DNA of 64,000 nucleotides from Patescibacteria group bacterium (GTDB lineage Bacteria; Patescibacteriota; Patescibacteriia; 2-12-FULL-60-25): NCBI GenBank assembly GCA_028715505.1, contig JAQURS010000004.1, positions 1 to 64,000 on the forward strand, read 5' to 3'. Position 1 is the stretch's first letter. Every line of letters starts with the position of its first letter. A program made the position numbers and the translations under genes. Below the pieces are notes generated by a model. It was not told where the DNA came from, made no database searches, and was given only the letters and a program-made list of their open reading frames with translations. Below are positions 1 through 64,000 of this stretch, piece by piece.

Positions 1-108
1 GAAAGCCGCGCCTTTGCCGGGGTTAACGTGCTGAAAATCCGTCACGATCCAAAGCTCATTGTTTTGGATGATGACGGCGCCTTTTTTGATTTCGCTTGGG
101 CTGCTCAT
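1..108 (-). CDS. efp: Elongation factor P, N-terminal part (cut by the window edge)
   Basis: The 36 codons visible read MSSPSEIKKGAVI...NPGKGAAF, which is the N-terminal KOW-like domain of EF-P. The conserved PGKG loop is present; its Lys32 matches the lysine (Lys34 in E. coli) that is modified in many species and reaches the peptidyl-transferase centre. EF-P relieves ribosome stalling at consecutive prolines. The rest of the gene lies beyond the left edge. A TTGACT-17-AATAAT promoter ends 10 nt before the ATG and there is no Shine-Dalgarno site, so the mRNA is probably leaderless or nearly so. Confidence 0.9.
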   Translation of the reverse strand, partial: MSSPSEIKKGAVIIQNNELWIVTDFQHVNPGKGAAF

Positions 109-118
109 AGGTGGCGGT

Positions 119-147
119 ATTATTATCGAGAAATGGCTCAAAGTCAA
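119..147 (-). promoter_or_regulatory. efp promoter
   Basis: On the minus strand the -35 TTGACT (142-147) and -10 AATAAT (119-124) are separated by exactly 17 bp. The ATG follows 10 nt after the -10 box. Confidence 0.65.
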
Positions 148-163
148 GAGTTTATATATATGG

Positions 164-190
164 AAAGGCCAGCGCGAGGCGCTGGCTTTT
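164..190. terminator. Intergenic hairpin, possible terminator
   Basis: GCCAGCGC (168-175) pairs perfectly with GCGCTGGC (179-186) around a 3-nt loop. Four T follow on the plus strand and three on the minus strand. It lies between the end of the leftward 153-codon gene and the efp promoter, so it most likely ends that gene's transcript. Confidence 0.55.
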
Positions 191-234
191 AGGCGGCCCG
201 TAGGAAAGTGGGCCAAAGGCGGGACTGACCGGAG

Positions 235-696
235 TCAGTTGGCGAGGGCAGGTTCGAGTCTTGGCATGCTCTGCGAAGCGGGCGGGGGAGTGCTGATGCA
301 GTTCGCTGCAGGCTTGGGACGGTCGAGATGCCGGTACTCGTTGCAAACGGCGTAGAATTCATCGACCAGCACTTGCGCGTGCTCGCGCCGACGCTTGGCC
401 ATGCTGAGGTCCGAAAGGGACCTGATGAGGCTCTGCAAGCCGCCGCGGCATTCGTTGAGGTCGCGACGGAGATCGCTGGCAGCCTTGGAGAGCTGATCCG
501 CGTACTCGACGACCCCGTGATTCTTGGCCATGACGACGGCCGTGTTGAATGCGACGAGCGAGTTCCTGTACCGCTCGGTGCGAGAGGACAAGACGACCTC
601 CTCGTGATCTCCGAGCTTTTTTCCGAAAGGCCCTGAGTTCACGATCCGCACCATGTCTTCACAATAGATCCTGAGTTGTCCTGATGTTCCTGACAT
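235..696 (-). CDS. Hypothetical protein, 153 aa
   Basis: I do not recognise this protein. It is mostly polar and helical-looking, for example a stretch around residues 60-110 rich in Leu, Arg and Glu, and ends in a Pro/Ala-rich tail. There is no signal peptide or membrane segment. The start is set by a GGAGGT site 5 nt upstream of the ATG and by a promoter (TTGACA-17-TATTTT, 730-758). It is monocistronic, leftward, with a hairpin behind it. The strong Shine-Dalgarno site and GC-rich codons differ from the core genes of the window. Confidence 0.7.
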   Translation of the reverse strand: MSGTSGQLRIYCEDMVRIVNSGPFGKKLGDHEEVVLSSRTERYRNSLVAFNTAVVMAKNHGVVEYADQLSKAASDLRRDLNECRGGLQSLIRSLSDLSMAKRRREHAQVLVDEFYAVCNEYRHLDRPKPAANCISTPPPASQSMPRLEPALAN

Positions 697-729
697 TGCG
701 TACCTCCATGGGAGTTGTCCCGGGGCTCA

Positions 730-758
730 AAAATACAGGATCTCCGCTGGGCTGTCAA
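730..758 (-). promoter_or_regulatory. Promoter of the 153-aa gene
   Basis: Minus-strand -35 TTGACA (753-758) and -10 TATTTT (730-735) with a 17-bp spacer; the start codon is about 27 nt downstream of the predicted transcript start. Confidence 0.6.
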
Positions 759-776
759 GAGAAACGGTTGGGGAAA

Positions 777-801
777 TAAAAAGACCTCTCACTCGAGAGG
801 T
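777..801 (-). terminator. Terminator of the small-gene operon
   Basis: ACCTCTC (784-790) and GAGAGGT (795-801) form a 7-bp stem with loop ACTC. On the minus strand it is followed by a T-rich run (777-783). The stem overlaps the stop codon of the upstream gene. Confidence 0.7.
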
Positions 802-1157
802 TAAATGGAGATATTCTTAGTTTTCTTGTAGTATTGGCGGATTATCGAATGGATCGATTCGAGATCTTCAATCGCGGGTAGTGGCTGTCGCGAGGCCTCG
901 GCTCTTCGTCGAGAATTGTCACCCGGTGTAGATAAACTTAGGTCGAATGGGTGGCCGCCTGATTGAATAAGCTCGTGAGCCTCTCTGTGCGCAATTAAAC
1001 GTTCTCTGGCGGCTGTTATTATTCTGATCGGGACTTGCCCGGATGCAACGATGGCGATAAATATAGATTCGTTGAATTGAGGGATTACATCGGACTCGGC
1101 TACTCGCGGTGGTTTATCCGCGATGTAATCTTCGAACATCTCATCTTTTTGGCTCAT
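801..1157 (-). CDS. Hypothetical protein, 118 aa, third gene of small-protein operon
   Basis: The function is unknown. The ATG at 1157 is chosen because AGAAGGA lies 5 nt upstream; an upstream in-frame ATG at 1253 would overlap the preceding gene and has no ribosome site. The protein starts MSQKDEMFEDYI and has a polar N-terminus, a short hydrophobic stretch (SIFIAIVASG) and an Arg/Lys-rich C-terminal half; no catalytic motif is visible. It is the last gene of a leftward operon of three small proteins (72, 69 and 118 aa) that faces away from a TrmB-type regulator. Confidence 0.65.
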   Translation of the reverse strand: MSQKDEMFEDYIADKPPRVAESDVIPQFNESIFIAIVASGQVPIRIITAARERLIAHREAHELIQSGGHPFDLSLSTPGDNSRRRAEASRQPLPAIEDLESIHSIIRQYYKKTKNISI

Positions 1158-1240
1158 AATATCCTTCTCTTTGATCGAATTTTCCGCCTGCCCATGCTTT
1201 GGCCCAGCGGAGTTGCTGAGCCAGAGGAGGGGAGTCGGAA

Positions 1241-1450
1241 TCAAGTGCCGCAAATACGGAGCGTTTGCGACAGGATTTGCGCGCGGATCAGGTCTTCGGG
1301 ATCGACGTTGGCCATCACATCGTTTTTGGCGCCGTACAAGTAAAATTTGACCATGCTTGCCACGGAGGGCGTTTCTTTTGCCAGCACGCGTCTAACCTTC
1401 CGTTTGAAGGCGGACGTGAAGAGTTGCATGATTTGATCCGAGTTTTTCAT
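1241..1450 (-). CDS. Hypothetical protein, 69 aa, second gene of small-protein operon
   Basis: The function is unknown. This is a small basic, helix-prone protein starting MKNSDQIMQLFTSAFKRKV. Its ATG overlaps the stop of the preceding gene as ATGA (1447-1450), the classic sign of translational coupling, so the two proteins are probably made in similar amounts and may form a complex. No domain is recognisable. Confidence 0.65.
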   Translation of the reverse strand: MKNSDQIMQLFTSAFKRKVRRVLAKETPSVASMVKFYLYGAKNDVMANVDPEDLIRAQILSQTLRICGT

Positions 1451-1665
1451 TTTCGTTTCACCGGTCGTTTGGGCAGCTGGTACCCAGCCGAGCTTTCCAA
1501 GATTAGGGCTTCACGATAAAGGGCGAACGCGTGGATTACTTTTTCGTAATCCTTGGGAGAAAGCAGAGCCAGTTCTTCAGCCACGCCGATCCACTCGCTC
1601 TTTTTGAGGGAATTGAGCAAGCCTGTGGCCGTTAGTCTCTGTTGCGAAACATGTCCACCGCACAT
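1447..1665 (-). CDS. Hypothetical protein, 72 aa, first gene of small-protein operon
   Basis: The function is unknown. An excellent AAGGAG site sits 8 nt before the ATG. The sequence begins MCGGHVSQQRLTATGLL and ends in a basic PKRPVKRK tail. It heads the leftward operon divergent from the TrmB-like regulator at 1818. A weak promoter (TTGGCG-17-TATCTT, 1701-1729) precedes it. The pairing of a TrmB-like regulator with an operon of small proteins is mirrored at 3.8-6.2 kb. Confidence 0.65.
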   Translation of the reverse strand: MCGGHVSQQRLTATGLLNSLKKSEWIGVAEELALLSPKDYEKVIHAFALYREALILESSAGYQLPKRPVKRK

Positions 1666-1700
1666 GATAGATCTCCTTGTCGAAGAGCAGTTGTACTAAG

Positions 1701-1729
1701 AAGATATTGATATATTGTGTGATCGCCAA
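1701..1729 (-). promoter_or_regulatory. Promoter of small-protein operon
   Basis: Minus-strand TTGGCG (1724-1729), 17-bp spacer, TATCTT (1701-1706). The boxes are only partial consensus matches. Confidence 0.4.
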
Positions 1730-1743
1730 GTATTTTAGAAAAA

Positions 1744-1758
1744 AATTAGCAACTAATT
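1744..1758. promoter_or_regulatory. Inverted repeat, candidate operator between divergent promoters
   Basis: AATTAG-CAA-CTAATT is a perfect 6-bp inverted repeat with a 3-bp centre. It lies between the leftward operon promoter (1701-1729) and the rightward promoter of the TrmB-like gene (1765-1793), a natural place for the regulator to control both. Confidence 0.5.
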
Positions 1759-1764
1759 AAAAAC

Positions 1765-1793
1765 TTGCTTAAATTAGCCAAATATGTTAGATT
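1765..1793 (+). promoter_or_regulatory. Promoter of first TrmB-like gene, with a motif shared by the second
   Basis: TTGCTT (1765-1770), 17-bp spacer, TAGATT (1788-1793). The segment TTGCTTAAATTAGCCAA (1765-1781) closely resembles TTGCTAAATTAAGCAA at 5311-5326 upstream of the second TrmB-like gene. Confidence 0.45.
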
Positions 1794-1817
1794 TATTTCG
1801 TCAATTATTTCCGACAT

Positions 1818-2570
1818 ATGTCTAGCAAAACAACTCTTTTAGCCTGGCTGACCCAAGCTGGGCTGGACGAACAACGGGCCAATATCTATTTGGCGGCCCT
1901 ATCTAAGGGCGAAGCGTCGGCCGCGGATTTGGCAAAAGAGCTCAAAATGGGCAGGACGACTATTTATGATAACCTGCGTTTTTTGGAAGAACGCGGTTTT
2001 GTTCAGACTTTAATGAGAGGCAAACGCAAGGTTTTCGTGCCCTTACATCCAAAGGAATTATTTAAGAAAATTGAAAGTCAAAAAGATCAACTCAAAGATC
2101 TGCTTCCGGATTTTTTGGCCATTTACGCCAATCAAGATAAGCGGCCCTTCGTCCAGTTATTTACCGGACCGTTTGCCGCCCGCGAAATTTACGAGGATAT
2201 CCTGCGGTCCGCCAAAGGGGAGTATGTGTATTTTTCTCCGGCTGCTTTGACGCTCCAAAATATCGACAGAAAGTATATTGAACAATGGATTGGGCGGCGC
2301 GTAAAAGCCGGTATAAAGTCCAGGTCATTGCGGGTCAAATCCAAGAGCGTGCCGCAGGCGATATTTTCAGAAGAGACGAAGTATCTGCGGCAAATCAAAT
2401 ATCTTCCAGAGTATGTTGATCTAAACTCTACGATTTATATTTATGGCGAAAATGTCGGTGTAATCTCAACGCGTAAAGAGGGCTCATGCTTCATTATCCA
2501 TTCGCCGGATATGGCTTATAGCCTCAAGCGGATATTTGAATTTTTGTGGGGAATTGGAAGTAGGAGCTAG
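1818..2570 (+). CDS. TrmB-family transcriptional regulator, 250 aa
   Basis: Residues about 8-75 form a winged helix-turn-helix (LTQAGLDEQRANIYLAAL..., then DLAKELKMGRTTIYDNLRFL) typical of the TrmB family; the remainder matches the size of the family's C-terminal effector domain, which in archaeal TrmB binds sugars. Ligand and targets are unknown here. There is no Shine-Dalgarno site at the ATG. The gene is divergent from the small-protein operon with a palindromic site between them, which suggests local regulation. The only other TrmB-like protein in the window starts at 5381. Confidence 0.85.
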   Translation: MSSKTTLLAWLTQAGLDEQRANIYLAALSKGEASAADLAKELKMGRTTIYDNLRFLEERGFVQTLMRGKRKVFVPLHPKELFKKIESQKDQLKDLLPDFLAIYANQDKRPFVQLFTGPFAAREIYEDILRSAKGEYVYFSPAALTLQNIDRKYIEQWIGRRVKAGIKSRSLRVKSKSVPQAIFSEETKYLRQIKYLPEYVDLNSTIYIYGENVGVISTRKEGSCFIIHSPDMAYSLKRIFEFLWGIGSRS

Positions 2571-2615
2571 AAACCATGTGCTGCCTTGTCTCATGTTCGA
2601 AGGAATGACGCAGCT

Positions 2616-2903
2616 TTATCCCAGGAGTTCGTGTACTTCCCTCATGAATTCATTCTTAGGAATACCTAAAAGTTTACAAACCGCGTCTTGCCAGAATATT
2701 CCGGTTTCCTGCATTTTGATGCGCGCCATTTTAGAGTCCTCATCCCCCGAATCCTCCATAACGGTTTCTTGAATTTCGATTAATGAACGAATCAAACGAG
2801 CGCGTTTCTCGGGTGACATTTGGATTTTAAGCGGTTCGAGTTCTTGCATTTTAGCTTCAAACAGTGAGACGTCCTTAGTATTCGGCTGCTCGAAATTTTG
2901 CAT
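2616..2903 (-). CDS. Hypothetical protein, 95 aa
   Basis: The function is unknown. This is a small acidic, Met- and Glu-rich, all-helical-looking protein (MQNFEQPNTKDVSLF...), without cysteine clusters, signal peptide or membrane segment. It converges with the TrmB-like gene, 45 bp away. No Shine-Dalgarno site is seen; an AT-rich TATCAGATATATG immediately precedes the start, so a leaderless mRNA is possible. Confidence 0.6.
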   Translation of the reverse strand: MQNFEQPNTKDVSLFEAKMQELEPLKIQMSPEKRARLIRSLIEIQETVMEDSGDEDSKMARIKMQETGIFWQDAVCKLLGIPKNEFMREVHELLG

Positions 2904-2973
2904 ATATCTGATACTTCAAATTAATGTCGAAATCTTATCAATATATTAAAACCGCGGCAAATCCCATCAAAGT

Positions 2974-2999
2974 AAAAACCGACCATCAAGTCGGTTTTT
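2974..2999. terminator. Bidirectional intrinsic terminator
   Basis: AAAAACCGAC (2974-2983) pairs with GTCGGTTTTT (2990-2999) around a CATCAA loop. The run of T serves the leftward gene ending at 3020 as well as any rightward transcript. Confidence 0.8.
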
Positions 3000-3019
3000 G
3001 CAATGGTTTTCGATTTCGA

Positions 3020-3364
3020 TTAGGGCTCCCCGACCTCTTGGGCCCACCTCTCTCTGCTCTTTTCCTCGTGGATTTCCTCCCATTCATCGGCCGAGAAGCC
3101 AAGTTGTTGCTGCAACAGCGCAATGCCAGCTTTCTCAAACTCGATTATGGCCTTGAGCGCGCCGTGGAACACTTCCTTCTCCTCTTCCGTCATCGTGTCG
3201 CGATGTAGCCTCATGTACGTGACGAGCTTCCCCTCTGCGCTCCCCTCGTACCCGCCTATCTGCTCGTGGAGGAGGTTCAAGAACTTTTTCACGAAATCCC
3301 TCTTGCTCAACGGTCCCTTTTCTATCGAGGTGGGTGTTTCGGAATGTTGCCAGCGTTCTGGCAT
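3020..3364 (-). CDS. Hypothetical protein, about 114 aa, start uncertain
   Basis: The frame is open up to 3541, but its first ATG lies inside the terminator hairpin of the upstream tRNA gene, so that start is unlikely. I use the next ATG at 3364 (MPERWQHSETPTS), which has no clear ribosome site. The C-terminal part looks like a real helical, charged protein (KRDFVKKFLNLLHEQIGGYEG, then TEEEKEVFHGALKAI). No domain is recognised. A strong terminator follows at 2974-2999. Confidence 0.5.
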   Translation of the reverse strand: MPERWQHSETPTSIEKGPLSKRDFVKKFLNLLHEQIGGYEGSAEGKLVTYMRLHRDTMTEEEKEVFHGALKAIIEFEKAGIALLQQQLGFSADEWEEIHEEKSRERWAQEVGEP

Positions 3365-3523
3365 ATTCAAAGGTGGTAAGGAGTTATGCGCGTCATCATA
3401 TCGGTAGCGCCCTCCGAGCGCAAGAACGCGTCGTTTGCCCGTCGTCCATCCCCACAGGATATTCAATGTATGGGTAGTCCCTTCCGACTCAGTCGCACGG
3501 TCAGCCGTCGTAATATATTTCCA

Positions 3524-3554
3524 TAAAAAAATGACCCCCAATAATGGGAGTCAT
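3524..3554 (-). terminator. tRNA-Gly terminator
   Basis: On the minus strand ATGACTCCCA pairs with TGGGGGTCAT (one G-T wobble) around TTAT, followed by a run of T. It lies 7 nt after the CCA end of the tRNA. Confidence 0.75.
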
Positions 3555-3560
3555 TTCTTT

Positions 3561-3635
3561 TGGAGCGGGTAGCGGGAATTGAACCCGCCTCTCGACCTTG
3601 GCAAGGTCGCATAATAGCCACTATACGATACCCGC
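3561..3635 (-). tRNA. tRNA-Gly (anticodon GCC), CCA encoded
   Basis: The minus strand folds as a complete tRNA. The acceptor stem is GCGGGTA/TACCCGC, the anticodon loop CTTGCCAAG gives GCC, and the T arm is GCGGG-TTCAATT-CCCGC. The discriminator T and CCA are encoded (3561-3564). A possible promoter TTGCGC-17-TAACTT lies upstream, and a terminator follows. Confidence 0.93.
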
Positions 3636-3797
3636 TTGGTTGGATTGTTACGGCGAATAAGTTATCAGATATCTAACCGCGGCGCAAGAGTCACCGAAAC
3701 AGGTAGTTTAGTCTTAGATACCAATTGTAGGAAATCCAGTGATTGGGTTTATCGGCAAAACAAAATGAGCGGTTTAGTGACTTGCTCGGGTCGGAAG

Positions 3798-4973
3798 TTA
3801 TTTGAATTGTTTGAAGATTTGCAGTTCCTCTTCGAGGAATCGGCTTCCCGCGAATTGCCACCACTGGTCAACGCATTTCCGATAGGCTTTCCGGAGGTCG
3901 AAATAGGGTTTTAGCTGCTCGACCGTGAATCCGCGGAGATCTCGTCCGTTGCCGTAGTATCCGCGTTGCAGATCAGAAAGCTTTTCGCCGATCGAATGGG
4001 CAGTCCGGTAAGCTCCATCAGCGTCGATCAGGAATGTCTCGCCAGGCCAGATGGACAAAGGGGCGTAGATGAATGGAATGTCTCGAAGAGTGAAGTGCAC
4101 TTCGCCGGGCGCAACACTTGCGCCCTTGAAGGCTTCTTTCATCTCGCGGCGGCTTGTCACAGCCGCCAGCTTGGCTAACTCCTGGTGCCTGTAGAGTCGG
4201 AAGAAAATTCTTTGCTTGCCATCCGTCTGTCCGTAGCGTCGGTAGATAGTCTGTGTTTGCTTCCAGAAGGCAGAGAGATTCGGCTGTTCCAAAGCCTCGA
4301 GGTGCGGCTTGGCGGGCGTGATGGTCGAGACGTGGAGCTCGTCAATGAGTCCTCTTCCGAAGAGCGCGTCGGCGGCTGCTTCAAGCCGGTCGTGATTGAG
4401 CTTGGTTATGGTGAACAATGAAGTCACCCTGCCGTTCGTTACTTCCCTGGCCACCTCAAGACCTCGCATGGCTTGTTTGTAAGCCTTGGGCGAACGTCGT
4501 TGTTTGTTGTGCGCCTCCTCATCCCCGTCCACCGAGATATCCAGCCAATCAAGTGTGAGGTTTTCTTGGCGGAAAGCATCGAGATGTTGCGTGTAGCTCC
4601 CGTTGTCGATTAGGCCGACCTTCAGATCCGGACGAATGCGCTTGGCTTCCGCCATGACGCTAATGTGCCAAGGATGAATGACGCGTCCTTCGTGCAAAAG
4701 CAGGGGATTGTTGCTGGGGAGCTGTTTTACTGCGCTTTTAACCAATTCTGGAAGGACTCTCCGTGAGCAGGCCTCGGTCGACTTGCTTGGCGGATAAATG
4801 CAGTGCGCGCATTGCAGGTTGCAACCGCGCTCGAAAGTCACCGAACACATTTCCGGGATTTCTTTTCTCAACGCCTGAAGCATGAGGCGGACCAGTTCGG
4901 TTTGGGTATGACCGGTCTTTCGTCTGGTCGCCAGGGCGTACCAATAATCGGTTGAAAAAAGTGCTCGTTTCAT
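3798..4973 (-). CDS. Radical SAM enzyme, 391 aa, next to a repeat peptide
   Basis: The CxxxCxxC motif that binds the SAM [4Fe-4S] cluster is present as C51-x3-C55-x2-C58 (CNLQCAHC). A strand with DISVDGDEEAHNKQR around residue 145 matches the DG..x.H...R segment common in peptide-modifying radical SAM proteins of the PqqE/SPASM kind. The paired cysteines of a C-terminal SPASM domain are absent. The ATG at 4973 has GGGAGG 7 nt upstream; a longer frame from 5222 would overlap the peptide gene. The gene follows the 62-residue peptide gene by 67 bp in the same direction. I infer a peptide-modifying role, but the substrate is unproven. Confidence 0.85.
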   Translation of the reverse strand: MKRALFSTDYWYALATRRKTGHTQTELVRLMLQALRKEIPEMCSVTFERGCNLQCAHCIYPPSKSTEACSRRVLPELVKSAVKQLPSNNPLLLHEGRVIHPWHISVMAEAKRIRPDLKVGLIDNGSYTQHLDAFRQENLTLDWLDISVDGDEEAHNKQRRSPKAYKQAMRGLEVAREVTNGRVTSLFTITKLNHDRLEAAADALFGRGLIDELHVSTITPAKPHLEALEQPNLSAFWKQTQTIYRRYGQTDGKQRIFFRLYRHQELAKLAAVTSRREMKEAFKGASVAPGEVHFTLRDIPFIYAPLSIWPGETFLIDADGAYRTAHSIGEKLSDLQRGYYGNGRDLRGFTVEQLKPYFDLRKAYRKCVDQWWQFAGSRFLEEELQIFKQFK

Positions 4974-5040
4974 TTGCTTCCTCCCATGGGCTTTCAACTT
5001 TAAGTCCAGGGGAAGTGCGGAGAATGAGAAAAGATCTCCG

Positions 5041-5229
5041 CTATGAGGAAGGAGCGTTGGTTCTTTTGCGCGGCTTGGGGCGTCGCGGCTTGGCGGGAGG
5101 ACGGGATCTGTCCTTTTTTGCTGATCCGATGTTGCTGACGGGCATTGCCTCTTCCCTCCGAGTTGACCCAATGTTGGTTGCGGGCATCGTTTCCTCCTTA
5201 TGAACCGATCCGGAATTCGCACCGGCCAT
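5041..5229 (-). CDS. 62-aa peptide with three 14-residue repeats, candidate radical SAM substrate
   Basis: A perfect AAGGAGG site lies 7 nt before the ATG. Residues 2-43 are three tandem 14-residue units in register: Asn at 5, 19 and 33; Gly-Ser at 7-8, 21-22 and 35-36; basic residues at 10-11, 24-25 and 38-39; Met-Pro at the unit borders (15-16 and 29-30). The core is N-[S/I]-G-S. Residues 44-62 are a Pro/Lys/Arg-rich tail. The protein is not related to anything I know. Repeats plus the adjacent radical SAM gene suggest a multi-core modified peptide (RiPP precursor); a small nucleic-acid-binding protein is the alternative. Confidence 0.7.
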   Translation of the reverse strand: MAGANSGSVHKEETMPATNIGSTRREEAMPVSNIGSAKKDRSRPPAKPRRPKPRKRTNAPSS

Positions 5230-5252
5230 TTTTGGCCTCCTTTGTGTTGTTA

Positions 5253-5281
5253 AGAATAGCATAAAAATTGAATTAAATCAA
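5253..5281 (-). promoter_or_regulatory. Promoter of the peptide/radical SAM operon
   Basis: Minus-strand TTGATT (5276-5281), 17-bp spacer, TATTCT (5253-5258). The predicted start is about 17 nt before the ATG, leaving just enough leader for the AAGGAGG site. Confidence 0.6.
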
Positions 5282-5310
5282 GATTTATGACCCTATTCGA
5301 TTAAGAAATT

Positions 5311-5326
5311 TTGCTAAATTAAGCAA
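5311..5326. promoter_or_regulatory. Inverted repeat shared with the other TrmB-like locus
   Basis: TTGCTAAATTAAGCAA has TTGCT/AGCAA arms. It lies between the divergent promoters and matches the motif at 1765-1781 closely. Confidence 0.45.
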
Positions 5327-5338
5327 TATAATTATATT

Positions 5339-5365
5339 TATAATTTAGTCGTCAATAATATTGAC
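5339..5365 (+). promoter_or_regulatory. TrmB-like gene -10 box with overlapping palindromic operator
   Basis: A perfect TATAAT (5339-5344) is followed by GTCAATAATATTGAC (5351-5365), a 7-bp perfect inverted repeat around one A, located at the expected transcript start. The flanks also give TTTAGTC (5344-5350) and GACTAAA (5363-5369). A protein bound here would block initiation, consistent with autoregulation. Confidence 0.55.
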
Positions 5366-5380
5366 TAAAATTGATATTTC

Positions 5381-6154
5381 ATGTACGATGACAATATTAT
5401 GGATCTCCAATCCGCTATTCAAAATCTTGGTCTTACGGAAAAAGAAGCCAAAATATATCTGGCCTTATTGCAATCCGGGCAGAGCACGGCCTATCAGATA
5501 GCAAAAAAAAGCGGACTCAAGAAGCCAACGACTTATGTGATCCTTGACGGCCTGATCGAGAGAGGCGCAGTCCGGAAAATTCTAAAAACAAAAGCCATGC
5601 AGTATAAAGCTACCGATCCGGTAGAGCTATTCGTGACCGCCCGCAGCCGAGTACAACAAGCCGAAAGCGTTTTGCCGGAGCTTCGCGCGTTAGCCAAAAG
5701 CGATAACAAAGTTGTGCAGGCGACTTATTACGAGGGCGTATCAGGCATCAGGGAAATGTATAATTTTTTAATGGCAGAAATGAAAGGTAAGGAATACGTG
5801 GGTTTCTACGCGCATGAAAAAGATACGCCCAAAGAACTGGCAAATTATTGGAATGATTTAAATGAGGAATTAGTCAGAAATAAAATTAAAAGGCGAGCCG
5901 TTACGCCGATCGACGAGACGACAAAACGGTACATTGAGAGTAGGGCGATTCCACGCGAGCTCGCGGACATCAAAGGCCTGCCGAAAAATGTTTACGACAG
6001 CAATATTTCAATCGAAATTTTCAACCAATATACCCAAATCATTTCCCATCGTTACGAGCAGGGGATCTTGATTCAAAATCCGGATATCGCGAATACCTTG
6101 CGTATGGTTTTTGAGATTGTTTGGAAAGCCGCTGGAAAATCTAGCGAAGCCTGA
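5381..6154 (+). CDS. TrmB-family transcriptional regulator, 257 aa
   Basis: The N-terminal winged helix (LGLTEKEAKIYLALLQSGQ, then YQIAKKSGLKKPTTYVILDGL) and the length match TrmB regulators. The C-terminal effector domain is unspecific to the eye. A second ATG at 5399 is an alternative start. The gene is divergent from the peptide/radical SAM operon and has palindromic sites in the shared intergenic region, so control of that operon and of itself is likely. It converges with the metallophosphoesterase gene, overlapping it by 14 bp. Confidence 0.85.
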   Translation: MYDDNIMDLQSAIQNLGLTEKEAKIYLALLQSGQSTAYQIAKKSGLKKPTTYVILDGLIERGAVRKILKTKAMQYKATDPVELFVTARSRVQQAESVLPELRALAKSDNKVVQATYYEGVSGIREMYNFLMAEMKGKEYVGFYAHEKDTPKELANYWNDLNEELVRNKIKRRAVTPIDETTKRYIESRAIPRELADIKGLPKNVYDSNISIEIFNQYTQIISHRYEQGILIQNPDIANTLRMVFEIVWKAAGKSSEA

Positions 6155-7250
6155 TCGCCACAATTTCCGGCCTTGCGAAGACGCGCATGGTCGGGCCCCA
6201 ACCGCCCGTGCCGGTCGTAGTGTAGATTTGCATTGGTCCGACTTGGTGCAAGCCGTAATCGTACCCATGATAGATCAAATATGTGATCAAATTTATCGGC
6301 CACATCTGGCCGCGGTGCGTGTGGCCCGAAAGCATGAGGTCGACCACGCCCGTGCGGCTCACGGCCTCGACTTGGACCGGGCTGTGATACATCAGGATCG
6401 TCGGTTTATTCTGGTCAGGATTAATCTTTTTGATTTCTTGCGAAAGATCAATGCCGCCGGTTAAAGACGTCGGGTAATTTATGCCAATGATTTGTAGTCC
6501 GTCCAAATCAACCAGCTCGTTTTTAAGCGGCTTGACCGGCACTTGGCTTAAAACCTCGCTGACTTGTTCGGGCGGCAGGAAAGTTTCGTGGTTGCCGGTA
6601 ATAAAATACATGCCCTGCGGAGTTCGAATATCAGAAAGCGGTTTTACCGAATGCTTTAAATCATCACCCATGCCGTCCAAAAGATCACCCGTTATCAAAA
6701 CGACTTCGGGATTTAAGTCATTAGTCCGCTTTACGACTTCCGACAGAAAGCTCGATCCGAAAACATTGCCAAGGTGGACATCCGACAATTGGACGATGGT
6801 TTTGCCTTTCCAATTTTCAGGAAGATTTTTTAGTGTCACGTCCAAATATTTGATTTTGGGATGGTACGAGCTCCAAATTCCGTAGCTCGAAACTATCAGG
6901 GCGATTGCGACGGCCAATCCTCCCAAAATGATTCGTGGGAAAGATGCCCAAGTCGCGGCAATTAACCAAGCGGCCAAGAATCCAATTACCAAATACAACA
7001 AAAGGCCCAGCCAAATGCCGGCTAAGAAGTACAGGATTTTCGTTACGGTCGTATCCATCCAGCGCACGAGCAGGGAAGAGATTAAAAAGCTGAAAGCCAG
7101 GACCGCCAGGCCAATCCCGAGGGCGATTTTGTGCGAAACGACGGTTATGCCGAATAAACTGATGATTGAACCATATATAAAGTAGTGGACAGCCAGCATC
7201 AAAGCTTGGGCAATGGCCAGGAAAACGGCAAAGATAAGGTAAGTAGGCAT
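6141..7250 (-). CDS. Membrane metallophosphoesterase, calcineurin-like, 369 aa
   Basis: About four hydrophobic segments fill residues 1-125. The rest is a metallophosphoesterase domain with the full metal set: SDVHLG (Asp157, His159), TGDLLD (Asp189), GNHE (Asn220, His221), MYHSP and SGHTHRG. This architecture is that of YkuE/YaeI-type enzymes, some of which act on lipid phosphates; the substrate here is unknown. The gene is leftward and divergent from the carbonic-anhydrase-like gene. Confidence 0.85.
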   Translation of the reverse strand: MPTYLIFAVFLAIAQALMLAVHYFIYGSIISLFGITVVSHKIALGIGLAVLAFSFLISSLLVRWMDTTVTKILYFLAGIWLGLLLYLVIGFLAAWLIAATWASFPRIILGGLAVAIALIVSSYGIWSSYHPKIKYLDVTLKNLPENWKGKTIVQLSDVHLGNVFGSSFLSEVVKRTNDLNPEVVLITGDLLDGMGDDLKHSVKPLSDIRTPQGMYFITGNHETFLPPEQVSEVLSQVPVKPLKNELVDLDGLQIIGINYPTSLTGGIDLSQEIKKINPDQNKPTILMYHSPVQVEAVSRTGVVDLMLSGHTHRGQMWPINLITYLIYHGYDYGLHQVGPMQIYTTTGTGGWGPTMRVFARPEIVAIRLR

Positions 7251-7267
7251 AGAGCCACGTTAACATA

Positions 7268-7296
7268 TTGCGGATTTATTTGACTATAGGTAAAAT
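7268..7296 (+). promoter_or_regulatory. Promoter of the carbonic-anhydrase-like gene
   Basis: TTGCGG (7268-7273), 17-bp spacer, TAAAAT (7291-7296). The earliest in-frame ATG (7268) coincides with the -35 box, so the ATG at 7325 is the plausible start. Confidence 0.5.
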
Positions 7297-7324
7297 CCAG
7301 CCACTTACTTTTAATATTGTTGTT

Positions 7325-7747
7325 ATGTCGCATACTTGCACTTCGCTTCTCATGCATTGCATGGACTTTCGTTTCGGCAAAAAGATGAAGGAATTCATGG
7401 AACAGAATAATTTGATGGGGGATGCCGACCTGGTTTCGATCGCGGGTGCGGCCAAGAACATCGTTAATCCCGAAACCCAGGCTTTGGCCTTGCGCCAGTT
7501 GGAAATCTCTAAGGATTTGCACGGCATGAAAGTCGTTCATCTGATGAACCATACGGATTGCGGGGCTTACGGCGGCAAAAAGGCCTTTACGGACGAAAAA
7601 GCCGAGTACGAGAAGCTGACCGGCGACCTTAAAGAAGCGGCCCAGATCGTCAAAGCCAAATGGCCGGAATTGGAGGTTAAACTCTGGTTGGCCCATATAA
7701 ATGAGTCGGGGCACGAGGCAGAGATCAGTTTTGAGCCTATCGCCTAG
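7325..7747 (+). CDS. Beta-carbonic-anhydrase-like protein, 140 aa
   Basis: The beta-class zinc site is recognisable: Cys12 with the Asp14-Arg16 dyad (CMDFR), then His76 and Cys79 (NHTDCGA). The SIAGAAKNI strand matches the SxAGxxxxx region of the family. At 140 residues it is shorter than typical enzymes (about 200 aa), as in the small CA-like proteins annotated in several bacteria. It may interconvert CO2 and bicarbonate in the cytoplasm; activity is inferred from motifs only. The start at 7325 is preferred on promoter grounds. Confidence 0.75.
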   Translation: MSHTCTSLLMHCMDFRFGKKMKEFMEQNNLMGDADLVSIAGAAKNIVNPETQALALRQLEISKDLHGMKVVHLMNHTDCGAYGGKKAFTDEKAEYEKLTGDLKEAAQIVKAKWPELEVKLWLAHINESGHEAEISFEPIA

Positions 7748-7753
7748 GACCGG

Positions 7754-7920
7754 TTGACAAATAAGCGGAATTCTGCCATAATAATAATGGATAGTTCGTG
7801 CGATATGCCGTCCTGTCCTTTGTATAACGCAACCTTGCGTCTTATATAAAGGATCGCAAAAGTGTCGAGGGAAGTGGTCATGCGCAAACGACATCCTGTT
7901 TAATTCATACTGTCAAACGC
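7754..7920 (+). promoter_or_regulatory. Promoter and long leader of the RRM gene
   Basis: TTGACA (7754-7759), 17-bp spacer, CATAAT (7777-7782) predicts a leader of about 130 nt. A second promoter-like pair, TTGTAT-17-TATATA (7820-7848), would give a leader of about 65 nt. The longer form includes the hairpin ACGCAA-CC-TTGCGT (7827-7840). Long structured leaders are typical of cold-shock RNA-binding protein genes. Confidence 0.55.
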
Positions 7921-8193
7921 ATGCCTACTAAGTTGTTCGTCGGCGGTATCCCTTACCGCACGACCGAGGACGAGCTCTCGCAGCTCTTCTCACAATTCGG
8001 CGAAGTCGTCTCAGTGTTCATCCCCATGGACCGTGAGACCCATCGCCCCCGTGGTTTCGCTTTTGTCGAAATGAACGATGATGCCGCCGCTGAGGAGGCC
8101 ATCGCCAAGCTCGACGGATCGGACATGGGCGGCCGCCGCATCGCGGTGAACAAGGCCCGTGCTCCTGAAGAGCGCGGTGCTTCTCGCCGCTAG
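7921..8193 (+). CDS. RRM-type RNA-binding protein, 90 aa
   Basis: This is a single RNA-recognition motif with RNP2 (LFVGGI) at residues 5-10 and RNP1 (RGFAFVEM) at about 44-51, plus a short Arg-rich tail. It matches the small bacterial RRM proteins related to cyanobacterial Rbp, implicated in cold adaptation and mRNA handling. It is a monocistronic gene with its own promoter and a strong terminator. Confidence 0.92.
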   Translation: MPTKLFVGGIPYRTTEDELSQLFSQFGEVVSVFIPMDRETHRPRGFAFVEMNDDAAAEEAIAKLDGSDMGGRRIAVNKARAPEERGASRR

Positions 8194-8212
8194 TAATCCC
8201 AAAGATTACAAG

Positions 8213-8241
8213 CAACCCCCCGACTAACCTCGGGGGGTTTT
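8213..8241 (+). terminator. RRM gene terminator
   Basis: ACCCCCCGA pairs with TCGGGGGGT around CTAACC and is followed by TTTT. Confidence 0.85.
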
Positions 8242-8280
8242 GATATTAAGGGCTTCGCGTGTTAACCTAATGTCCGATAT

Positions 8281-10974
8281 ATGGCTTATCCATTCAAAGA
8301 AATTGAGCCTAAATGGCAGGCTTGGTGGGAGAAACAAGGTACCTACCATGCCAAGGACCCGAGCGAAACCGGCCAGGAGAAATTTTACGGTTTGATCGAG
8401 TTTCCGTATCCCTCAGGCGAAGGTTTGCACGTCGGCCATCCGCGTTCGTACACCGCCATCGACATTATTTCCCGCAAACGCCGCATGCAGGGCAAAAACG
8501 TCCTTTATCCGATCGGCTGGGACGCTTTCGGTTTACCGACCGAGAATTTCGCCATCAAAACCAAGCAACCGCCGGCCAAAGTTACCGCCAAGAACGTCGC
8601 CAATTTCACTCGGCAGATTAAGATGCTCGGCTTAGGCTTTGACTGGTCGCGCGAAATCAATACTACTGATCCCGAGTATTACAAATGGACACAATGGATG
8701 TTCATCAAGTTTTTTGATTCCTGGTTCGATGAAAAAATGCAAAAAGCCCGGCCCATGGCCGAGTTGGTCGTGCCCAAGGAAGTGGAGGATCGGGGAGCGG
8801 ACGCCGTAAGGGAGTATCGCGATTCTAAGCGCATGGCTTTCAAGCAGAAAACGGTCATCAATTGGTGTCCCAAAGATAAAATCGGCTTGGCCAATGAAGA
8901 GGCAGCCGGCGGAGTTTGCGACCGTTGCGGCGGGCCAGTCGAAAAGCGCGAAAAAGAACAATGGATGTTGCGCATCACGGCTTATGCCGAGCGCTTGATC
9001 AAGGAATTGGATCAGGTTGATTACTTGGAAAAGATTAAAACCTCGCAGGTTAACTGGATTGGTCGATCAGAAGGAGCTCTGATCGACTTTGTCATTGCGA
9101 GGAATCCGATGACGAAGCAATCTACTGTAGATTGCCACGCTCCGTCGAACTCCGCTCGCAATGACAGTGTTGTTAAGGTTTTCACCACTCGCCCCGACAC
9201 TTTGTTTGGCGCGACTTACATGGTCTTGGCGCCCGAACATCCGTTAGTAGCCGAATGGCTCGAAAGTGGCGCAATCAAAAACGTCAAAGAGGTTAAAGCC
9301 TACCAAACCAAGGCCAATAAAAAGTCTGATCTTGAGCGCCAAGAGAATAAAGAGAAGACGGGGGTTGAACTCGAAGGTTTGAAGGCTATCAATCCGGCGA
9401 CTAAAAAAGAAATCCCGATCTGGATCGCGGATTACGTTCTCTCAGGTTATGGCACGGGCGCCATCATGGCCGTTCCGGCGCATGACGAGCGCGATTTTGA
9501 GTTCGCGAAAAAGTTTAAGTTGCCCATAATGGAAGTCGTAAAGGCTCCGGCTTTGGATAAAGTATTTAATGCTGATGTTTCCGTTTCTGAAGCATTACAG
9601 GGTGAGTTCCGGGTCAAAGCGGATTGTTGGGTGGGTGAGGGAATCGCAACGAATTCGGAGTTTTTGGACGGACTCGAAACATCTAAAGCCATCGAAAAGA
9701 TGATCGTTTGGCTGGAAAAAGAGAAGATCGGCGAAAAGAAAGTCACTTACAAGCTTCGCGACTGGGTTTTTTCGCGCCAGCGCTATTGGGGAGAACCGAT
9801 TCCCATGGTGCATTGCGATCATTGCGGTTGGGTGCCGATCGATGAGAGCGAGCTACCGTTGTTATTGCCCGAAGTCAAAGCCTACGAACCGACCGACACG
9901 GGCGAATCGCCGCTTGCGACTATTAAAGACTGGGTCAAGGCCAAGTGCCCGATCTGCAAAGGGCCGGCCAGGCGCGAAACGGACACCATGCCCAACTGGG
10001 CCGGGTCGTCTTGGTATTTCCTCCGTTATTGCGACCCGCACAATCAAGATCATTTTGCCTCTGATTTCGCATTAAAATATTGGATGCCGGTTGATCTCTA
10101 CAACGGCGGCATGGAGCACACGACTTTGCATCTCCTATATTCCCGTTTTTGGTACAAAGTCTTGTTTGATTTGGGTCATATCCCGTCGTCATGCGGCAAC
10201 GAGCCTTACAAAGTCCGCCGTTCGCACGCCATGATCTTGGGTGAGGGCGGCATCAAGATGTCAAAGTCAAAAGGCAATGTCGTCAACCCGGATGAGATGG
10301 TTGAAAAATTTGGCGCGGATGTTTTTAGGACTTACGAGATGTTCATCGGCCCGTACGACATGGACGCGCCGTGGAGCGATAAGGATATCCAGGGCGTGCG
10401 CCGCTTTTTGGACAAGGTTTGGGCCGTAGGACAGGCTAATCTTGAACATCAGGCTTCTAAGACCGACGGTAAAACGCGAACTTTGAGCGTGCCGGGCGTT
10501 GATGCGGAGGATTCCCAGCCGTACGATTTAGTGTTCCATCAAACCATTAAGAAAGTCGGGGAAGATATTGATGGCTTACACTTCAATACGGCCGTTTCGC
10601 AGCTCATGATTTTGACTAACGAGCTCCAAGGCAAAGCTTTGCGGTCTTTGGACTTCAGGTCATATATAAAGATGATCGCGCCTTTCGCGCCGCATCTGGC
10701 CGAAGAGCTTTGGCACCAATTAGGCAACGAAAATTCCATCCATCTCGAAGCTTGGCCTGAGTACGATGAAACCAAGTTAGTCGTCGAATCGGTTACGGTT
10801 GCCATTCAAGTCAACGGCAAGCTCAGGGGAGAGGTTAAAGTTAAAATCGATTCGGATCAGGCAACCGTCCAACCGGCGGCCGAGCAGGAGCCCAGCGTTA
10901 AAAAGTATTTGGACGGCCAAAAAGTTAAAAAAGTCATTTACGTCAAAAATAAGATCATCAATTTTATCGTCTAG
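8281..10974 (+). CDS. leuS: Leucyl-tRNA synthetase, 897 aa, with an inserted repeat
   Basis: This class I synthetase charges tRNA-Leu. The HIGH motif appears as HVGHP near residue 47 and the KMSKS loop near 659. The CP1 editing domain (FTTRPDTLFGATYMVLAPEHPL) and the GTGAIMAVPAHDERD segment are intact, and the zinc-like CxxC knuckles are present. Residues 271-295 are encoded by a 75-bp palindromic repeat inserted in frame at the start of CP1. trxB begins 3 bp after the stop, so the two are co-transcribed. There is no Shine-Dalgarno site. Confidence 0.97.
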   Translation: MAYPFKEIEPKWQAWWEKQGTYHAKDPSETGQEKFYGLIEFPYPSGEGLHVGHPRSYTAIDIISRKRRMQGKNVLYPIGWDAFGLPTENFAIKTKQPPAKVTAKNVANFTRQIKMLGLGFDWSREINTTDPEYYKWTQWMFIKFFDSWFDEKMQKARPMAELVVPKEVEDRGADAVREYRDSKRMAFKQKTVINWCPKDKIGLANEEAAGGVCDRCGGPVEKREKEQWMLRITAYAERLIKELDQVDYLEKIKTSQVNWIGRSEGALIDFVIARNPMTKQSTVDCHAPSNSARNDSVVKVFTTRPDTLFGATYMVLAPEHPLVAEWLESGAIKNVKEVKAYQTKANKKSDLERQENKEKTGVELEGLKAINPATKKEIPIWIADYVLSGYGTGAIMAVPAHDERDFEFAKKFKLPIMEVVKAPALDKVFNADVSVSEALQGEFRVKADCWVGEGIATNSEFLDGLETSKAIEKMIVWLEKEKIGEKKVTYKLRDWVFSRQRYWGEPIPMVHCDHCGWVPIDESELPLLLPEVKAYEPTDTGESPLATIKDWVKAKCPICKGPARRETDTMPNWAGSSWYFLRYCDPHNQDHFASDFALKYWMPVDLYNGGMEHTTLHLLYSRFWYKVLFDLGHIPSSCGNEPYKVRRSHAMILGEGGIKMSKSKGNVVNPDEMVEKFGADVFRTYEMFIGPYDMDAPWSDKDIQGVRRFLDKVWAVGQANLEHQASKTDGKTRTLSVPGVDAEDSQPYDLVFHQTIKKVGEDIDGLHFNTAVSQLMILTNELQGKALRSLDFRSYIKMIAPFAPHLAEELWHQLGNENSIHLEAWPEYDETKLVVESVTVAIQVNGKLRGEVKVKIDSDQATVQPAAEQEPSVKKYLDGQKVKKVIYVKNKIINFIV
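9091..9165 (+). repeat. GTCATTGCGAG palindromic repeat, copy inside leuS
   Basis: The element begins GTCATTGCGAGG and ends with CTCGCAATGAC, its inverted copy. In the centre GCAATCTAC-T-GTAGATTGC is a perfect palindrome. It is 75 bp, a multiple of three, and starts exactly at codon 271. The same repeat family occurs at 22097-22182. Confidence 0.85.
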
Positions 10975-10977
10975 ACT

Positions 10978-11913
10978 ATGTCAGAACCAATCATTGCCGA
11001 TATCGGCATCATCGGAGCAGGGCCGGCCGGTTACAGCGCCGCCGTTTACGCGGCGCGCGCCGGGTACGGCGTGGCCCTGTGGGCAGGGCCTGAACCGGGC
11101 GGCCAGCTCATGACCACTAATGAGGTAGAAAACTACCTCGGCTTTGCCGAAGGCATCAAAGGCCCGGATCTCATGGAGCAGAGCCGCAAGCAAGCCGAAC
11201 GCTTGGGCGCTAAAATCGTCTGGGACACGATTACCGGCATCGAGAAAAAGGACGGCGGTTTCGTTTTGCAGGCGGAAAAATCGCCGGGTTCGGTTAAAGC
11301 CGTCGTCATCGCGACGGGAGCCGTGGCCAAATGGCTGGGAACGGAATCAGAGACAAAGTTCCGCGGTCGAGGCATCTCGGCCTGCGCCACGTGCGACGGG
11401 TTTTTCTTTAAGGGAAAGAAAGTCGCGGTAATCGGAGCGGGAGACGTGGCCATGGAAGACACGAACACGCTCACGCAGTACGCGGAATCTATCGTTGTTT
11501 TCGTGCGCGGCGACGAAAACAAGATGAAGGCTAGCAAGATCATGTACGAACGGGCCAAAAACCATCCCAAAGTTAAATTTTATTTCAACACCGAAGTCGA
11601 CGAGTTTTTGGGCGACACGATGATCAAGAGCGTGCGCGTCAAAAACAACGCGACGGGCGAAAAACAGGAGATCCCGCTCGACGGAGTCTTCATCGCCATC
11701 GGCCATAAACCAAACACCGATCCGTTCCGCGAGCTGGTTGAATGCGACGAAGGCGGTTATATCAAAGTTAAAGGCACGGAAACCAGCGTGCCGGGCGTTT
11801 TCGCGGCCGGCGACGTGGCTGACAAGGTTTACCGTCAAGCCATCACCTCGGCCGGCACAGGTTGCATGGCCGCGTTGGACGCAAAAAGATGGTTGGAACA
11901 CCTCGGGCATTAA
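10978..11913 (+). CDS. trxB: Thioredoxin reductase, 311 aa
   Basis: The FAD-binding GAGPAG (residues 13-18), the redox pair CATC (Cys136 and Cys139), a second Rossmann motif GAGDVAMED for NAD(P)H, and the C-terminal AAGDVADKVYRQAITSAGTG all match thioredoxin reductase. The NAD(P)H loop is followed by VRGDENKMKA in place of the usual HRRxxxR, so the cofactor preference is not certain. It passes reducing power to thioredoxin. It lies 3 bp behind leuS. Confidence 0.93.
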   Translation: MSEPIIADIGIIGAGPAGYSAAVYAARAGYGVALWAGPEPGGQLMTTNEVENYLGFAEGIKGPDLMEQSRKQAERLGAKIVWDTITGIEKKDGGFVLQAEKSPGSVKAVVIATGAVAKWLGTESETKFRGRGISACATCDGFFFKGKKVAVIGAGDVAMEDTNTLTQYAESIVVFVRGDENKMKASKIMYERAKNHPKVKFYFNTEVDEFLGDTMIKSVRVKNNATGEKQEIPLDGVFIAIGHKPNTDPFRELVECDEGGYIKVKGTETSVPGVFAAGDVADKVYRQAITSAGTGCMAALDAKRWLEHLGH

Positions 11914-11979
11914 ATTTTTATTGACGCGTTGGCTGACTTGCGGTAAGAAAAAAGAACGAACTTTTTCCAGGAGGCCCGC

Positions 11980-13818
11980 ATGTGCGGAATCGTTTGTTAT
12001 ACGGGAACCCAAGACGCCAGGCCGATCCTTTTGCAGGGTCTGCAGACTCTTGAATATCGCGGTTACGACTCAGCCGGAATCGGTCTCGCTCGTTCAATAC
12101 AGCCGGTAATCCAGATTGTCCACGAGGTTGGGGAGGTTAGGTTGCTGGCAGAAAAGGTCGCGAACGATCATCTCAAGCCGGCGACTTGCGGAATCGGGCA
12201 CACGCGTTGGGCATCGCACGGCAAGCCGTCGATGGAGAACGCGCATCCACATCAGGACTGCGACGGTTCGATCCTGGTCGTGCACAACGGCGACCTGGAA
12301 GGCCACTTGGCGCTCAGGAAGGATCTGATTGCCCGCGGTCACGTCTTCCGGTCCGAGACGGACACGGAGGTGATCGCACATCTGCTCGAGGAGGAGCGGA
12401 GCCGTGGGTTGGATCCGATTGGCGCCATCCATGCGGCCTTGGGCATCATCCGCGGCACTTACGCCTTGGGCGTGATTTTCGCCGACTTTCCGGATCGCGT
12501 CTATCTCGCGAAGCTGTCGGGTAGCCTCATCGTCGGTAAGACTAGCCACGGCACGCTGGCGGTCTCGGATGCGCCGGCCATTCTGCCCTACACGAATGAC
12601 GTGGTCCGTCTGCGAGATTACGACGTCGCGGTGCTGATGCCCGATAGTTTCGAAATCCTGGCGCCGGACGCGAAGGTTCTCTCAAGAAGGACCGAAAGGC
12701 TCGAAGGATCAGTCGAGGAATTGCAGAAAGACGGACACCCGCATTTCATGCGGAAAGAGCTTTTCACGCAGCCCGACTGTCTCGCGGAACTGTTGCGCGG
12801 GCGGTTGGACGAACGGGCCGGGACGGCAGTCCTCGGCGGAATCCGATCGGTCGAGAACGCGCTCAAGAACGCCGATCGGTTGATTCTGACAGGCTGCGGG
12901 AGCGCGTACTACGCGGGACTGATCGGCAAGCGGTACTTCGAGACAGGCGCGAAAATCCCGACGCAGGTGGTACTCGCCAATCAGTTGCCCTTCGACGAAA
13001 CGCCGATCACTCCGAGAACAGTAGTCATCTCGATTACGCAGTCGGGCGTGACGGCCGATACGGTCGAAGCCCAGCGCGAGGCTAAACGGCGTGGAGCGAT
13101 CACCCTGGGCATCGTCAACGCCGTCGGGACGACTATTCCAAGCGAGAACGAGGGCGGCGTGTACTTGCGCGTCGGCACGGAATCCGGCGTCGCGTCCACC
13201 AAGGCCTTCACGGCCCAAGCGGCCGCGTTGGCCATGGTCGCGCTTTGCATGGGGCGCATGCGCGGGATGACGCTCAACGCCGGCCAGGAAATCGTCGAGG
13301 CTCTGAAGAGGCTGCCCAAGGATGCCGAAACGATGATTAGAACCTCGGAAAAGCTGACGGAAGTCGCGCGGAAATACCTGGTGCCCAGCATGTATTACCT
13401 CGGCGCTGGCGCGTTCCTTCCCACGGCTTTGGAGGGCGCGCTCAAGCTCAAGGAAATCGCCTACATCCATGCCGAGGCCTACGCTTCCGGAGAGATGAAA
13501 CACGGTCCGTTGGCATTGGTCGATGAGGGTTTTCCGGTGCTCGTATTGGCGCCGCATGACGCTACCTGGAGCCAGACGCTGAGCGCTCTGGCCAAACTCA
13601 ACGCCGTCGGGGCGCGCGTGCTTCTGCTCACCGACTCGGACGACACGGATATCGGGGTCATGGCGTCCGACCTGCTCATCGTCCCTTCCATGCCCAAGCT
13701 GACCGCCCCGATTTTATGGACGATTCTACTCCAACGTTTCGCCTACGAAGTCGCGGTTGCCAAAGGCCTCAATCCGGACCGTCCGCGCCACTTGGCAAAG
13801 ACCATCACCGTCCGCTAA
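11980..13818 (+). CDS. glmS: Glutamine--fructose-6-phosphate aminotransferase, 612 aa
   Basis: The enzyme makes glucosamine-6-phosphate for peptidoglycan precursors. Cys2 (MCGIVCYTG) is the glutaminase nucleophile, followed by CGIGHTRWASHG. Two SIS isomerase domains and the C-terminal ending DRPRHLAKTITV are standard. AGGAGG precedes the ATG by 6 nt, unlike most core genes here, and its codons are more GC-rich than leuS or trxB. A weak promoter TTGACG-17-TAAGAA lies at 11921-11949. No glmS ribozyme-like leader is present in the 66-bp gap. Confidence 0.96.
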   Translation: MCGIVCYTGTQDARPILLQGLQTLEYRGYDSAGIGLARSIQPVIQIVHEVGEVRLLAEKVANDHLKPATCGIGHTRWASHGKPSMENAHPHQDCDGSILVVHNGDLEGHLALRKDLIARGHVFRSETDTEVIAHLLEEERSRGLDPIGAIHAALGIIRGTYALGVIFADFPDRVYLAKLSGSLIVGKTSHGTLAVSDAPAILPYTNDVVRLRDYDVAVLMPDSFEILAPDAKVLSRRTERLEGSVEELQKDGHPHFMRKELFTQPDCLAELLRGRLDERAGTAVLGGIRSVENALKNADRLILTGCGSAYYAGLIGKRYFETGAKIPTQVVLANQLPFDETPITPRTVVISITQSGVTADTVEAQREAKRRGAITLGIVNAVGTTIPSENEGGVYLRVGTESGVASTKAFTAQAAALAMVALCMGRMRGMTLNAGQEIVEALKRLPKDAETMIRTSEKLTEVARKYLVPSMYYLGAGAFLPTALEGALKLKEIAYIHAEAYASGEMKHGPLALVDEGFPVLVLAPHDATWSQTLSALAKLNAVGARVLLLTDSDDTDIGVMASDLLIVPSMPKLTAPILWTILLQRFAYEVAVAKGLNPDRPRHLAKTITVR

Positions 13819-13845
13819 CCCTCGAACTAATCGAGGGATTTTTTT
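13819..13845 (+). terminator. glmS terminator
   Basis: CCCTCGA (13819-13825) pairs with TCGAGGG (13831-13837), followed by a seven-T run. Confidence 0.85.
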
Positions 13846-13882
13846 ATTTGATAGTTGATAAATTAAAAATTTTCTTATCTTA

Positions 13883-13911
13883 ATGACACGGATTATCGCG
13901 CGATGTAAAAT
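13883..13911 (+). promoter_or_regulatory. Promoter of the cation exchanger gene
   Basis: ATGACA (13883-13888), 17-bp spacer, TAAAAT (13906-13911). The ATG follows only 6 nt later, which implies a leaderless mRNA. Confidence 0.6.
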
Positions 13912-13917
13912 CCCAGC

Positions 13918-15078
13918 ATGAAAATCAATCAGTTTCTTAAGATCCTGCTTTATGTTCTGATGGCGGGAATCTTGAAATTCGTCATCTCGGACATCGTTCT
14001 CGAGAAATCGGTTTGGTGGATCCAAATTTTGGCCATGCTCGTCATTTTCGGCTTTGGTTTGGTTTTCATCTTCCGTGGCACGGCCAACGTGATCGAAGAG
14101 ACGACCGATGTCTTAAAAGATCGGACGGGTTTGGCCGGCGGATTTTTGCAGGCCTTTGGCACGGCCTTCCCAGATATGATTATCGGCGTGGTGGCGGCCA
14201 TGGTTTCGTTGCAAGTCAGGGACACGGATTATTTCCGCGCCATCAATTTGGCCATCATCGCCGCTTCGGCGACTTTTGGTTCCAATATTTATAACATCTT
14301 CCATGCCGTTTGGTGCGTTTACCGGCAAAACCTGGCGGATTTGAAGAATAAGGTTGTTTTGATGTTCCCGCCGTTCAAGTTTGGCGGGAGCTTGAAGCCG
14401 GTCAAGCAACATGAAATCAAACCGTCGATCCGGGAGATGGATGGCGCCATCCGCGTGCTCACGGCCCTGACCCTGCTCACGGCTTTCGTGGCCATGAGCA
14501 TGGTTTTATTTGGCAGAGTGGGCGGCTACAGCGAACTGTTTGCCGGCGACCTTTACCAACTCATCCGTCCGGTCGGCATCATCCTGTTCTTACTCTGTGC
14601 CGGCGTTCTGTTTTATTTTAGGAAAAGCGAGCGTCCAGAATCGCCCATCGAGGAAGTGGCCGAGGAAGAGAGATATTACGCGCGCAAATCCACTTGGCGG
14701 ATCTGGATTGATTTGGCCCTGTCCGGCCTCGCGATCCTGCTCGCGGCCGAAAGCATGGTCCACGCGATGGAAATCTTTTCGGAAATGACGCGCATGCCGT
14801 TCGTCATCACCGGCATCCTGGCCGGAATCATCGGCTGCTTGGGCGAAATGCTTGTCGTTCATAACTTTTCAATCAATCCCAAGGGGCGCATCGGCGACGC
14901 CATCGTGGGCGTGGCCATGGACAACATTATCACGACTTTAGGCGCGTCCATCGTGGCCATCATGGGTGGCATTTTCTTGGGCGGCAATTCTTTGATACTG
15001 ATTTTCATCATCATCCTGACGGGGAACACCTTGCTTATCCAGCAGATATCAAAATTCAAGAACAGGTTGGCGGCGTGA
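13918..15078 (+). CDS. Cation/Ca2+ exchanger (CaCA family), 386 aa
   Basis: About ten hydrophobic segments fall in two halves around a charged central loop (residues about 235-260). The two alpha repeats of the family are visible: GTAFPDMIIGVVAAM with SATFGSNIYNI in the first half, and GCLGEMLVVHN with VGVAMDNIITTLGAS in the second. In the second repeat the usual GSN is replaced by MDN, so ion selectivity may differ. It probably exports Ca2+ in exchange for Na+ or H+. Confidence 0.85.
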   Translation: MKINQFLKILLYVLMAGILKFVISDIVLEKSVWWIQILAMLVIFGFGLVFIFRGTANVIEETTDVLKDRTGLAGGFLQAFGTAFPDMIIGVVAAMVSLQVRDTDYFRAINLAIIAASATFGSNIYNIFHAVWCVYRQNLADLKNKVVLMFPPFKFGGSLKPVKQHEIKPSIREMDGAIRVLTALTLLTAFVAMSMVLFGRVGGYSELFAGDLYQLIRPVGIILFLLCAGVLFYFRKSERPESPIEEVAEEERYYARKSTWRIWIDLALSGLAILLAAESMVHAMEIFSEMTRMPFVITGILAGIIGCLGEMLVVHNFSINPKGRIGDAIVGVAMDNIITTLGASIVAIMGGIFLGGNSLILIFIIILTGNTLLIQQISKFKNRLAA

Positions 15079-15110
15079 CCTTTTAGCCGATTAGGTTTAC
15101 ACTGGTGCGC

Positions 15111-16328
15111 ATGACCAACACTACCCAGCTTCCCCCCGGATTTTACGGCTTAGGCATCGCGCCTAAGCTTTTGGAAGTCCTTTGGAAGCTCAAGTTCAAA
15201 ACGCCCACGCCCATCCAGCAGAAATCCATTCCCATCGCGGTTGAGGGGAAGGATATTATCGGCGTGGCGCAAACCGGCACCGGCAAAACGCTGGCTTTCG
15301 GCATCCCGCTCATCCAACGTTTGGCGCAGGTCAAAGGCAGGGGACTCGTCATCTTGCCGACGCGCGAGTTGGCCCTCCAGGCTGACGAAGTTTTCCAGCA
15401 AGTTGGCCGTTCCATCGGCTTGCGCACGGCGGTTCTGATCGGTGGCGCGTCGATGAATATACAGATTAAGGATTTGAAAAAGAACCCGCACGTGCTGATC
15501 GTGACGCCGGGCCGGTTGATCGATCATTTGGAACAAAAGACGTTGCGGTTGGACGACGTTAAAGTTTTGGTTTTGGACGAAGCTGACCGCATGCTCGACA
15601 TGGGCTTCGCGCCGCAAATCAAAAAGATCCTCGCCGCCTTGCCGCGGGATCGCCAGACCATGCTTTTTTCGGCCACCATGCCAAGCGAGATCGTGAAAAT
15701 CGCGAGCACTTACATGAAGCTGCCCGTGCAAGTCGAGATCGCCAGGCCCGGCACGGCGGCGGAAAAGGTCACTCAGGAGCTTTTCGTGGTCAACAAGGAA
15801 GATAAGGTCCGACTCTTGGATAAAATTTTGGATGAACACCGCGGGTCGGTTTTGGTTTTTACCCGCACTAAGCACGGCGCCAGCAAAGTCGCGCGTTCGG
15901 TGCGCGCCATGGGCCACACGGCTGACGAAATCCATTCCAACCGTTCTCTTCCGCAGCGACGCAAAGCCTTGGATGGCTTCAAGTCCGGACTCTACCGAGT
16001 CTTGGTCGCGACTGACATCGCGGCTCGCGGCATCGACGTCAAAGGCATTGAGCTTGTCATCAATTACGACCTGCCGGATCAAGCCGAAGATTACGTACAC
16101 CGCATCGGACGCACCGGGAGAGCGGGGGAATCGGGCCACGCCATTTCGATCGCCACCCCGGACCAGCGCAAAGAGGTCATGGCTATCGAACGGCTGACTC
16201 GTTCGTATTTGCCGATTACAAAAAATCCGGATTTGCCAGGCGCCCGACCATTATCGAAACCGGAACGCGCGCGTGAGCCAAGCCGCGGTCGTCGGAGTCC
16301 GCCGAGACATTTCAGGCGGAGGAGATAG
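15111..16328 (+). CDS. DEAD-box RNA helicase, 405 aa
   Basis: All core motifs are present: Q motif (FKTPTPIQQKSIP), AQTGTGKT, PTRELA, TPGR, DEAD, SAT, and HRIGRTGRAG. The short tail (about 30 residues) is Arg-rich. The size and tail resemble RhlE-type helicases, which remodel rRNA and mRNA. The ATG at 15111 is chosen over a GTG at 15105 because a -10-like TACACT ends 7 nt before it. The gene converges with the next gene, with 1 bp between stops. Confidence 0.93.
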   Translation: MTNTTQLPPGFYGLGIAPKLLEVLWKLKFKTPTPIQQKSIPIAVEGKDIIGVAQTGTGKTLAFGIPLIQRLAQVKGRGLVILPTRELALQADEVFQQVGRSIGLRTAVLIGGASMNIQIKDLKKNPHVLIVTPGRLIDHLEQKTLRLDDVKVLVLDEADRMLDMGFAPQIKKILAALPRDRQTMLFSATMPSEIVKIASTYMKLPVQVEIARPGTAAEKVTQELFVVNKEDKVRLLDKILDEHRGSVLVFTRTKHGASKVARSVRAMGHTADEIHSNRSLPQRRKALDGFKSGLYRVLVATDIAARGIDVKGIELVINYDLPDQAEDYVHRIGRTGRAGESGHAISIATPDQRKEVMAIERLTRSYLPITKNPDLPGARPLSKPERAREPSRGRRSPPRHFRRRR

Positions 16329-16329
16329 A

Positions 16330-17187
16330 TTAATCCTTTTTGGCTTGCTGGCGGTAAGAATTTCCGGCTGGAAAAATATCCAGCCTTTTGTCGAATTCTT
16401 CCAAGGTTTTTTCGAGTTTTTCTTTAATCGATTGGATCCTGGTGCGGACCGCTTCGTAGCCGTATACGTCGTCCGGGGGCCGTTGCCCGTTGATTATCGG
16501 GATAAATTCTTTGGGAATAGAACCTTTGACCGCCAAGGCCCAATATTGCGAAACTTCACTCAAAAATTCTTCGGCGTCTTCCACTACGAGCGTCCCAGAT
16601 TTGAAACGTTTGGCCCATAAGGCCTGTTTTTCGTTTTCTTGTTCGTCGGCGTAATCGATGTCGCGGGTTTTTTCCAGAAATTTCAGGAATTTTTCGTTAT
16701 CGCATAAGTCTTCCATGAAATCAGACCAGATTTTGTCCCACTTTTTTTGCTCCGGGCTTTGGGCGTGGAGCCCGTCGTCTTCCAAACCGTAGACTCGACG
16801 GCTGTCGATGGACTGAATTTTGGCGGAGGTTCCATTTAAGGGGAAGTAAATTATCGTTCCGCCATCGTCATTCAGTTCGTTAAGGGATCCAGAAAAAAGA
16901 TTCCGTTTGTCTTCGTTGGTTTCGTAATAAATTCGGCCCTCATGGTCGACGCGGCTCACCACGATTTGCTTTTCATGATGCATGCTCCCGCCTTTTTGAA
17001 GATGGAAAGATCGGCCGTCAGGCAGGCCGAAATCCATCGAAGGGCTGTCCTTCATGTCGTACCGGAATACGTGATCCGAAGTTGAATCATGAAAAGCCTG
17101 TAAGTCCATCAAGCTTTTCCAGGTCAGGTCTTTTTCGGGCAAGTTTTCTTGGCCGGCAAATGGATTTTTCGGTTTTTCGAAACTCAT
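16330..17187 (-). CDS. Hypothetical protein, 285 aa
   Basis: I do not recognise this protein. It is soluble, acidic and rich in aromatic residues in the middle, with a helical charged C-terminus (RTRIQSIKEKLEKTLEEFDK). No signal peptide, membrane segment or metal motif is visible. A -10-like TACAAT lies 12 nt before the ATG. A terminator of the upstream gene (17215-17236) separates it from that gene, so it has its own promoter. Confidence 0.7.
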   Translation of the reverse strand: MSFEKPKNPFAGQENLPEKDLTWKSLMDLQAFHDSTSDHVFRYDMKDSPSMDFGLPDGRSFHLQKGGSMHHEKQIVVSRVDHEGRIYYETNEDKRNLFSGSLNELNDDGGTIIYFPLNGTSAKIQSIDSRRVYGLEDDGLHAQSPEQKKWDKIWSDFMEDLCDNEKFLKFLEKTRDIDYADEQENEKQALWAKRFKSGTLVVEDAEEFLSEVSQYWALAVKGSIPKEFIPIINGQRPPDDVYGYEAVRTRIQSIKEKLEKTLEEFDKRLDIFPAGNSYRQQAKKD

Positions 17188-17214
17188 AACGATTCGATTG
17201 TAGCATTAAACCAA

Positions 17215-17236
17215 TAAAAAAACCCCTTTTGGGGTT
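17215..17236 (-). terminator. Terminator of the helical-repeat gene
   Basis: AACCCC-TTTT-GGGGTT (17221-17236) is followed on the minus strand by a T run; it overlaps the stop codon of the gene ending at 17235. Confidence 0.8.
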
Positions 17237-18089
17237 AGTTGTTGAGTCGAGCGAGGTACAAATGGACGTAGGCCAACGAACGCCTTTCGGGATCGCGGAT
17301 TTTTTCCGCCAGCTCCCGTGCCTTGCCGACCTGGTATTGGCATGAATAGCCGATCGAGAAGTGGTGGTTGTAATGATCGGGTTCGTCGTCGAGCGGAACT
17401 TTCAATTCCTCGGCTTTCGCGAGTGCGAGGTCGGTCAGGCCCGTTCCCGCGATCATGCGGATCTCGTTGGCGATCACCATGGCCGGGGCTTGGAGTTTGA
17501 TGAGCCGTTCCAGCCGGGCTTTCCTGCTCATCTTCAACCACGCCGCCTTGGCCACCCAGTAGGAGTCGTTGGAACGGGCGATGAAGATGAACTCGTGGCC
17601 GATGTGCTCGCCAAGTTCCTTGGCGTTTTCATCGGAGATTCCCTGAAGCTGATCAGTGGTCTGGTCCAGGAGGAGCTTGTCTATCGCCGCCTTCGTCTGA
17701 CGGGCGAAGAAGATCCGCAGTTTGATCAGCAAAAGAATGTCCGGGATATCCAAGCAGGCTTCCCGGGCTTGGGGCAACTGTCCTTTCGCGAAAAACCAAA
17801 CGGCCCGATAAATTGTCGGCCAGGCCTTAGGATTTTTCATTGCGCCGATGGCCGCCCCGAAGTTCTGAATGTCTTTCTGATCGAAAGTGCTTAGGCACAG
17901 ATCGAGCAGGACAGGAGCCTTGAAGTCTGGGTCATTAATCTCATAGATCATGGCACGGGCCAGCTCCGGATCTTTCGGGATTACTTCCGAAGCCATCCTC
18001 ATGAAGGCGCTGTCGCGGTCCGATTCGGCGCACGTGTGGGCGCACTTGATCGCTTCTTGGATGTCAGCATCGTTCAACGCGGTTGTCAT
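17235..18089 (-). CDS. Helical-repeat protein, 284 aa
   Basis: Repeating units of roughly 35 residues with an A..I..P.....A..L..L pattern (LARAMIYEINDPDFKAPVLLDL, ARELAEKIRDPERRSLAYVH) suggest a TPR- or HEAT-like solenoid. No catalytic motif is present, so a scaffold or protein-binding role is the most that can be inferred. The start has GAGG 8 nt upstream, and a TTGACA-17-CAGTCT promoter lies at 18129-18157. Confidence 0.65.
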   Translation of the reverse strand: MTTALNDADIQEAIKCAHTCAESDRDSAFMRMASEVIPKDPELARAMIYEINDPDFKAPVLLDLCLSTFDQKDIQNFGAAIGAMKNPKAWPTIYRAVWFFAKGQLPQAREACLDIPDILLLIKLRIFFARQTKAAIDKLLLDQTTDQLQGISDENAKELGEHIGHEFIFIARSNDSYWVAKAAWLKMSRKARLERLIKLQAPAMVIANEIRMIAGTGLTDLALAKAEELKVPLDDEPDHYNHHFSIGYSCQYQVGKARELAEKIRDPERRSLAYVHLYLARLNN

Positions 18090-18177
18090 GGCTTACCTCA
18101 TCTCGTCTGTAGTCGAAGAACGACCTTGAGACTGACACGAAATCGACGGATTGTCAATCCTTAGCAAAAAATAAAAA

Positions 18178-18194
18178 AGCCCCTTTAGGCAGTC
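18178..18194 (-). terminator. Weak terminator of the DUF218 gene
   Basis: On the minus strand GCC-TAAAG-GGGC is a short stem followed by TTTTTTATTTTTT. It overlaps the end of the gene. Confidence 0.45.
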
Positions 18195-18739
18195 AGGGCG
18201 TCTTGGCGGCGGGACTCGCGGTTGCGAGCGGCCAGGCGTCCTTTGCCCGTGGGGTCCAGGAGATGGTAGGCGATGAAGAGACATTCGTTCAGACTGGTCG
18301 TGAGCGAGACGGGGTAATGCAAGCCGAACGTCTTGATCCAAACTCCGTGCCCGTAGAGGAAGGTGGTCGCGAACCGAAGGGCGTGTTGCCACTGGGTCAC
18401 GACCGTGATTTCGGCCGGCCAGGCATCGGCTTCCATGAGCACCCCGACGCTGTTGTTCACGTTCTCGAACGTGTCTACGGATTTGTCCTCGGTCAGGATG
18501 TAATCTTCCGGAACGCCTTGGTTGACCAGCCAATCCCTCATGATGTGGGCGGCCGGCTTGGTCTGGATCCAGCGCGGGTGGAAGATCCCGCCCGTCACGA
18601 GGATCATGTCGTAAGCTGCCATGTGCCAGAGCTTGAGGCCTTGGCGAAGGCGGATGAGCGTGTCTTGCGGCGAGGGAAAATCGACCGGCTGGATGCCGCA
18701 GCTTGGAATGAGCAGGATCTTGGGTTGTATGACAAACAT
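18185..18739 (-). CDS. DUF218/YdcF-like protein, 184 aa
   Basis: The DUF218 signature is clear: DMILVTGGIF, a T..A..M.....GVPEDYI segment, then EDKSVDTFENV and ITVVTQWQHALRF. The family includes YdcF, SanA and ElyC, which bind nucleotides or act in the envelope; no signal anchor is visible here, so a cytoplasmic location is likely. GGGAGG precedes the ATG. Its promoter is TTGACA-17-TACGCT (18766-18794). Confidence 0.82.
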   Translation of the reverse strand: MFVIQPKILLIPSCGIQPVDFPSPQDTLIRLRQGLKLWHMAAYDMILVTGGIFHPRWIQTKPAAHIMRDWLVNQGVPEDYILTEDKSVDTFENVNNSVGVLMEADAWPAEITVVTQWQHALRFATTFLYGHGVWIKTFGLHYPVSLTTSLNECLFIAYHLLDPTGKGRLAARNRESRRQDALTA

Positions 18740-18765
18740 GCGTTCCTCCCGTTTGTTTGGGAAAG

Positions 18766-18794
18766 AGCGTAGGCAAAAAAGGTGGGTTTGTCAA
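18766..18794 (-). promoter_or_regulatory. Promoter of the DUF218 gene
   Basis: Minus-strand TTGACA (18789-18794), 17-bp spacer, TACGCT (18766-18771). Confidence 0.5.
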
Positions 18795-18816
18795 CCCTTA
18801 GAGAATTACGATAGGG

Positions 18817-19605
18817 TTATTCGTTCGATACGAATTTATACTTCTGTAAATCAATATAGCCGCTGATTTTGGCGGAATGTTCAACGTAGCAAAATAATTT
18901 ATCAGGCAAATGATAAGCGTATTCTTCTAATTGCGCGATCATATTCTCGGAACCATTCGGCTCGTTCTGTAACGATAACCCGTTTAAATTACAAGCCATC
19001 AGTTTTTTCTGTTCGCTGCTTGCTTTACTTTCGATGAGGTGGAGATTATCGGAATTTTTAGAACTGATTAGATCCATGGCCGAATCGCAATCAAGGCCGT
19101 TGCACCTATTTTCTACGAACAGAAAGTCCTTTGTTTCTGGTTTAAAAATGAACAATGAAAAGGTCGAGCCTGGCGCATCGGCTGCCACGAACCACGCGAT
19201 GGCTTTGGATTGTTTCAATGTGAAGGGTCCTTGCATGTAACCTAGGGATGGAATTCCTTTACGAAGCGTTTTCTCTTCGTAAGGAGGGATGGTTGAAACA
19301 GTTTTCAAAGTGTATTCATGTTCAGATTTAGCCTCGTTCCAAATATCTTCGCTGAATAAGATGATGTGCTGATCGGGAAATTCATACGCGGCATAGGGAA
19401 AAGTTTTACCGCATAGATTAAGGGCAGAGGAGAACGATTTCGTCGAGGTCACGCGCGGAGGGTTGGTTTCAGAGCAGCCGACCTGAGCGGAAACGGTATC
19501 TTGTTTCGTAGTGGTCGTTGTTGATTGCTCGGTATTTACCGCGGCTTGATTGCCACAACCTGAAAAAGCCAGCAGGACCAAGGTAAGAATTAGAAGTTTT
19601 TTCAT
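18817..19605 (-). CDS. Lipoprotein of unknown function, 262 aa
   Basis: The first 17 residues form a lipoprotein signal (MKKLLILTLVLLAFSGC) with the lipobox SGC, so the protein should be lipid-anchored outside the membrane. A Thr/Ser-rich spacer follows (residues about 23-45). The globular part has several cysteines that could pair outside the cell. No enzyme motif is seen. It is 2 bp downstream of a small membrane protein gene in the same direction, which implies an operon. Confidence 0.75.
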   Translation of the reverse strand: MKKLLILTLVLLAFSGCGNQAAVNTEQSTTTTTKQDTVSAQVGCSETNPPRVTSTKSFSSALNLCGKTFPYAAYEFPDQHIILFSEDIWNEAKSEHEYTLKTVSTIPPYEEKTLRKGIPSLGYMQGPFTLKQSKAIAWFVAADAPGSTFSLFIFKPETKDFLFVENRCNGLDCDSAMDLISSKNSDNLHLIESKASSEQKKLMACNLNGLSLQNEPNGSENMIAQLEEYAYHLPDKLFCYVEHSAKISGYIDLQKYKFVSNE

Positions 19606-19607
19606 AA

Positions 19608-20009
19608 TTATAAAGCTTGGATTAAACCTATTATTTGAAAAATCAAAAAAGCGCCTATCAAGTAAAGACTAAGCGCCAATAAATATTTGTACCACAATTT
19701 TTCATTATGTTTGGTAGTTATTTTTCTTTGAATGTAGCGGCTTAAAAAGTGTGAAAAAATTCCAGATGGAATGAGAATGATTTGGATTATTATAATCGGT
19801 AAAATAGCCCAAAATAAATTTTCAAAAAAGAATCCGGTGACGCTGCATTTCTCCACCGCTCCAGAGCCGAAGCCTCGGGCAGAGCATTTGAGAGTTTCTG
19901 AAGTGAAGATGGCGAAGAAAATGGGGAATATAAAATAGGCGACCATCAGCAAGTTTATTGAAAGATAGATGGTTATGGCCTGATACTCTTTAATCAACTT
20001 TTTTAACAT
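19608..20009 (-). CDS. Small membrane protein, 133 aa
   Basis: Three hydrophobic segments (about 12-38, 60-88 and 108-130) with Lys-rich ends indicate an integral membrane protein. Two cysteines lie in the first external loop (KCSARGFGSGAVEKC). The function is unknown. It is the gene directly upstream of the lipoprotein and likely co-transcribed. Confidence 0.65.
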   Translation of the reverse strand: MLKKLIKEYQAITIYLSINLLMVAYFIFPIFFAIFTSETLKCSARGFGSGAVEKCSVTGFFFENLFWAILPIIIIQIILIPSGIFSHFLSRYIQRKITTKHNEKLWYKYLLALSLYLIGAFLIFQIIGLIQAL

Positions 20010-20065
20010 AATTTCGGATATGTCTGGTATGCCGTGTTAGGTGATGTATTCCTTTTCTTCTGTCT

Positions 20066-20437
20066 TTAAATTTGTAAACTTATCCAAAAATAAAATGCCC
20101 CAACAAGGAAGATGACACCGCCCCAAACTATTTGTCCGCCTTTAAACATTTGTGCTTTTTTGTTAACACGATCAGGAAATCCAATTTTTTCAATACCTTT
20201 AAATAGAGTTATCCATCCTAATATTGTGATGGCGACTGGCCAGTCGGTAACCCAAATGTTATGAGCAACTACGGTGGCTAAGCCTAACAAAAAAGTAATA
20301 TAACCTGTGGCGATAGTGATAGTCTTGTCTTCGGTATATTCAATAACCCTACCTAAAAATTTTGCACTGATAGACATTGCGCCAAGAATCATGAATAGAC
20401 TACCCCAAAATTTTGCTAAAAAAATTGTGATTTCCAT
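20066..20437 (-). CDS. Small membrane protein, 123 aa
   Basis: Four hydrophobic segments cover most of the protein, with a single charged loop (FPDRVNKKAQMFKGG). The function is not recognised. AT-rich DNA with TTATAAAAG lies directly before the ATG, and no Shine-Dalgarno site is seen. The gene precedes the membrane-protein/lipoprotein pair by 56 bp. Confidence 0.6.
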   Translation of the reverse strand: MEITIFLAKFWGSLFMILGAMSISAKFLGRVIEYTEDKTITIATGYITFLLGLATVVAHNIWVTDWPVAITILGWITLFKGIEKIGFPDRVNKKAQMFKGGQIVWGGVIFLVGAFYFWISLQI

Positions 20438-20578
20438 ACTTTTATAATTAGGTAGTAAATTTATTAAAGAAAAGGAATATTTCAGCTAACTCGTTTCTAT
20501 GCGCAAATATTGCGTATAGATGTTCACATCTTGCCACTTTGCCCAGAAAATGTATAGTAAATATAGGTGCAAGCAAAG

Positions 20579-20598
20579 CCTCACGTCGGTGAGGTTTT
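20579..20598 (+). promoter_or_regulatory. Hairpin abutting the comEC start codon
   Basis: CCTCAC-GTCG-GTGAGG followed by TTTT ends exactly at the ATG. It occupies the place of a ribosome site and has the form of an intrinsic terminator. A promoter candidate TTGCCA-16-TATAGT lies upstream. Confidence 0.5.
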
Positions 20599-22053
20599 AT
20601 GTTGCAAATTTCGCGTTTTCGTCCGGCGGTTGCCATGGTTGGCTTCCTTTTAGGCGTCGCTATTCATTCTTTTTGGCCGTTAATCAAGTTTCCTTTTTGG
20701 ACCTGGTTGATTATTGCAGGAATTCTAGTATTTTTTTGTATTTTTATCCGTCGTCTCGCGTATCGCGTTACACGTTTCGCGATTGTGTTCCTTGTCTGCT
20801 TCGCTGCTGGTCTATGGCGCTTTGACGTCGCCGTTCCGCCCACGGCCAGCTCACAAGCTGGGGAATTCACGGCCATTGTCGCAGAAGTTGAAGACGGATT
20901 TTATGGAAAACAAGCGATTGTAAAAACAGATGATCTCAACTTACAAACTTCACTCAAACAAGATGTCCCGCTTGGATCAAAAATCAAATTTACGTGCGCT
21001 TTAAAACCGCTTGAACAGAAAAAAGATGAGCTTGACCGGCGTTTTGCCTATCGCCTGCACCAAGCTCAGGCCCAATGCACGCCTAAAGATCTGATTGTGA
21101 TCGCTAAGCCGCCATGGTGGGATATCCGCCAGAGTTTCGCAGACCTCCGCGTTTGGACTAATCGCCGCATTGCGACTGTTTTGCCGGGGGAGGATGGGAT
21201 GCTGATCGCAGGCATGCTTTACGGCGAGAGGGGAATGTCTCAAAAATCGAATGACCTGTTCCGCCGCGCGGGGCTGACGCACTTGATCGCGGTTTCCGGA
21301 TCAAATATCACGATCGTGGCCTCGATCGTTTTCGCCGTGTTGCTCGGTTTTGGACTCTGGAGATGCCAAGCTTTTTGGATGACGACCATCATCCTTGGCG
21401 CTTACGTCACGTTCACTGGTTTTTCGGCCTCAGTCGCCCGCGCGGCGGTCATGGGTTGGCTGGTTTTGCTCGCGCGCCACGTAGGACGCCAGCCTCGGAC
21501 TTGGCACATCCTCCTCGTCTCGGCTTTCGCGCTCTGTTTGATTGATCCTTGGATGCTGGCTTTTGACGCCGGCTTCGCTCTTTCGTTTCTCGCGACCATC
21601 GGCCTCATGATTTGGTCGCCGATCATCGCGAAGAAGTTGTCGATTGTTCCAGCGGCTGGCGGATTGCGCGAAGCGGCGGCCACGACCATCTCCGCCACTT
21701 TGATGACCACGCCTTACATGGCTTTTGCTTTTGAAAGAATCTCTTTGGCGGGGCTGATCACTAATTTGATCGCCGTCCCGCTCGTGCCTTGGGCTATGTT
21801 GTTTGGCGCTTTGAGCGCGGTTTGGGGTCCGTTGCCCGGCGCGAACATCATTTCTTTGCCCGCCTTAGGAGTCGCGAGGCTGATTTTTTGGTCGGCGAGT
21901 TTGGCGGATTATTTCCCTTGGCTTTCTCAGGAAACTCCACGCTTGGATTTTCTTCTGCTCGTCACGAGTTATGCACTGCTCACCTGGATTTATTTTAAAC
22001 TGCGCGGAAAAAATGATTTTTCCACAGAAACCGAGCTGTTTTGTCAAAGGTGA
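20599..22053 (+). CDS. comEC: ComEC/Rec2-type DNA uptake channel, 484 aa
   Basis: The protein has N-terminal membrane helices, a soluble OB-like segment (residues about 85-160) and the competence domain with its hallmark AGLTHLIAVSGSNI (near 228-241), followed by about seven membrane helices. The C-terminal metallo-beta-lactamase domain found in many ComEC proteins is absent. ComEC carries single-stranded DNA across the membrane during natural transformation. Confidence 0.9.
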   Translation: MLQISRFRPAVAMVGFLLGVAIHSFWPLIKFPFWTWLIIAGILVFFCIFIRRLAYRVTRFAIVFLVCFAAGLWRFDVAVPPTASSQAGEFTAIVAEVEDGFYGKQAIVKTDDLNLQTSLKQDVPLGSKIKFTCALKPLEQKKDELDRRFAYRLHQAQAQCTPKDLIVIAKPPWWDIRQSFADLRVWTNRRIATVLPGEDGMLIAGMLYGERGMSQKSNDLFRRAGLTHLIAVSGSNITIVASIVFAVLLGFGLWRCQAFWMTTIILGAYVTFTGFSASVARAAVMGWLVLLARHVGRQPRTWHILLVSAFALCLIDPWMLAFDAGFALSFLATIGLMIWSPIIAKKLSIVPAAGGLREAAATTISATLMTTPYMAFAFERISLAGLITNLIAVPLVPWAMLFGALSAVWGPLPGANIISLPALGVARLIFWSASLADYFPWLSQETPRLDFLLLVTSYALLTWIYFKLRGKNDFSTETELFCQR

Positions 22054-22096
22054 AAGAACAAATTGCAGGATGTTGAACGCAATAAGACAAAATTAT

Positions 22097-22182
22097 GTCA
22101 TTGCGAGGAAGGAATTCGATGACTGACGCGGCAATCTACTATCGGCTTGTAGATTGCTTCGTCGCAGACTCCTCGCAATGAC
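22097..22182 (+). repeat. GTCATTGCGAG palindromic repeat, intergenic copy
   Basis: Starts GTCATTGCGAGGAAGG and ends CTCCTCGCAATGAC; the inner arms GCAATCTAC and GTAGATTGC flank a 9-nt loop. It lies 43 bp downstream of comEC and is the same family as the copy inside leuS. Confidence 0.85.
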
Positions 22183-22576
22183 AAGATGGGACGCGGAACG
22201 GACGGTTTGTCCATTGTCACTGACATTCAAAATTGACCATGGACGCTAATCGTCGGACGATGTTAATGAGGCTTCACAGCTTCGCACCTCGAAAGCAACA
22301 GACTCGGAACGTGAGACGGCATTGCAAAATGCGTCAGTGCTGGCAGGACCAACGAGCTAATCGGGCGTTGGCCTCTGCCGCGGGCTGGTCAGGCAACTGG
22401 CCCGAAAAATGCATTTTCAAGCGCGCAATTTTCATACATCAGCGGTGATGTCCTTTGTGGGTTTTCATCAAAGATGGAGGAGCGTGTCGTCCGCCATTCG
22501 GCTAAAACCGGCGTCCAAACCCGGTTCGAGAAAAATATCAAAGTTGTTTCTTTGCCGCGCGAGTAAGTAGCGCGTT
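22183..22576. other. Intergenic stretch without a supported gene
   Basis: Short frames exist here but none has a ribosome site or coding character. A small inverted repeat ACCGG/CCGGT lies around 22507-22530. I see nothing else. Confidence 0.5.
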
Positions 22577-22698
22577 GGCGATCTGGTCCCAGCCTTTATT
22601 TGGCGACAGGGACGGGTCAGATGACCTTGGTAAGTACCGTCAGGGCCTTAGCCAAAGGCCCGGAGCAGAGCCGTTCCGAGTTTGCTGCCCAGATCGCC
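22577..22698 (+). ncRNA. Structured leader of the M23 lipoprotein gene, riboswitch-like
   Basis: GGCGATCTGG (22577-22586) pairs perfectly with CCAGATCGCC (22689-22698). Inside are GACGG/CCGTC (22611-22641) and GGGCC/GGCCC (22643-22661), which gives a closed multi-helix junction of about 120 nt, 45 bp before the start codon. No known riboswitch class is recognised by eye. Confidence 0.45.
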
Positions 22699-22742
22699 TT
22701 GGTCTCCTCTACGACGCGTATTGGAGGAAACCGGAGGCGACC

Positions 22743-24941
22743 ATGGAAAAGAAGCTCGGCACATTCGAAAAAATTATTTCAATCCTAATCGTGACGTTGT
22801 TTGTCACCGGAGGTTGTGGCGATCTCGCGCCCGAAGCGGAACAGGCGGGAGGGGGATCGTCTCTGGCGCACAACTCGAATCCTTCGACCGGCAGCCAGAC
22901 TTGCGTGGTGGACTATGTCCGTTATCCGACGACGTACGACGATTTCCAAAACCTGCTCTACGGCGATCGCGGATTCCTGGCCGTGTACAACGACGTTAAG
23001 CATCTGGGATATGACGTCGTGTACGCCGAAGGGAAGGCTATCCATCCCATCGCTTGCGGCACAATCGTTTTCTACGGACCCGCGAGCGGTTATGGCACGC
23101 TGGTCGTAGTCATCGAACACAAGCTGGCCAAAACTATCACCGTCACGAACGGCGGCGGCTCATCAACTACGGTTACATCTTTCCTTACGATTTACGGCCA
23201 TCTGCGCAACTCGTCTTCCAAATCAGGAGGGCAGGTGCTCGGCCTGAAGGTGGGCGACAGCGTGAGCGCGGATGACGTCATCGGCTTTGTGCAAAGTGAT
23301 GTCTTGAATGGCGACGGGCCAGAGCATTTGCATTTGGGCGTAAGGGTCCAAAGCGCGTCCGATGCTAAGAAAGTTGATCCATCGGCTTGGTTCCGCGGTT
23401 ACGACACGGCCGGCGAAGGGACGTACAAGAAGTATTACGCCGATCCCAAGGCGTTCATCGTCAAAATCCAGTCATCACACGAGGGCGTGGACGCCGGCAC
23501 GAGCGATCCGATCGTGTCGCAAGCCAACCACTTCCCAATTGGCACGATTCTCGAGGAGTTTGGCCAGGGCTATTGGTTGGTCGTCAACGAGAGCCAGATT
23601 CTGGACGTCACGAACTATGGAAAATTGCCGACCAAGTGCGCGGTCAAAGTTCAGCCAAGCGCGTTATCGTGCTACGAACAGGCGATCTTTGATCCGTTCT
23701 CGCTCTATCTGGATGCCAAGGCCGTCAAATTCGACGGGGAACCGCAGGTCTACCAACTTTTTCCGGGCAATGGCTTCGAGCCAACGGGTTACCGGACGTT
23801 TCTCTCGTACGATTCATTCTTGTCGTGGGGCTACCAAGACTCTGACATCGTGAACTATCCCGCGACGCAAAAGGGATCGATCCTTAGCGCATTGCAGGAT
23901 AAGGGAAAGGTTGGCTTCTTTCCGGGAGCGCTCGTCAAAGGCAAGGGCGAAAGCGAAGTTTCGGTCGCCGACCAGGCTGGCAAACGACGTCCTATTTTCA
24001 ACTGGGATGTGTTCCAAGCCTTGGGCTACCGACCCGAGTGTATTTTCGAGATCGAACCCACGACATTAGATATAGTAGCCGGTCAAAGATCCGATCAACT
24101 CATCACGCTGACTGAGACTTCTCAGTGCGGATCAACGGGAGCGGGAGGGTCGTCTGGATCGGGAGGCGCTGGCGGGTCAGCAGGCTCGTGCGATTCTCAG
24201 GATTATTGCTCGTGTCCTGAGCAGCGCGCTTGCGTAGGCAATGAAACCCAGCTTTGCGCCTGTCCTGGCGGTAAAGAAGGAGTGCAGATTTGCATGACCG
24301 ACTGTTCAGGCTGGGAGCTTTGCCAATGTCCTTCTGCTGGAACAGGAGGTTCGAACGGATCGGGTGGTTCATCCGGTTATGGCGGATCGCCTGGATTCGG
24401 AGGATCTCCTGGTTCGGGCGGAACGATCAACGCTGGTGGATCGAGTAGCGGAGGATTTGGAGGTTCTGGTGGATCCGTCGGAGTCGGTGGAAGTGGGGGA
24501 TCGGCTGACGCCGGATCAGGATCGGGCATTTGCCAGCAAAAAGGTGTAGCCGGACAAACGACATTCATCGTCCAGGCTCCCGTGGGCTCAGCTAAGGTTA
24601 TCTCCGTTTCCGGCTGGATTGATTATCCCGGTTGGAGCGGCGCGCCTGATCTTTCCTGGCATGGTTGGGCTTGGGGTACGCCGGGTAATGGCGAGCTTGT
24701 TTTCCAAAAAGGTGAGGCTTACCAAGGAACGAGATACATCTTTGCTCCTGGCACTTCGCCTGCTCCGGGTCAGCCGCAAGATGCCTGGTATTGCGACCAA
24801 ACGAGTTGCCCAATCGGGACTTTCATCGTCTGTGACGGCCTTGAGGAAGTCTGCCGGGTTCAGAACGGCATTCTTTCGGGCGGGGCTTCTTACACCCCGA
24901 ATCAGTCCAATTGGCAAAATATTCAGTGCATTCTTCCATAA
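22743..24941 (+). CDS. M23-type peptidase lipoprotein with Gly/Ser and Cys-rich linkers, 732 aa
   Basis: The signal peptide ends at the lipobox TGG-Cys25. Residues about 50-205 carry an M23 (LytM) zinc site: His87 and Asp91 (HLGYD), His153 (IYGHL), and His195/His197 (HLHLG), so it is probably an active cell-wall endopeptidase. Residues about 460-595 are two GGSxG-rich linkers around a module with 11 Cys (CSCPEQRACVG, LCACPGG), reminiscent of linkers in secreted myxobacterial proteins. A C-terminal domain (598-732) is unknown. GGAGG precedes the ATG at 22743; an upstream in-frame ATG lies inside the structured leader. GC-rich codons and the linkers hint at transfer. Confidence 0.8.
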   Translation: MEKKLGTFEKIISILIVTLFVTGGCGDLAPEAEQAGGGSSLAHNSNPSTGSQTCVVDYVRYPTTYDDFQNLLYGDRGFLAVYNDVKHLGYDVVYAEGKAIHPIACGTIVFYGPASGYGTLVVVIEHKLAKTITVTNGGGSSTTVTSFLTIYGHLRNSSSKSGGQVLGLKVGDSVSADDVIGFVQSDVLNGDGPEHLHLGVRVQSASDAKKVDPSAWFRGYDTAGEGTYKKYYADPKAFIVKIQSSHEGVDAGTSDPIVSQANHFPIGTILEEFGQGYWLVVNESQILDVTNYGKLPTKCAVKVQPSALSCYEQAIFDPFSLYLDAKAVKFDGEPQVYQLFPGNGFEPTGYRTFLSYDSFLSWGYQDSDIVNYPATQKGSILSALQDKGKVGFFPGALVKGKGESEVSVADQAGKRRPIFNWDVFQALGYRPECIFEIEPTTLDIVAGQRSDQLITLTETSQCGSTGAGGSSGSGGAGGSAGSCDSQDYCSCPEQRACVGNETQLCACPGGKEGVQICMTDCSGWELCQCPSAGTGGSNGSGGSSGYGGSPGFGGSPGSGGTINAGGSSSGGFGGSGGSVGVGGSGGSADAGSGSGICQQKGVAGQTTFIVQAPVGSAKVISVSGWIDYPGWSGAPDLSWHGWAWGTPGNGELVFQKGEAYQGTRYIFAPGTSPAPGQPQDAWYCDQTSCPIGTFIVCDGLEEVCRVQNGILSGGASYTPNQSNWQNIQCILP

Positions 24942-24945
24942 CTCA

Positions 24946-24975
24946 AGCCTCGAAACTCTTCGGGGCTATCTTTTT
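24946..24975 (+). terminator. Terminator of the M23 lipoprotein gene
   Basis: AGCCTCGAA (24946-24954) pairs with TTCGGGGCT (24959-24967) apart from one T-G wobble, followed by ATCTTTTT. Confidence 0.75.
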
Positions 24976-25078
24976 CTCAAGTTATCCCCATGACTATCCA
25001 AAGATGACTTGCTAAGATGTGCCGAGTAGAACAAATATAGAACAGCTTAACTCAATTTATAAAGAATTTTAAAGAAAT

Positions 25079-26161
<1,083 letters not shown>

Positions 26162-26178
26162 CGCATAACTTAGCCAAA

Positions 26179-26207
26179 TCGACAAATGGGCTAAAAAATG
26201 CTAAAAT
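26179..26207 (+). promoter_or_regulatory. ftsK promoter
   Basis: TCGACA (26179-26184), 17-bp spacer, TAAAAT (26202-26207) with an extended TGC. The ATG lies 10 nt after the -10 box, so a leaderless mRNA is likely. Confidence 0.6.
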
Positions 26208-26217
26208 AAGCTATAGC

Positions 26218-28467
26218 ATGAGGAATTTACGTCGAAAAAAGAATTTTTCCCTCAATCTTAATTTGGATGCCCAGACTAAAAAGGGGATTGCCACGGTTAT
26301 TTGCTTTGCCTTGGCCATCTTTATCCTTTTGTCGCTGTTTGATTTGGCCGGATCGGTCGGCATGGCGTTGGACCAGGCGCTCTCCCATATTTTCGGCTGG
26401 GATAAAATAGTCGTTCCATTTTTTATTTTGGCCGCGGCTATCTTTCTTCTGTCTCCGGAACGTCTCCCCCTTAAAATTTCCAACGGGATAGGATTTACTT
26501 TGTTTTTCGTCGGGCTTAATCCCTTGGTTCATTTATTGACGTTTGGCGCCGAGATGCCGGCCGGAGCTTCGGTTGACGCGGCCGCGGGCAAACTGGGTTA
26601 TATGTTGGCCGATCCGTTTATCCCGATTTTCGGCGAAGCGGGAACCATAATTTTCTTCGCGGCTTTATTCGCCGTATCTTTGGTTCTGATTTTTAACACG
26701 TCACTCGGTACCATCTTGCAATGGATCATGACTTTGCTCCGGGGATTGAAGACGGTTTTGATTTGGCTCGGAAAACCTTTCGTGTGGCTGTTCAATTTGA
26801 TTAAGGAAAGCCGGGCCAAGCGCGCTGAAACTCCCGCTTACGAACCGCAGTCATATCAGATGCAGATGGCCGCGCAGCCGGAGCTGGCGTCAAAACAAGA
26901 GAAAGCTCAAACTGACGACGAAGAAGAGGTCGAATCGGACGGAGAAGGCGAGAAAGCGCCTCCGCCCAAACCCAAACGTCATCGGGCCAAAGTTGAAATT
27001 CCTTTGGAACTTTTGAACCGTCACGATCAAAAACCAACTTCGGGAGATATTGTGGCCCGCCAATCCGTCATCCAGCGCACACTTGAGACATTCGGCATTC
27101 CGGTCGAGATGGGTGAGGTTTCCGTCGGCCCGACGGTCACGCAATTCACCTTCAAGCCGGCGGACGGCATCAAGCTTAATAAGATCACGGCCTTGCATAA
27201 CGACTTGGCCCTGGCTTTGGCGGCGCATCCCATCCGCATCGAAGCTCCGATCCCGGGTAAATCTCTTGTCGGCATTGAAGTGCCAAATCAAAGCGTGGCT
27301 ATCGTGGGTTTGCGCGAACTCTTCGAAACCCGCGAGTGGCGCGACCGCCGTTCGGCCATCAATTTCGCTTTGGGCCGCGACGTAAGCGGCAAGCCGTGGA
27401 CCGGAGACATTGCGAAAATGCCGCACTTGCTTGTGGCTGGTGCCACGGGATCGGGTAAGTCTGTTTGTTTGAATACGATCATCATGTCATTGCTTTACTC
27501 GAACGGGCCGGATGATCTCAAATTGATATTGGTCGATCCGAAGCGCGTGGAATTTCCGATTTACAATGGCATTCCTCATCTGATTACGCCCGTCATCACA
27601 GAAGTCGATAAGACGGTCAATGCCATGAAATGGGCTGTTAGGGAAATGAACCGTCGTTTCGATTTGTTATCCAAGCAACAAGCCAGGGACATCGGCAGTT
27701 ACAATCAGCGGGTCCAGGATAAGCTTCCGTACCTGGTGATGATAATCGACGAGTTGGCCGATCTCATGGTCACCAATAAGCAGGAAGTCGAATCGCAGAT
27801 TGTGCGTTTGGCGCAAATGTCACGTGCCGTTGGTATTCACCTGGTGCTCGCCACTCAGCGTCCGTCGGTGGATGTCATTACGGGTTTGATCAAAGCCAAC
27901 ATCCCGGCGCGCGTCGCTTTCTCGGTCGCTTCGCAAATGGATTCGCGTACCATCCTCGACCAGTCCGGCGCCGAAAAACTCATTGGCCGCGGTGACATGC
28001 TTTACTCCACGGCGGAGATGACTTCCCCGCGCCGTATCCAAGGCGTTTACGTGGCTGATGACGAAATTAACCGCGTCGTTGAATACATTAAATCAAAATA
28101 TGATCCGGCCGATTACGATGAAACAGTAGTTGAAAGGGGCGGGACGCCCACGGCTTTTACGAATAACGGCATCGCCGATGAGGATTCGGATGTTTTGTTG
28201 CCGGCCGCCAAAGAAGAAATCATCCGGGCCGGCAAAGCCAGCGCTTCGCTTTTGCAAAGAAGGTTGAAAGTCGGTTACGCCCGCGCGGCCAGGTTGCTCG
28301 ATTTGCTCGAACAGGAAGGTTTCATTGGTCCGGCTGACGGCGCCAAACCCCGCGAGATTTTGAAAGTTGAATTTACCAAAGGCATGGATCAAATTCCGGC
28401 GCCAATCAACCATGCCGCCCTCGAACAGGTCAACCGAGAAATACCGGATATCGAAGAGGAGGTATAG
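26218..28467 (+). CDS. ftsK: DNA translocase FtsK/SpoIIIE, 749 aa
   Basis: Four N-terminal membrane segments (residues about 20-170) are followed by a short charged linker, the RecA-like motor with Walker A GATGSGKS (about 407-414) and Walker B MIIDELADL, and a C-terminal gamma winged helix (SASLLQRRLKVGYARAARLL) that reads KOPS-type polarity sites in known family members. It pumps chromosomes through the division septum. Confidence 0.95.
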   Translation: MRNLRRKKNFSLNLNLDAQTKKGIATVICFALAIFILLSLFDLAGSVGMALDQALSHIFGWDKIVVPFFILAAAIFLLSPERLPLKISNGIGFTLFFVGLNPLVHLLTFGAEMPAGASVDAAAGKLGYMLADPFIPIFGEAGTIIFFAALFAVSLVLIFNTSLGTILQWIMTLLRGLKTVLIWLGKPFVWLFNLIKESRAKRAETPAYEPQSYQMQMAAQPELASKQEKAQTDDEEEVESDGEGEKAPPPKPKRHRAKVEIPLELLNRHDQKPTSGDIVARQSVIQRTLETFGIPVEMGEVSVGPTVTQFTFKPADGIKLNKITALHNDLALALAAHPIRIEAPIPGKSLVGIEVPNQSVAIVGLRELFETREWRDRRSAINFALGRDVSGKPWTGDIAKMPHLLVAGATGSGKSVCLNTIIMSLLYSNGPDDLKLILVDPKRVEFPIYNGIPHLITPVITEVDKTVNAMKWAVREMNRRFDLLSKQQARDIGSYNQRVQDKLPYLVMIIDELADLMVTNKQEVESQIVRLAQMSRAVGIHLVLATQRPSVDVITGLIKANIPARVAFSVASQMDSRTILDQSGAEKLIGRGDMLYSTAEMTSPRRIQGVYVADDEINRVVEYIKSKYDPADYDETVVERGGTPTAFTNNGIADEDSDVLLPAAKEEIIRAGKASASLLQRRLKVGYARAARLLDLLEQEGFIGPADGAKPREILKVEFTKGMDQIPAPINHAALEQVNREIPDIEEEV

Positions 28468-28505
28468 CACTCGACTTAGCTTTTGCCATGGTTTAAGCTG
28501 AAGCC

Positions 28506-29255
28506 ATGTCTTTTGTCCGTAAGAAAGTTGATGCCGAGAGAGGCTTTGGCGAGGACTTGAAGGAACTGCGAGAGCTTCGCGGCTGGTCTTTAGAACAACT
28601 GGCCCGCGTCACGGGCATGCCGATTTCCACGATCGACGCCTTGGAATCGGAAGACTTGGGCCGATTGCGCGATCCGCTTTACGCCGAACGGCACGTCAGG
28701 GTATTAGTTAAAGCCTTGGAAGGCAGAACCGGTTTTTTCATGCACAAATACAGGTTGCTTTTGGAACAGCGCGGCCTTTCGGACGACCAACGCCCGTTAA
28801 CTTTTTTTGCCCGGGTCAGGCGTTCGGCCTTGTTCGTGCCATCAAAATATCTCCTTTTGCTTATTCCTTTGCCACTGGTATTGATCCTCGGATGGTATGT
28901 CTGGCATCAAGCTTCATATTTATCAGCCAGGCCCCCGCTCGAAATAATTTCGCCCGCGGATCATTCAGTCATCCGCGATCCTTCGGTCAACGTGAACGGG
29001 ATGACCGATCCGACGGCCAGCGTTTTGGTTAATGGAACTCCGGCTGTGGTTGAATCGAGTGGTAGGTTTGGTTTGACTTTGAATATTCCAAGGGGCATGA
29101 CTAAATTGAGCATCGTAGCCGAACGCCGTTACGGTGGCCGGTCGGAAGCTACGCGTTACATCACCTACGAACCGGAATACGCTCCAGCTATTTTGAACCA
29201 ACAAGATTTGCGATCCGTTACATCGACGACTTCAACATCCGGCGCGGCAAACTAA
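28506..29255 (+). CDS. RodZ-like helix-turn-helix membrane protein, 249 aa
   Basis: An N-terminal HTH_25/RodZ-type domain (FGEDLKELRELRGWSLEQLARVTGM...) spans residues about 14-85. A single membrane segment lies near 117-135, and an external beta-sandwich (SPADHSVIRDPSVNVNGMT...) follows. This order is that of RodZ, which links the MreB cytoskeleton to the cell wall; the extracellular domain resembles the one fused to RodZ-like proteins in Gram-positive and CPR genomes. No mreB is visible in the window. Confidence 0.8.
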   Translation: MSFVRKKVDAERGFGEDLKELRELRGWSLEQLARVTGMPISTIDALESEDLGRLRDPLYAERHVRVLVKALEGRTGFFMHKYRLLLEQRGLSDDQRPLTFFARVRRSALFVPSKYLLLLIPLPLVLILGWYVWHQASYLSARPPLEIISPADHSVIRDPSVNVNGMTDPTASVLVNGTPAVVESSGRFGLTLNIPRGMTKLSIVAERRYGGRSEATRYITYEPEYAPAILNQQDLRSVTSTTSTSGAAN

Positions 29256-29434
29256 AAATCCCCGGAGGGGATCCTTCTCTTTCTGCGCCGCAAGCTGCAA
29301 AGCGAAGCCACAAATAGAGTAGCGGCGGATTTCATGGGAGGAGAGAAGAACTCGGAATCCTTGAGGATCCAGAGGGTCCATGGACTCTGCCACTAAAGGT
29401 TGTACCTCGCTTCGCAGGTTGCGAAGCGGAAAGT
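29254..29434 (-). ncRNA. Candidate small RNA with its own promoter and terminator
   Basis: On the minus strand a strong promoter (29441-29469) is followed by a GC-rich structured segment. It contains a perfect 9-bp hairpin CGCTTCGCA-ACC-TGCGAAGCG enclosed by GGACT/AGTCC, a GCCGC/GCGGC stem, and a terminator ATCCCC-TCC-GGGGAT-TTTT at 29254-29271. The transcript would be about 180 nt. It contains GAGTTCTTCTCTCCTCC (29353-29337), whose CCUCC resembles the 16S anti-Shine-Dalgarno. The family is not recognised. Confidence 0.5.
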
Positions 29435-29440
29435 CCATTC

Positions 29441-29469
29441 AATATAATTCCAGCCTTTGACATTGTCAA
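29441..29469 (-). promoter_or_regulatory. Promoter of the candidate small RNA
   Basis: Minus-strand TTGACA (29464-29469), 17-bp spacer, TATATT (29441-29446). The -35 sits in the palindrome TTGACATTGTCAA (29457-29469). Confidence 0.65.
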
Positions 29470-29472
29470 CCT

Positions 29473-29519
29473 AAAATCCCTTAAAGCAGTTAACTGAGTT
29501 AATGGCTTTAAGGGATTTT
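29473..29519. terminator. Perfect 15-bp inverted repeat, bidirectional terminator
   Basis: AAAATCCCTTAAAGC (29473-29487) and GCTTTAAGGGATTTT (29505-29519) pair perfectly around a 17-nt loop. A second 9-bp hairpin, CGACGGGCC/GGCCCGTCG (29521-29547), lies between it and the leftward gene ending at 29574. Confidence 0.75.
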
Positions 29520-29573
29520 GCGACGGGCCGTGGAGATTGGCCCGTCGCAGAGAAGACCCAGAGGAACTTGCCG

Positions 29574-30896
29574 TCAGGAAGGGGTGCCGTTGGTCGCCGG
29601 AGGAGGCTGGCCCGGCAAGGTCTGGCCCTTGGAAGCGAGCACCTCGCCAATGCTGGCGCCGCCGCTCCCGCTCCTCACGATCTCGGCAGAGGCTGGCGCG
29701 GGCTTCGGCGCCTTCTTGCCGCTGATCTTCTTCATGCCAGACGGTTGCTCGTCCTTCTTGCTGGCATCGTAAGCTTCCTTGGGAATCATGTCATGCGTCA
29801 AGAACAGCAGGCCGCCGACGCGAGACACGTAACCCTTGTTGCAACGGTCCGTGAGGAAGCTCCCGATGAAGCGCTTGAGCGCTTCGGCGTCGATCAGGAC
29901 GGCGATCGGACGGCGCCCCGGTTCCTCGTAATCCTGCAAGAGGATAAGCGAGGTGATGACCGGCACGCTGCTCGAACCCGCCACGATCTGCTCGGCGCTC
30001 TCGGCGATCCTGGCCTCGACCCATTTTCCGGTCACGGCCGTGCGGTCCCGCCACCGGTAGTTCTTCCGGGCCCTGGCCGCCTTGGGTTTGGCTTTGGGCG
30101 CATCCTCTGCCTCGGCAGCTGTCGCCGTGGCCTCATCCGGATCCTCGTCGGTCTGATCATCAGCGTCCGCGTTGTCCCACTTGGGGAGCGTGTACGTGCT
30201 CGTCCGGTTATCGGAGCTGAAGCACCGCAGGTCGTCGATGATCATGCCGATCCGATCCAGGAAGAAGAAGGCCTCGCCCGTCCAGAGGACGTTTCCTTGC
30301 TCGTCCGTCTCGTGCTGCTCGGCCCTGGTCTTGGGCCGGTAGGATCCGGCCGGCGCGCGGCTCGTGAACTGGTACAGGTCACGCTCGCCAGAGATGATCT
30401 GGCGCTCGACCTCGATGTTCAGGCCTTCCTGGAATTTCTTCAGGACGGCCGCGCACTTGTCGAGGGGTACGCGGTTCTCCTTGCCCAGCCAGAATCTGAT
30501 CGTGGGCTTGCCCGGCCAGTGATACGCGCTGTCCAGGTCGACGCCCGGCGCGGACGGGTCGATGTACTTCCGGATCAGACTCCGCTGAATCTCAACGGGG
30601 GATCTTCCGCGATCGATGTAGATGTTGTTGTCGCAGGTGAATCGCACGGTGGGGTAGCCGCCGAGCAGCTTGCCCTCGCGCATGGGGCGCACTTCGAAGT
30701 AGCAGCGCTGGATCTTGCCCGGATTGTTCATCCAGGGGGGCGCCGTGTTTCCACGCACCATGGTGAGTTCCCGTGCTTGCTTCGAGGGAAGCGTAGCAAG
30801 TCCGAAACTGCATTCTGCTTCGTGAGCAGGGAGTCCGAGCCTTCCGGCCTCTGACTTGAGATGATACGCGATGCTGACGTTTTTTTCCTGTGTCAT
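29574..30896 (-). CDS. Hypothetical protein, 440 aa
   Basis: I do not recognise this protein. It has no signal peptide or membrane segment. The N-terminal 270 residues look globular with many aromatic and charged residues; residues about 270-305 are an acidic/Ala-rich then Lys/Pro/Ala-rich linker, followed by a second globular part and a Gly/Pro-rich tail. AAGGAG precedes the ATG by 8 nt. The codons are GC-rich and the opposite strand is also open for 450 codons, a side effect of that composition. Its 470-nt structured leader is described separately. Confidence 0.75.
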   Translation of the reverse strand: MTQEKNVSIAYHLKSEAGRLGLPAHEAECSFGLATLPSKQARELTMVRGNTAPPWMNNPGKIQRCYFEVRPMREGKLLGGYPTVRFTCDNNIYIDRGRSPVEIQRSLIRKYIDPSAPGVDLDSAYHWPGKPTIRFWLGKENRVPLDKCAAVLKKFQEGLNIEVERQIISGERDLYQFTSRAPAGSYRPKTRAEQHETDEQGNVLWTGEAFFFLDRIGMIIDDLRCFSSDNRTSTYTLPKWDNADADDQTDEDPDEATATAAEAEDAPKAKPKAARARKNYRWRDRTAVTGKWVEARIAESAEQIVAGSSSVPVITSLILLQDYEEPGRRPIAVLIDAEALKRFIGSFLTDRCNKGYVSRVGGLLFLTHDMIPKEAYDASKKDEQPSGMKKISGKKAPKPAPASAEIVRSGSGGASIGEVLASKGQTLPGQPPPATNGTPS

Positions 30897-31368
30897 GACT
30901 GTCTCTCCTTGAGCTGTGCGTTGTTGCTACCTCAGACCACTGTCTTCGGGAACGCGAGAAAACGACCACTGACATTGGGGGACGTGAATCAGAACGAGAA
31001 AAATTTTCTTTTAGCTTTGTTCCTTTCTGGGTTGTCGATGTACGAACGAAGTGCCTTAGGCACCCTTCATCCTGTACAGCCTGATTTATCTTCCGTACTA
31101 GACGGAAGAAAATCAAGCTGTGCGATGAATATGGCCGAAGCTAACTGGAGGCGAGGCTCACGGTTGGGGCAATTGCCCTCCGCGAACATGAAATGTGTGG
31201 TCCGAACAGCCCAGAGTCCAGCCTAAGCCGGAGTCGGGTGTGCTCTTCACACCACTTCGACTGTCCGCTGTCGTTAAAAACGCAACGGACTCTTTGCCGA
31301 AGTGCTTCCCCTCCATTTAGCTTAAGCCATAATAAGCTCTTTTAAGAGCTCTAGGCGCTATTAAAGAA
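30897..31368 (-). ncRNA. Long structured leader with boxA-like start
   Basis: From the predicted start the minus strand begins GGTTCTTTAATAGC, similar to an rRNA boxA (TGCTCTTTAACA). Strong hairpins follow: AGCTCTT/AAGAGCT (31335-31350), GTCCGCTG/CAACGGAC (31263-31290), GTCG-GGTGTG/CACACC-CGAC (31233-31261), GGGCAATTGCCC (31167-31178), CTTCCGT/ACGGAAG (31090-31108) and GTGCCTTAGGCAC (31051-31063). The segment may be a leader or a separate RNA. RNase P and tmRNA core motifs are not visible. Confidence 0.5.
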
Positions 31369-31374
31369 CCACTA

Positions 31375-31403
31375 AATTTAGCAGTTTTTAACAATTTTGT
31401 CAA
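31375..31403 (-). promoter_or_regulatory. Promoter of the 440-aa gene and its leader
   Basis: Minus-strand TTGACA (31398-31403), 17-bp spacer, TAAATT (31375-31380). Confidence 0.6.
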
Positions 31404-31411
31404 CCCCTGGC

Positions 31412-31591
31412 CTATTCATCGCTGTTTTTCGGATGCTTGCTTTTTCGGCTATAAACCTTCTTATTTTTGTGCAATTTAGAGCTTGGCAGGCTGGGCCGCC
31501 TTATTTTACGTTCTAACGCGAAAACGTCTATTTTGACGGTATTCGGTGCCTTTCGCTTAAGGCTGGTCGGCTGGGCTTTTTTCTTAGCCAT
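31412..31591 (-). CDS. Very basic small protein, 59 aa
   Basis: The frame reads MAKKKAQPTSLKRKAPN... and ends KVYSRKSKHPKNSDE. About a third of the residues are Lys or Arg, as in small ribosomal or nucleic-acid-binding proteins, but no family is recognised. A -10-like TGATAAAAT ends 6 nt before the ATG, with TTGTCA upstream, so a leaderless mRNA fits the pattern of the window. The stop lies 8 bp before the next promoter. Confidence 0.65.
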   Translation of the reverse strand: MAKKKAQPTSLKRKAPNTVKIDVFALERKIRRPSLPSSKLHKNKKVYSRKSKHPKNSDE

Positions 31592-31616
31592 GGCTGTATT
31601 TTATCACGATAAATTA

Positions 31617-31798
31617 AAATCCCCTGACAAAGTGAAGGGGGACAGTCCTTTGGGCAAGCCCAGGACAGTCAGAACGTTTTGGCCATGGCTGCCCAGTGGT
31701 TACCAGGCGAATATGGCTTAGACGTTCCTCTTTGTAGCGGTCCAAAATTAATTGGGACTACTCGGAGTTCTTCTCTCCTCCACTTTTTCAGGGGATTT
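31617..31798. ncRNA. Long-stem structured element, strand uncertain
   Basis: AAATCCCCTGA (31617-31627) pairs perfectly with TCAGGGGATTT (31788-31798). After one mismatch the stem continues with AAAGTG/CACTTT. The inside holds GTCC-GGGC-AA-GCCC-GGAC and a GTAG/CTAC hairpin. The overall form is a 180-nt rod with a closing stem, as in 6S-like RNAs, but no family is recognised. There is no good plus-strand promoter; the minus strand could be read from the promoter at 32064. Confidence 0.4.
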
Positions 31799-31799
31799 A

Positions 31800-32057
31800 T
31801 TGATTTTTCAAAGATGGTCCTCCGGCCATCTGTTTAACTTTTAATGTGTTTTACCGGTGTCACCGGGACGGTTATAGAGGTAAATGGCTCCCGGTCGCCG
31901 AAGCGACGGAAACCTTGGGGTTGTTTCTGGCATTGAGTCCCAGCCGAAGCCGGATCCCAATGTCCTCCTTCCCCGTCCGCAGCATAGCCCGTGTTCGGGT
32001 GCTGCAGGATTCCTCCTCTATAACTGTCCTGACGACGGTTTTGCATGCTTTAAAGAA
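31800..32057 (-). ncRNA. Candidate structured RNA with strong promoter and boxA-like start
   Basis: The minus-strand transcript would begin TTGTTCTTTAAAGC (boxA-like). GGACAGTTATAGAGG (32029-32015) pairs with CCTCTATAACCGTCC (31880-31866) over 15 bp with one wobble, enclosing CAGCA-CCCG/CGGG-TGCTG (31980-32004) and GTCGC-CGAA-GCGAC (31894-31907). A weak hairpin ending near 31806 may terminate it. This is a multi-branched RNA of about 170-250 nt; the family is unknown. Confidence 0.5.
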
Positions 32058-32063
32058 CAAACT

Positions 32064-32092
32064 AATATATCATAAAAAGATGATTTTGTCAA
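32064..32092 (-). promoter_or_regulatory. Strong promoter of the candidate structured RNA
   Basis: Minus-strand TTGACA (32087-32092), 17-bp spacer, TATATT (32064-32069). Confidence 0.7.
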
Positions 32093-32109
32093 GGGCTTCC
32101 GGATGATAT

Positions 32110-32129
32110 TTTTATCTAAAATTAGCCAA
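32110..32129 (+). repeat. 20-nt motif shared with the smc downstream region
   Basis: TTTTATCTAAAATTAGCCAA here and TTTTATCTAAAGTTAGCCAA at 51479-51498 differ at one position. Both lie upstream of promoters with TTGAC[A/G] -35 boxes. Confidence 0.5.
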
Positions 32130-32204
32130 AAAATGCGGTGCTAAGTTAAGCCAAAAAGCTTAATTTTGACAAAAAATGGCTAAAAGCCTACTAACAGATA
32201 ACCC

Positions 32205-32553
32205 TTGACGTCCCTTTACACCCATGGAATAATTGCCCGGCGAACGCAAATTTGACAGATCCGGGACGGGCTGTTCTCGTCGCCTGATCACTAAATTATC
32301 CTGGTTTTTCATGAACAGAGAATTGCCGGGATAGCGCAATTTACATATTGGTTTAATGACCACGCTGGCCTAACAAAGGAAGAAGAGGAGCCCCCAGTCC
32401 GATTTGGGAAGTTTTTGCGTCTTAAGCCGTTCGCGCCACAATTTGAATAATCGTTAAGGTTCGCCACTTTCTGGCCAACACCCAGCCACCCGACTGCATG
32501 GTCTTTGGGCTCGGGCCTGGCCGGAGGAGACGAATCTCTAATCACTTACTCGA
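32205..32553 (+). promoter_or_regulatory. rpoB promoter and long leader
   Basis: TTGACG (32205-32210), 17-bp spacer, AATAAT (32228-32233) predicts a leader of about 315 nt. A weaker pair, TTGACA-17-TACTAA, lies at 32166-32194. The leader has no supported small gene, and rplJL does not precede rpoB here. GGAGGAG occurs 23 nt before the ATG, too far for normal initiation. Confidence 0.6.
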
Positions 32554-35500
32554 ATGCCCAAGCAGGTTTTCAGGCGCCAGCCTCTCAAAGAGGCGGAACG
32601 CCGCTACTTCACGGCCTCCCGTGACGCCATGGCACTGCCGGATCTGATCGAGGTCCAAAAATACAGCTACCGCTGGTTCTTGGAAACCGGACTCAAGGAG
32701 CTGTTCTCAGAGATATCGCCCATCCGGGATTTCATCGGACGCGATTTGGAACTCTGGTTCACCGATTACTTCATCGACGAACCCAAGTTCGACGAAAAGA
32801 CCTCTAAGGTGAAGAACATTACCTTTGAGGCTCCTTTGCGCGTCAAAACCAAGCTCATCAATAAGAGGACGCAGGAAACTAAAGAACAGGAAATTTACCT
32901 CGGCGACCTACCCGTGATGACTGACAGGGGAACGTTCGTGATCAACGGCATCGAGCGTGTCATCGTTTCGCAGCTCGTGCGCTCGGCCGGCGCTTTCTTC
33001 ATGGCCGAACTCGGACGCGGCCGCCGTTATTACGGAGCCAAGGTCATCCCGAACCGCGGCGCTTGGTTGGAATTCGAAACCGACATGAACAGCGTGATCT
33101 GGGTGAAGATCGACCGCAAACGCAAAGTGGCCGCCACGTCGTTGTTGCGCGCTTTTGGCATGGCGACCGACGAGGAGATCATGGAAACTTTCAAGGAGAT
33201 CGACATCCATCCGCTTAACAAATATATAGAGGCGACCATCGCCAAGGACCAGGCTAAGAATGAAGACGAAGGCCACATCGAAGTTTACAAGCGCATTCGC
33301 CCGGGCGACTTGGCCACGGCCGATAACGCCAAATCGTTGATCCACTCGATGTTCTTCAAATTCGAGCGCTACGATCTTGGCCCGGTTGGCCGCTACAAGT
33401 TCAACCAGCGCTTCGGCATGCCTTGGGACGATCAAATGGTGGCCAAGGAAGAGAACCGCATTTTGTCCAAGGAAGACCTGGTGCTCATCATGAAGGAAAT
33501 CATTAGATTGAATAACACCCAGGAAGAAGCCGACGACGTGGACCATCTTGGCAACCGCCGCGTGCGCGCCATTGGCGAACTTCTGCAGAGCCGCTTCCGC
33601 ATCGGTTTGGCCCGCATGGAACGCATCGTCAAGGACCGCATGTCGACCCAGGAAATCACCACGCTTTCGCCGGGCAGGTTGGTTAACGCCAGGCCGGTCA
33701 TCGGCGCCGTGCGCGAGTTCTTCATGTCGTCCCAGCTCTCGCAATTCATGGATCAGACGAACCCGCTTTCCGAACTTGAACACAAGCGCCGCTTGTCGGC
33801 CACTGGCCCCGGAGGTCTCTCCCGTGAACGTGCCGGCTTCGAAGTCCGCGACGTGCATCGCACGCACTACGGCCGCATCTGCCCGATCCAATCCCCGGAA
33901 GGTCCGAACATCGGTTTGGTCGGCCACATGTCGAGTTACGCCCGCATCAACGAGTACGGTTTTATCGAAACCCCTTACCGCAAAGTTAGGAACTGGGCCG
34001 AGAACGACGGGGCGGACGGCGTCGGTTTGACGCTGCGCGCCGACGTGCGCGATGGCGAAGGCAAGTTGGTCGCCAAGGCGGGGGAGGAAATCACCAAAGA
34101 CGCGGCCAAGAAGATGGCCAAGATCTCTATCACTAAATTGCCGGTCACGCCGGTCGTCACGAATGAGATCGTTTACCTGAACGCGTTCACCGAAGAGCGT
34201 GGCACCACGGCTCCGGCCACCACGCCCATCGGTCGCGACGGCAAATTCCAGGTGGAACGCACCCCGGCCCGCAAAAACGGCGAGCCGACCATCGTGGACG
34301 TGCATGAGATCGATTACGTGGACGTCTCGTCAAAGCAGATTCTTTCAATTTCAACTTCCTTGATTCCGTTCGTGGAACACGACGACGGCCAACGCGCGCT
34401 CATGGGATCCAACATGCAACGCCAGGCCGTGCCGTGCATCAAGCCCGAAGCCCCGATCGTGGGCACGGGCGTGGAACGCCGCGCCGCGGTCGACTCCGGC
34501 CACGCGCTTTTGGCTCCGGATGACGGAACGATTACCAGCTTGGACGGCAACCATATTGAATTGCAAACCGAAAACGGGGAGATCAGGCGTTATGACCTGG
34601 TTAAGTTCCAACGTTCCAACCATTCCACTTGTTTGAACCAGCGCGTGCGCGTGGACAAGGGGCAGAAGGTTTACGCCGGCGAGGTTTTGCTCGATGGCAC
34701 TTCCTGCCAAAACGGCGAGATGGCTTTGGGCCAGAACCTGTTGTGCTCGTATTTGATCTGGGACGGGTATAACTTTGAGGACGCCATCATCCTTTCCGAA
34801 CGCTTGGTCCACCAAGACCGTTTCACTTCGATCCACATCGAGCATTACGCCATGGACGTGCGCGACACCAAGCTCGGTCCCGAAGTCGTGACCAACGATA
34901 TCCCGAATGTCTCTGAAGAAAAGTTAAAGAACTTGGATGAGAACGGCATCGTGCGCATCGGCGCCGAGGTTAAATCCGGCGACATTTTGGTCGGCAAGAT
35001 CACACCCAAGGGCGAGACTGACCTTTCGGCTGAAGAAAAATTATTGCGCGCCATTTTCGGCGAAAAAGCCCGCGACGTGCGCGACACCTCGTTGTATTTG
35101 CAACACGGCGCCCGCGGCAAAGTCGTCGGCATCACGGTTTTCACCCGCGAGAACGGCGACAAGCTGCAACCGGGCGTTCTGAAACGCATCGTGGTGGCCG
35201 TGGCCGACCTCAGGAAAGTCCAAGTGGGCGATAAGCTGGCCGGCCGTCACGGCAACAAGGGCGTCATCTCCCGCATCGTGCCTCTGGCCGACATGCCGTT
35301 CCTCGAGGATGGAACTCCGGTGGACGTCATCTTGTCTCCGCTTGGCGTCGTCTCTCGTATGAACCTGGGACAGACTTTGGAAACGCACATGGGCCTGGCG
35401 GCCAACGCTTTGGGTTACCGCGTGGCCACGCCGGTCTTTGACGGCGTGCCCGAAGGCACCATCCGGAGCGAGCTCGAAAGGGCCGGCTTCCCGGACGACG

Positions 35501-36018
35501 GCAAGATCAAGTTGTACGACGGCCGCACGGGCGAAGGTTATGAATACAATCCGACGGTCGGCTACAACTACATGCTCAAGCTGAACCACATGGTCGAAGA
35601 TAAGATCCACCAGCGTTCCATCGGCCCGTACTCGCTTATCACGCAGCAGCCTCTGGGCGGCAAGGCGCAATCCGGCGGCCAACGCTTTGGTGAAATGGAA
35701 GTCTGGTCACTCGAAGCTTACGGCGCGGCCCATACCCTGCAGGAAGTCCTGACCATCAAATCTGACGACGTGCCCGGCCGTTCCAAGGCTTACGAATCCA
35801 TCATCAAGGGCGATCTCATTTCAAAGGTCAACGTGCCAGAATCATTCAACGTGCTGGTCCGTGAACTCAAGGGCCTGTGTTTAGACGTGGAATTGCTTAA
35901 GGACGGATCCCGCATCGAAGAGAGCAAGCCCGAACACGTGGCTAAGCCCAGCGCCCAGCCCGCTTCGGAAGAAATTTCCTGGGATGCTCCGCCTTCCGAA
36001 GAATTCAGCGCTTCCTAA
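32554..36018 (+). CDS. rpoB: RNA polymerase beta subunit, 1154 aa
   Basis: Recognised throughout: GLSRERAGFEVRDVHRTHYG, QSPEGPNIGLV, GYNFEDAIILSERL, KVQVGDKLAGRHGNKGVIS and the C-terminal QPLGGKAQSGGQRFGEMEVWSLEAYG. The rifampicin pocket reads FMDQTNPLSEL...HKRRLSATGPGG, with Thr at the place of E. coli Leu533. It lacks the large lineage-specific insertions of proteobacterial RpoB. rpoC follows after 14 bp in the same transcript. Confidence 0.99.
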   Translation: MPKQVFRRQPLKEAERRYFTASRDAMALPDLIEVQKYSYRWFLETGLKELFSEISPIRDFIGRDLELWFTDYFIDEPKFDEKTSKVKNITFEAPLRVKTKLINKRTQETKEQEIYLGDLPVMTDRGTFVINGIERVIVSQLVRSAGAFFMAELGRGRRYYGAKVIPNRGAWLEFETDMNSVIWVKIDRKRKVAATSLLRAFGMATDEEIMETFKEIDIHPLNKYIEATIAKDQAKNEDEGHIEVYKRIRPGDLATADNAKSLIHSMFFKFERYDLGPVGRYKFNQRFGMPWDDQMVAKEENRILSKEDLVLIMKEIIRLNNTQEEADDVDHLGNRRVRAIGELLQSRFRIGLARMERIVKDRMSTQEITTLSPGRLVNARPVIGAVREFFMSSQLSQFMDQTNPLSELEHKRRLSATGPGGLSRERAGFEVRDVHRTHYGRICPIQSPEGPNIGLVGHMSSYARINEYGFIETPYRKVRNWAENDGADGVGLTLRADVRDGEGKLVAKAGEEITKDAAKKMAKISITKLPVTPVVTNEIVYLNAFTEERGTTAPATTPIGRDGKFQVERTPARKNGEPTIVDVHEIDYVDVSSKQILSISTSLIPFVEHDDGQRALMGSNMQRQAVPCIKPEAPIVGTGVERRAAVDSGHALLAPDDGTITSLDGNHIELQTENGEIRRYDLVKFQRSNHSTCLNQRVRVDKGQKVYAGEVLLDGTSCQNGEMALGQNLLCSYLIWDGYNFEDAIILSERLVHQDRFTSIHIEHYAMDVRDTKLGPEVVTNDIPNVSEEKLKNLDENGIVRIGAEVKSGDILVGKITPKGETDLSAEEKLLRAIFGEKARDVRDTSLYLQHGARGKVVGITVFTRENGDKLQPGVLKRIVVAVADLRKVQVGDKLAGRHGNKGVISRIVPLADMPFLEDGTPVDVILSPLGVVSRMNLGQTLETHMGLAANALGYRVATPVFDGVPEGTIRSELERAGFPDDGKIKLYDGRTGEGYEYNPTVGYNYMLKLNHMVEDKIHQRSIGPYSLITQQPLGGKAQSGGQRFGEMEVWSLEAYGAAHTLQEVLTIKSDDVPGRSKAYESIIKGDLISKVNVPESFNVLVRELKGLCLDVELLKDGSRIEESKPEHVAKPSAQPASEEISWDAPPSEEFSAS

Positions 36019-36032
36019 CCTACGACAAGCTT

Positions 36033-40019
<3,987 letters not shown>

Positions 40020-40029
40020 AAATCAACCA

Positions 40030-40057
40030 GTAAAAACGCCCATCCGGGCGTTTTTAC
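40030..40057 (+). terminator. rpoBC terminator
   Basis: GTAAAAACGCCC (40030-40041) pairs perfectly with GGGCGTTTTTAC (40046-40057). Confidence 0.92.
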
Positions 40058-40062
40058 TATGC

Positions 40063-40091
40063 TCGACAAACCAGGGGACGGAAGGTAAGAT
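40063..40091 (+). promoter_or_regulatory. yebC-ruvC promoter
   Basis: TCGACA (40063-40068), 17-bp spacer, TAAGAT (40086-40091). The ATG is 9 nt further on, so a leaderless mRNA is likely. Confidence 0.6.
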
Positions 40092-40100
40092 CAAGCCGAT

Positions 40101-40820
40101 ATGTCAGGCCACAGCAAATGGAGCAAGGTCAAACAATTCAAGGGCGCGATTGATGCCAAGCGTTCGGCTTCCTTCACTAAATTAGCGAGGGAAATCGAAG
40201 TCACCGTCCGCGAGAAAGGCCCGGATCCAGGCATGAACTTCATGTTGCGCGTGGCCATCGACCGGGCGCGCGCCGCCAACATGCCCAAGGACAGCATTGA
40301 GCGGGCGATCAACCGCGGCTCGGGGGCGGATGGTGAAGTGCAAGTCGAAGCCCTGCGTTACGAAGCTTACGCGCCCGGCGGAGCGGCTTTGATCGTCGAA
40401 TGCCTGACGGATAACCGCAACCGCACGGCTAACGACGTCAAACATCTTTTGAGCAAAAACGGTGGCAGCCTGGCCGCTCCGGGTTCGGTTGCCTTTCAGT
40501 TTGACCATAAAGGGGTGATTAGGGTCGAGAAGCTGCCTAAGGATCGTCGGGATGAATTGGAACTTGCCCTGATCGACGCCGGCGCTGAGGATATTAAAGA
40601 AGAGGAAGAAGAGACGACCATTATTTGCGCGCCGCAGGATTTGGGCCGGATCAACGAAGCGGCAGCCGGGCTTGGATTGAAAATCGAGTCGGCTGAATTT
40701 GAATGGATTTCCAAAACGCCCGTTGTATTGGACGAAATTAACGGTGAAGCCATCTCTAAATTGATCGAAGAATTGGAAGAACATGATGACGTGCAAAGCG
40801 TTTTCACGAACGCTTCCTAA
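40101..40820 (+). CDS. yebC: YebC/TACO1-family protein, 239 aa
   Basis: The N-terminus MSGHSKWSKVKQFKGAIDAK and the following KLAREIEVTVREKG... are diagnostic, and the length is standard. The family was first described as transcriptional regulators; later work on TACO1 and YebC points to helping ribosomes through proline-rich stretches, a role related to that of EF-P at the left edge of this window. It is adjacent to ruvC as in many bacteria. Confidence 0.96.
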   Translation: MSGHSKWSKVKQFKGAIDAKRSASFTKLAREIEVTVREKGPDPGMNFMLRVAIDRARAANMPKDSIERAINRGSGADGEVQVEALRYEAYAPGGAALIVECLTDNRNRTANDVKHLLSKNGGSLAAPGSVAFQFDHKGVIRVEKLPKDRRDELELALIDAGAEDIKEEEEETTIICAPQDLGRINEAAAGLGLKIESAEFEWISKTPVVLDEINGEAISKLIEELEEHDDVQSVFTNAS

Positions 40821-40823
40821 CCT

Positions 40824-41321
40824 ATGCTGGTTTTAGGCGTTGACCCAGGTTTTGGGCGCACCGGCCTGGGCGTAGTTCGGATTGAGGGATCAAAAATGAT
40901 TCATGTCTGGCACAGTTGCATTGAGACCGACGTCCACGAGGATTTTGCCTGCCGTTTACAGGCCATCCGGTCCGTGTTGGATCAAGTTGTCAAAGAATAT
41001 CAGCCGGAGGTGGCCGTGGTTGAAAAACTTTTTTTTCAAACCAACGTCAGTACGGCCATCAACGTGGGCATGGCCAGGGGAGTGGTTTTGTTAGTCCTCG
41101 CGGATGCCAATCTTCCGGTGGTTGAATTGACGCCCAACGAGGTCAAACAATCCGTAGCCGGCTACGGCAGCGCGGATAAGAAGCAAATGCAGGCCATGGT
41201 CACCCGCCTACTTAACCTGAAAAGCGTACCCAAGCCCGATGACGCGGCCGATGCCTTGGCAATCGCCATGGCCGGCGGGCAGGTGTTTTTGACCCAAAAA
41301 AGGCTGGCTTCCAACCGTTGA
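40824..41321 (+). CDS. ruvC: Holliday junction resolvase RuvC, 165 aa
   Basis: The catalytic acids are recognisable: Asp7 in LGVDPGFGRTG, Glu in AVVEKLFF, and the C-terminal pair in DDAADALAIA. RuvC cuts Holliday junctions produced by recombination and works with RecA upstream in the pathway. It lies 3 bp after yebC; ruvAB are not in the window. Confidence 0.96.
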   Translation: MLVLGVDPGFGRTGLGVVRIEGSKMIHVWHSCIETDVHEDFACRLQAIRSVLDQVVKEYQPEVAVVEKLFFQTNVSTAINVGMARGVVLLVLADANLPVVELTPNEVKQSVAGYGSADKKQMQAMVTRLLNLKSVPKPDDAADALAIAMAGGQVFLTQKRLASNR

Positions 41322-41339
41322 CAGGGGCCGGTTTTTCCC

Positions 41340-41368
41340 TTGTGCCGAGCCTGTTTTTATGGTATTCT
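41340..41368 (+). promoter_or_regulatory. Promoter of the MBL-fold gene
   Basis: TTGTGC (41340-41345), 17-bp spacer, TATTCT (41363-41368); the -10 sequence is identical to that of the peptide/radical SAM operon. Confidence 0.5.
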
Positions 41369-41392
41369 TTAACGGTCAAAAATACACAAATT

Positions 41393-42037
41393 ATGCAGAT
41401 TTATTGGCACGGATATTCGACCATCCGCATCGAAGCGAAACACGGGGATAACGCCTCGGTCATCATGACCGATCCTTTTGAAAACGAGGCGGCCATCCGT
41501 TTTCCGAGGGCCACCCAGCCCGACCTGCTGTTGCTCTCCCACCAGGACAGGAAGAATTTTAATTTGGACGGCGTGGCCGGCTCGCCTTTCGTCATTTCGG
41601 ATCCCGGCGAGTACGAAGTCAGAGGAGTGATGGTCAACGGCATCCAAGATCCCAAAGCCGACCAAGGATTAAAGCGGCCGCTCGTCTATCGCATCGAAGC
41701 CGAAGGGATAAGCGTTGGTTTCCTGGGCCAGCTCAACCGCAAATTGACCGATTACGAACTCGAGCCCCTGGGCAACATCGACATCTTGATTCTGCCGGTG
41801 GGCGGCGGTCAGGTGATGGATGCCAAGCTCTCCGCCAACCTCATCTCGCTAGTCGAGCCCCGCATCGTTATCCCGATCCATTACCACGTGGCCGGGATCA
41901 AGACCAAGCTCGGGACGGTTGAAAATTTTTGCGACGCCGTGGGAGTCTGTAAACGCCAGGACATGAACAAGCTCAAAGTCACGAAGAAGGATTTGCCGGC
42001 GGACGACCTCATGATCATGGTGATCGAACGCACATAA
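41393..42037 (+). CDS. MBL-fold protein with degenerate metal motif, 214 aa
   Basis: The fold pattern (IYWHGYSTIRIEA..., TDPF, DLLLLSHQD, ISDPGEYEVRGVMVNGI, ILPVGGG, PIHYH) matches UlaG-like metallo-beta-lactamase-fold hydrolases. The canonical HxHxDH is reduced to SHQDRKN, so most of the first metal site is lost; enzymatic activity is therefore doubtful. The ATG at 41393 follows the promoter at 41340-41368; an upstream in-frame start lies before that promoter. It precedes a small membrane protein gene and gyrA, probably in one operon. Confidence 0.75.
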   Translation: MQIYWHGYSTIRIEAKHGDNASVIMTDPFENEAAIRFPRATQPDLLLLSHQDRKNFNLDGVAGSPFVISDPGEYEVRGVMVNGIQDPKADQGLKRPLVYRIEAEGISVGFLGQLNRKLTDYELEPLGNIDILILPVGGGQVMDAKLSANLISLVEPRIVIPIHYHVAGIKTKLGTVENFCDAVGVCKRQDMNKLKVTKKDLPADDLMIMVIERT

Positions 42038-42047
42038 AATATTGACT

Positions 42048-42563
42048 ATGCCCTTTGACCATCGATCATTGCCCAATAAGAAGGCTGCGCGCCCCAAGGC
42101 GCCCAATGAGCCCCGTCCCATGATCATGAGCGACGAAGAAAAACGGCAGCTCATCATGGCCCACGCCGCCAATCGCAAACCGACGGATCGCGTCCAGCAG
42201 TTTTCGTTGGTGGCAGGCGTCTTCATTTGCGCTTTGGCCATTGGCCTGGGTTGGCTTTACAGCGTGCGCCAAAGCATGGCCAATATCTTCCCGGCCTCGG
42301 GACAAGCTCAGCAGACAAGTTTAAAGAACCAATACGAAGACCAGATCCGGAACGGGGCCCAAGGCATGATCCAGCAGGTTGAAAAAATCGAAAATGAACA
42401 ATTGGGAGGCGGTTTTAACCAGTTGATCCAAGCGAGCATGATCCTGGCCAGCACCACCAACATGCTTAATTCGTCTTCCACCCGGAATCTCCTGAACCAG
42501 GCGCCGCCCGAGCCTAAAAAAGGAGCCAGCGTCAAACTGCCCGCGGGCGTCACTCAAGATTAA
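42048..42563 (+). CDS. Single-pass membrane protein, 171 aa
   Basis: A basic cytoplasmic N-terminus (residues 1-50) is followed by one membrane segment (FSLVAGVFICALAIGLGWLY) and an external helical, Gln/Asn-rich domain. No family is recognised. The ATG at 42048 (preceded by GACT, as at other internal operon genes here) is preferred to an in-frame TTG at 42042. gyrA starts 6 bp after its stop. Confidence 0.65.
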   Translation: MPFDHRSLPNKKAARPKAPNEPRPMIMSDEEKRQLIMAHAANRKPTDRVQQFSLVAGVFICALAIGLGWLYSVRQSMANIFPASGQAQQTSLKNQYEDQIRNGAQGMIQQVEKIENEQLGGGFNQLIQASMILASTTNMLNSSSTRNLLNQAPPEPKKGASVKLPAGVTQD

Positions 42564-42569
42564 TAACTT

Positions 42570-45071
42570 ATGCCAGAAAAGGAAATTCAACAGCCAGCCG
42601 AAGCCAACATCGGTTCAATCGTGCAGCAGTCGCTCTCCGAAGAGATGCGGACTTGCTATTTGGATTATGCCATGTCGGTCATCGTCCAGCGCGCCTTGCC
42701 AGACGTGCGCGACGGCTTGAAGCCGGTGCACCGCCGCATCCTGTTTTCCATGTGGCAGAGCGGCTTGCGTTCCACGGCCAAATTCAAGAAATGCGCCACC
42801 GTGGTGGGAGACGTGCTCGGCAAATACCATCCGCACGGCGACGCGGCCGTTTATGATTCTTTGGTCCGCATGGCCCAGGATTTTTCGATGCGCTATCCGT
42901 TGGTGCGCGGCCAAGGCAACTTCGGCTCGATCGATGGCGACGGCGCGGCCGCTTACCGCTACACCGAATCAAAAATGGAAAGCATCGCCGACGAGATGCT
43001 TTTGGATATCGAGAAAGACACGGTTGATTTCCGCCCGAACTTTGACGGTTCGATCAAAGAGCCATCCGTTTTGCCGGCCAAACTGCCTAACTTGCTTTTG
43101 AATGGCACGCTCGGCATTGCCGTGGGCATGGCCACCAACATACCTCCGCATAATTTGAATGAACTTTGCGACGCCATCACGGCCTTGATTGAACAGCCGG
43201 AAATCGAAATCGACGAACTGGCTAAGATCGTGACCGGCCCGGATTTTCCGACCGGCGGCGTGATCTACGACAAGAACGCCATCCGCCAGGCCTACGCCAC
43301 TGGCAAGGGCGGCATAGTGATGCGCGCCAAAACGGATATCCAGGAAGAGAAAGCCGGTTCGTACCGGATCTTGGTGACGGAAATCCCTTACGGCATCAAC
43401 AAATCGACGTTGTTGGAAAAGATCGCCTCGCTCGTGCAGGAAAAGAAGATCGAGGGCATCCGCGACTTGCGCGACGAATCCAACAAGGACGGCATCCGCA
43501 TCGTGATCGAGCTCAAGAAAGACGCCTATCCCAAAAAAGTCCTGAACCAGCTCTTCAAGATGACGCAGTTGCAAGAGACTTTCCACGTCAACATGCTGGC
43601 TTTGGTGGACGGCATCCAGCCGCGCGTCCTCACGCTTAAGGATTTGCTGGGCGAATACGTCAAACACCGCCAAGTCGTGGTGCGCCGCCGCACGGAATAC
43701 GATTTGGCCAAAGCCAAGGACCGCGCCCATATTTTGGAAGGCTTGCGCATCGCCTTGCTTAAGATCAACGAAGTCATCGAGACCATCAAGAAATCCAAAG
43801 ACAAGGATGAGGCCAAGGTCAACCTCATGAAAAAGTTCAAGCTCTCCGATCCGCAGACCATGGCCATTTTGGAAATGCGCCTGCAGCAATTGGCCAACCT
43901 GGAGAGGTTGAAAGTCGAGCAGGAATACAAGGAAAAGATGGATCTCATTAAGGAATTGGAATCCATTTTGAAGTCGGTCAAGAAAATGCTGGACATCATC
44001 AAGACGGAAACTTTGGAGCTCAAGGAAAAATTTGGCGACGAGCGCCGCACGGTAGTCATCCCGCATCCTGTCGGGGAGTTTTCCATGACTGACCTTGTGC
44101 CTGATGAATCAACGATAGTCATGATCACGAAGGATGGCTACATTAAACGCTTGCCGCCGGATACCTTTAGGACGCAGGGCAGGGGAGGTAAGGGCGTGGC
44201 CGGTCTTTCCACCAAGGAAGAAGACGAAGTCGAGCAGCTTTTCTCGACAAACACGCACGCTGACATTCTTTTCTTTACGAGTCGCGGCCGCGTTTTCCAA
44301 CTTAAAGCTTACGAGATTCCGCAAGGCAGCCGTACCTCCAAGGGCCAGGCCATCGTCAACTTCCTGCAGCTGGCTCCGGGCGAAAGGGCGACCGTTTCGC
44401 TCCCGCTTTCGGATGTCGAAGGTAGTAAGTTTTTTGCCATGGTCACGAGCCGGGGCACGGTCAAAAAGACTTCGCTCGAAGATTTCGCGCATGTCCGCCG
44501 CAGCGGCTTGATTGCCATCACCCTGCACGAAGGCGACGATTTACTTTGGGTCAAACCGACGAACGGCAAGGATGAGATTTCGTTAGTAACTAAGAACGGC
44601 CAATCAATCCGCTTCTCAGAGGAAGATGTCCGCGCCATGGGCCGTTCGGCAGCCGGTGTCCGGGGTATCAAGCTTAAGAGCGGTGACGAGGTCGTGGGTA
44701 TGGACGTGATCGATCCCAAACTGGCGGCTAAAGGGCTGTATACCCTGTTTACGGTGACGGAAAACGGTTTAGGCAAGCAGACGGACATGCAGGAATACAA
44801 GACTCAGGGCCGCGGCGGTTCAGGTATCCGTACCATGAAAGTCACTGCCAAAACCGGTCCGGTTATCGGGGCTTTCGTGGCCAGCAAGGATGACGACCGT
44901 GACCTTATGTTGATCAGCAAGAAAGGCGTGGTCATCCGCGTAGCTTATAAGGGAGTGCCGACTTTGGGCCGCGACACGCAAGGCGTGCGCATCATGCGGT
45001 TCAAGGAAGAAGGGGACATGCTTTCGAGCGCAGCCCTGGTGAACACGGACGGGGAGAGTAAAGGAGAATAA
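42570..45071 (+). CDS. gyrA: DNA gyrase subunit A, 833 aa
   Basis: The catalytic tyrosine lies in AAAYRYTE, and the quinolone region reads [20 protein letters not shown], with Ala at the place of E. coli Ser83 and Asp retained at 87. The C-terminal beta-pinwheel with a GyrA-box-like segment ([12 protein letters not shown]) shows it is gyrase rather than ParC. It supercoils DNA with GyrB, which is not in the window. Confidence 0.97.
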
Positions 45072-45072
45072 A

Positions 45073-45098
45073 AAAAGACGCCCTTCGGGGCGTCTTTT
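45073..45098 (+). terminator. gyrA terminator
   Basis: AAAAGACGCCC pairs with GGGCGTCTTTT around TTCG. Confidence 0.9.
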
Positions 45099-45213
45099 GC
45101 TAACTCTTGGTGTTTGACAATCCATCCGTTTCTTGTAAGCTAGGCTCAGTTCTATCAAAAGGAGAGGGCGTTGAAAACCTTTAAAGCATTTAGCCGGTGG
45201 TTGAGGAAATGTT

Positions 45214-45297
45214 ATGGCAATCAGCCGACGAAGGTTCAAGTCGGTCCGCCATACCGTTCAGCCCAACAAGAGGTTCCAGATTCAACCAACTTCGTAA
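45214..45297 (+). CDS. Possible 27-aa leader peptide
   Basis: The frame reads MAISRRRFKSVRHTV... and ends QIQPTS, with GAGG 7 nt before the ATG. It lies between a TTGACA promoter (45114) and the next gene, and is highly basic. Its stop is 20 bp before the downstream ATG. A TTG at 45171 with its own GGAG site opens an alternative, overlapping longer reading of the downstream gene. Both readings are speculative. Confidence 0.3.
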   Translation: MAISRRRFKSVRHTVQPNKRFQIQPTS

Positions 45298-45317
45298 TAC
45301 TCATCGGGAGGATGGCC

Positions 45318-45965
45318 ATGGAAGGTGCAGATAAAGCAGCAGGGTTTCTCTTCAAACATTGGAAGTTGGTTACAATTCTGGTGCTTCTGATTGGTGCTAC
45401 CCTGGCTTGGAGGCGTTGGTCCGCTGGCCTGATCGCCAAAGTTGACCTTTGGAATTTTGCAGCAAAGGAAGATCTGGCCGCTACGAAAAGTATTGCCGAA
45501 GCTAGGGAACGCGCTCAAGCTGAGCAGGCTAAAGCAGAAGTATCGGCTCGAGCTGAGGATGCCAGACGCTTCGAAAAAGAAATGCGCGAACGTAAACCCA
45601 ATGGATTCCTTGTCAGTGAGCGTTACTGGGTTTGTATCCGCAAAGTGGTTAACTGCGTGCCTAATCCCGGCTTCGTCGATCCGCGCCAGGCATTAAAATG
45701 CGAACCAGGCTATTCTGCTTCAGGTTCGGGGTTTGGTCCGCCTCGTTGCTCCGGTAGCGACATGACCCAAGCTATATTCGTGCTGCAAATGAGGTATGGC
45801 CCGGAGAAGCTCGAGGTTTCCCTGCAGGACTATTCGAAGTACGAAGTTGGATCCCAGGTCTTTCTGATGTGTAATGACAAAGGTTGCGACCAGAAAATAA
45901 TCGATCCACCGCTCGGACCTCCTGCTTCAGCTTCTGTTGCGGCCAGCTCTCAGCCAGCTCTGTAA
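45318..45965 (+). CDS. Signal-anchored protein with coiled coil, 215 aa
   Basis: A membrane segment near residues 15-35 (KLVTILVLLIGATLAWRRW) is followed by an Ala/Glu/Lys-rich coiled coil (about 45-95) and an exported domain with about six cysteines. The function is unknown. The ATG at 45318 has GGGAGG 7 nt upstream. An in-frame TTG at 45171, also with a ribosome site (AAAGGAG), would add 49 residues. Confidence 0.6.
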   Translation: MEGADKAAGFLFKHWKLVTILVLLIGATLAWRRWSAGLIAKVDLWNFAAKEDLAATKSIAEARERAQAEQAKAEVSARAEDARRFEKEMRERKPNGFLVSERYWVCIRKVVNCVPNPGFVDPRQALKCEPGYSASGSGFGPPRCSGSDMTQAIFVLQMRYGPEKLEVSLQDYSKYEVGSQVFLMCNDKGCDQKIIDPPLGPPASASVAASSQPAL

Positions 45966-45969
45966 TCTT

Positions 45970-45992
45970 CGTCCTCTCAAGGGCGTTTTTTT
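45970..45992. terminator. Terminator between convergent genes
   Basis: CGTCCT-CTCA-AGGGCG followed by seven T; it serves the rightward gene and overlaps the end of clpP. Confidence 0.65.
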
Positions 45993-46602
45993 ATTCCAGT
46001 ACCTTATCTATCAAACCGTAGGCTTTGGCAGTTTTGGGATCCATGAAATTGTCGCGTTCCGTGTCCTCTTCGATCTGCTTGAAAGGCTTGCCTGTGTGTT
46101 TGGCCAGGATGTGATTCAGTTGATCCTTCATCTTGAGTAACCTTTCGGCGCGGATTTTGATGTCGGTGGCCTGACCTTCGACGCCGCCTAATATCTGGTG
46201 GATCATGATCTCCGAATTGGGGAGGGCAAAACGTTTGCCTTTAGCCCCGCCAGCCAATAATACGGCGCCCATGGAAGCGGATAATCCAATACAAATCGTG
46301 GAGACATCGCAGGCAATGCTTTGCATGGTGTCGTAAATGGCCAAGCCGGCGTTAACCGAGCCGCCCGGGGAATTGATGTAAAGCTTGATATCCTTGGTCT
46401 TATCTTGGCTTTCCAAAAATAAAAGTTGGGCAATGGTGATATTGGCCACGTCGTCGTCGATGGGGGAGCCCAGGATCACGATCCTGTCCTTTAAAAGACG
46501 GGAGTAAATGTCGTACGCCCTTTCGCCATATTGGGATTTCTCTATGACAGTCGGCACCAAATACGAGCCGTTCATTTTTGATGTAATGGTGTATGGGTTC
46601 AT
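45991..46602 (-). CDS. clpP: ATP-dependent Clp protease proteolytic subunit, 203 aa
   Basis: The catalytic triad is in place: Ser110 (GLSASMGA), His135 (IMIHQ) and Asp184 (ERDNF). The oligomerisation region and length are standard. ClpP degrades proteins delivered by ClpX or ClpC, neither of which is in the window. The ATG lies 8 nt after the -10 box, so the mRNA is probably leaderless. A CIRCE operator overlaps the -35 box, which implies heat-shock control by HrcA. Confidence 0.97.
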
Positions 46603-46610
46603 ATCAATTT

Positions 46611-46639
46611 AATATAGCCTAGCCTGATTTAGCAGTCAA
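46611..46639 (-). promoter_or_regulatory. clpP promoter
   Basis: Minus-strand TTGACT (46634-46639), 17-bp spacer, TATATT (46611-46616). Confidence 0.7.
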
Positions 46640-46655
46640 ATGTTGAGAGTGCTAA
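46629..46655. promoter_or_regulatory. CIRCE element (HrcA operator) upstream of clpP
   Basis: TTAGCAGTC-N9-GAGTGCTAA matches the CIRCE consensus TTAGCACTC-N9-GAGTGCTAA at 17 of 18 arm positions with the exact 9-nt spacer. It overlaps the -35 box of clpP. Confidence 0.85.
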
Positions 46656-47621
46656 TCAGATTATTTTAATGCCCGTCTCGGTTTCCACGATTTTGCCCGG
46701 CATATTGAAGCCCGAGGCGAGCCGATGCCCGCCGCCGCCCACGAGTTTGGCCACGCGCATGACGTCGGTCCGCACGGAGCGGAACGAGCCTTTGATCAGG
46801 TTCTCATCCGCTTGGCTAAGCACGAGGATGGTTTCGGCGCCTCCGCAAATGGCGTTTAGGAAATTGATCAGACCTTCGACGGCTCCGGCATCGGTTCCAG
46901 CCTTGGTCATGTCTTCCTGTTTTAAATACGTTACTGCCATGTTGTATTTTTCATTATGCTGCAAACGGGCCAGGGCCGTGCCCCAAAGATTCAGCGTCTG
47001 CGCGTCCTTGTTTTTGAACATGGCTTTAGCCACTTCGGAAGAACGCGCGCCAGCCGCCAAAAATTCAGCCGTCAACTCAACGCTGTGGGCTTCGGTCGCG
47101 GCATTCGTGAAGTAACTAGTGTCGTTCATGATGCCGACCATCAGGGAAGTAGCCAAGGCTGCATCAAGTTTTTGTCCATTGACTTTTAAGAAGTCGGCAA
47201 TGATCTCCGAAGTTGAACTGGCCGTGTCGTCCACCAGATTGAAATCGCCATATAAAGCATTGCCTTTGTGGTGGTCAATGTTGATGACGCGGGTTCCGGG
47301 CGGCAGGCGGTCCATGAATTTTTGGATGCCAGCGTAAATCGGATTGCCCGAGTCTAAAATTACCAATGCGTCAAAATTGTTATCAAAGATTTTGGGGTCG
47401 TTCGTAAGCTCGCTTACGTGGTCCAAAAAAGCAAAAGCCGGTTTGGGCAGGTCCAAACAAAAGAGAGTGACTTTTTTGCCTTTATTTTTTAACCAATGAA
47501 ACAAAGCCGTGCCAGCGCCCAACGTGTCGCCGTCCGGCCTTTGGTGGCAAACCAAAAGCAACCGGTCCAGGCCGGTCAGAAGATCGAATAATTTGACGTG
47601 CTTTTGGAAGTTGGCGGTCAT
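46656..47621 (-). CDS. DHH/DHHA1 phosphoesterase, NrnA-like, 321 aa
   Basis: The DHH motif set is present: HQRPDGDTLGAG, ILDSG, INIDHHKGN and, in the C-terminal DHHA1 domain, GGGGHRLASGF. The family includes oligoribonuclease/pAp phosphatase NrnA and cyclic-di-AMP hydrolases. The ATG at 47621 is chosen because a promoter TTGAAA-17-TAATCT (47632-47660) ends 10 nt before it; a TTG 39 nt upstream coincides with the -35 box. The stop is 1 bp from the CIRCE element. Confidence 0.88.
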   Translation of the reverse strand: MTANFQKHVKLFDLLTGLDRLLLVCHQRPDGDTLGAGTALFHWLKNKGKKVTLFCLDLPKPAFAFLDHVSELTNDPKIFDNNFDALVILDSGNPIYAGIQKFMDRLPPGTRVINIDHHKGNALYGDFNLVDDTASSTSEIIADFLKVNGQKLDAALATSLMVGIMNDTSYFTNAATEAHSVELTAEFLAAGARSSEVAKAMFKNKDAQTLNLWGTALARLQHNEKYNMAVTYLKQEDMTKAGTDAGAVEGLINFLNAICGGAETILVLSQADENLIKGSFRSVRTDVMRVAKLVGGGGHRLASGFNMPGKIVETETGIKII

Positions 47622-47631
47622 AGAACAAATC

Positions 47632-47660
47632 AGATTAGCCGATATTGAGATATCTTTCAA
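47632..47660 (-). promoter_or_regulatory. Promoter of the DHH phosphoesterase gene
   Basis: Minus-strand TTGAAA (47655-47660), 17-bp spacer, TAATCT (47632-47637). Confidence 0.5.
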
Positions 47661-47751
47661 CCCCCGTCCATTCTAGGATTGACGGGATCGCATTTCTATG
47701 CTTAACTGAGCTATCAGATTAAGGGAGATGAACCTTGAAAAGGAGGCCATT

Positions 47752-48240
47752 ATGAATGGCTCAACTGCCAACATCATCGTCGTACCCGATCTCTCGCCCG
47801 TCAAGCTCGTAGCTCAAGCCAAGAAGAAGGCCAGGCTGACCTACCTCAACCCCAACCTCAAGACCAGGAATTTCTGTGCATACCGGGTAGAGAAGGATGA
47901 GCCTGCGAGAGTTCTGGAAGTGCGTGGTAAGAAGTACGAAGTGCTGACCTGGAAGCCTGGCGAGTACGTCACGACCGAGCAGGTGAGGAATCACTTCAAG
48001 GTTTTGGAAGCGGACGGCAACACAGCTGCTTTCATTACCTGGATCTCTAAGGTTAGGCCTGTTGGTTTCCATACCTCCGTCCCAAGTGATGACGCCTTGC
48101 TCTTCTGCGATCCTGACGGCAGCTTCTACGCCCCGATTTTCAGCTGCGTCGAGACCTGCCGTCATCTGGACCTGCGCGACGTCGACAATGGTTGGGATGA
48201 CTACTGGGTGTTTGTGGCCTTCCGCGAGATTACTTCATAG
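47752..48240 (+). CDS. Hypothetical protein, 162 aa, tandem paralog 1
   Basis: Closely related to the next gene: both share IIVVPDL, a LAQA..KARLT.LNP.LKT.NFC.YRVEK segment, ARxLEVRGKKYEVL, GNTAAFI.WIS and SDDALLF. The ATG at 47752 has AAGGAGG 5 nt upstream. No family is known to me. The protein is soluble, with conserved aromatics, and five of its six cysteines are in the C-terminal part. A promoter TTGACG-17-TTAACT is possible at 47679-47707. Confidence 0.75.
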   Translation: MNGSTANIIVVPDLSPVKLVAQAKKKARLTYLNPNLKTRNFCAYRVEKDEPARVLEVRGKKYEVLTWKPGEYVTTEQVRNHFKVLEADGNTAAFITWISKVRPVGFHTSVPSDDALLFCDPDGSFYAPIFSCVETCRHLDLRDVDNGWDDYWVFVAFREITS

Positions 48241-48269
48241 CCCGCCAACGAACAGGAAAGGAGCTCACC

Positions 48270-48755
48270 ATGAGCGGCTCGACTGATATCATCGTCGTAC
48301 CCGATTTGCCGACCGTCGAGCTCTTAGCTCAGGCCGAGAAGAGGGCTAGGCTGACCCACCTCAACCCTGACCTCAAGACCTGGAACTTCTGTGAATACCG
48401 GGTCGAGAAGGGCGAGCCCGCGCGAATTTTGGAAGTCCGCGGCAAGAAGTATGAAGTGTTGCTCTGGAGATCTGGCTACTACGTCGTGACCGAGAATGTG
48501 AGGGACCACTTCAGGGCTTTGGGAGCGGACGGTAACACGGCAGCTTTCATCGCCTGGATCTCGGAGGCTGAACTTAGTGGTGGCATTTATGCTTCAATCC
48601 CGAGCGACGACGCCTTGCTCTTCCGCTTTCCTGACGGCTACCTCTGCGCCCCGACTTTCAGCTGCGACGGGGCCGACCGTCGGCTGTACCTGCGCTGCGT
48701 TGGGCATGTTTGGCTTTACGACTGTGCCTTCGTGGCCTTCCGCGAGATTCAATAA
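48270..48755 (+). CDS. Hypothetical protein, 161 aa, tandem paralog 2
   Basis: A paralog of the preceding gene with roughly 60% identity by eye over the first 110 residues and greater divergence in the C-terminal third (PTFSCDGADRRLYLRC). AAAGGAG precedes the ATG by 7 nt and the gap between the genes is 29 bp, so they form one operon ended by a strong terminator. The function is unknown. Confidence 0.75.
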   Translation: MSGSTDIIVVPDLPTVELLAQAEKRARLTHLNPDLKTWNFCEYRVEKGEPARILEVRGKKYEVLLWRSGYYVVTENVRDHFRALGADGNTAAFIAWISEAELSGGIYASIPSDDALLFRFPDGYLCAPTFSCDGADRRLYLRCVGHVWLYDCAFVAFREIQ

Positions 48756-48763
48756 CTTCTGGA

Positions 48764-48810
48764 CGTCTCGTCTGCAACCCGCATAAGCGGGGCTCGCAGG
48801 CGAGGCGTTT
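48764..48810 (+). terminator. Terminator of the paralog operon
   Basis: CGTCTCGTCTGC (48764-48775) pairs with GCAGGCGAGGCG (48796-48807) over 12 bp with two wobbles, then TTTT. It ends just before the convergent rbfA gene. Confidence 0.8.
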
Positions 48811-48814
48811 TCAG

Positions 48815-49159
48815 TTACAGTTCCCCCTTTTCTTTAAGCTCATCAATATATCCTTCTATCTCAGAGGCGTTTTCCTCAGTGTGATCAAAGGCCCAATAGA
48901 TGTTGGGTAGATGCCTAAGCCGCAGGGACCGGGCCATTTCTTTTATAATGTCGTGTCGATAGGTCTCTAAAGATTGGAGGACGAGTTCTTCATTGGCTAT
49001 CGGAAGGACGCTCAAGATTACCTTGGCATTAGCCTGATCAGGGGCCATTTTGGCGTCCACGACGGTCACGAAGGTTCCAGGAGGGAACTCAACGGTTTTT
49101 TTGACGGTCTTAGCCATGGCTTCCAGGAAGTGTTGTTGCTTTTGCTCGGGTGAAGTCAT
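48815..49159 (-). CDS. rbfA: Ribosome-binding factor A, 114 aa
   Basis: The KH-like RbfA fold is recognisable: VTVVDAKMAPDQANAKVILSV, a central helix, and RHDIIKEMARSLRLRHLPNIYWAFD. RbfA helps mature the 30S subunit and is needed at low temperature. The start is preceded by TTGATT-16-TAAACT ending 10 nt before the ATG. It is divergent from smc. Confidence 0.9.
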   Translation of the reverse strand: MTSPEQKQQHFLEAMAKTVKKTVEFPPGTFVTVVDAKMAPDQANAKVILSVLPIANEELVLQSLETYRHDIIKEMARSLRLRHLPNIYWAFDHTEENASEIEGYIDELKEKGEL

Positions 49160-49263
49160 ATCGCGAAGCAGTTTAGCAGCTCCTTAGGATAAATCAAGGC
49201 CCAGTGAGCCGGTTTTTCCTCTTGCTTTGAGGCGTCCGAAGACGTAAACTACCCGCGTCTTTT

Positions 49264-51477
49264 ATGTATCTCAAGCGCCTTGAACTGCAAGGATTTAAGA
49301 CCTTTGCCCAGAAAACGGTTTTGCTTTTCGAACCGGACGCCGGCAACCGCCGCGGGTTGACGGCCGTGGTGGGCCCGAACGGTTCCGGCAAATCGAACGT
49401 GGCGGATTCCTTGCGTTGGGTGATGGGCGAACAGAGCCTTAGGTTGTTGCGCGCTAAAAAATCGGAAGACGTCATATTTTCCGGAACCGAGAAAAAGTCC
49501 AGGGCCGGTTATGCCGAAGTCAGCATGACTTTGGTGAACGATGACCATCAGGATTTGGAATTTTCGGAGATCGTGATCACGCGTCGCCTTTACCGCGACG
49601 GCCAGTCGGAATACGAAATCAACAAACAAGCGGCCAGGCTCGGGGACGTGGCCATGCTGCTCGCGCAATGCGGAATCGGGCAAAGGACTTATAGCGTGAT
49701 CGGCCAAGGCATGGTGGACGAAATACTTTCAGCTTCGCCTTCTGAACGCAAAGAATTTTTTGACGAGGCCGCCGGCTTGAAGCCCTTCCAACTTAAGCGC
49801 CAGGCCAGCTTGAACAAGTTGGACGGAGCCAGGGAAAATTTGAGGCAGACTGAAACATTGCTCCGCGAAATCGGGCCGCGCCTGACTTCGCTCGAGCGAC
49901 AGGTTAAGCGTTTGGAACAAAGGGAGAGTCTGGAGGTTGAGCTTAAAGAACTTGAAATCCAATATCACGGAGGCACGTGGAAACAGTTGCGCGCGGCCCT
50001 GCGAAATTCCAAATCAGCCCACGAAAAAGCCGAACAGCAAGCCAAGCGGGCCACGGAAGAGGCGGATAAGCTCGAATCCGAGCTGCATTCCATGGAAAAA
50101 GCCATCCCTCCGTCCGAGGGTTTCCGTGAGCTCAGGGCTTCCATCGATAAACTTTCCGAAGAGCGGGTCAAACTCCGCGAACGCCAGTTAAAACTTGAGT
50201 CCACCCGCGAGATCGCCAAAGCCCGCGCCGAAAAACCGTGGTCGCCTTTGCCGCTTTCAAAGATCATCAGCGAGATAGAGGATCTGCATAAGAAACAATT
50301 GGAGCTTTTGGAATTGCTCGAAAACGCCAAATCCGATCCGGTCAAAACTAAGAGGTTAGCCAATGAAATTCACGAGACGGTAGCCGACCTGCTCAACAAA
50401 TTGCAACGCCCCGCGCCTGAGCCGCAAAAGGCAACGGCCGAAGATCCGGCCGTGGCCAAAGAAGCCGAGGAGCTTTTGAAGGCCATGTCCGAGATCGACA
50501 AGAAGACGCGCGAGGCCCAGTTTGAATTGGAACAATGGAACAAAAAAGAAGATCAAAAACGATCACATATTTTTGACGTGCAGCGCGAGCTTTCCCATCG
50601 CAGGCAGGAAGCGCAGACGGCCGAGCGGCAAATGAGCGAAGCGGCCGTGGAATTGGCTCGCGTTGAGACAAGACGCGACGCCTTCTTGCAAGAGCTCAGG
50701 ACGCATCGGCCGGAGCAGGAGTCCGAACTCGAGACTTTGGCGGACAAGGCGACCATTAGTGAGGCTCCGGAATCGTTCACTCCCAGGCTGACCAAACTTC
50801 GCGCGCAACTTGAGTGGATCGGTGGCATTGATCCGGAGACTTTGAAGGAGCACCAGGAAACAAAAACCCGTTACGAAGAACTGAATAAGCAGACGCAGGA
50901 TTTGTCGCAGGCCATCTCCTCGCTCGAAATCATCATCAAAGAACTGGATCAGACGATTGCCGAACGCAGCGCGGCTTCTTTTAGGAATTTGAACGCCCAG
51001 TTCGAGATCTACTTTAAACGCTTATTCGGGGGAGGGGACGCCAAACTAGTAGAAGTCTTCCCGGAGCCTGAGTACAACGAGCAAGGGGAGCTTATCAAAG
51101 CAGTGGATGAAAACGCCGGACGGGTGGGTATCGATATTTTGGCCACACCACCAGGCAAACGCCTCAAAGCCATCGCTTTGCTTTCGGGAGGCGAGAAGGC
51201 TCTGGTTTCCATCGCCTTAATCTGCGCCATTATGGCCACCAATCCCTCGCCTTTCGTGGTTTTGGACGAAGTGGACGCGGCTTTGGACGAGGCAAACTCC
51301 GGTAAATTCGCCGAAATCGTGAGTGCCCTGGCGGATCGCACCCAATTCATCATTGTTACCCATAATCGGGCTACCATGTCGTCCGCCCACATCCTTTATG
51401 GGGTCACAATGGGGGTAGATGGGGTCTCTCAACTGCTCTCGGTTAAGCTCCAGGATGTGATTAAACAGGCCAAATAG
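49264..51477 (+). CDS. smc: Short SMC-family ATPase without a visible hinge, 737 aa
   Basis: The N-terminal half-ATPase has Walker A GPNGSGKSN (about 38-46) and the SMC-type QGMVDEILSASPSERKEFFDEAAG. The C-terminal half has the signature LSGGEKALVSIAL (from residue 640) and Walker B FVVLDEVDAALDE. Between them are about 430 residues of coiled coil interrupted by a Pro-rich segment (QRPAPEPQKA), with no recognisable hinge and no CxxC zinc hook. Canonical SMC is about 1,170 aa. It presumably organises the chromosome. Confidence 0.88.
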   Translation: MYLKRLELQGFKTFAQKTVLLFEPDAGNRRGLTAVVGPNGSGKSNVADSLRWVMGEQSLRLLRAKKSEDVIFSGTEKKSRAGYAEVSMTLVNDDHQDLEFSEIVITRRLYRDGQSEYEINKQAARLGDVAMLLAQCGIGQRTYSVIGQGMVDEILSASPSERKEFFDEAAGLKPFQLKRQASLNKLDGARENLRQTETLLREIGPRLTSLERQVKRLEQRESLEVELKELEIQYHGGTWKQLRAALRNSKSAHEKAEQQAKRATEEADKLESELHSMEKAIPPSEGFRELRASIDKLSEERVKLRERQLKLESTREIAKARAEKPWSPLPLSKIISEIEDLHKKQLELLELLENAKSDPVKTKRLANEIHETVADLLNKLQRPAPEPQKATAEDPAVAKEAEELLKAMSEIDKKTREAQFELEQWNKKEDQKRSHIFDVQRELSHRRQEAQTAERQMSEAAVELARVETRRDAFLQELRTHRPEQESELETLADKATISEAPESFTPRLTKLRAQLEWIGGIDPETLKEHQETKTRYEELNKQTQDLSQAISSLEIIIKELDQTIAERSAASFRNLNAQFEIYFKRLFGGGDAKLVEVFPEPEYNEQGELIKAVDENAGRVGIDILATPPGKRLKAIALLSGGEKALVSIALICAIMATNPSPFVVLDEVDAALDEANSGKFAEIVSALADRTQFIIVTHNRATMSSAHILYGVTMGVDGVSQLLSVKLQDVIKQAK

Positions 51478-51478
51478 A

Positions 51479-51498
51479 TTTTATCTAAAGTTAGCCAA
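51479..51498 (+). repeat. 20-nt motif shared with the rpoB upstream region
   Basis: TTTTATCTAAAGTTAGCCAA; see the near-identical copy at 32110-32129. Confidence 0.5.
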
Positions 51499-51508
51499 TT
51501 TACTGCCC

Positions 51509-51537
51509 TTGACGCTGGGTTTAGCGCATGCCATACT
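51509..51537 (+). promoter_or_regulatory. Upstream promoter of the candidate small RNA
   Basis: TTGACG (51509-51514), 17-bp spacer, CATACT (51532-51537). Confidence 0.5.
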
Positions 51538-51596
51538 TTAAATAGTTCCTTTAGGCGCCAAGCTGAAATTGGCGTGAATTTGTCATCTCCCTACCC

Positions 51597-51625
51597 TTGA
51601 CATAGGGCTAAGGATATGTTATAAA
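51597..51625 (+). promoter_or_regulatory. Main promoter of the candidate small RNA
   Basis: TTGACA (51597-51602), 17-bp spacer, TATAAA (51620-51625). Confidence 0.7.
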
Positions 51626-51631
51626 AAGCAA

Positions 51632-51821
51632 TCCTGGACGTTATAAGAGAGGCTAATTAGACAACCGCCAGAGGGTTCCAGCAATCTGCATCCACGACAA
51701 GCATGGAATCTTTTCATAGGATTCGGCTGGTCTTCGGACTCGCCACTTCCTACAAAAAGGTTTCTTGGGTGCGGATTGCTAGAGGTCTTTGACGGCCACC
51801 CGCGATAAGGCGGGTGTTTTT
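51632..51821 (+). ncRNA. Candidate small structured RNA, about 190 nt
   Basis: A strong promoter, a structured body and a terminator (CACCCGC/GCGGGTG then TTTTT, 51797-51821) bracket a region with no gene. AGCAATCTGCATCCA (51680-51694) pairs with TGGGTGCGGATTGCT (51766-51780) over 15 bp with two wobbles; the stem continues outward through CCG.CAGAGG/TCTTTG.CGG. The apical part has GAATC/GATTC and GGC..GTC-TTCG-GAC..GCC. Size and rod shape are like 6S RNA, but no conserved core was recognised; SRP and tmRNA motifs are absent. Confidence 0.6.
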
Positions 51822-51869
51822 ATTTACAGACTCGTTGTTTGCTTATATCATTACCCGTATTGAATTCCT

Positions 51870-52076
51870 ATGTTGAACGCTAAAATCGCCAAAATCGAAG
51901 GGGATAACATCACCCTTTCTGTACCAGACGGCCAGACTTGGGTTGTCCCGATCTCCGCTTTGGAAGGCAAGCCTGCCGAAGGCCTGTCAGTCGGAGTGAT
52001 TTTGGCCGTTCCAGGTTCGGAAGACGCGGCGCGTCAAAAATTAGCCAAAGATATTTTAAACGAGTTGATTCAGTAA
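51870..52076 (+). CDS. Hypothetical protein, 68 aa
   Basis: A short acidic protein (MLNAKIAKIEGDNITLSVPDG...) that looks like a small beta-barrel followed by a helix (AARQKLAKDILNELI). No family is recognised. It starts after CCT without a Shine-Dalgarno site and ends 7 bp before the VanW gene, so it is probably co-transcribed with it. Confidence 0.6.
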   Translation: MLNAKIAKIEGDNITLSVPDGQTWVVPISALEGKPAEGLSVGVILAVPGSEDAARQKLAKDILNELIQ

Positions 52077-52083
52077 TGAACTT

Positions 52084-53916
52084 ATGTCCTCCACCAAAGA
52101 AAAGAAAAAAATTGAAAAGACAGTGGTGAAATCAGCCTTCGGATGGCTGGGAGCCATAGTTGGCGTGTTGGTTTTAATTGCCGTTTTGGCCGGAGGCGGC
52201 GTGTATGCCTATACCCGGATCTATTCCAACCGGATTTATCCAGGGGTTAGGGTTCTGGGGGTGAGATTGGACGGACTGACCAAAGAAGAAGCTAGGAAAC
52301 AATTGGACAAAGCGGTCGACGCTTCGCTTGAAAAAGGTTTGACTTTCGCTTTAGACGGCCAGCAAACAAATATACAGATTTCCAGTAACAGTGATTTGCC
52401 GGATCTCGTCCGTTTCGATTTGAATGACGCGGTCGATAAGGCTTATCAAGTAGGGCGCCAAAACGCGGCCGTTAAAATAGTGCTCGAAATTTTGGCCGCC
52501 CGGATTCATCCAAAGTCCGTTCCGGTCAAGACGGAAATCGACGACGAAAGAATCAAGCAGGCGCTCGAAGTCCAGTACGCGGAGAACCTACCAGCCCCGG
52601 TCGACGCCACCTTTGCCATCGAAGCCAAACCCGGTACGGAGCCCAAGGTAAAAGTCATCGCCGACAAGAACGGCCAAGTTTTGGACATGGCCGGAGTCTT
52701 TGAAAAGCTTAGGCAGCAGGCTTCGATTTTGGCCTTTCAGCCAATCACGTTGCGCGTTCAAAAGATACCGGCCAAGAGGCACGCGGCCGATCTCCAGCCC
52801 TTGATCGACAAGGCCGAAGAAATGCTTCACCGTCCCTCGCTCGCCTTCACTTACGACAATAAAACTTACAAGATTTCGACCTCTACTCTGGCCGGCTGGA
52901 TCACGGCCGACGAGTCCGACAACGTGACTTTGGACAACATGGCTTTCGCTTCGAGTATCCGCATGTTGGCCAAGAACGTTGAAGTCGAAAGCAAGAACGG
53001 TAATTTGCAAACCAAAGACGGCAAGATTGTTTCTTTCACGGCTTCAACCGTGGGCCGCAAGATTAATATCGAAAAAACGCTGGCTCCGGTTTTGACTTCA
53101 TGGCCGCCATCTTCGACTTTCCCGTTGATCGTTGAAGAGGAGAGGGGAGAGATAACGGGCAGCGATTTGGAGCAATATGGAATCAAAGAGTTGATCGGCG
53201 TGGGCAAATCAAATTATGGGAATTCACCGCCCAACCGCATCAAAAACATCAAGAAAGCCGTTTACGAAAAAGTGAACGGCGTGTTGATCGCGCCCGGAGA
53301 AGAGTTCTCCATGCTAAAGACGTTGGGTGAAGTGGATGGGGCGCATGGTTGGTGGCCGGAGTTAGTTATAAAGGGCGATAAGACGACGCCCGAATTTGGC
53401 GGGGGATTGTGCCAAATTGGCACGACCATGTTCCGCGCCGCTGTAGATACGGGTTTGCCTGTAACTGAAAGGCGCAACCACTCGTACCGCGTCAGTTATT
53501 ATGAACCGGCCGGAACGGATGCCACGATTTACGAACCCTCGCCCGATTTTAAGTTCATGAACGACACCGGCAAGTACATCATCCTGAACGCTTACATACA
53601 AGGTACGCAAATCTTCTTTGAAATGTGGGGCACTAAGGATGGACGCCAAGTAAGCCAGACTAAACCCAGGATCTACAACATCGTGCCCGCGCCGCCCACC
53701 AAGCTGACTGAAACCGAAGAACTTGAACCCGGCAAAAAGAAGTGCACGGAGTCGGCCCACGCCGGCGCTGACGCGGAATTTTCAACGACGGTCGAGTACG
53801 CCGACGGTCGAAAACGCGAAGAAACCTTCTCGAGCCACTATCGTCCCTGGCAAGCGGTGTGCTTGATTGGCGTGCCCAAAGGCACTTTGGGATCAACGAC
53901 GAGTACCGCGCAGTAA
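52084..53916 (+). CDS. VanW-family protein with peptidoglycan-binding-type domains, 610 aa
   Basis: A membrane anchor (about 18-43) is followed by two YoaR/PG_binding_4-like domains (YPGVRVLGVRLDGLTKEEARKQL... and a second around residues 235-330) and the VanW domain (about 370-500: GEEFSMLKTLGEVDG, GGGLCQIGTTMFRAAVDTGLPVTERRNHS). A short Cys-containing C-terminal module ends the protein. It probably acts at the cell wall; the exact role of VanW is unknown. Confidence 0.88.
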   Translation: MSSTKEKKKIEKTVVKSAFGWLGAIVGVLVLIAVLAGGGVYAYTRIYSNRIYPGVRVLGVRLDGLTKEEARKQLDKAVDASLEKGLTFALDGQQTNIQISSNSDLPDLVRFDLNDAVDKAYQVGRQNAAVKIVLEILAARIHPKSVPVKTEIDDERIKQALEVQYAENLPAPVDATFAIEAKPGTEPKVKVIADKNGQVLDMAGVFEKLRQQASILAFQPITLRVQKIPAKRHAADLQPLIDKAEEMLHRPSLAFTYDNKTYKISTSTLAGWITADESDNVTLDNMAFASSIRMLAKNVEVESKNGNLQTKDGKIVSFTASTVGRKINIEKTLAPVLTSWPPSSTFPLIVEEERGEITGSDLEQYGIKELIGVGKSNYGNSPPNRIKNIKKAVYEKVNGVLIAPGEEFSMLKTLGEVDGAHGWWPELVIKGDKTTPEFGGGLCQIGTTMFRAAVDTGLPVTERRNHSYRVSYYEPAGTDATIYEPSPDFKFMNDTGKYIILNAYIQGTQIFFEMWGTKDGRQVSQTKPRIYNIVPAPPTKLTETEELEPGKKKCTESAHAGADAEFSTTVEYADGRKREETFSSHYRPWQAVCLIGVPKGTLGSTTSTAQ

Positions 53917-53921
53917 TGTGA

Positions 53922-53927
53922 TATAAT
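53922..53927 (+). promoter_or_regulatory. hsp20 extended -10 box
   Basis: TGATATAAT contains a perfect TATAAT (53922-53927). It covers the first in-frame ATG (53926), so translation most likely begins at 53935, 7 nt after the box. Confidence 0.6.
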
Positions 53928-53934
53928 GCTCCCT

Positions 53935-54300
53935 ATGCAAGCGACATCGGATAGGGATTGGCTGATGACCCAGGAAGAGGGCCAGCTTTCGGTGGACGTG
54001 TTCCGGGATAAGGACATGTTGGTTATCCGTTCATTGGTGGCCGGCGTAGCTCCGGATGACTTGGACGTCTCGATTAGCAGCGACTTGCTGACGATTCGCG
54101 GCAAAAGGGAAAGAGAAAATAAGCTGGTTGACGAGGATACTTACTACCAAGAGTGCTATTGGGGTGCTTTCAGTCGCTCGATTGTCTTGCCTTATCACGT
54201 GGCGGCCGATTCGGCCGAGGCACAACTCAAAAATGGGGTCTTGGAAATCAGGATTCCCATCCAATCGGACGGTAAGCAGGTCAAGGTTAAATGGGGGTAG
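53935..54300 (+). CDS. Hsp20/alpha-crystallin small heat-shock protein, 121 aa
   Basis: The alpha-crystallin domain fills most of the protein (LSVDVFRDKDMLVIRSLVAG, then DDLDVSISSDLLTIRGKR) and ends with the conserved A...NGVL strand (AQLKNGVLEIRIP). The N-terminal arm is very short. It holds unfolding proteins in an aggregation-free state. No CIRCE lies before it, unlike clpP. The start is set by the -10 box described separately. Confidence 0.9.
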   Translation: MQATSDRDWLMTQEEGQLSVDVFRDKDMLVIRSLVAGVAPDDLDVSISSDLLTIRGKRERENKLVDEDTYYQECYWGAFSRSIVLPYHVAADSAEAQLKNGVLEIRIPIQSDGKQVKVKWG

Positions 54301-54340
54301 TTGAAAAGCATCATTTTGTCCATCGAACTTATTAACAAGC

Positions 54341-54363
54341 ACGCCCTCTGGGCGTTCTTTTTT
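54341..54363 (+). terminator. hsp20 terminator
   Basis: ACGCCC-TCT-GGGCGT followed by TCTTTTTTT. Confidence 0.85.
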
Positions 54364-54394
54364 AGGCTCAGCCATGCTATTATATGGGGGCCTT

Positions 54395-55150
54395 ATGCAG
54401 GAGGAATCCAAGGGCTTGAGATTGGTCTTAAAAACCCATTGGGAACGCCTCACGAAAAAGCAAAAAGCGTTTTTCGTCGTTTTTGTTTTGTGCGCGACGG
54501 GCGCTTTGGTTTTTTCGTACCTGAGCGTTAGGGACGGCATCTACGCGCCGTTTAAAGTTTCTTTGGAAGAGATACAAAAAAATAAAGATTTACTTAAGGA
54601 TCCCGAGGTTGAAGCGGAAAAGTTGGCCAAACGCGTTGATTCGGACGGCGATGGCCTTTCGGATTGGGATGAGGAGCATGTTTACCATACCTCGCCCTAC
54701 CTTCGGAGTACGGCCGGCGACAGCATGCCGGATAACGTTAAGATCGCCTTGGGTGAAAATCCGCTTTGCAAGCACGGCGAAGATTGCGAAGTGACCGGCG
54801 CCATGACGTTCAATCTGCCAAGTTCCACTTATCCAGGCGCGGACATGGTCGGCAGCAACGTGCAGGAGGATTTGGGAAGCATTTTGATGGGCAATACACA
54901 GGCAGGGCAGAATTTTCAAAATACGGCGAGCCAGGCTGGGGTTGATTTGAGCCTGGATAATCTCATACCGCGCGATCCGGCCATGCTCAGGCAGGCGCTT
55001 TTGCAAACCGGTAAAGTTAAACAGGCGGACCTGGACAAATTGACGGACGAGCAACTGCTCAAATATTTCGATGAAGCCAAAGCGGAAGTCGAAAAAAATA
55101 ACGCAAACCTGGCGGGGCAAGCCAGCTCAACACAAAAAAGTCAGCCGTAA
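54395..55150 (+). CDS. Membrane-anchored protein with DSDGDGLSD calcium loop, 251 aa
   Basis: A membrane anchor lies near residues 26-46 (FFVVFVLCATGALVFSYL). It is followed by DSDGDGLSDWDE, a thrombospondin type 3/EF-hand-like calcium loop, and a region with Cys pair (LCKHGEDC). The C-terminal helices are Gln/Lys-rich. The -10-like TGCTATTAT (54376-54383) overlaps the earlier ATG at 54374, so the ATG at 54395 is preferred. It directly precedes the giant exported protein and is probably co-transcribed with it. Confidence 0.75.
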   Translation: MQEESKGLRLVLKTHWERLTKKQKAFFVVFVLCATGALVFSYLSVRDGIYAPFKVSLEEIQKNKDLLKDPEVEAEKLAKRVDSDGDGLSDWDEEHVYHTSPYLRSTAGDSMPDNVKIALGENPLCKHGEDCEVTGAMTFNLPSSTYPGADMVGSNVQEDLGSILMGNTQAGQNFQNTASQAGVDLSLDNLIPRDPAMLRQALLQTGKVKQADLDKLTDEQLLKYFDEAKAEVEKNNANLAGQASSTQKSQP

Positions 55151-55153
55151 TTT

Positions 55154-58100
55154 ATGAAGTTTAAGGAAAGCTTGAAAATTATCGTTGCCGGTCTGGCGCT
55201 GCTTTCCTTTGGCGCGGCTTTGCTTTCTCCGGTCGCGCCGGCTTGGGCGCAAGCATACGCCGTACAAGATCCGGGGACTTCTCCGCCGTACGACGCCAAT
55301 CCCCAGAATTGCATAATCCAATTAACGACAGAGTATGGCGCCCCACAAGGCACGGCGCCTGGTCCTTTGATGACGAAGGATTACGCAAATATTCAAGCTC
55401 AATATTACGCTTGCTGGAACGCGGCCGCGGCTAAGCAGCAGGATTGGTGGTACCGTCGTGCCCAGTATTTAAAAAATCAATGGAGCATGCGTTTCATTAC
55501 TTCCATTTACGGAGGGTTGATAGACGCCATGGCCATGATTTCGCAACGCGTCGCCTATGAGGCCGCGAATGATTTGCTAACCGGCAATCCGGGAAACGAA
55601 CCCAGGTTTTGGAATTCTGATTTTAGCACCTGGCTCGAAAATGCCGGCATGGATGCCAGTAGTAAATTCCTTGATCGTTTGGACGTGGTGGTGGGGGATT
55701 GGACGTCCAGCCAAACGGCGACAGTCGATCCAAAGACAGGCAGGGTGATTCCAGGTCCTCGGTTTAGTTTTTGTAAGCCGCCCGATCCATACTCATTAAA
55801 ATTTTCATTGGGCGTCGGGGAAGTTGGTCGCATTGGGCCGGGCGCTTGTAACCTCAAAAAAGTTGCCGAAAATTTCCAAGCCATTGGGGATATGGTTAGT
55901 TCGGGCGAGGCACTTCAGTTGCACCGCCCGAGCGTGCAGTACGGAGCCAGTGACCTTTCGGTGGGGGTCGAAACCAATTCGCAATATTTTAATTATCTCA
56001 TAAACCAGCGAGCTGGTTTGTCTTTGAACCGCCAGGAAGATCGCGGATTAAGACCGGTTATGGATATCGTGAGCGGCAGAATTCAAGTTCCCACCGTGCT
56101 AGCGGAGCAAAGTTACAGGGATTTGAATCCTACCAGCATGGCTATCAGCTCCGAGGCAGAACAGCGGAGTGCTATTTTGGGCGCTTACTTCCAAGTTGGT
56201 TTGGAAAATATTCCGATGCTGGCTTTGCAGACTTTTTCGAATACTTTGATAGTCGGCATGTTGCATAAGTGGCTCGATCCAAAAGCGGGCGGAGGTTTGG
56301 ATAATAGCGCCAGTCCTCATCAAATCATTTTGACGGCTGAAACCTTAAAGAACGCCGATGCCACCGGTGAAGCGCAGGATTTATATGAGAGACAGGAATT
56401 CGCGAAATCTTTAGGCGATTATTTGATCCCGAACTTTGCGTCCACTGAAGATCAGGATATCGTGAGCGAACTCGTAACCTGCAATATTCCCCGCAAACGC
56501 TTTAATTGCGCCATGGACCAGGCCTTGGGCGTGGCCATTAACGTCGGCACGCGAGATGGCGCCTTAACCGTTGGCCGGGCTTCCGGGGTGGGCAGCCAGG
56601 GCGCTACTTTTAGCGTGGCCTCGCAAGCTTTGCATTCCGCTTGGGAATTGATTCCCGAGAGCGACATAAAAAACAATACCGATCCCACTTGCGCCCAGCG
56701 CGCTTATTGCGCCGGCAACTTAAAGAAGATGAGGCTGGCCCGCATCATTCCGATCGGATGGGAAATGGCGGCCAATTCTCCTTACAACATCAAACATAGC
56801 GGCAAGTACATAACCTTAGGCGAAGTAATCGGCGGGTTTTACGATTGTAACGATCAGGGCAAGATCGATAAGGAACATCCTTGGTGCCATCTGATCGATC
56901 CGAATTGGATACTTACGGCGCCCAAGTACCAGTGCCGGGCCAAGGGTTACGGCGACGCGATCCTGCCGGAAGTCGGAACCCGTCTAGAAGAGTGCGGTGA
57001 CATGGTTAGTTGCCTTAAATCGAATCAAAACGGCGAATGCGTCGGCGGTTTCGGCTACTGCTTGGCGGAAAGGCCGGTTTGGAAATTCGACGCCAAAGAA
57101 TGCGACGAGCAATTCGTGAGCTGTCGCACTTACCAATATTCCGGAGGACAAGTTTCCCTATTGCGCAATACGGAAGACAAGGGCAAATGTTCGTCAGAAA
57201 ATATTGGGTGCCAGTGGTACGCCACGAGCAGGTACGCGACCAGCACCGCCTCGCCGGACGGTTTATGGGTGGGGACTGCCACTAGCGGCCCCAGGGTTTA
57301 TTTGGATAAAGGCGTCCAGCCGTGTTCCTCGGAAGGCTGCACGAAGATGTTCCGGATAACCCCAAGCACTTCGACGACTACGGCCCAAAGCGTATTGAAC
57401 TTGGTTCAAAACGGATCATTTGAACAGGCCGACACGAGTAACCAAAACGGCAATATCGTCGTCACGGGCTTTCCGGGATGGACGCTGTTGCATAGCAACG
57501 AAGCGTGTCTGCCCTTTAAAGACCTGAGTTCTTCTTTGGCGGGTTCATCGGTCGATGGAAGCAGGGCCTTGAAGGCCTTTTGGCCAACCGGTTGCGCGGG
57601 ACCCCAGCTGGTTTATCAATATATTCCCATCGTAGGCGGCAGGAATTACGTTTTGAGTTTCAATATCCGCTCAGACCAGCCGACGAACAACGGTAGCCGT
57701 GTCCAATTCCAAAGCTTGGCCCAAGATGGGACTTACAAACCGATCTCTGATCAAGTTTCGACTTACGGGGATTGCGCTTGGGTTGGCAATGGTGGTTATA
57801 TTTCGTTCAATAAACAAGCCGGCAACGGTTGGTCCAAGATGGTTTGCCAGTTCGCCTCACCTCCTGGCGCTTCCAGGTTAGTGCTGGGCTTATTGGTCGC
57901 TCCCCAAAGTCAGGATGCTTTGGAGTTCGACGCGATTCAGTTGGAAGAAGGCGAAGTCGTGACGCCTTTCGTTGATGGCGTGGCCCAAGGCTTGGCCGAA
58001 ACTTATCTTAAGATCGCGCCCGACGAGTACCGTTGCACGGGCGACGATAAGACTGATAATCCGGCTTGCAAACGTTTTGCCCGCGTCTGCCGTCAAATCG

Positions 58101-61100
58101 ACGTCGGTTGCCAGGGCTATCAAGACGCGAACGATGTGACCGCCCCCGAAGTGCCGGCCATCCTTTCGTCCAAAGATTTGTGTCCGGCCATGTGCGCCGG
58201 CTACGGCGAGTATCGGAAACTGGCTTCAACTTTCGATTTGGTCAGGGATTCCGCGCACCCGGTTTTTGACGATCCCGAAGATGAGACTTCGGCTTATTTC
58301 ATACCTAACCTATCCGAACAGTGCGCCTTGGAAGACGTGGGCTGCGAACCGTTCACCAGCATGGAATCCGCCACGAGCACGGGCGAGAAGGTCGCGTATT
58401 TCAAAGACGTCAGGCTTTGCGAAAAACCGGGAGACCGTTCGGCCACTTATTACACCTGGGAAGGATCCGAGACTACGGGCTATCAACTTAAGACTTGGTC
58501 CCTGATCGCCAATACCCTTGATCCATCTCAAACAAATTCAAGCGCGCCCAAACTAGTTTTGAGGGGAGGCATGCTGGGTTACATAAAAGATCCGGCTTCG
58601 TGCAACGCGGACAGTTGGAAACTGGGATCGGATCCTGATTGCCGTCAGTTCTACGGGGTGGGCGGACAAGTGTATTATGTCTTTTATTCTCAGACCGTTT
58701 CTTCGGACGCGGCCTGCACCAATTACCGCAAAGACGATTCGACGGAAGCCGATTGTACCAAGACGGGCGGATCGTTCGTGGATGCCAGCAAATCCTGCAC
58801 TTACCAAGCATTGCCTTCGGAAAGTTTGACGTGTTCGGAAGTGGCCGGCGGATGTCGGGCCTACATGGGCCCGACCGGCCGCAACGCGGTCAACGTGTTT
58901 AGAGACACGTTCGCCACCGGCACGCAGATTTCTTTTGACAAACAGCAAGGCAGCAACACCACGCTGCAGTATTCCAACGAGTCGATATTGGTCGGAGATA
59001 AATCCCTCAAACTCGAAGCGCCGGCCGGCCAGAGCATCGACGCGACTTTGAAGTTGGCGATCAATACGACCAGCTCGCTCATGCGTATCTCATTCTGGGC
59101 GAAAGCCAACGCTCCCAAGAGCTCGGCTGATCAGCCAGCCAAAATCATGGTGGACGGAGTTGAGATTGGAACCTTCTTCCCGGACATCAATTGGTCGCGT
59201 TTCGAAGTCGGCCCATTCATGGCTAAGAACAATCCGACGCTGATCGAAATCGTCGCGCCCGCCAAAGCCGGCCAGGCCTCAAACGTCATTTATATTGATA
59301 CGTTCAGCGTGGACCAGCTTAATGACATCCGATTCGTGCGTAAAAACCATTGGGCCGTTCCGGTGGCTTGCGATTCGACGCCCGAAGGCGTGCCCGAGCC
59401 GCGTTACATGGTGGGTTGCCGGGAATACAACGATCGTAACAGTAACAGCGTCTTTGTCCGGAATTTCGGAAGCCTTTGCCGCGACGAGGCCATAGGCTGC
59501 AGCGCTTTCATCGACACCAACGACAAAGGCCAGCCTTATCCTGAAACCAAAACCGTCAAAGGCACGCCCTTGCCAATGGATTTTAATTTGAACACTTACG
59601 CCAAGCATGGCGCCGCTAAAATTTACGAAGAACAATTCTTTGGCGATTGGTCGGCCACCAGCCGGGGATACAGGTATTATTACGCCATCGACGACGCGCG
59701 CGGCCGGTGCGATTCCAGCCAAGCCTCGTGCCGGGCTTACGGCAAGCCGATATTCCAACAAGACCGTTTGCAGCTGGCTACCACGACCCATATTGTCAGC
59801 CCGTCCGAAACCGCGCTCTACAAATCGCAAAATAAAGTTTACGGATTTGAGACGACCCTTCTTAAAGACGACTGGGGTAAGTACCTGAAGGATAACGGGG
59901 AAAATGATCTGGCTTGCAGCAAAGACGAACTTTTCTGCGACCAATTCCAAAGCGGTAACGTCACCGAATATTTCCGTGATCCGGGCGTCCAGACGTGCAA
60001 ATGGAGCAAGGCGAAGAAGCTCAAGAAAAATGACGCGTACGGCATACCGTCCGACGGCGAATATTCCGGCTGGTTCCGCGAGAACACTGATATTCCTTGT
60101 TACGGATCCTACTTGGCCGCCGGCAACAATTACCTTATCCAATATTCCGGGGAGAAGGATTACGCCGGTTGGGGCGGGAAGTGCCCGACGGAACAGAGCG
60201 AGTGCACCGAGTTGGTCGATCCTAACGATACCTCCGATACGACCCATCCGGCTGGCCGCTCGTATTACGTGATTAACGGGCCAAAACTTGATAAATCTTC
60301 TTGCGGTGGCACGGCTGACCCGCTTTCGGGCTGCATTCTTTTCCAGGACAAGGGGATAGGCACGCTCGAAGCGAGCAGCCAGGCGACTTATTCAAAGATC
60401 ATGAAAGAGAAGGGCGCTTCTCAGGTGCCGCTCAACTGCGAAACTGATCCTGAAAACGAGTATTGCAAATCCGCCCGTAAATGCACGGCGCTTTCCCCAA
60501 GATATAACGACAACTTCACGGTCGATCCTGGCGACACAGTGGGCGCGGAGCAAAACCAATCCGGTTTCTACAAAGACTGGGTCAAGTCGCTCAAAGAGAG
60601 CAAACTGGAGGGTAAAGTGTGCGTCCAAGATTCGGATTGCCAGTCGGAGGTTAAGATTGTTTCCCGCTTGGGCAAGCAATTGACGTTGGGCTACATCGAG
60701 GGCAAGTGCCCACCGAGCAGCAACGACGCCAACGTCGTGTTAAAGGTTAAGATGGACCGCGAATGCGCCCGTTGGATGGGCTGCAGGACGGGCGAAACGG
60801 TTTTTGACTCCGGACAAAACAAGTTCGTCACCCAGTGCACGGAGATGAACATCTGCGAACAAAACGGTTCGCGTAACGAAGATATCTTCTGCAGTAAGTT
60901 CACGGATCGTTACTACGAGGATCTTCTGTCTTACGGCCAGTATATAGACGCCCAAAGTTACAGCGGACGTGACGTGGGTTTCGGCAAGATGGATTATTCG
61001 GGTTTGATTTCACCCGACCATTATCTCGCGGCCGATATCAAGCCCAGGGCGGTCGGTTACGACTTGCTTAAAGGGTCAAAGTCCGGCGACCGTTACATTT

Positions 61101-64000
61101 ACGACCAACGCGCCGTGGCCGAAGTTTCGGAAAATGACCTAAATATCGAGACTGGAATCAAAGATCCCAACTTCAATGTTTCGGGTTTGGAGTTGTGTAA
61201 AGACAAGAGGACCGGCCGCGTGGGCTATCTGGCTGATCAGCTTTGCATCCTGCCGATCTCAGAACCGACTTCGCTCATGTTGGTTGCCGGACAGGAAACC
61301 CAGGATACGTCCAGCGACGTGGCTCAAATTTACAAGGCTTTCGAAATAAACAACGCGGGTGGCGGGAACAACCTTCTCCAGAGCGCCATGCCTTCTCCGG
61401 AGTGCCAAGTTTATCCCGAGGAAAATTCTCCGTTGCCAAATCAGTACGTGGCGGAATGGAACATTAATGCTAATCCGCCCAGCCCAAAGAGGATGGCTGA
61501 GGGATACGATAACGCCTCGGCTTGCGTTTACGGCGAGGACTGCTCATGTTCTTACCGCAAGGTGCGTTATTCGGGCGGTCAGAAATATTACGCTTTAGAC
61601 GGCGCCGCTCCGGCCGTTGGCGTTTGCATGGGCGGTGATTTGGACGGCCAAGCTTGCGTCCCGGGAGGTTACGTGGCGGTGGGCGAAAAGAACAAGGTTA
61701 TCGCGAATTCAAACATAACGGATACGTGTAAAGGAGGAGTGTGCCAGACTATTCAAGACGTGGTCTCGGTCTTCGGCAAGTACGGTTATTGTTTGGAACG
61801 TGATTTGACCAGGATAAGCAGCGCCGCCCAGATCATGGCGCCTTGCCTGACTTGGAGTCCTATGTCTGTTTTGGGCGGCAAGTTCGACGTTACCCATCGT
61901 TCGCCGACGGCCGGTTACCAACCGCCGCAAGGCATGGGCGAATATTATTGTTCGAGCGGAGCTAACGTCCAAAAGCTCATTACTCCGAGCGTGACCACGG
62001 CCTACGTGGGCGGCTACATCAAACATTGGGCAAACGAAAATTTCATCGCCCCGGGATATCTGCAGCAGTTCGCTTTTTCCAGGCCGGATGTTTGGTATAA
62101 CAAACAATCAAATAATTACAGCAACAAATTTATAGATGGCAGCGATAATAAATATAGCAGCACTAAGTTGGATGAAACGGCAGCCACGCACACCCGCATG
62201 GTCGGGGATGAAACTAAGAACTTACGTTTCACTTGCCGCCGGGCTTCGGTTTGCGAGGGGTTCAAGTACCTTAACGATGATATAAGTGAAGATTGTAACG
62301 GCGACGCCGCCAACAGGACAGCCGCTTTTGGAAAATGCGAAGGGGCTTCAGATAAATTGGGTCTTTGGATCACTACCGGGGGCGGCCTGAGTCGTTCGTA
62401 TCTTGAATATTTCATTCCTTACAGGCCGAGCTTTGAAAGCCTGCAATACGACGCTTTGCGTCCGGACGCCAAATACTTTGATTATAGGTTTGGTCTCTTT
62501 AGGCTTAGCCTCCATCCTAATGCCATCGGGTCGGCTTGTTTGTGGAATCCCAAATGGTTTGGTTTAGATTACCCAGTGGTCAGCCAGGATAAGAAAACTG
62601 ACTTCTCATGTTCCGAGTTCTTGTCGCAAGTGCAAAACCTATCCAGCCAGATTTACCAAACCGCCAATCAAAACTTCCCGTTAATTTTGGACCGCGGATC
62701 GGAGAAATTGCTGGCGGACACGCAGGGAGTCCCGTATAGGCTTGGTTGTCTCGGTAATAACGTCGGCTCAGCCTGCTACTTTAAATATTGGCAAATCGGC
62801 TTTAACGACCAGGATCAGAAAGAGTTCAATTGGATAGACGCCGGCGGGTACAAGGATACGCCTGAGAGCTTCAGATGGGAGAAGGTTTATCAGCTATGGT
62901 ACGGCCAGCAGTGCAGCGCCAGTCATCCGTATTTCGCGATTAGGGCCGTGTTCCAAAACGTTAATCCGGCCGAAAATGTGCTCGAACCGGACGAAGCGCG
63001 CCAAACTAAACTTTCCGGTCCTTGGCAGTTCATAGGCTTCTGGGTGACTACGTGCATGCCGAACCAGGTATTAAATGACCCGGGCAACATGTATTTGCAG
63101 ATGGATATGGTCAAGGCGGACGTCTGCAAGGAGGTTTCGCAAGTCGTCGCGCCGTACACACGTGAGAACGCCGCTTTCGCGGACAGGGTTTGGGCCCAAG
63201 GAAGGTTCATGCTGCCGGTTTTGGGCATCCAATACAATTCGCCCAACGAACCGTTTGGTTCTGCCTTGGCCACTCGGCAGATTGGTAATGATCCCATGCT
63301 CATGGGAGCTTCGACGCCGCTTTCCGGTGATTATCTCAAATCTCCAACCTTCGTCGATTCAGGGTTGACCATGCAGAGCATCTTCAATGATCGGCAGAAC
63401 TCGTGGATGCCGTTGTCTAACTTATTCGCCAGGATTTATAAGGTTTACCGTTGGTCTCCTTACACCGTGAACGCGGGAGATTGGGCCTGTATCAAAGGCG
63501 ACAAAATGGCCAATAAATGTACTCCGGGTTCCAATACCTTCCAGGGATTATTGGATTGCGGCGATTATGCCACTTGTTCCGACGAACTGGATACGGATTT
63601 GATTAACCAGGACTGGCGATGCAATGCCCTGTCGGGCGTTAACCGTGGATTGAGCTGTGGTACGACCAATAACTGGCAGATACCCACTAGGAATTCAGAT
63701 CCGATTTGCCATAACGCGGCGGTCTACGCCCGTCTTGATCCGGCTAGTAATACCCGCGTCGAAAAATGCAGTGAACAGGACACGTCCTCTTGTATTTTAG
63801 CCAATCCGGGATGCAAACCGGCCGACAATGCTCATCCGAGTTTGTTGAGCTACACGATAAATACTAAAGGTTATGATCCTAATAACAAGGACTTTATTGT
63901 TTATTTCAAGCCTCACGTTTGTCAAAACAATTCATTCTACGCCGAACCGACTTTAGAAAAGAATAATGGGTTATATGTCGTGAATGCCAATTGGTCGGAC
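55154..64000 (+). CDS. Giant exported Cys-rich protein, at least 2,949 aa (cut by the window edge)
   Basis: The frame stays open for 2,949 codons to the right edge. A signal peptide (MKFKESLKIIVAGLALLSFG..., cleavage after AWA near residue 33) directs export. Cysteine is frequent, often as Cys-x5-6-Cys followed by Tyr or Phe. Two jelly-roll-like modules resemble CBM4/9-type carbohydrate-binding domains (QNGSFEQ...GFPGWTLL and later GDKSLKLEAPAGQSI). No catalytic motif was noticed. It starts 3 bp after the calcium-loop gene without a Shine-Dalgarno site. It is likely a disulfide-stabilised surface fibre or adhesin; this is inference from architecture. Confidence 0.8.
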   Translation, partial: MKFKESLKIIVAGLALLSFGAALLSPVAPAWAQAYAVQDPGTSPPYDANPQNCIIQLTTEYGAPQGTAPGPLMTKDYANIQAQYYACWNAAAAKQQDWWYRRAQYLKNQWSMRFITSIYGGLIDAMAMISQRVAYEAANDLLTGNPGNEPRFWNSDFSTWLENAGMDASSKFLDRLDVVVGDWTSSQTATVDPKTGRVIPGPRFSFCKPPDPYSLKFSLGVGEVGRIGPGACNLKKVAENFQAIGDMVSSGEALQLHRPSVQYGASDLSVGVETNSQYFNYLINQRAGLSLNRQEDRGLRPVMDIVSGRIQVPTVLAEQSYRDLNPTSMAISSEAEQRSAILGAYFQVGLENIPMLALQTFSNTLIVGMLHKWLDPKAGGGLDNSASPHQIILTAETLKNADATGEAQDLYERQEFAKSLGDYLIPNFASTEDQDIVSELVTCNIPRKRFNCAMDQALGVAINVGTRDGALTVGRASGVGSQGATFSVASQALHSAWELIPESDIKNNTDPTCAQRAYCAGNLKKMRLARIIPIGWEMAANSPYNIKHSGKYITLGEVIGGFYDCNDQGKIDKEHPWCHLIDPNWILTAPKYQCRAKGYGDAILPEVGTRLEECGDMVSCLKSNQNGECVGGFGYCLAERPVWKFDAKECDEQFVSCRTYQYSGGQVSLLRNTEDKGKCSSENIGCQWYATSRYATSTASPDGLWVGTATSGPRVYLDKGVQPCSSEGCTKMFRITPSTSTTTAQSVLNLVQNGSFEQADTSNQNGNIVVTGFPGWTLLHSNEACLPFKDLSSSLAGSSVDGSRALKAFWPTGCAGPQLVYQYIPIVGGRNYVLSFNIRSDQPTNNGSRVQFQSLAQDGTYKPISDQVSTYGDCAWVGNGGYISFNKQAGNGWSKMVCQFASPPGASRLVLGLLVAPQSQDALEFDAIQLEEGEVVTPFVDGVAQGLAETYLKIAPDEYRCTGDDKTDNPACKRFARVCRQIDVGCQGYQDANDVTAPEVPAILSSKDLCPAMCAGYGEYRKLASTFDLVRDSAHPVFDDPEDETSAYFIPNLSEQCALEDVGCEPFTSMESATSTGEKVAYFKDVRLCEKPGDRSATYYTWEGSETTGYQLKTWSLIANTLDPSQTNSSAPKLVLRGGMLGYIKDPASCNADSWKLGSDPDCRQFYGVGGQVYYVFYSQTVSSDAACTNYRKDDSTEADCTKTGGSFVDASKSCTYQALPSESLTCSEVAGGCRAYMGPTGRNAVNVFRDTFATGTQISFDKQQGSNTTLQYSNESILVGDKSLKLEAPAGQSIDATLKLAINTTSSLMRISFWAKANAPKSSADQPAKIMVDGVEIGTFFPDINWSRFEVGPFMAKNNPTLIEIVAPAKAGQASNVIYIDTFSVDQLNDIRFVRKNHWAVPVACDSTPEGVPEPRYMVGCREYNDRNSNSVFVRNFGSLCRDEAIGCSAFIDTNDKGQPYPETKTVKGTPLPMDFNLNTYAKHGAAKIYEEQFFGDWSATSRGYRYYYAIDDARGRCDSSQASCRAYGKPIFQQDRLQLATTTHIVSPSETALYKSQNKVYGFETTLLKDDWGKYLKDNGENDLACSKDELFCDQFQSGNVTEYFRDPGVQTCKWSKAKKLKKNDAYGIPSDGEYSGWFRENTDIPCYGSYLAAGNNYLIQYSGEKDYAGWGGKCPTEQSECTELVDPNDTSDTTHPAGRSYYVINGPKLDKSSCGGTADPLSGCILFQDKGIGTLEASSQATYSKIMKEKGASQVPLNCETDPENEYCKSARKCTALSPRYNDNFTVDPGDTVGAEQNQSGFYKDWVKSLKESKLEGKVCVQDSDCQSEVKIVSRLGKQLTLGYIEGKCPPSSNDANVVLKVKMDRECARWMGCRTGETVFDSGQNKFVTQCTEMNICEQNGSRNEDIFCSKFTDRYYEDLLSYGQYIDAQSYSGRDVGFGKMDYSGLISPDHYLAADIKPRAVGYDLLKGSKSGDRYIYDQRAVAEVSENDLNIETGIKDPNFNVSGLELCKDKRTGRVGYLADQLCILPISEPTSLMLVAGQETQDTSSDVAQIYKAFEINNAGGGNNLLQSAMPSPECQVYPEENSPLPNQYVAEWNINANPPSPKRMAEGYDNASACVYGEDCSCSYRKVRYSGGQKYYALDGAAPAVGVCMGGDLDGQACVPGGYVAVGEKNKVIANSNITDTCKGGVCQTIQDVVSVFGKYGYCLERDLTRISSAAQIMAPCLTWSPMSVLGGKFDVTHRSPTAGYQPPQGMGEYYCSSGANVQKLITPSVTTAYVGGYIKHWANENFIAPGYLQQFAFSRPDVWYNKQSNNYSNKFIDGSDNKYSSTKLDETAATHTRMVGDETKNLRFTCRRASVCEGFKYLNDDISEDCNGDAANRTAAFGKCEGASDKLGLWITTGGGLSRSYLEYFIPYRPSFESLQYDALRPDAKYFDYRFGLFRLSLHPNAIGSACLWNPKWFGLDYPVVSQDKKTDFSCSEFLSQVQNLSSQIYQTANQNFPLILDRGSEKLLADTQGVPYRLGCLGNNVGSACYFKYWQIGFNDQDQKEFNWIDAGGYKDTPESFRWEKVYQLWYGQQCSASHPYFAIRAVFQNVNPAENVLEPDEARQTKLSGPWQFIGFWVTTCMPNQVLNDPGNMYLQMDMVKADVCKEVSQVVAPYTRENAAFADRVWAQGRFMLPVLGIQYNSPNEPFGSALATRQIGNDPMLMGASTPLSGDYLKSPTFVDSGLTMQSIFNDRQNSWMPLSNLFARIYKVYRWSPYTVNAGDWACIKGDKMANKCTPGSNTFQGLLDCGDYATCSDELDTDLINQDWRCNALSGVNRGLSCGTTNNWQIPTRNSDPICHNAAVYARLDPASNTRVEKCSEQDTSSCILANPGCKPADNAHPSLLSYTINTKGYDPNNKDFIVYFKPHVCQNNSFYAEPTLEKNNGLYVVNANWSD

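Follow-up and report, generated by a model that had tools for sequence, protein, structure and literature searches.

A gene at the end of the window, by which we mean the whole stretch of 64,000 nucleotides analysed here, encodes a giant exported protein that probably represents the ABY1 form of a type IV secretion system (T4SS)-locus component, enlarged into a glycan-binding arm for contact with a host cell (probability about 0.6). Because the front end of the giant is related to this T4SS-locus component, which has no name and is called X below, the giant is probably the arm by which the machine grips other cells. The genome, 1.07 Mb in 28 contigs, is one that we take to belong to the class ABY1 (Uhrbacteria-type), from its named relatives and from general knowledge of lineage placement.

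The window corresponds to C4:1-64000 of a contig of 82,388 bases. The giant gene forms a single ATG-started frame with 2,949 stop-free codons inside the window, and on the same contig the frame continues to a proper stop at C4:68560. The complete protein has 4,468 aa, among them 160 Cys, and the window holds its first two thirds. A preliminary description of the window had proposed an exported protein with nearly 3,000 residues free of stops and had named a frameshift or stop just beyond the window as the observation that would speak against it; the assembled full gene bears out the proposal, since the frame reaches its stop intact, and truncation or a frameshift can be ruled out. The N-terminus (MKFKESLKIIVAGLALLSFGAALLSPVAPAWAQ) resembles a signal peptide with one hydrophobic segment, and no membrane segment was found in the giant beyond it, which was also true of nearly all its relatives. 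The C-terminus (...LNPLQGLKLDFSKFFKLK) carries no LPXTG cell-wall anchor in its last 40 residues. The features are collected in Table 1.

Table 1. Positions of the giant's domains, of its neighbours in the window and of two gene types at T4SS loci (positions without a prefix are those of the window)
Feature	Position	Strand	Remarks
VanW-type protein, judged not to be part of the system	52084-53916	+	VanW models
Calcium-loop (TSP3-like) single-TM protein, 258 aa	54374-55150	+	Conserved partner gene; weak TSP3-type matches
Giant exported protein, residues 1-2949 of 4468	55154-64000	+	ORF ends at C4:68560, outside the window
Signal-peptide-like N-terminus, residues 1-33	55154-55252	+	Lone hydrophobic segment, then APAWAQ (AxA-like end)
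Helical N-terminal domain, residues 34-480	55253-56593	+	Homologous to T4SS-locus protein X by profile match; model mostly helical
Most conserved Cys-rich core, residues 500-743	56651-57382	+	Invariant Cys across 22-77 relatives
Predicted CBM-fold jelly roll 1, residues 744-934	57383-57955	+	Predicted model compared with solved CBMs
Cys-module region, residues 935-1243	57956-58882	+	Motifs at residues 979, 1057, 1227
Predicted CBM-fold jelly roll 2, residues 1244-1390	58883-59323	+	Predicted model compared with solved CBMs
Cys modules, residues 1391-1722	59324-60319	+	Motifs at residues 1442, 1519, 1588, 1677
Variable, less conserved Cys-rich part	60320-64000	+	Leads to the C-terminus beyond the window
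u411/u477-type genes	L042:15068-16303, 16290-17723; L135:13742-15481		Between virB6 and prgI

The relationship between the giant and X emerged from 20 T4SS loci of classes other than ABY1, which were picked by VirB6. Most of these loci had a calcium-loop gene followed by the exported protein X, virB6 and onward, with X in the slot that the giant takes in many ABY1 orders and measuring about 290-750 aa (1,959 aa in one case). When the N-terminus of the giant was compared with one group of X proteins in hhalign, the match had Prob 96.9 and E 1.6e-10, and with a larger alignment of giants (A6 against A3) it rose to Prob 97.3 and E 2.5e-11; as controls for the first comparison, X profiles that had been reversed or shuffled, and profiles of other T4SS families, stayed at Prob 0.3 or below. 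A profile of X built only from non-ABY1 proteins matched the N-terminus of the giants in three ABY1 genomes (E 2.7e-6 to 8.2e-6). In the other direction, a profile of the giant's N-terminal domain was run against 30 non-ABY1 genomes selected for having VirB6, where a match was free to fall anywhere in about 1 Mb; eight genomes were matched, the best at E 1.4e-15, and all eight matches lay immediately upstream of virB6. For the X groups B, C and D, the profile matches to this domain were not convincing, and the homology was seen only for a subset of X. High-Prob matches between the non-Uhrbacteria N-terminal set and X covered one column and were disregarded as hhalign artefacts. On this profile evidence, the N-terminal domain of the giant and the X of T4SS loci in other classes are homologous. 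What follows the domain is an ABY1-specific extension in which about 2,000-4,000 residues were gained, made up of the Cys modules, a pair of jelly rolls with a CBM fold and a C-terminus that is PKD-like.

Several of the X proteins deserve separate mention. One X from another class carried an fn3 domain at its C-terminus, so the gain of adhesion-type modules by X may be a wider habit. The VirB5/TrbJ families were not listed for X at E 5 in Pfam or E 1 in NCBIfam, searches in which filters drop weak matches; another X showed a sub-threshold match of 25 residues to DUF4141 (E 0.002). At one non-ABY1 locus (G059, L161:8723-14602), the protein of 1,959 aa in the X position had 27 Cys and VirB6 had 22 Cys, perhaps through an independent enlargement. 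At another (G058, L171:10919-13900), the match to the giant's N-terminal domain fell just upstream of a separate ORF of 791 aa with 12 Cys that precedes virB6, so that here X and an extension form separate genes.

Gene order in ABY1 itself ties the giant to the T4SS in many lineages. At many non-Uhrbacteria ABY1 loci, downstream of the giant came a gene resembling VirB6/TrbL, then two unknown genes, and then prgI, trsD and virB4. The full series from the calcium-loop gene through the giant, virB6, u411, u477, prgI and trsD to virB4 was contiguous in one genome (G029), and shorter runs in the same order were found at many other non-Uhrbacteria loci. Among the 34 named loci with 4 kb of downstream sequence, 15 had virB6 next to the giant. 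At locus L042, PrgI was recognized by Pfam at E 7e-7 and TrbL/VirB6 weakly at E 0.006. In Uhrbacteria-type genomes, the window genome included, the giant did not adjoin virB6. VirB4 ATPase was found in 37 of 38 relatives, and the copy of the window genome (G000:C3:84674-86479) was clustered with VirB6, PrgI and TrsD on C3 (L135:10661-18503), away from the giant on C4, so the arrangement is split in Uhrbacteria-type genomes. This separation would be expected if the giant were a free-standing surface or envelope protein, an adhesin or an S-layer-like coat whose gene merely neighbours T4SS genes elsewhere, and a surface coat would also fit its size, its many Cys and its jelly rolls. However, the N-terminal domain is homologous to a protein encoded beside virB6 in other classes, and the shared gene order is kept across distant classes, so we consider a free-standing protein unlikely. 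The u411 and u477 genes, which lie between virB6 and prgI in ABY1 and in other classes and have no clear Pfam family, are candidates for new T4SS components. One further locus (L173, in G366), which lacked both a calcium-loop gene and an X gene, had a pair of VirB6-like genes together with small 3-TM proteins in an array, and resembled the pilin arrays of Saccharimonadia.

The preliminary description had grouped the giant with the calcium-loop membrane protein and the VanW protein encoded upstream into a possible attachment structure. The tie to the calcium-loop protein was supported. The start codon of the giant lies 3 bases past the stop of the calcium-loop gene in the window, and a calcium-loop gene was directly upstream of the giant on the same strand at 65 of the 71 named loci that could be tested. 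All detected copies (102/102) were on the strand of the giant, most of them within a few bases of it, and across 113 giant loci the calcium-loop gene was the immediate upstream neighbour nearly throughout. The VanW gene behaved differently, being on the same strand as the giant in 20 cases and on the opposite strand in 11, and it adjoined the giant only in Uhrbacteria-type genomes; we therefore excluded it as a partner. An Hsp20 gene near the giant also switched strand and was likewise confined to Uhrbacteria-type loci. Two calcium-loop-type ORFs of 578 and 270 aa precede the giant at locus L100, which may be a real change or an assembly error. Elsewhere in the window, two adjacent and similar ORFs of 170 and 161 aa (47728-48240 and 48270-48755) are probably a tandem duplication.

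The giant was not confined to the window genome. Named relatives that carry it include Uhrbacteria, Falkowbacteria, Komeilibacteria, Kerfeldbacteria and other ABY1-type metagenome-assembled genomes, and its absence from related genomes, which had been put forward as a reason to doubt it, was not what we found. A search with a profile of the core (A1) detected it in 222 of 237 ABY1 genomes that were at least 90% complete, representing 190 of 202 genera; the core typically lay in a single long frame. Across 380 genomes sampled from the phylum, all listed ABY1 members (33/33) matched the core, as against 17 of 347 genomes of other classes, in which the matches were short and weak and mostly over the jelly-roll segments; a full-length giant was found in none of the 347. 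Near-universal in ABY1 and represented elsewhere only by weak local matches, the core is a hallmark of the class. The complete giants that were measured ranged from 1,560 to 4,620 aa, most having 2,500 aa or more. VirB4 was still present in 14 of the 15 ABY1 genomes with no match to the giant, so a T4SS may exist where no giant is detected; gaps in the assemblies are another possible explanation, and in many of these genomes virB4 lay only a few kb from the beginning of a contig, which makes assembly breaks likely but does not prove them. At locus L118 the giant was in two frames, with ORFs of 1087 and 733+ aa, again either a real change or an assembly error. An apparent frame of 26,141 aa beside the giant in G459 (L174-L178, G459:C8:8001-80000) was an artefact, produced by a 72-kb stretch masked as N. 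No relative of the giant was found in viral contigs and a phage or viral origin was rejected; in NCBIfam, jelly roll 1 weakly matched a head-spike-fibre domain of phages.

The anatomy of the protein was examined with profiles and predicted models. The N-terminal helical domain has two invariant Cys, and the part of it aligned in the match to the X profile spans about residues 136-358 (55559-56227). A model of residues 34-745, of medium confidence, had no meaningful match in Foldseek or VIA-align and none in the PDB, and matches of the N-terminal profile to PDB sequences of coronavirus nsp8 (E 0.1 or more) were taken as chance hits of helical sequence. The predicted structure had a pLDDT above 90 across much of residues 434-600. 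The two jelly rolls were modelled together in residues 740-1460 with a mean pLDDT of 88.7 and a pTM of 0.75. In VIA-align, jelly roll 1 matched CBM16 (2zew) with Z 15.4 and an rmsd of 2.6 over 144 residues, and also CBM4-2; in some families of the giant, jelly roll 1 is missing from this place. Jelly roll 2 matched Clostridium thermocellum Xyn10B with Z 15.3 and an rmsd of 2.3 over 134 residues, and also CBM22. Profile matches to CBM22 and CBM4 chains agreed with these folds, and jelly roll 2 matched a CBM22 tandem at E 1e-9. The fold searches were dominated by the jelly rolls, and the Cys modules between and after them were barely covered. Residues 1800-4000 were variable among relatives, and a Cys-rich segment with DWGDG at residues ~4050-4330, outside the window, was conserved in most complete members; Pfam did not recognize it, so its PKD-like label derives from the motif.

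The window protein itself had no Pfam match, CBM_4_9 included, but CBM_4_9 was matched in 12 of 22 family members, and the carbohydrate-binding-like domains that had been suggested for the giant are well founded at the family level when these matches are taken with predicted folds at Z ~15 against solved CBMs. We take the jelly rolls to be CBM-type folds, as the models predict, and glycan binding may be their function. With their resemblance to CBM4/9, CBM16 and CBM22, they could also belong to a protein that captures or degrades polysaccharides to feed on glycans of the host or the environment. Neither Pfam nor NCBIfam revealed an enzymatic or catalytic domain in the giant, however, and the N-terminal domain is akin to a T4SS-locus protein, which makes a feeding role very improbable.

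A recurring Cys module had also been described, and the recurrence was real. The pattern as first written occurred 8 times in the part of the protein inside the window, whereas 2,000 shuffles gave 0.31 on average and never more than 4. The spacing of five to six residues between the two Cys did not hold, as all five of the quoted examples have six, and the pattern is better written as C-x6-C-x-x-[YFWL]. This motif had 9 copies at residues 650-1677 compared to 0.59 expected from shuffles, and in all 33 of 33 family members the motif count exceeded the maximum of their own shuffles (200 each). VKOR, a disulfide-forming enzyme, was detected in 26 of 38 relatives, the window genome included, and was not detected in the other 12.

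Beyond the homology and the gene order that the comparisons establish, we infer that the giant lies at the cell surface, binds glycans, makes physical contact with the T4SS and serves in attachment. It would be exported by Sec, and its N-terminal domain may dock on the outside of the machine, close to VirB6 and to the calcium-loop protein. Locked by disulfides, the extension would project as a stiff arm, and its CBM-type domains could then bind glycans on the host surface, resulting in a stable contact between the T4SS and the host cell. In Southlakia epibionticum (Saccharimonadia), the T4SS is essential for epibiotic growth, and so are several proteins with polysaccharide-binding domains (PMC10633639). 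A wider reading, to which we give slightly less than even odds, is that in ABY1 a small T4SS component has become a disulfide-stabilised, glycan-binding contact fibre of 2,500-4,600 residues, carried by a chromosomally encoded secretion machine, a dedicated host-recognition organelle in which the docking domain is fixed and the extension varies by lineage.

The giant could instead be a substrate of the machine, an effector that the T4SS sends into the host cell or places on it. It is encoded within the T4SS locus in many orders, and PF03432, the sole relaxase family searched, was found in 0 of 38 genomes, so that the cargo may be protein instead of DNA; conjugation was rejected on the same count. 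The main text of a survey of Patescibacteria T4SSs describes relaxases as scarce across the phylum (PMC12102498), consistent with this count for PF03432. In contrast, the signal-like N-terminal segment suggests that the giant itself leaves through Sec, it is a single class-wide gene that shares a domain with a small T4SS-locus protein, and an enzymatic domain was not found in it. Delivery as an effector is thus improbable, and the contact arm is the reading that we prefer. The members of ABY1 are probably host-dependent tiny bacteria known almost exclusively from metagenomes. Nearly all members keep this exported protein, to which a genome of ~1 Mb devotes 13 kb, and they presumably draw a large benefit from it; the link between the giant and the T4SS gives a concrete candidate for the host-contact device of the class.

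Exported proteins by which T4SSs make contact include the VirB5/TrbJ tip proteins, TraN and PrgB, and VirB5 genes adjoin virB6. Like these, the giant has a signal-like N-terminus and is linked to a T4SS; unlike them, it is far larger. In its last 40 residues it lacks the LPXTG anchor of PrgB-type adhesins, and neither it nor X had a match to the families of these proteins among the matches that passed the filters. No description of the giant family was found in the literature searched, which left most subscription papers outside. Giant exoproteins of the FhaB/DUF2341 type, reported as strain-specific and without full-length homologues, have been described for two ABY1 genomes, and Patescibacterium danicum, which belongs to ABY1, has such proteins (PMC11809585). 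They too are ABY1 exported proteins of over 4,000 aa proposed for adhesion (PMC11809585), whereas the present family is nearly class-wide and tied to the T4SS; Pfam domains of the FhaB or DUF2341 type were absent from three family members scanned at E 0.5. VirB6-4 of Anaplasma phagocytophilum is reported to have 4,322 aa and is likewise a T4SS protein of giant size in a host-dependent bacterium, but there the extension is on VirB6 itself (PMC7648143), whereas here the giant is a separate exported protein. The closest comparison is with the MPF_FATA-like T4SS of Patescibacteria, for which the main text of the survey reports VirB4, TrsD, PrgI, VirB6 and VirB2-like parts, states that a PrgB-type adhesin was not detected, and does not refer to any giant or large protein (PMC12102498). 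The loci studied here share the chromosomal set of virB6, prgI, trsD and virB4 described in that text (PMC12102498), come from genomes in which no PF03432 relaxase was found (38 searched), and in many cases outside Uhrbacteria-type genomes hold the gene for the giant or X within the locus. They differ in having the calcium-loop gene and X or the giant as additional candidate components, and the calcium-loop protein and X are thus suggested as two T4SS-locus components beyond those discussed in the main text of the survey.
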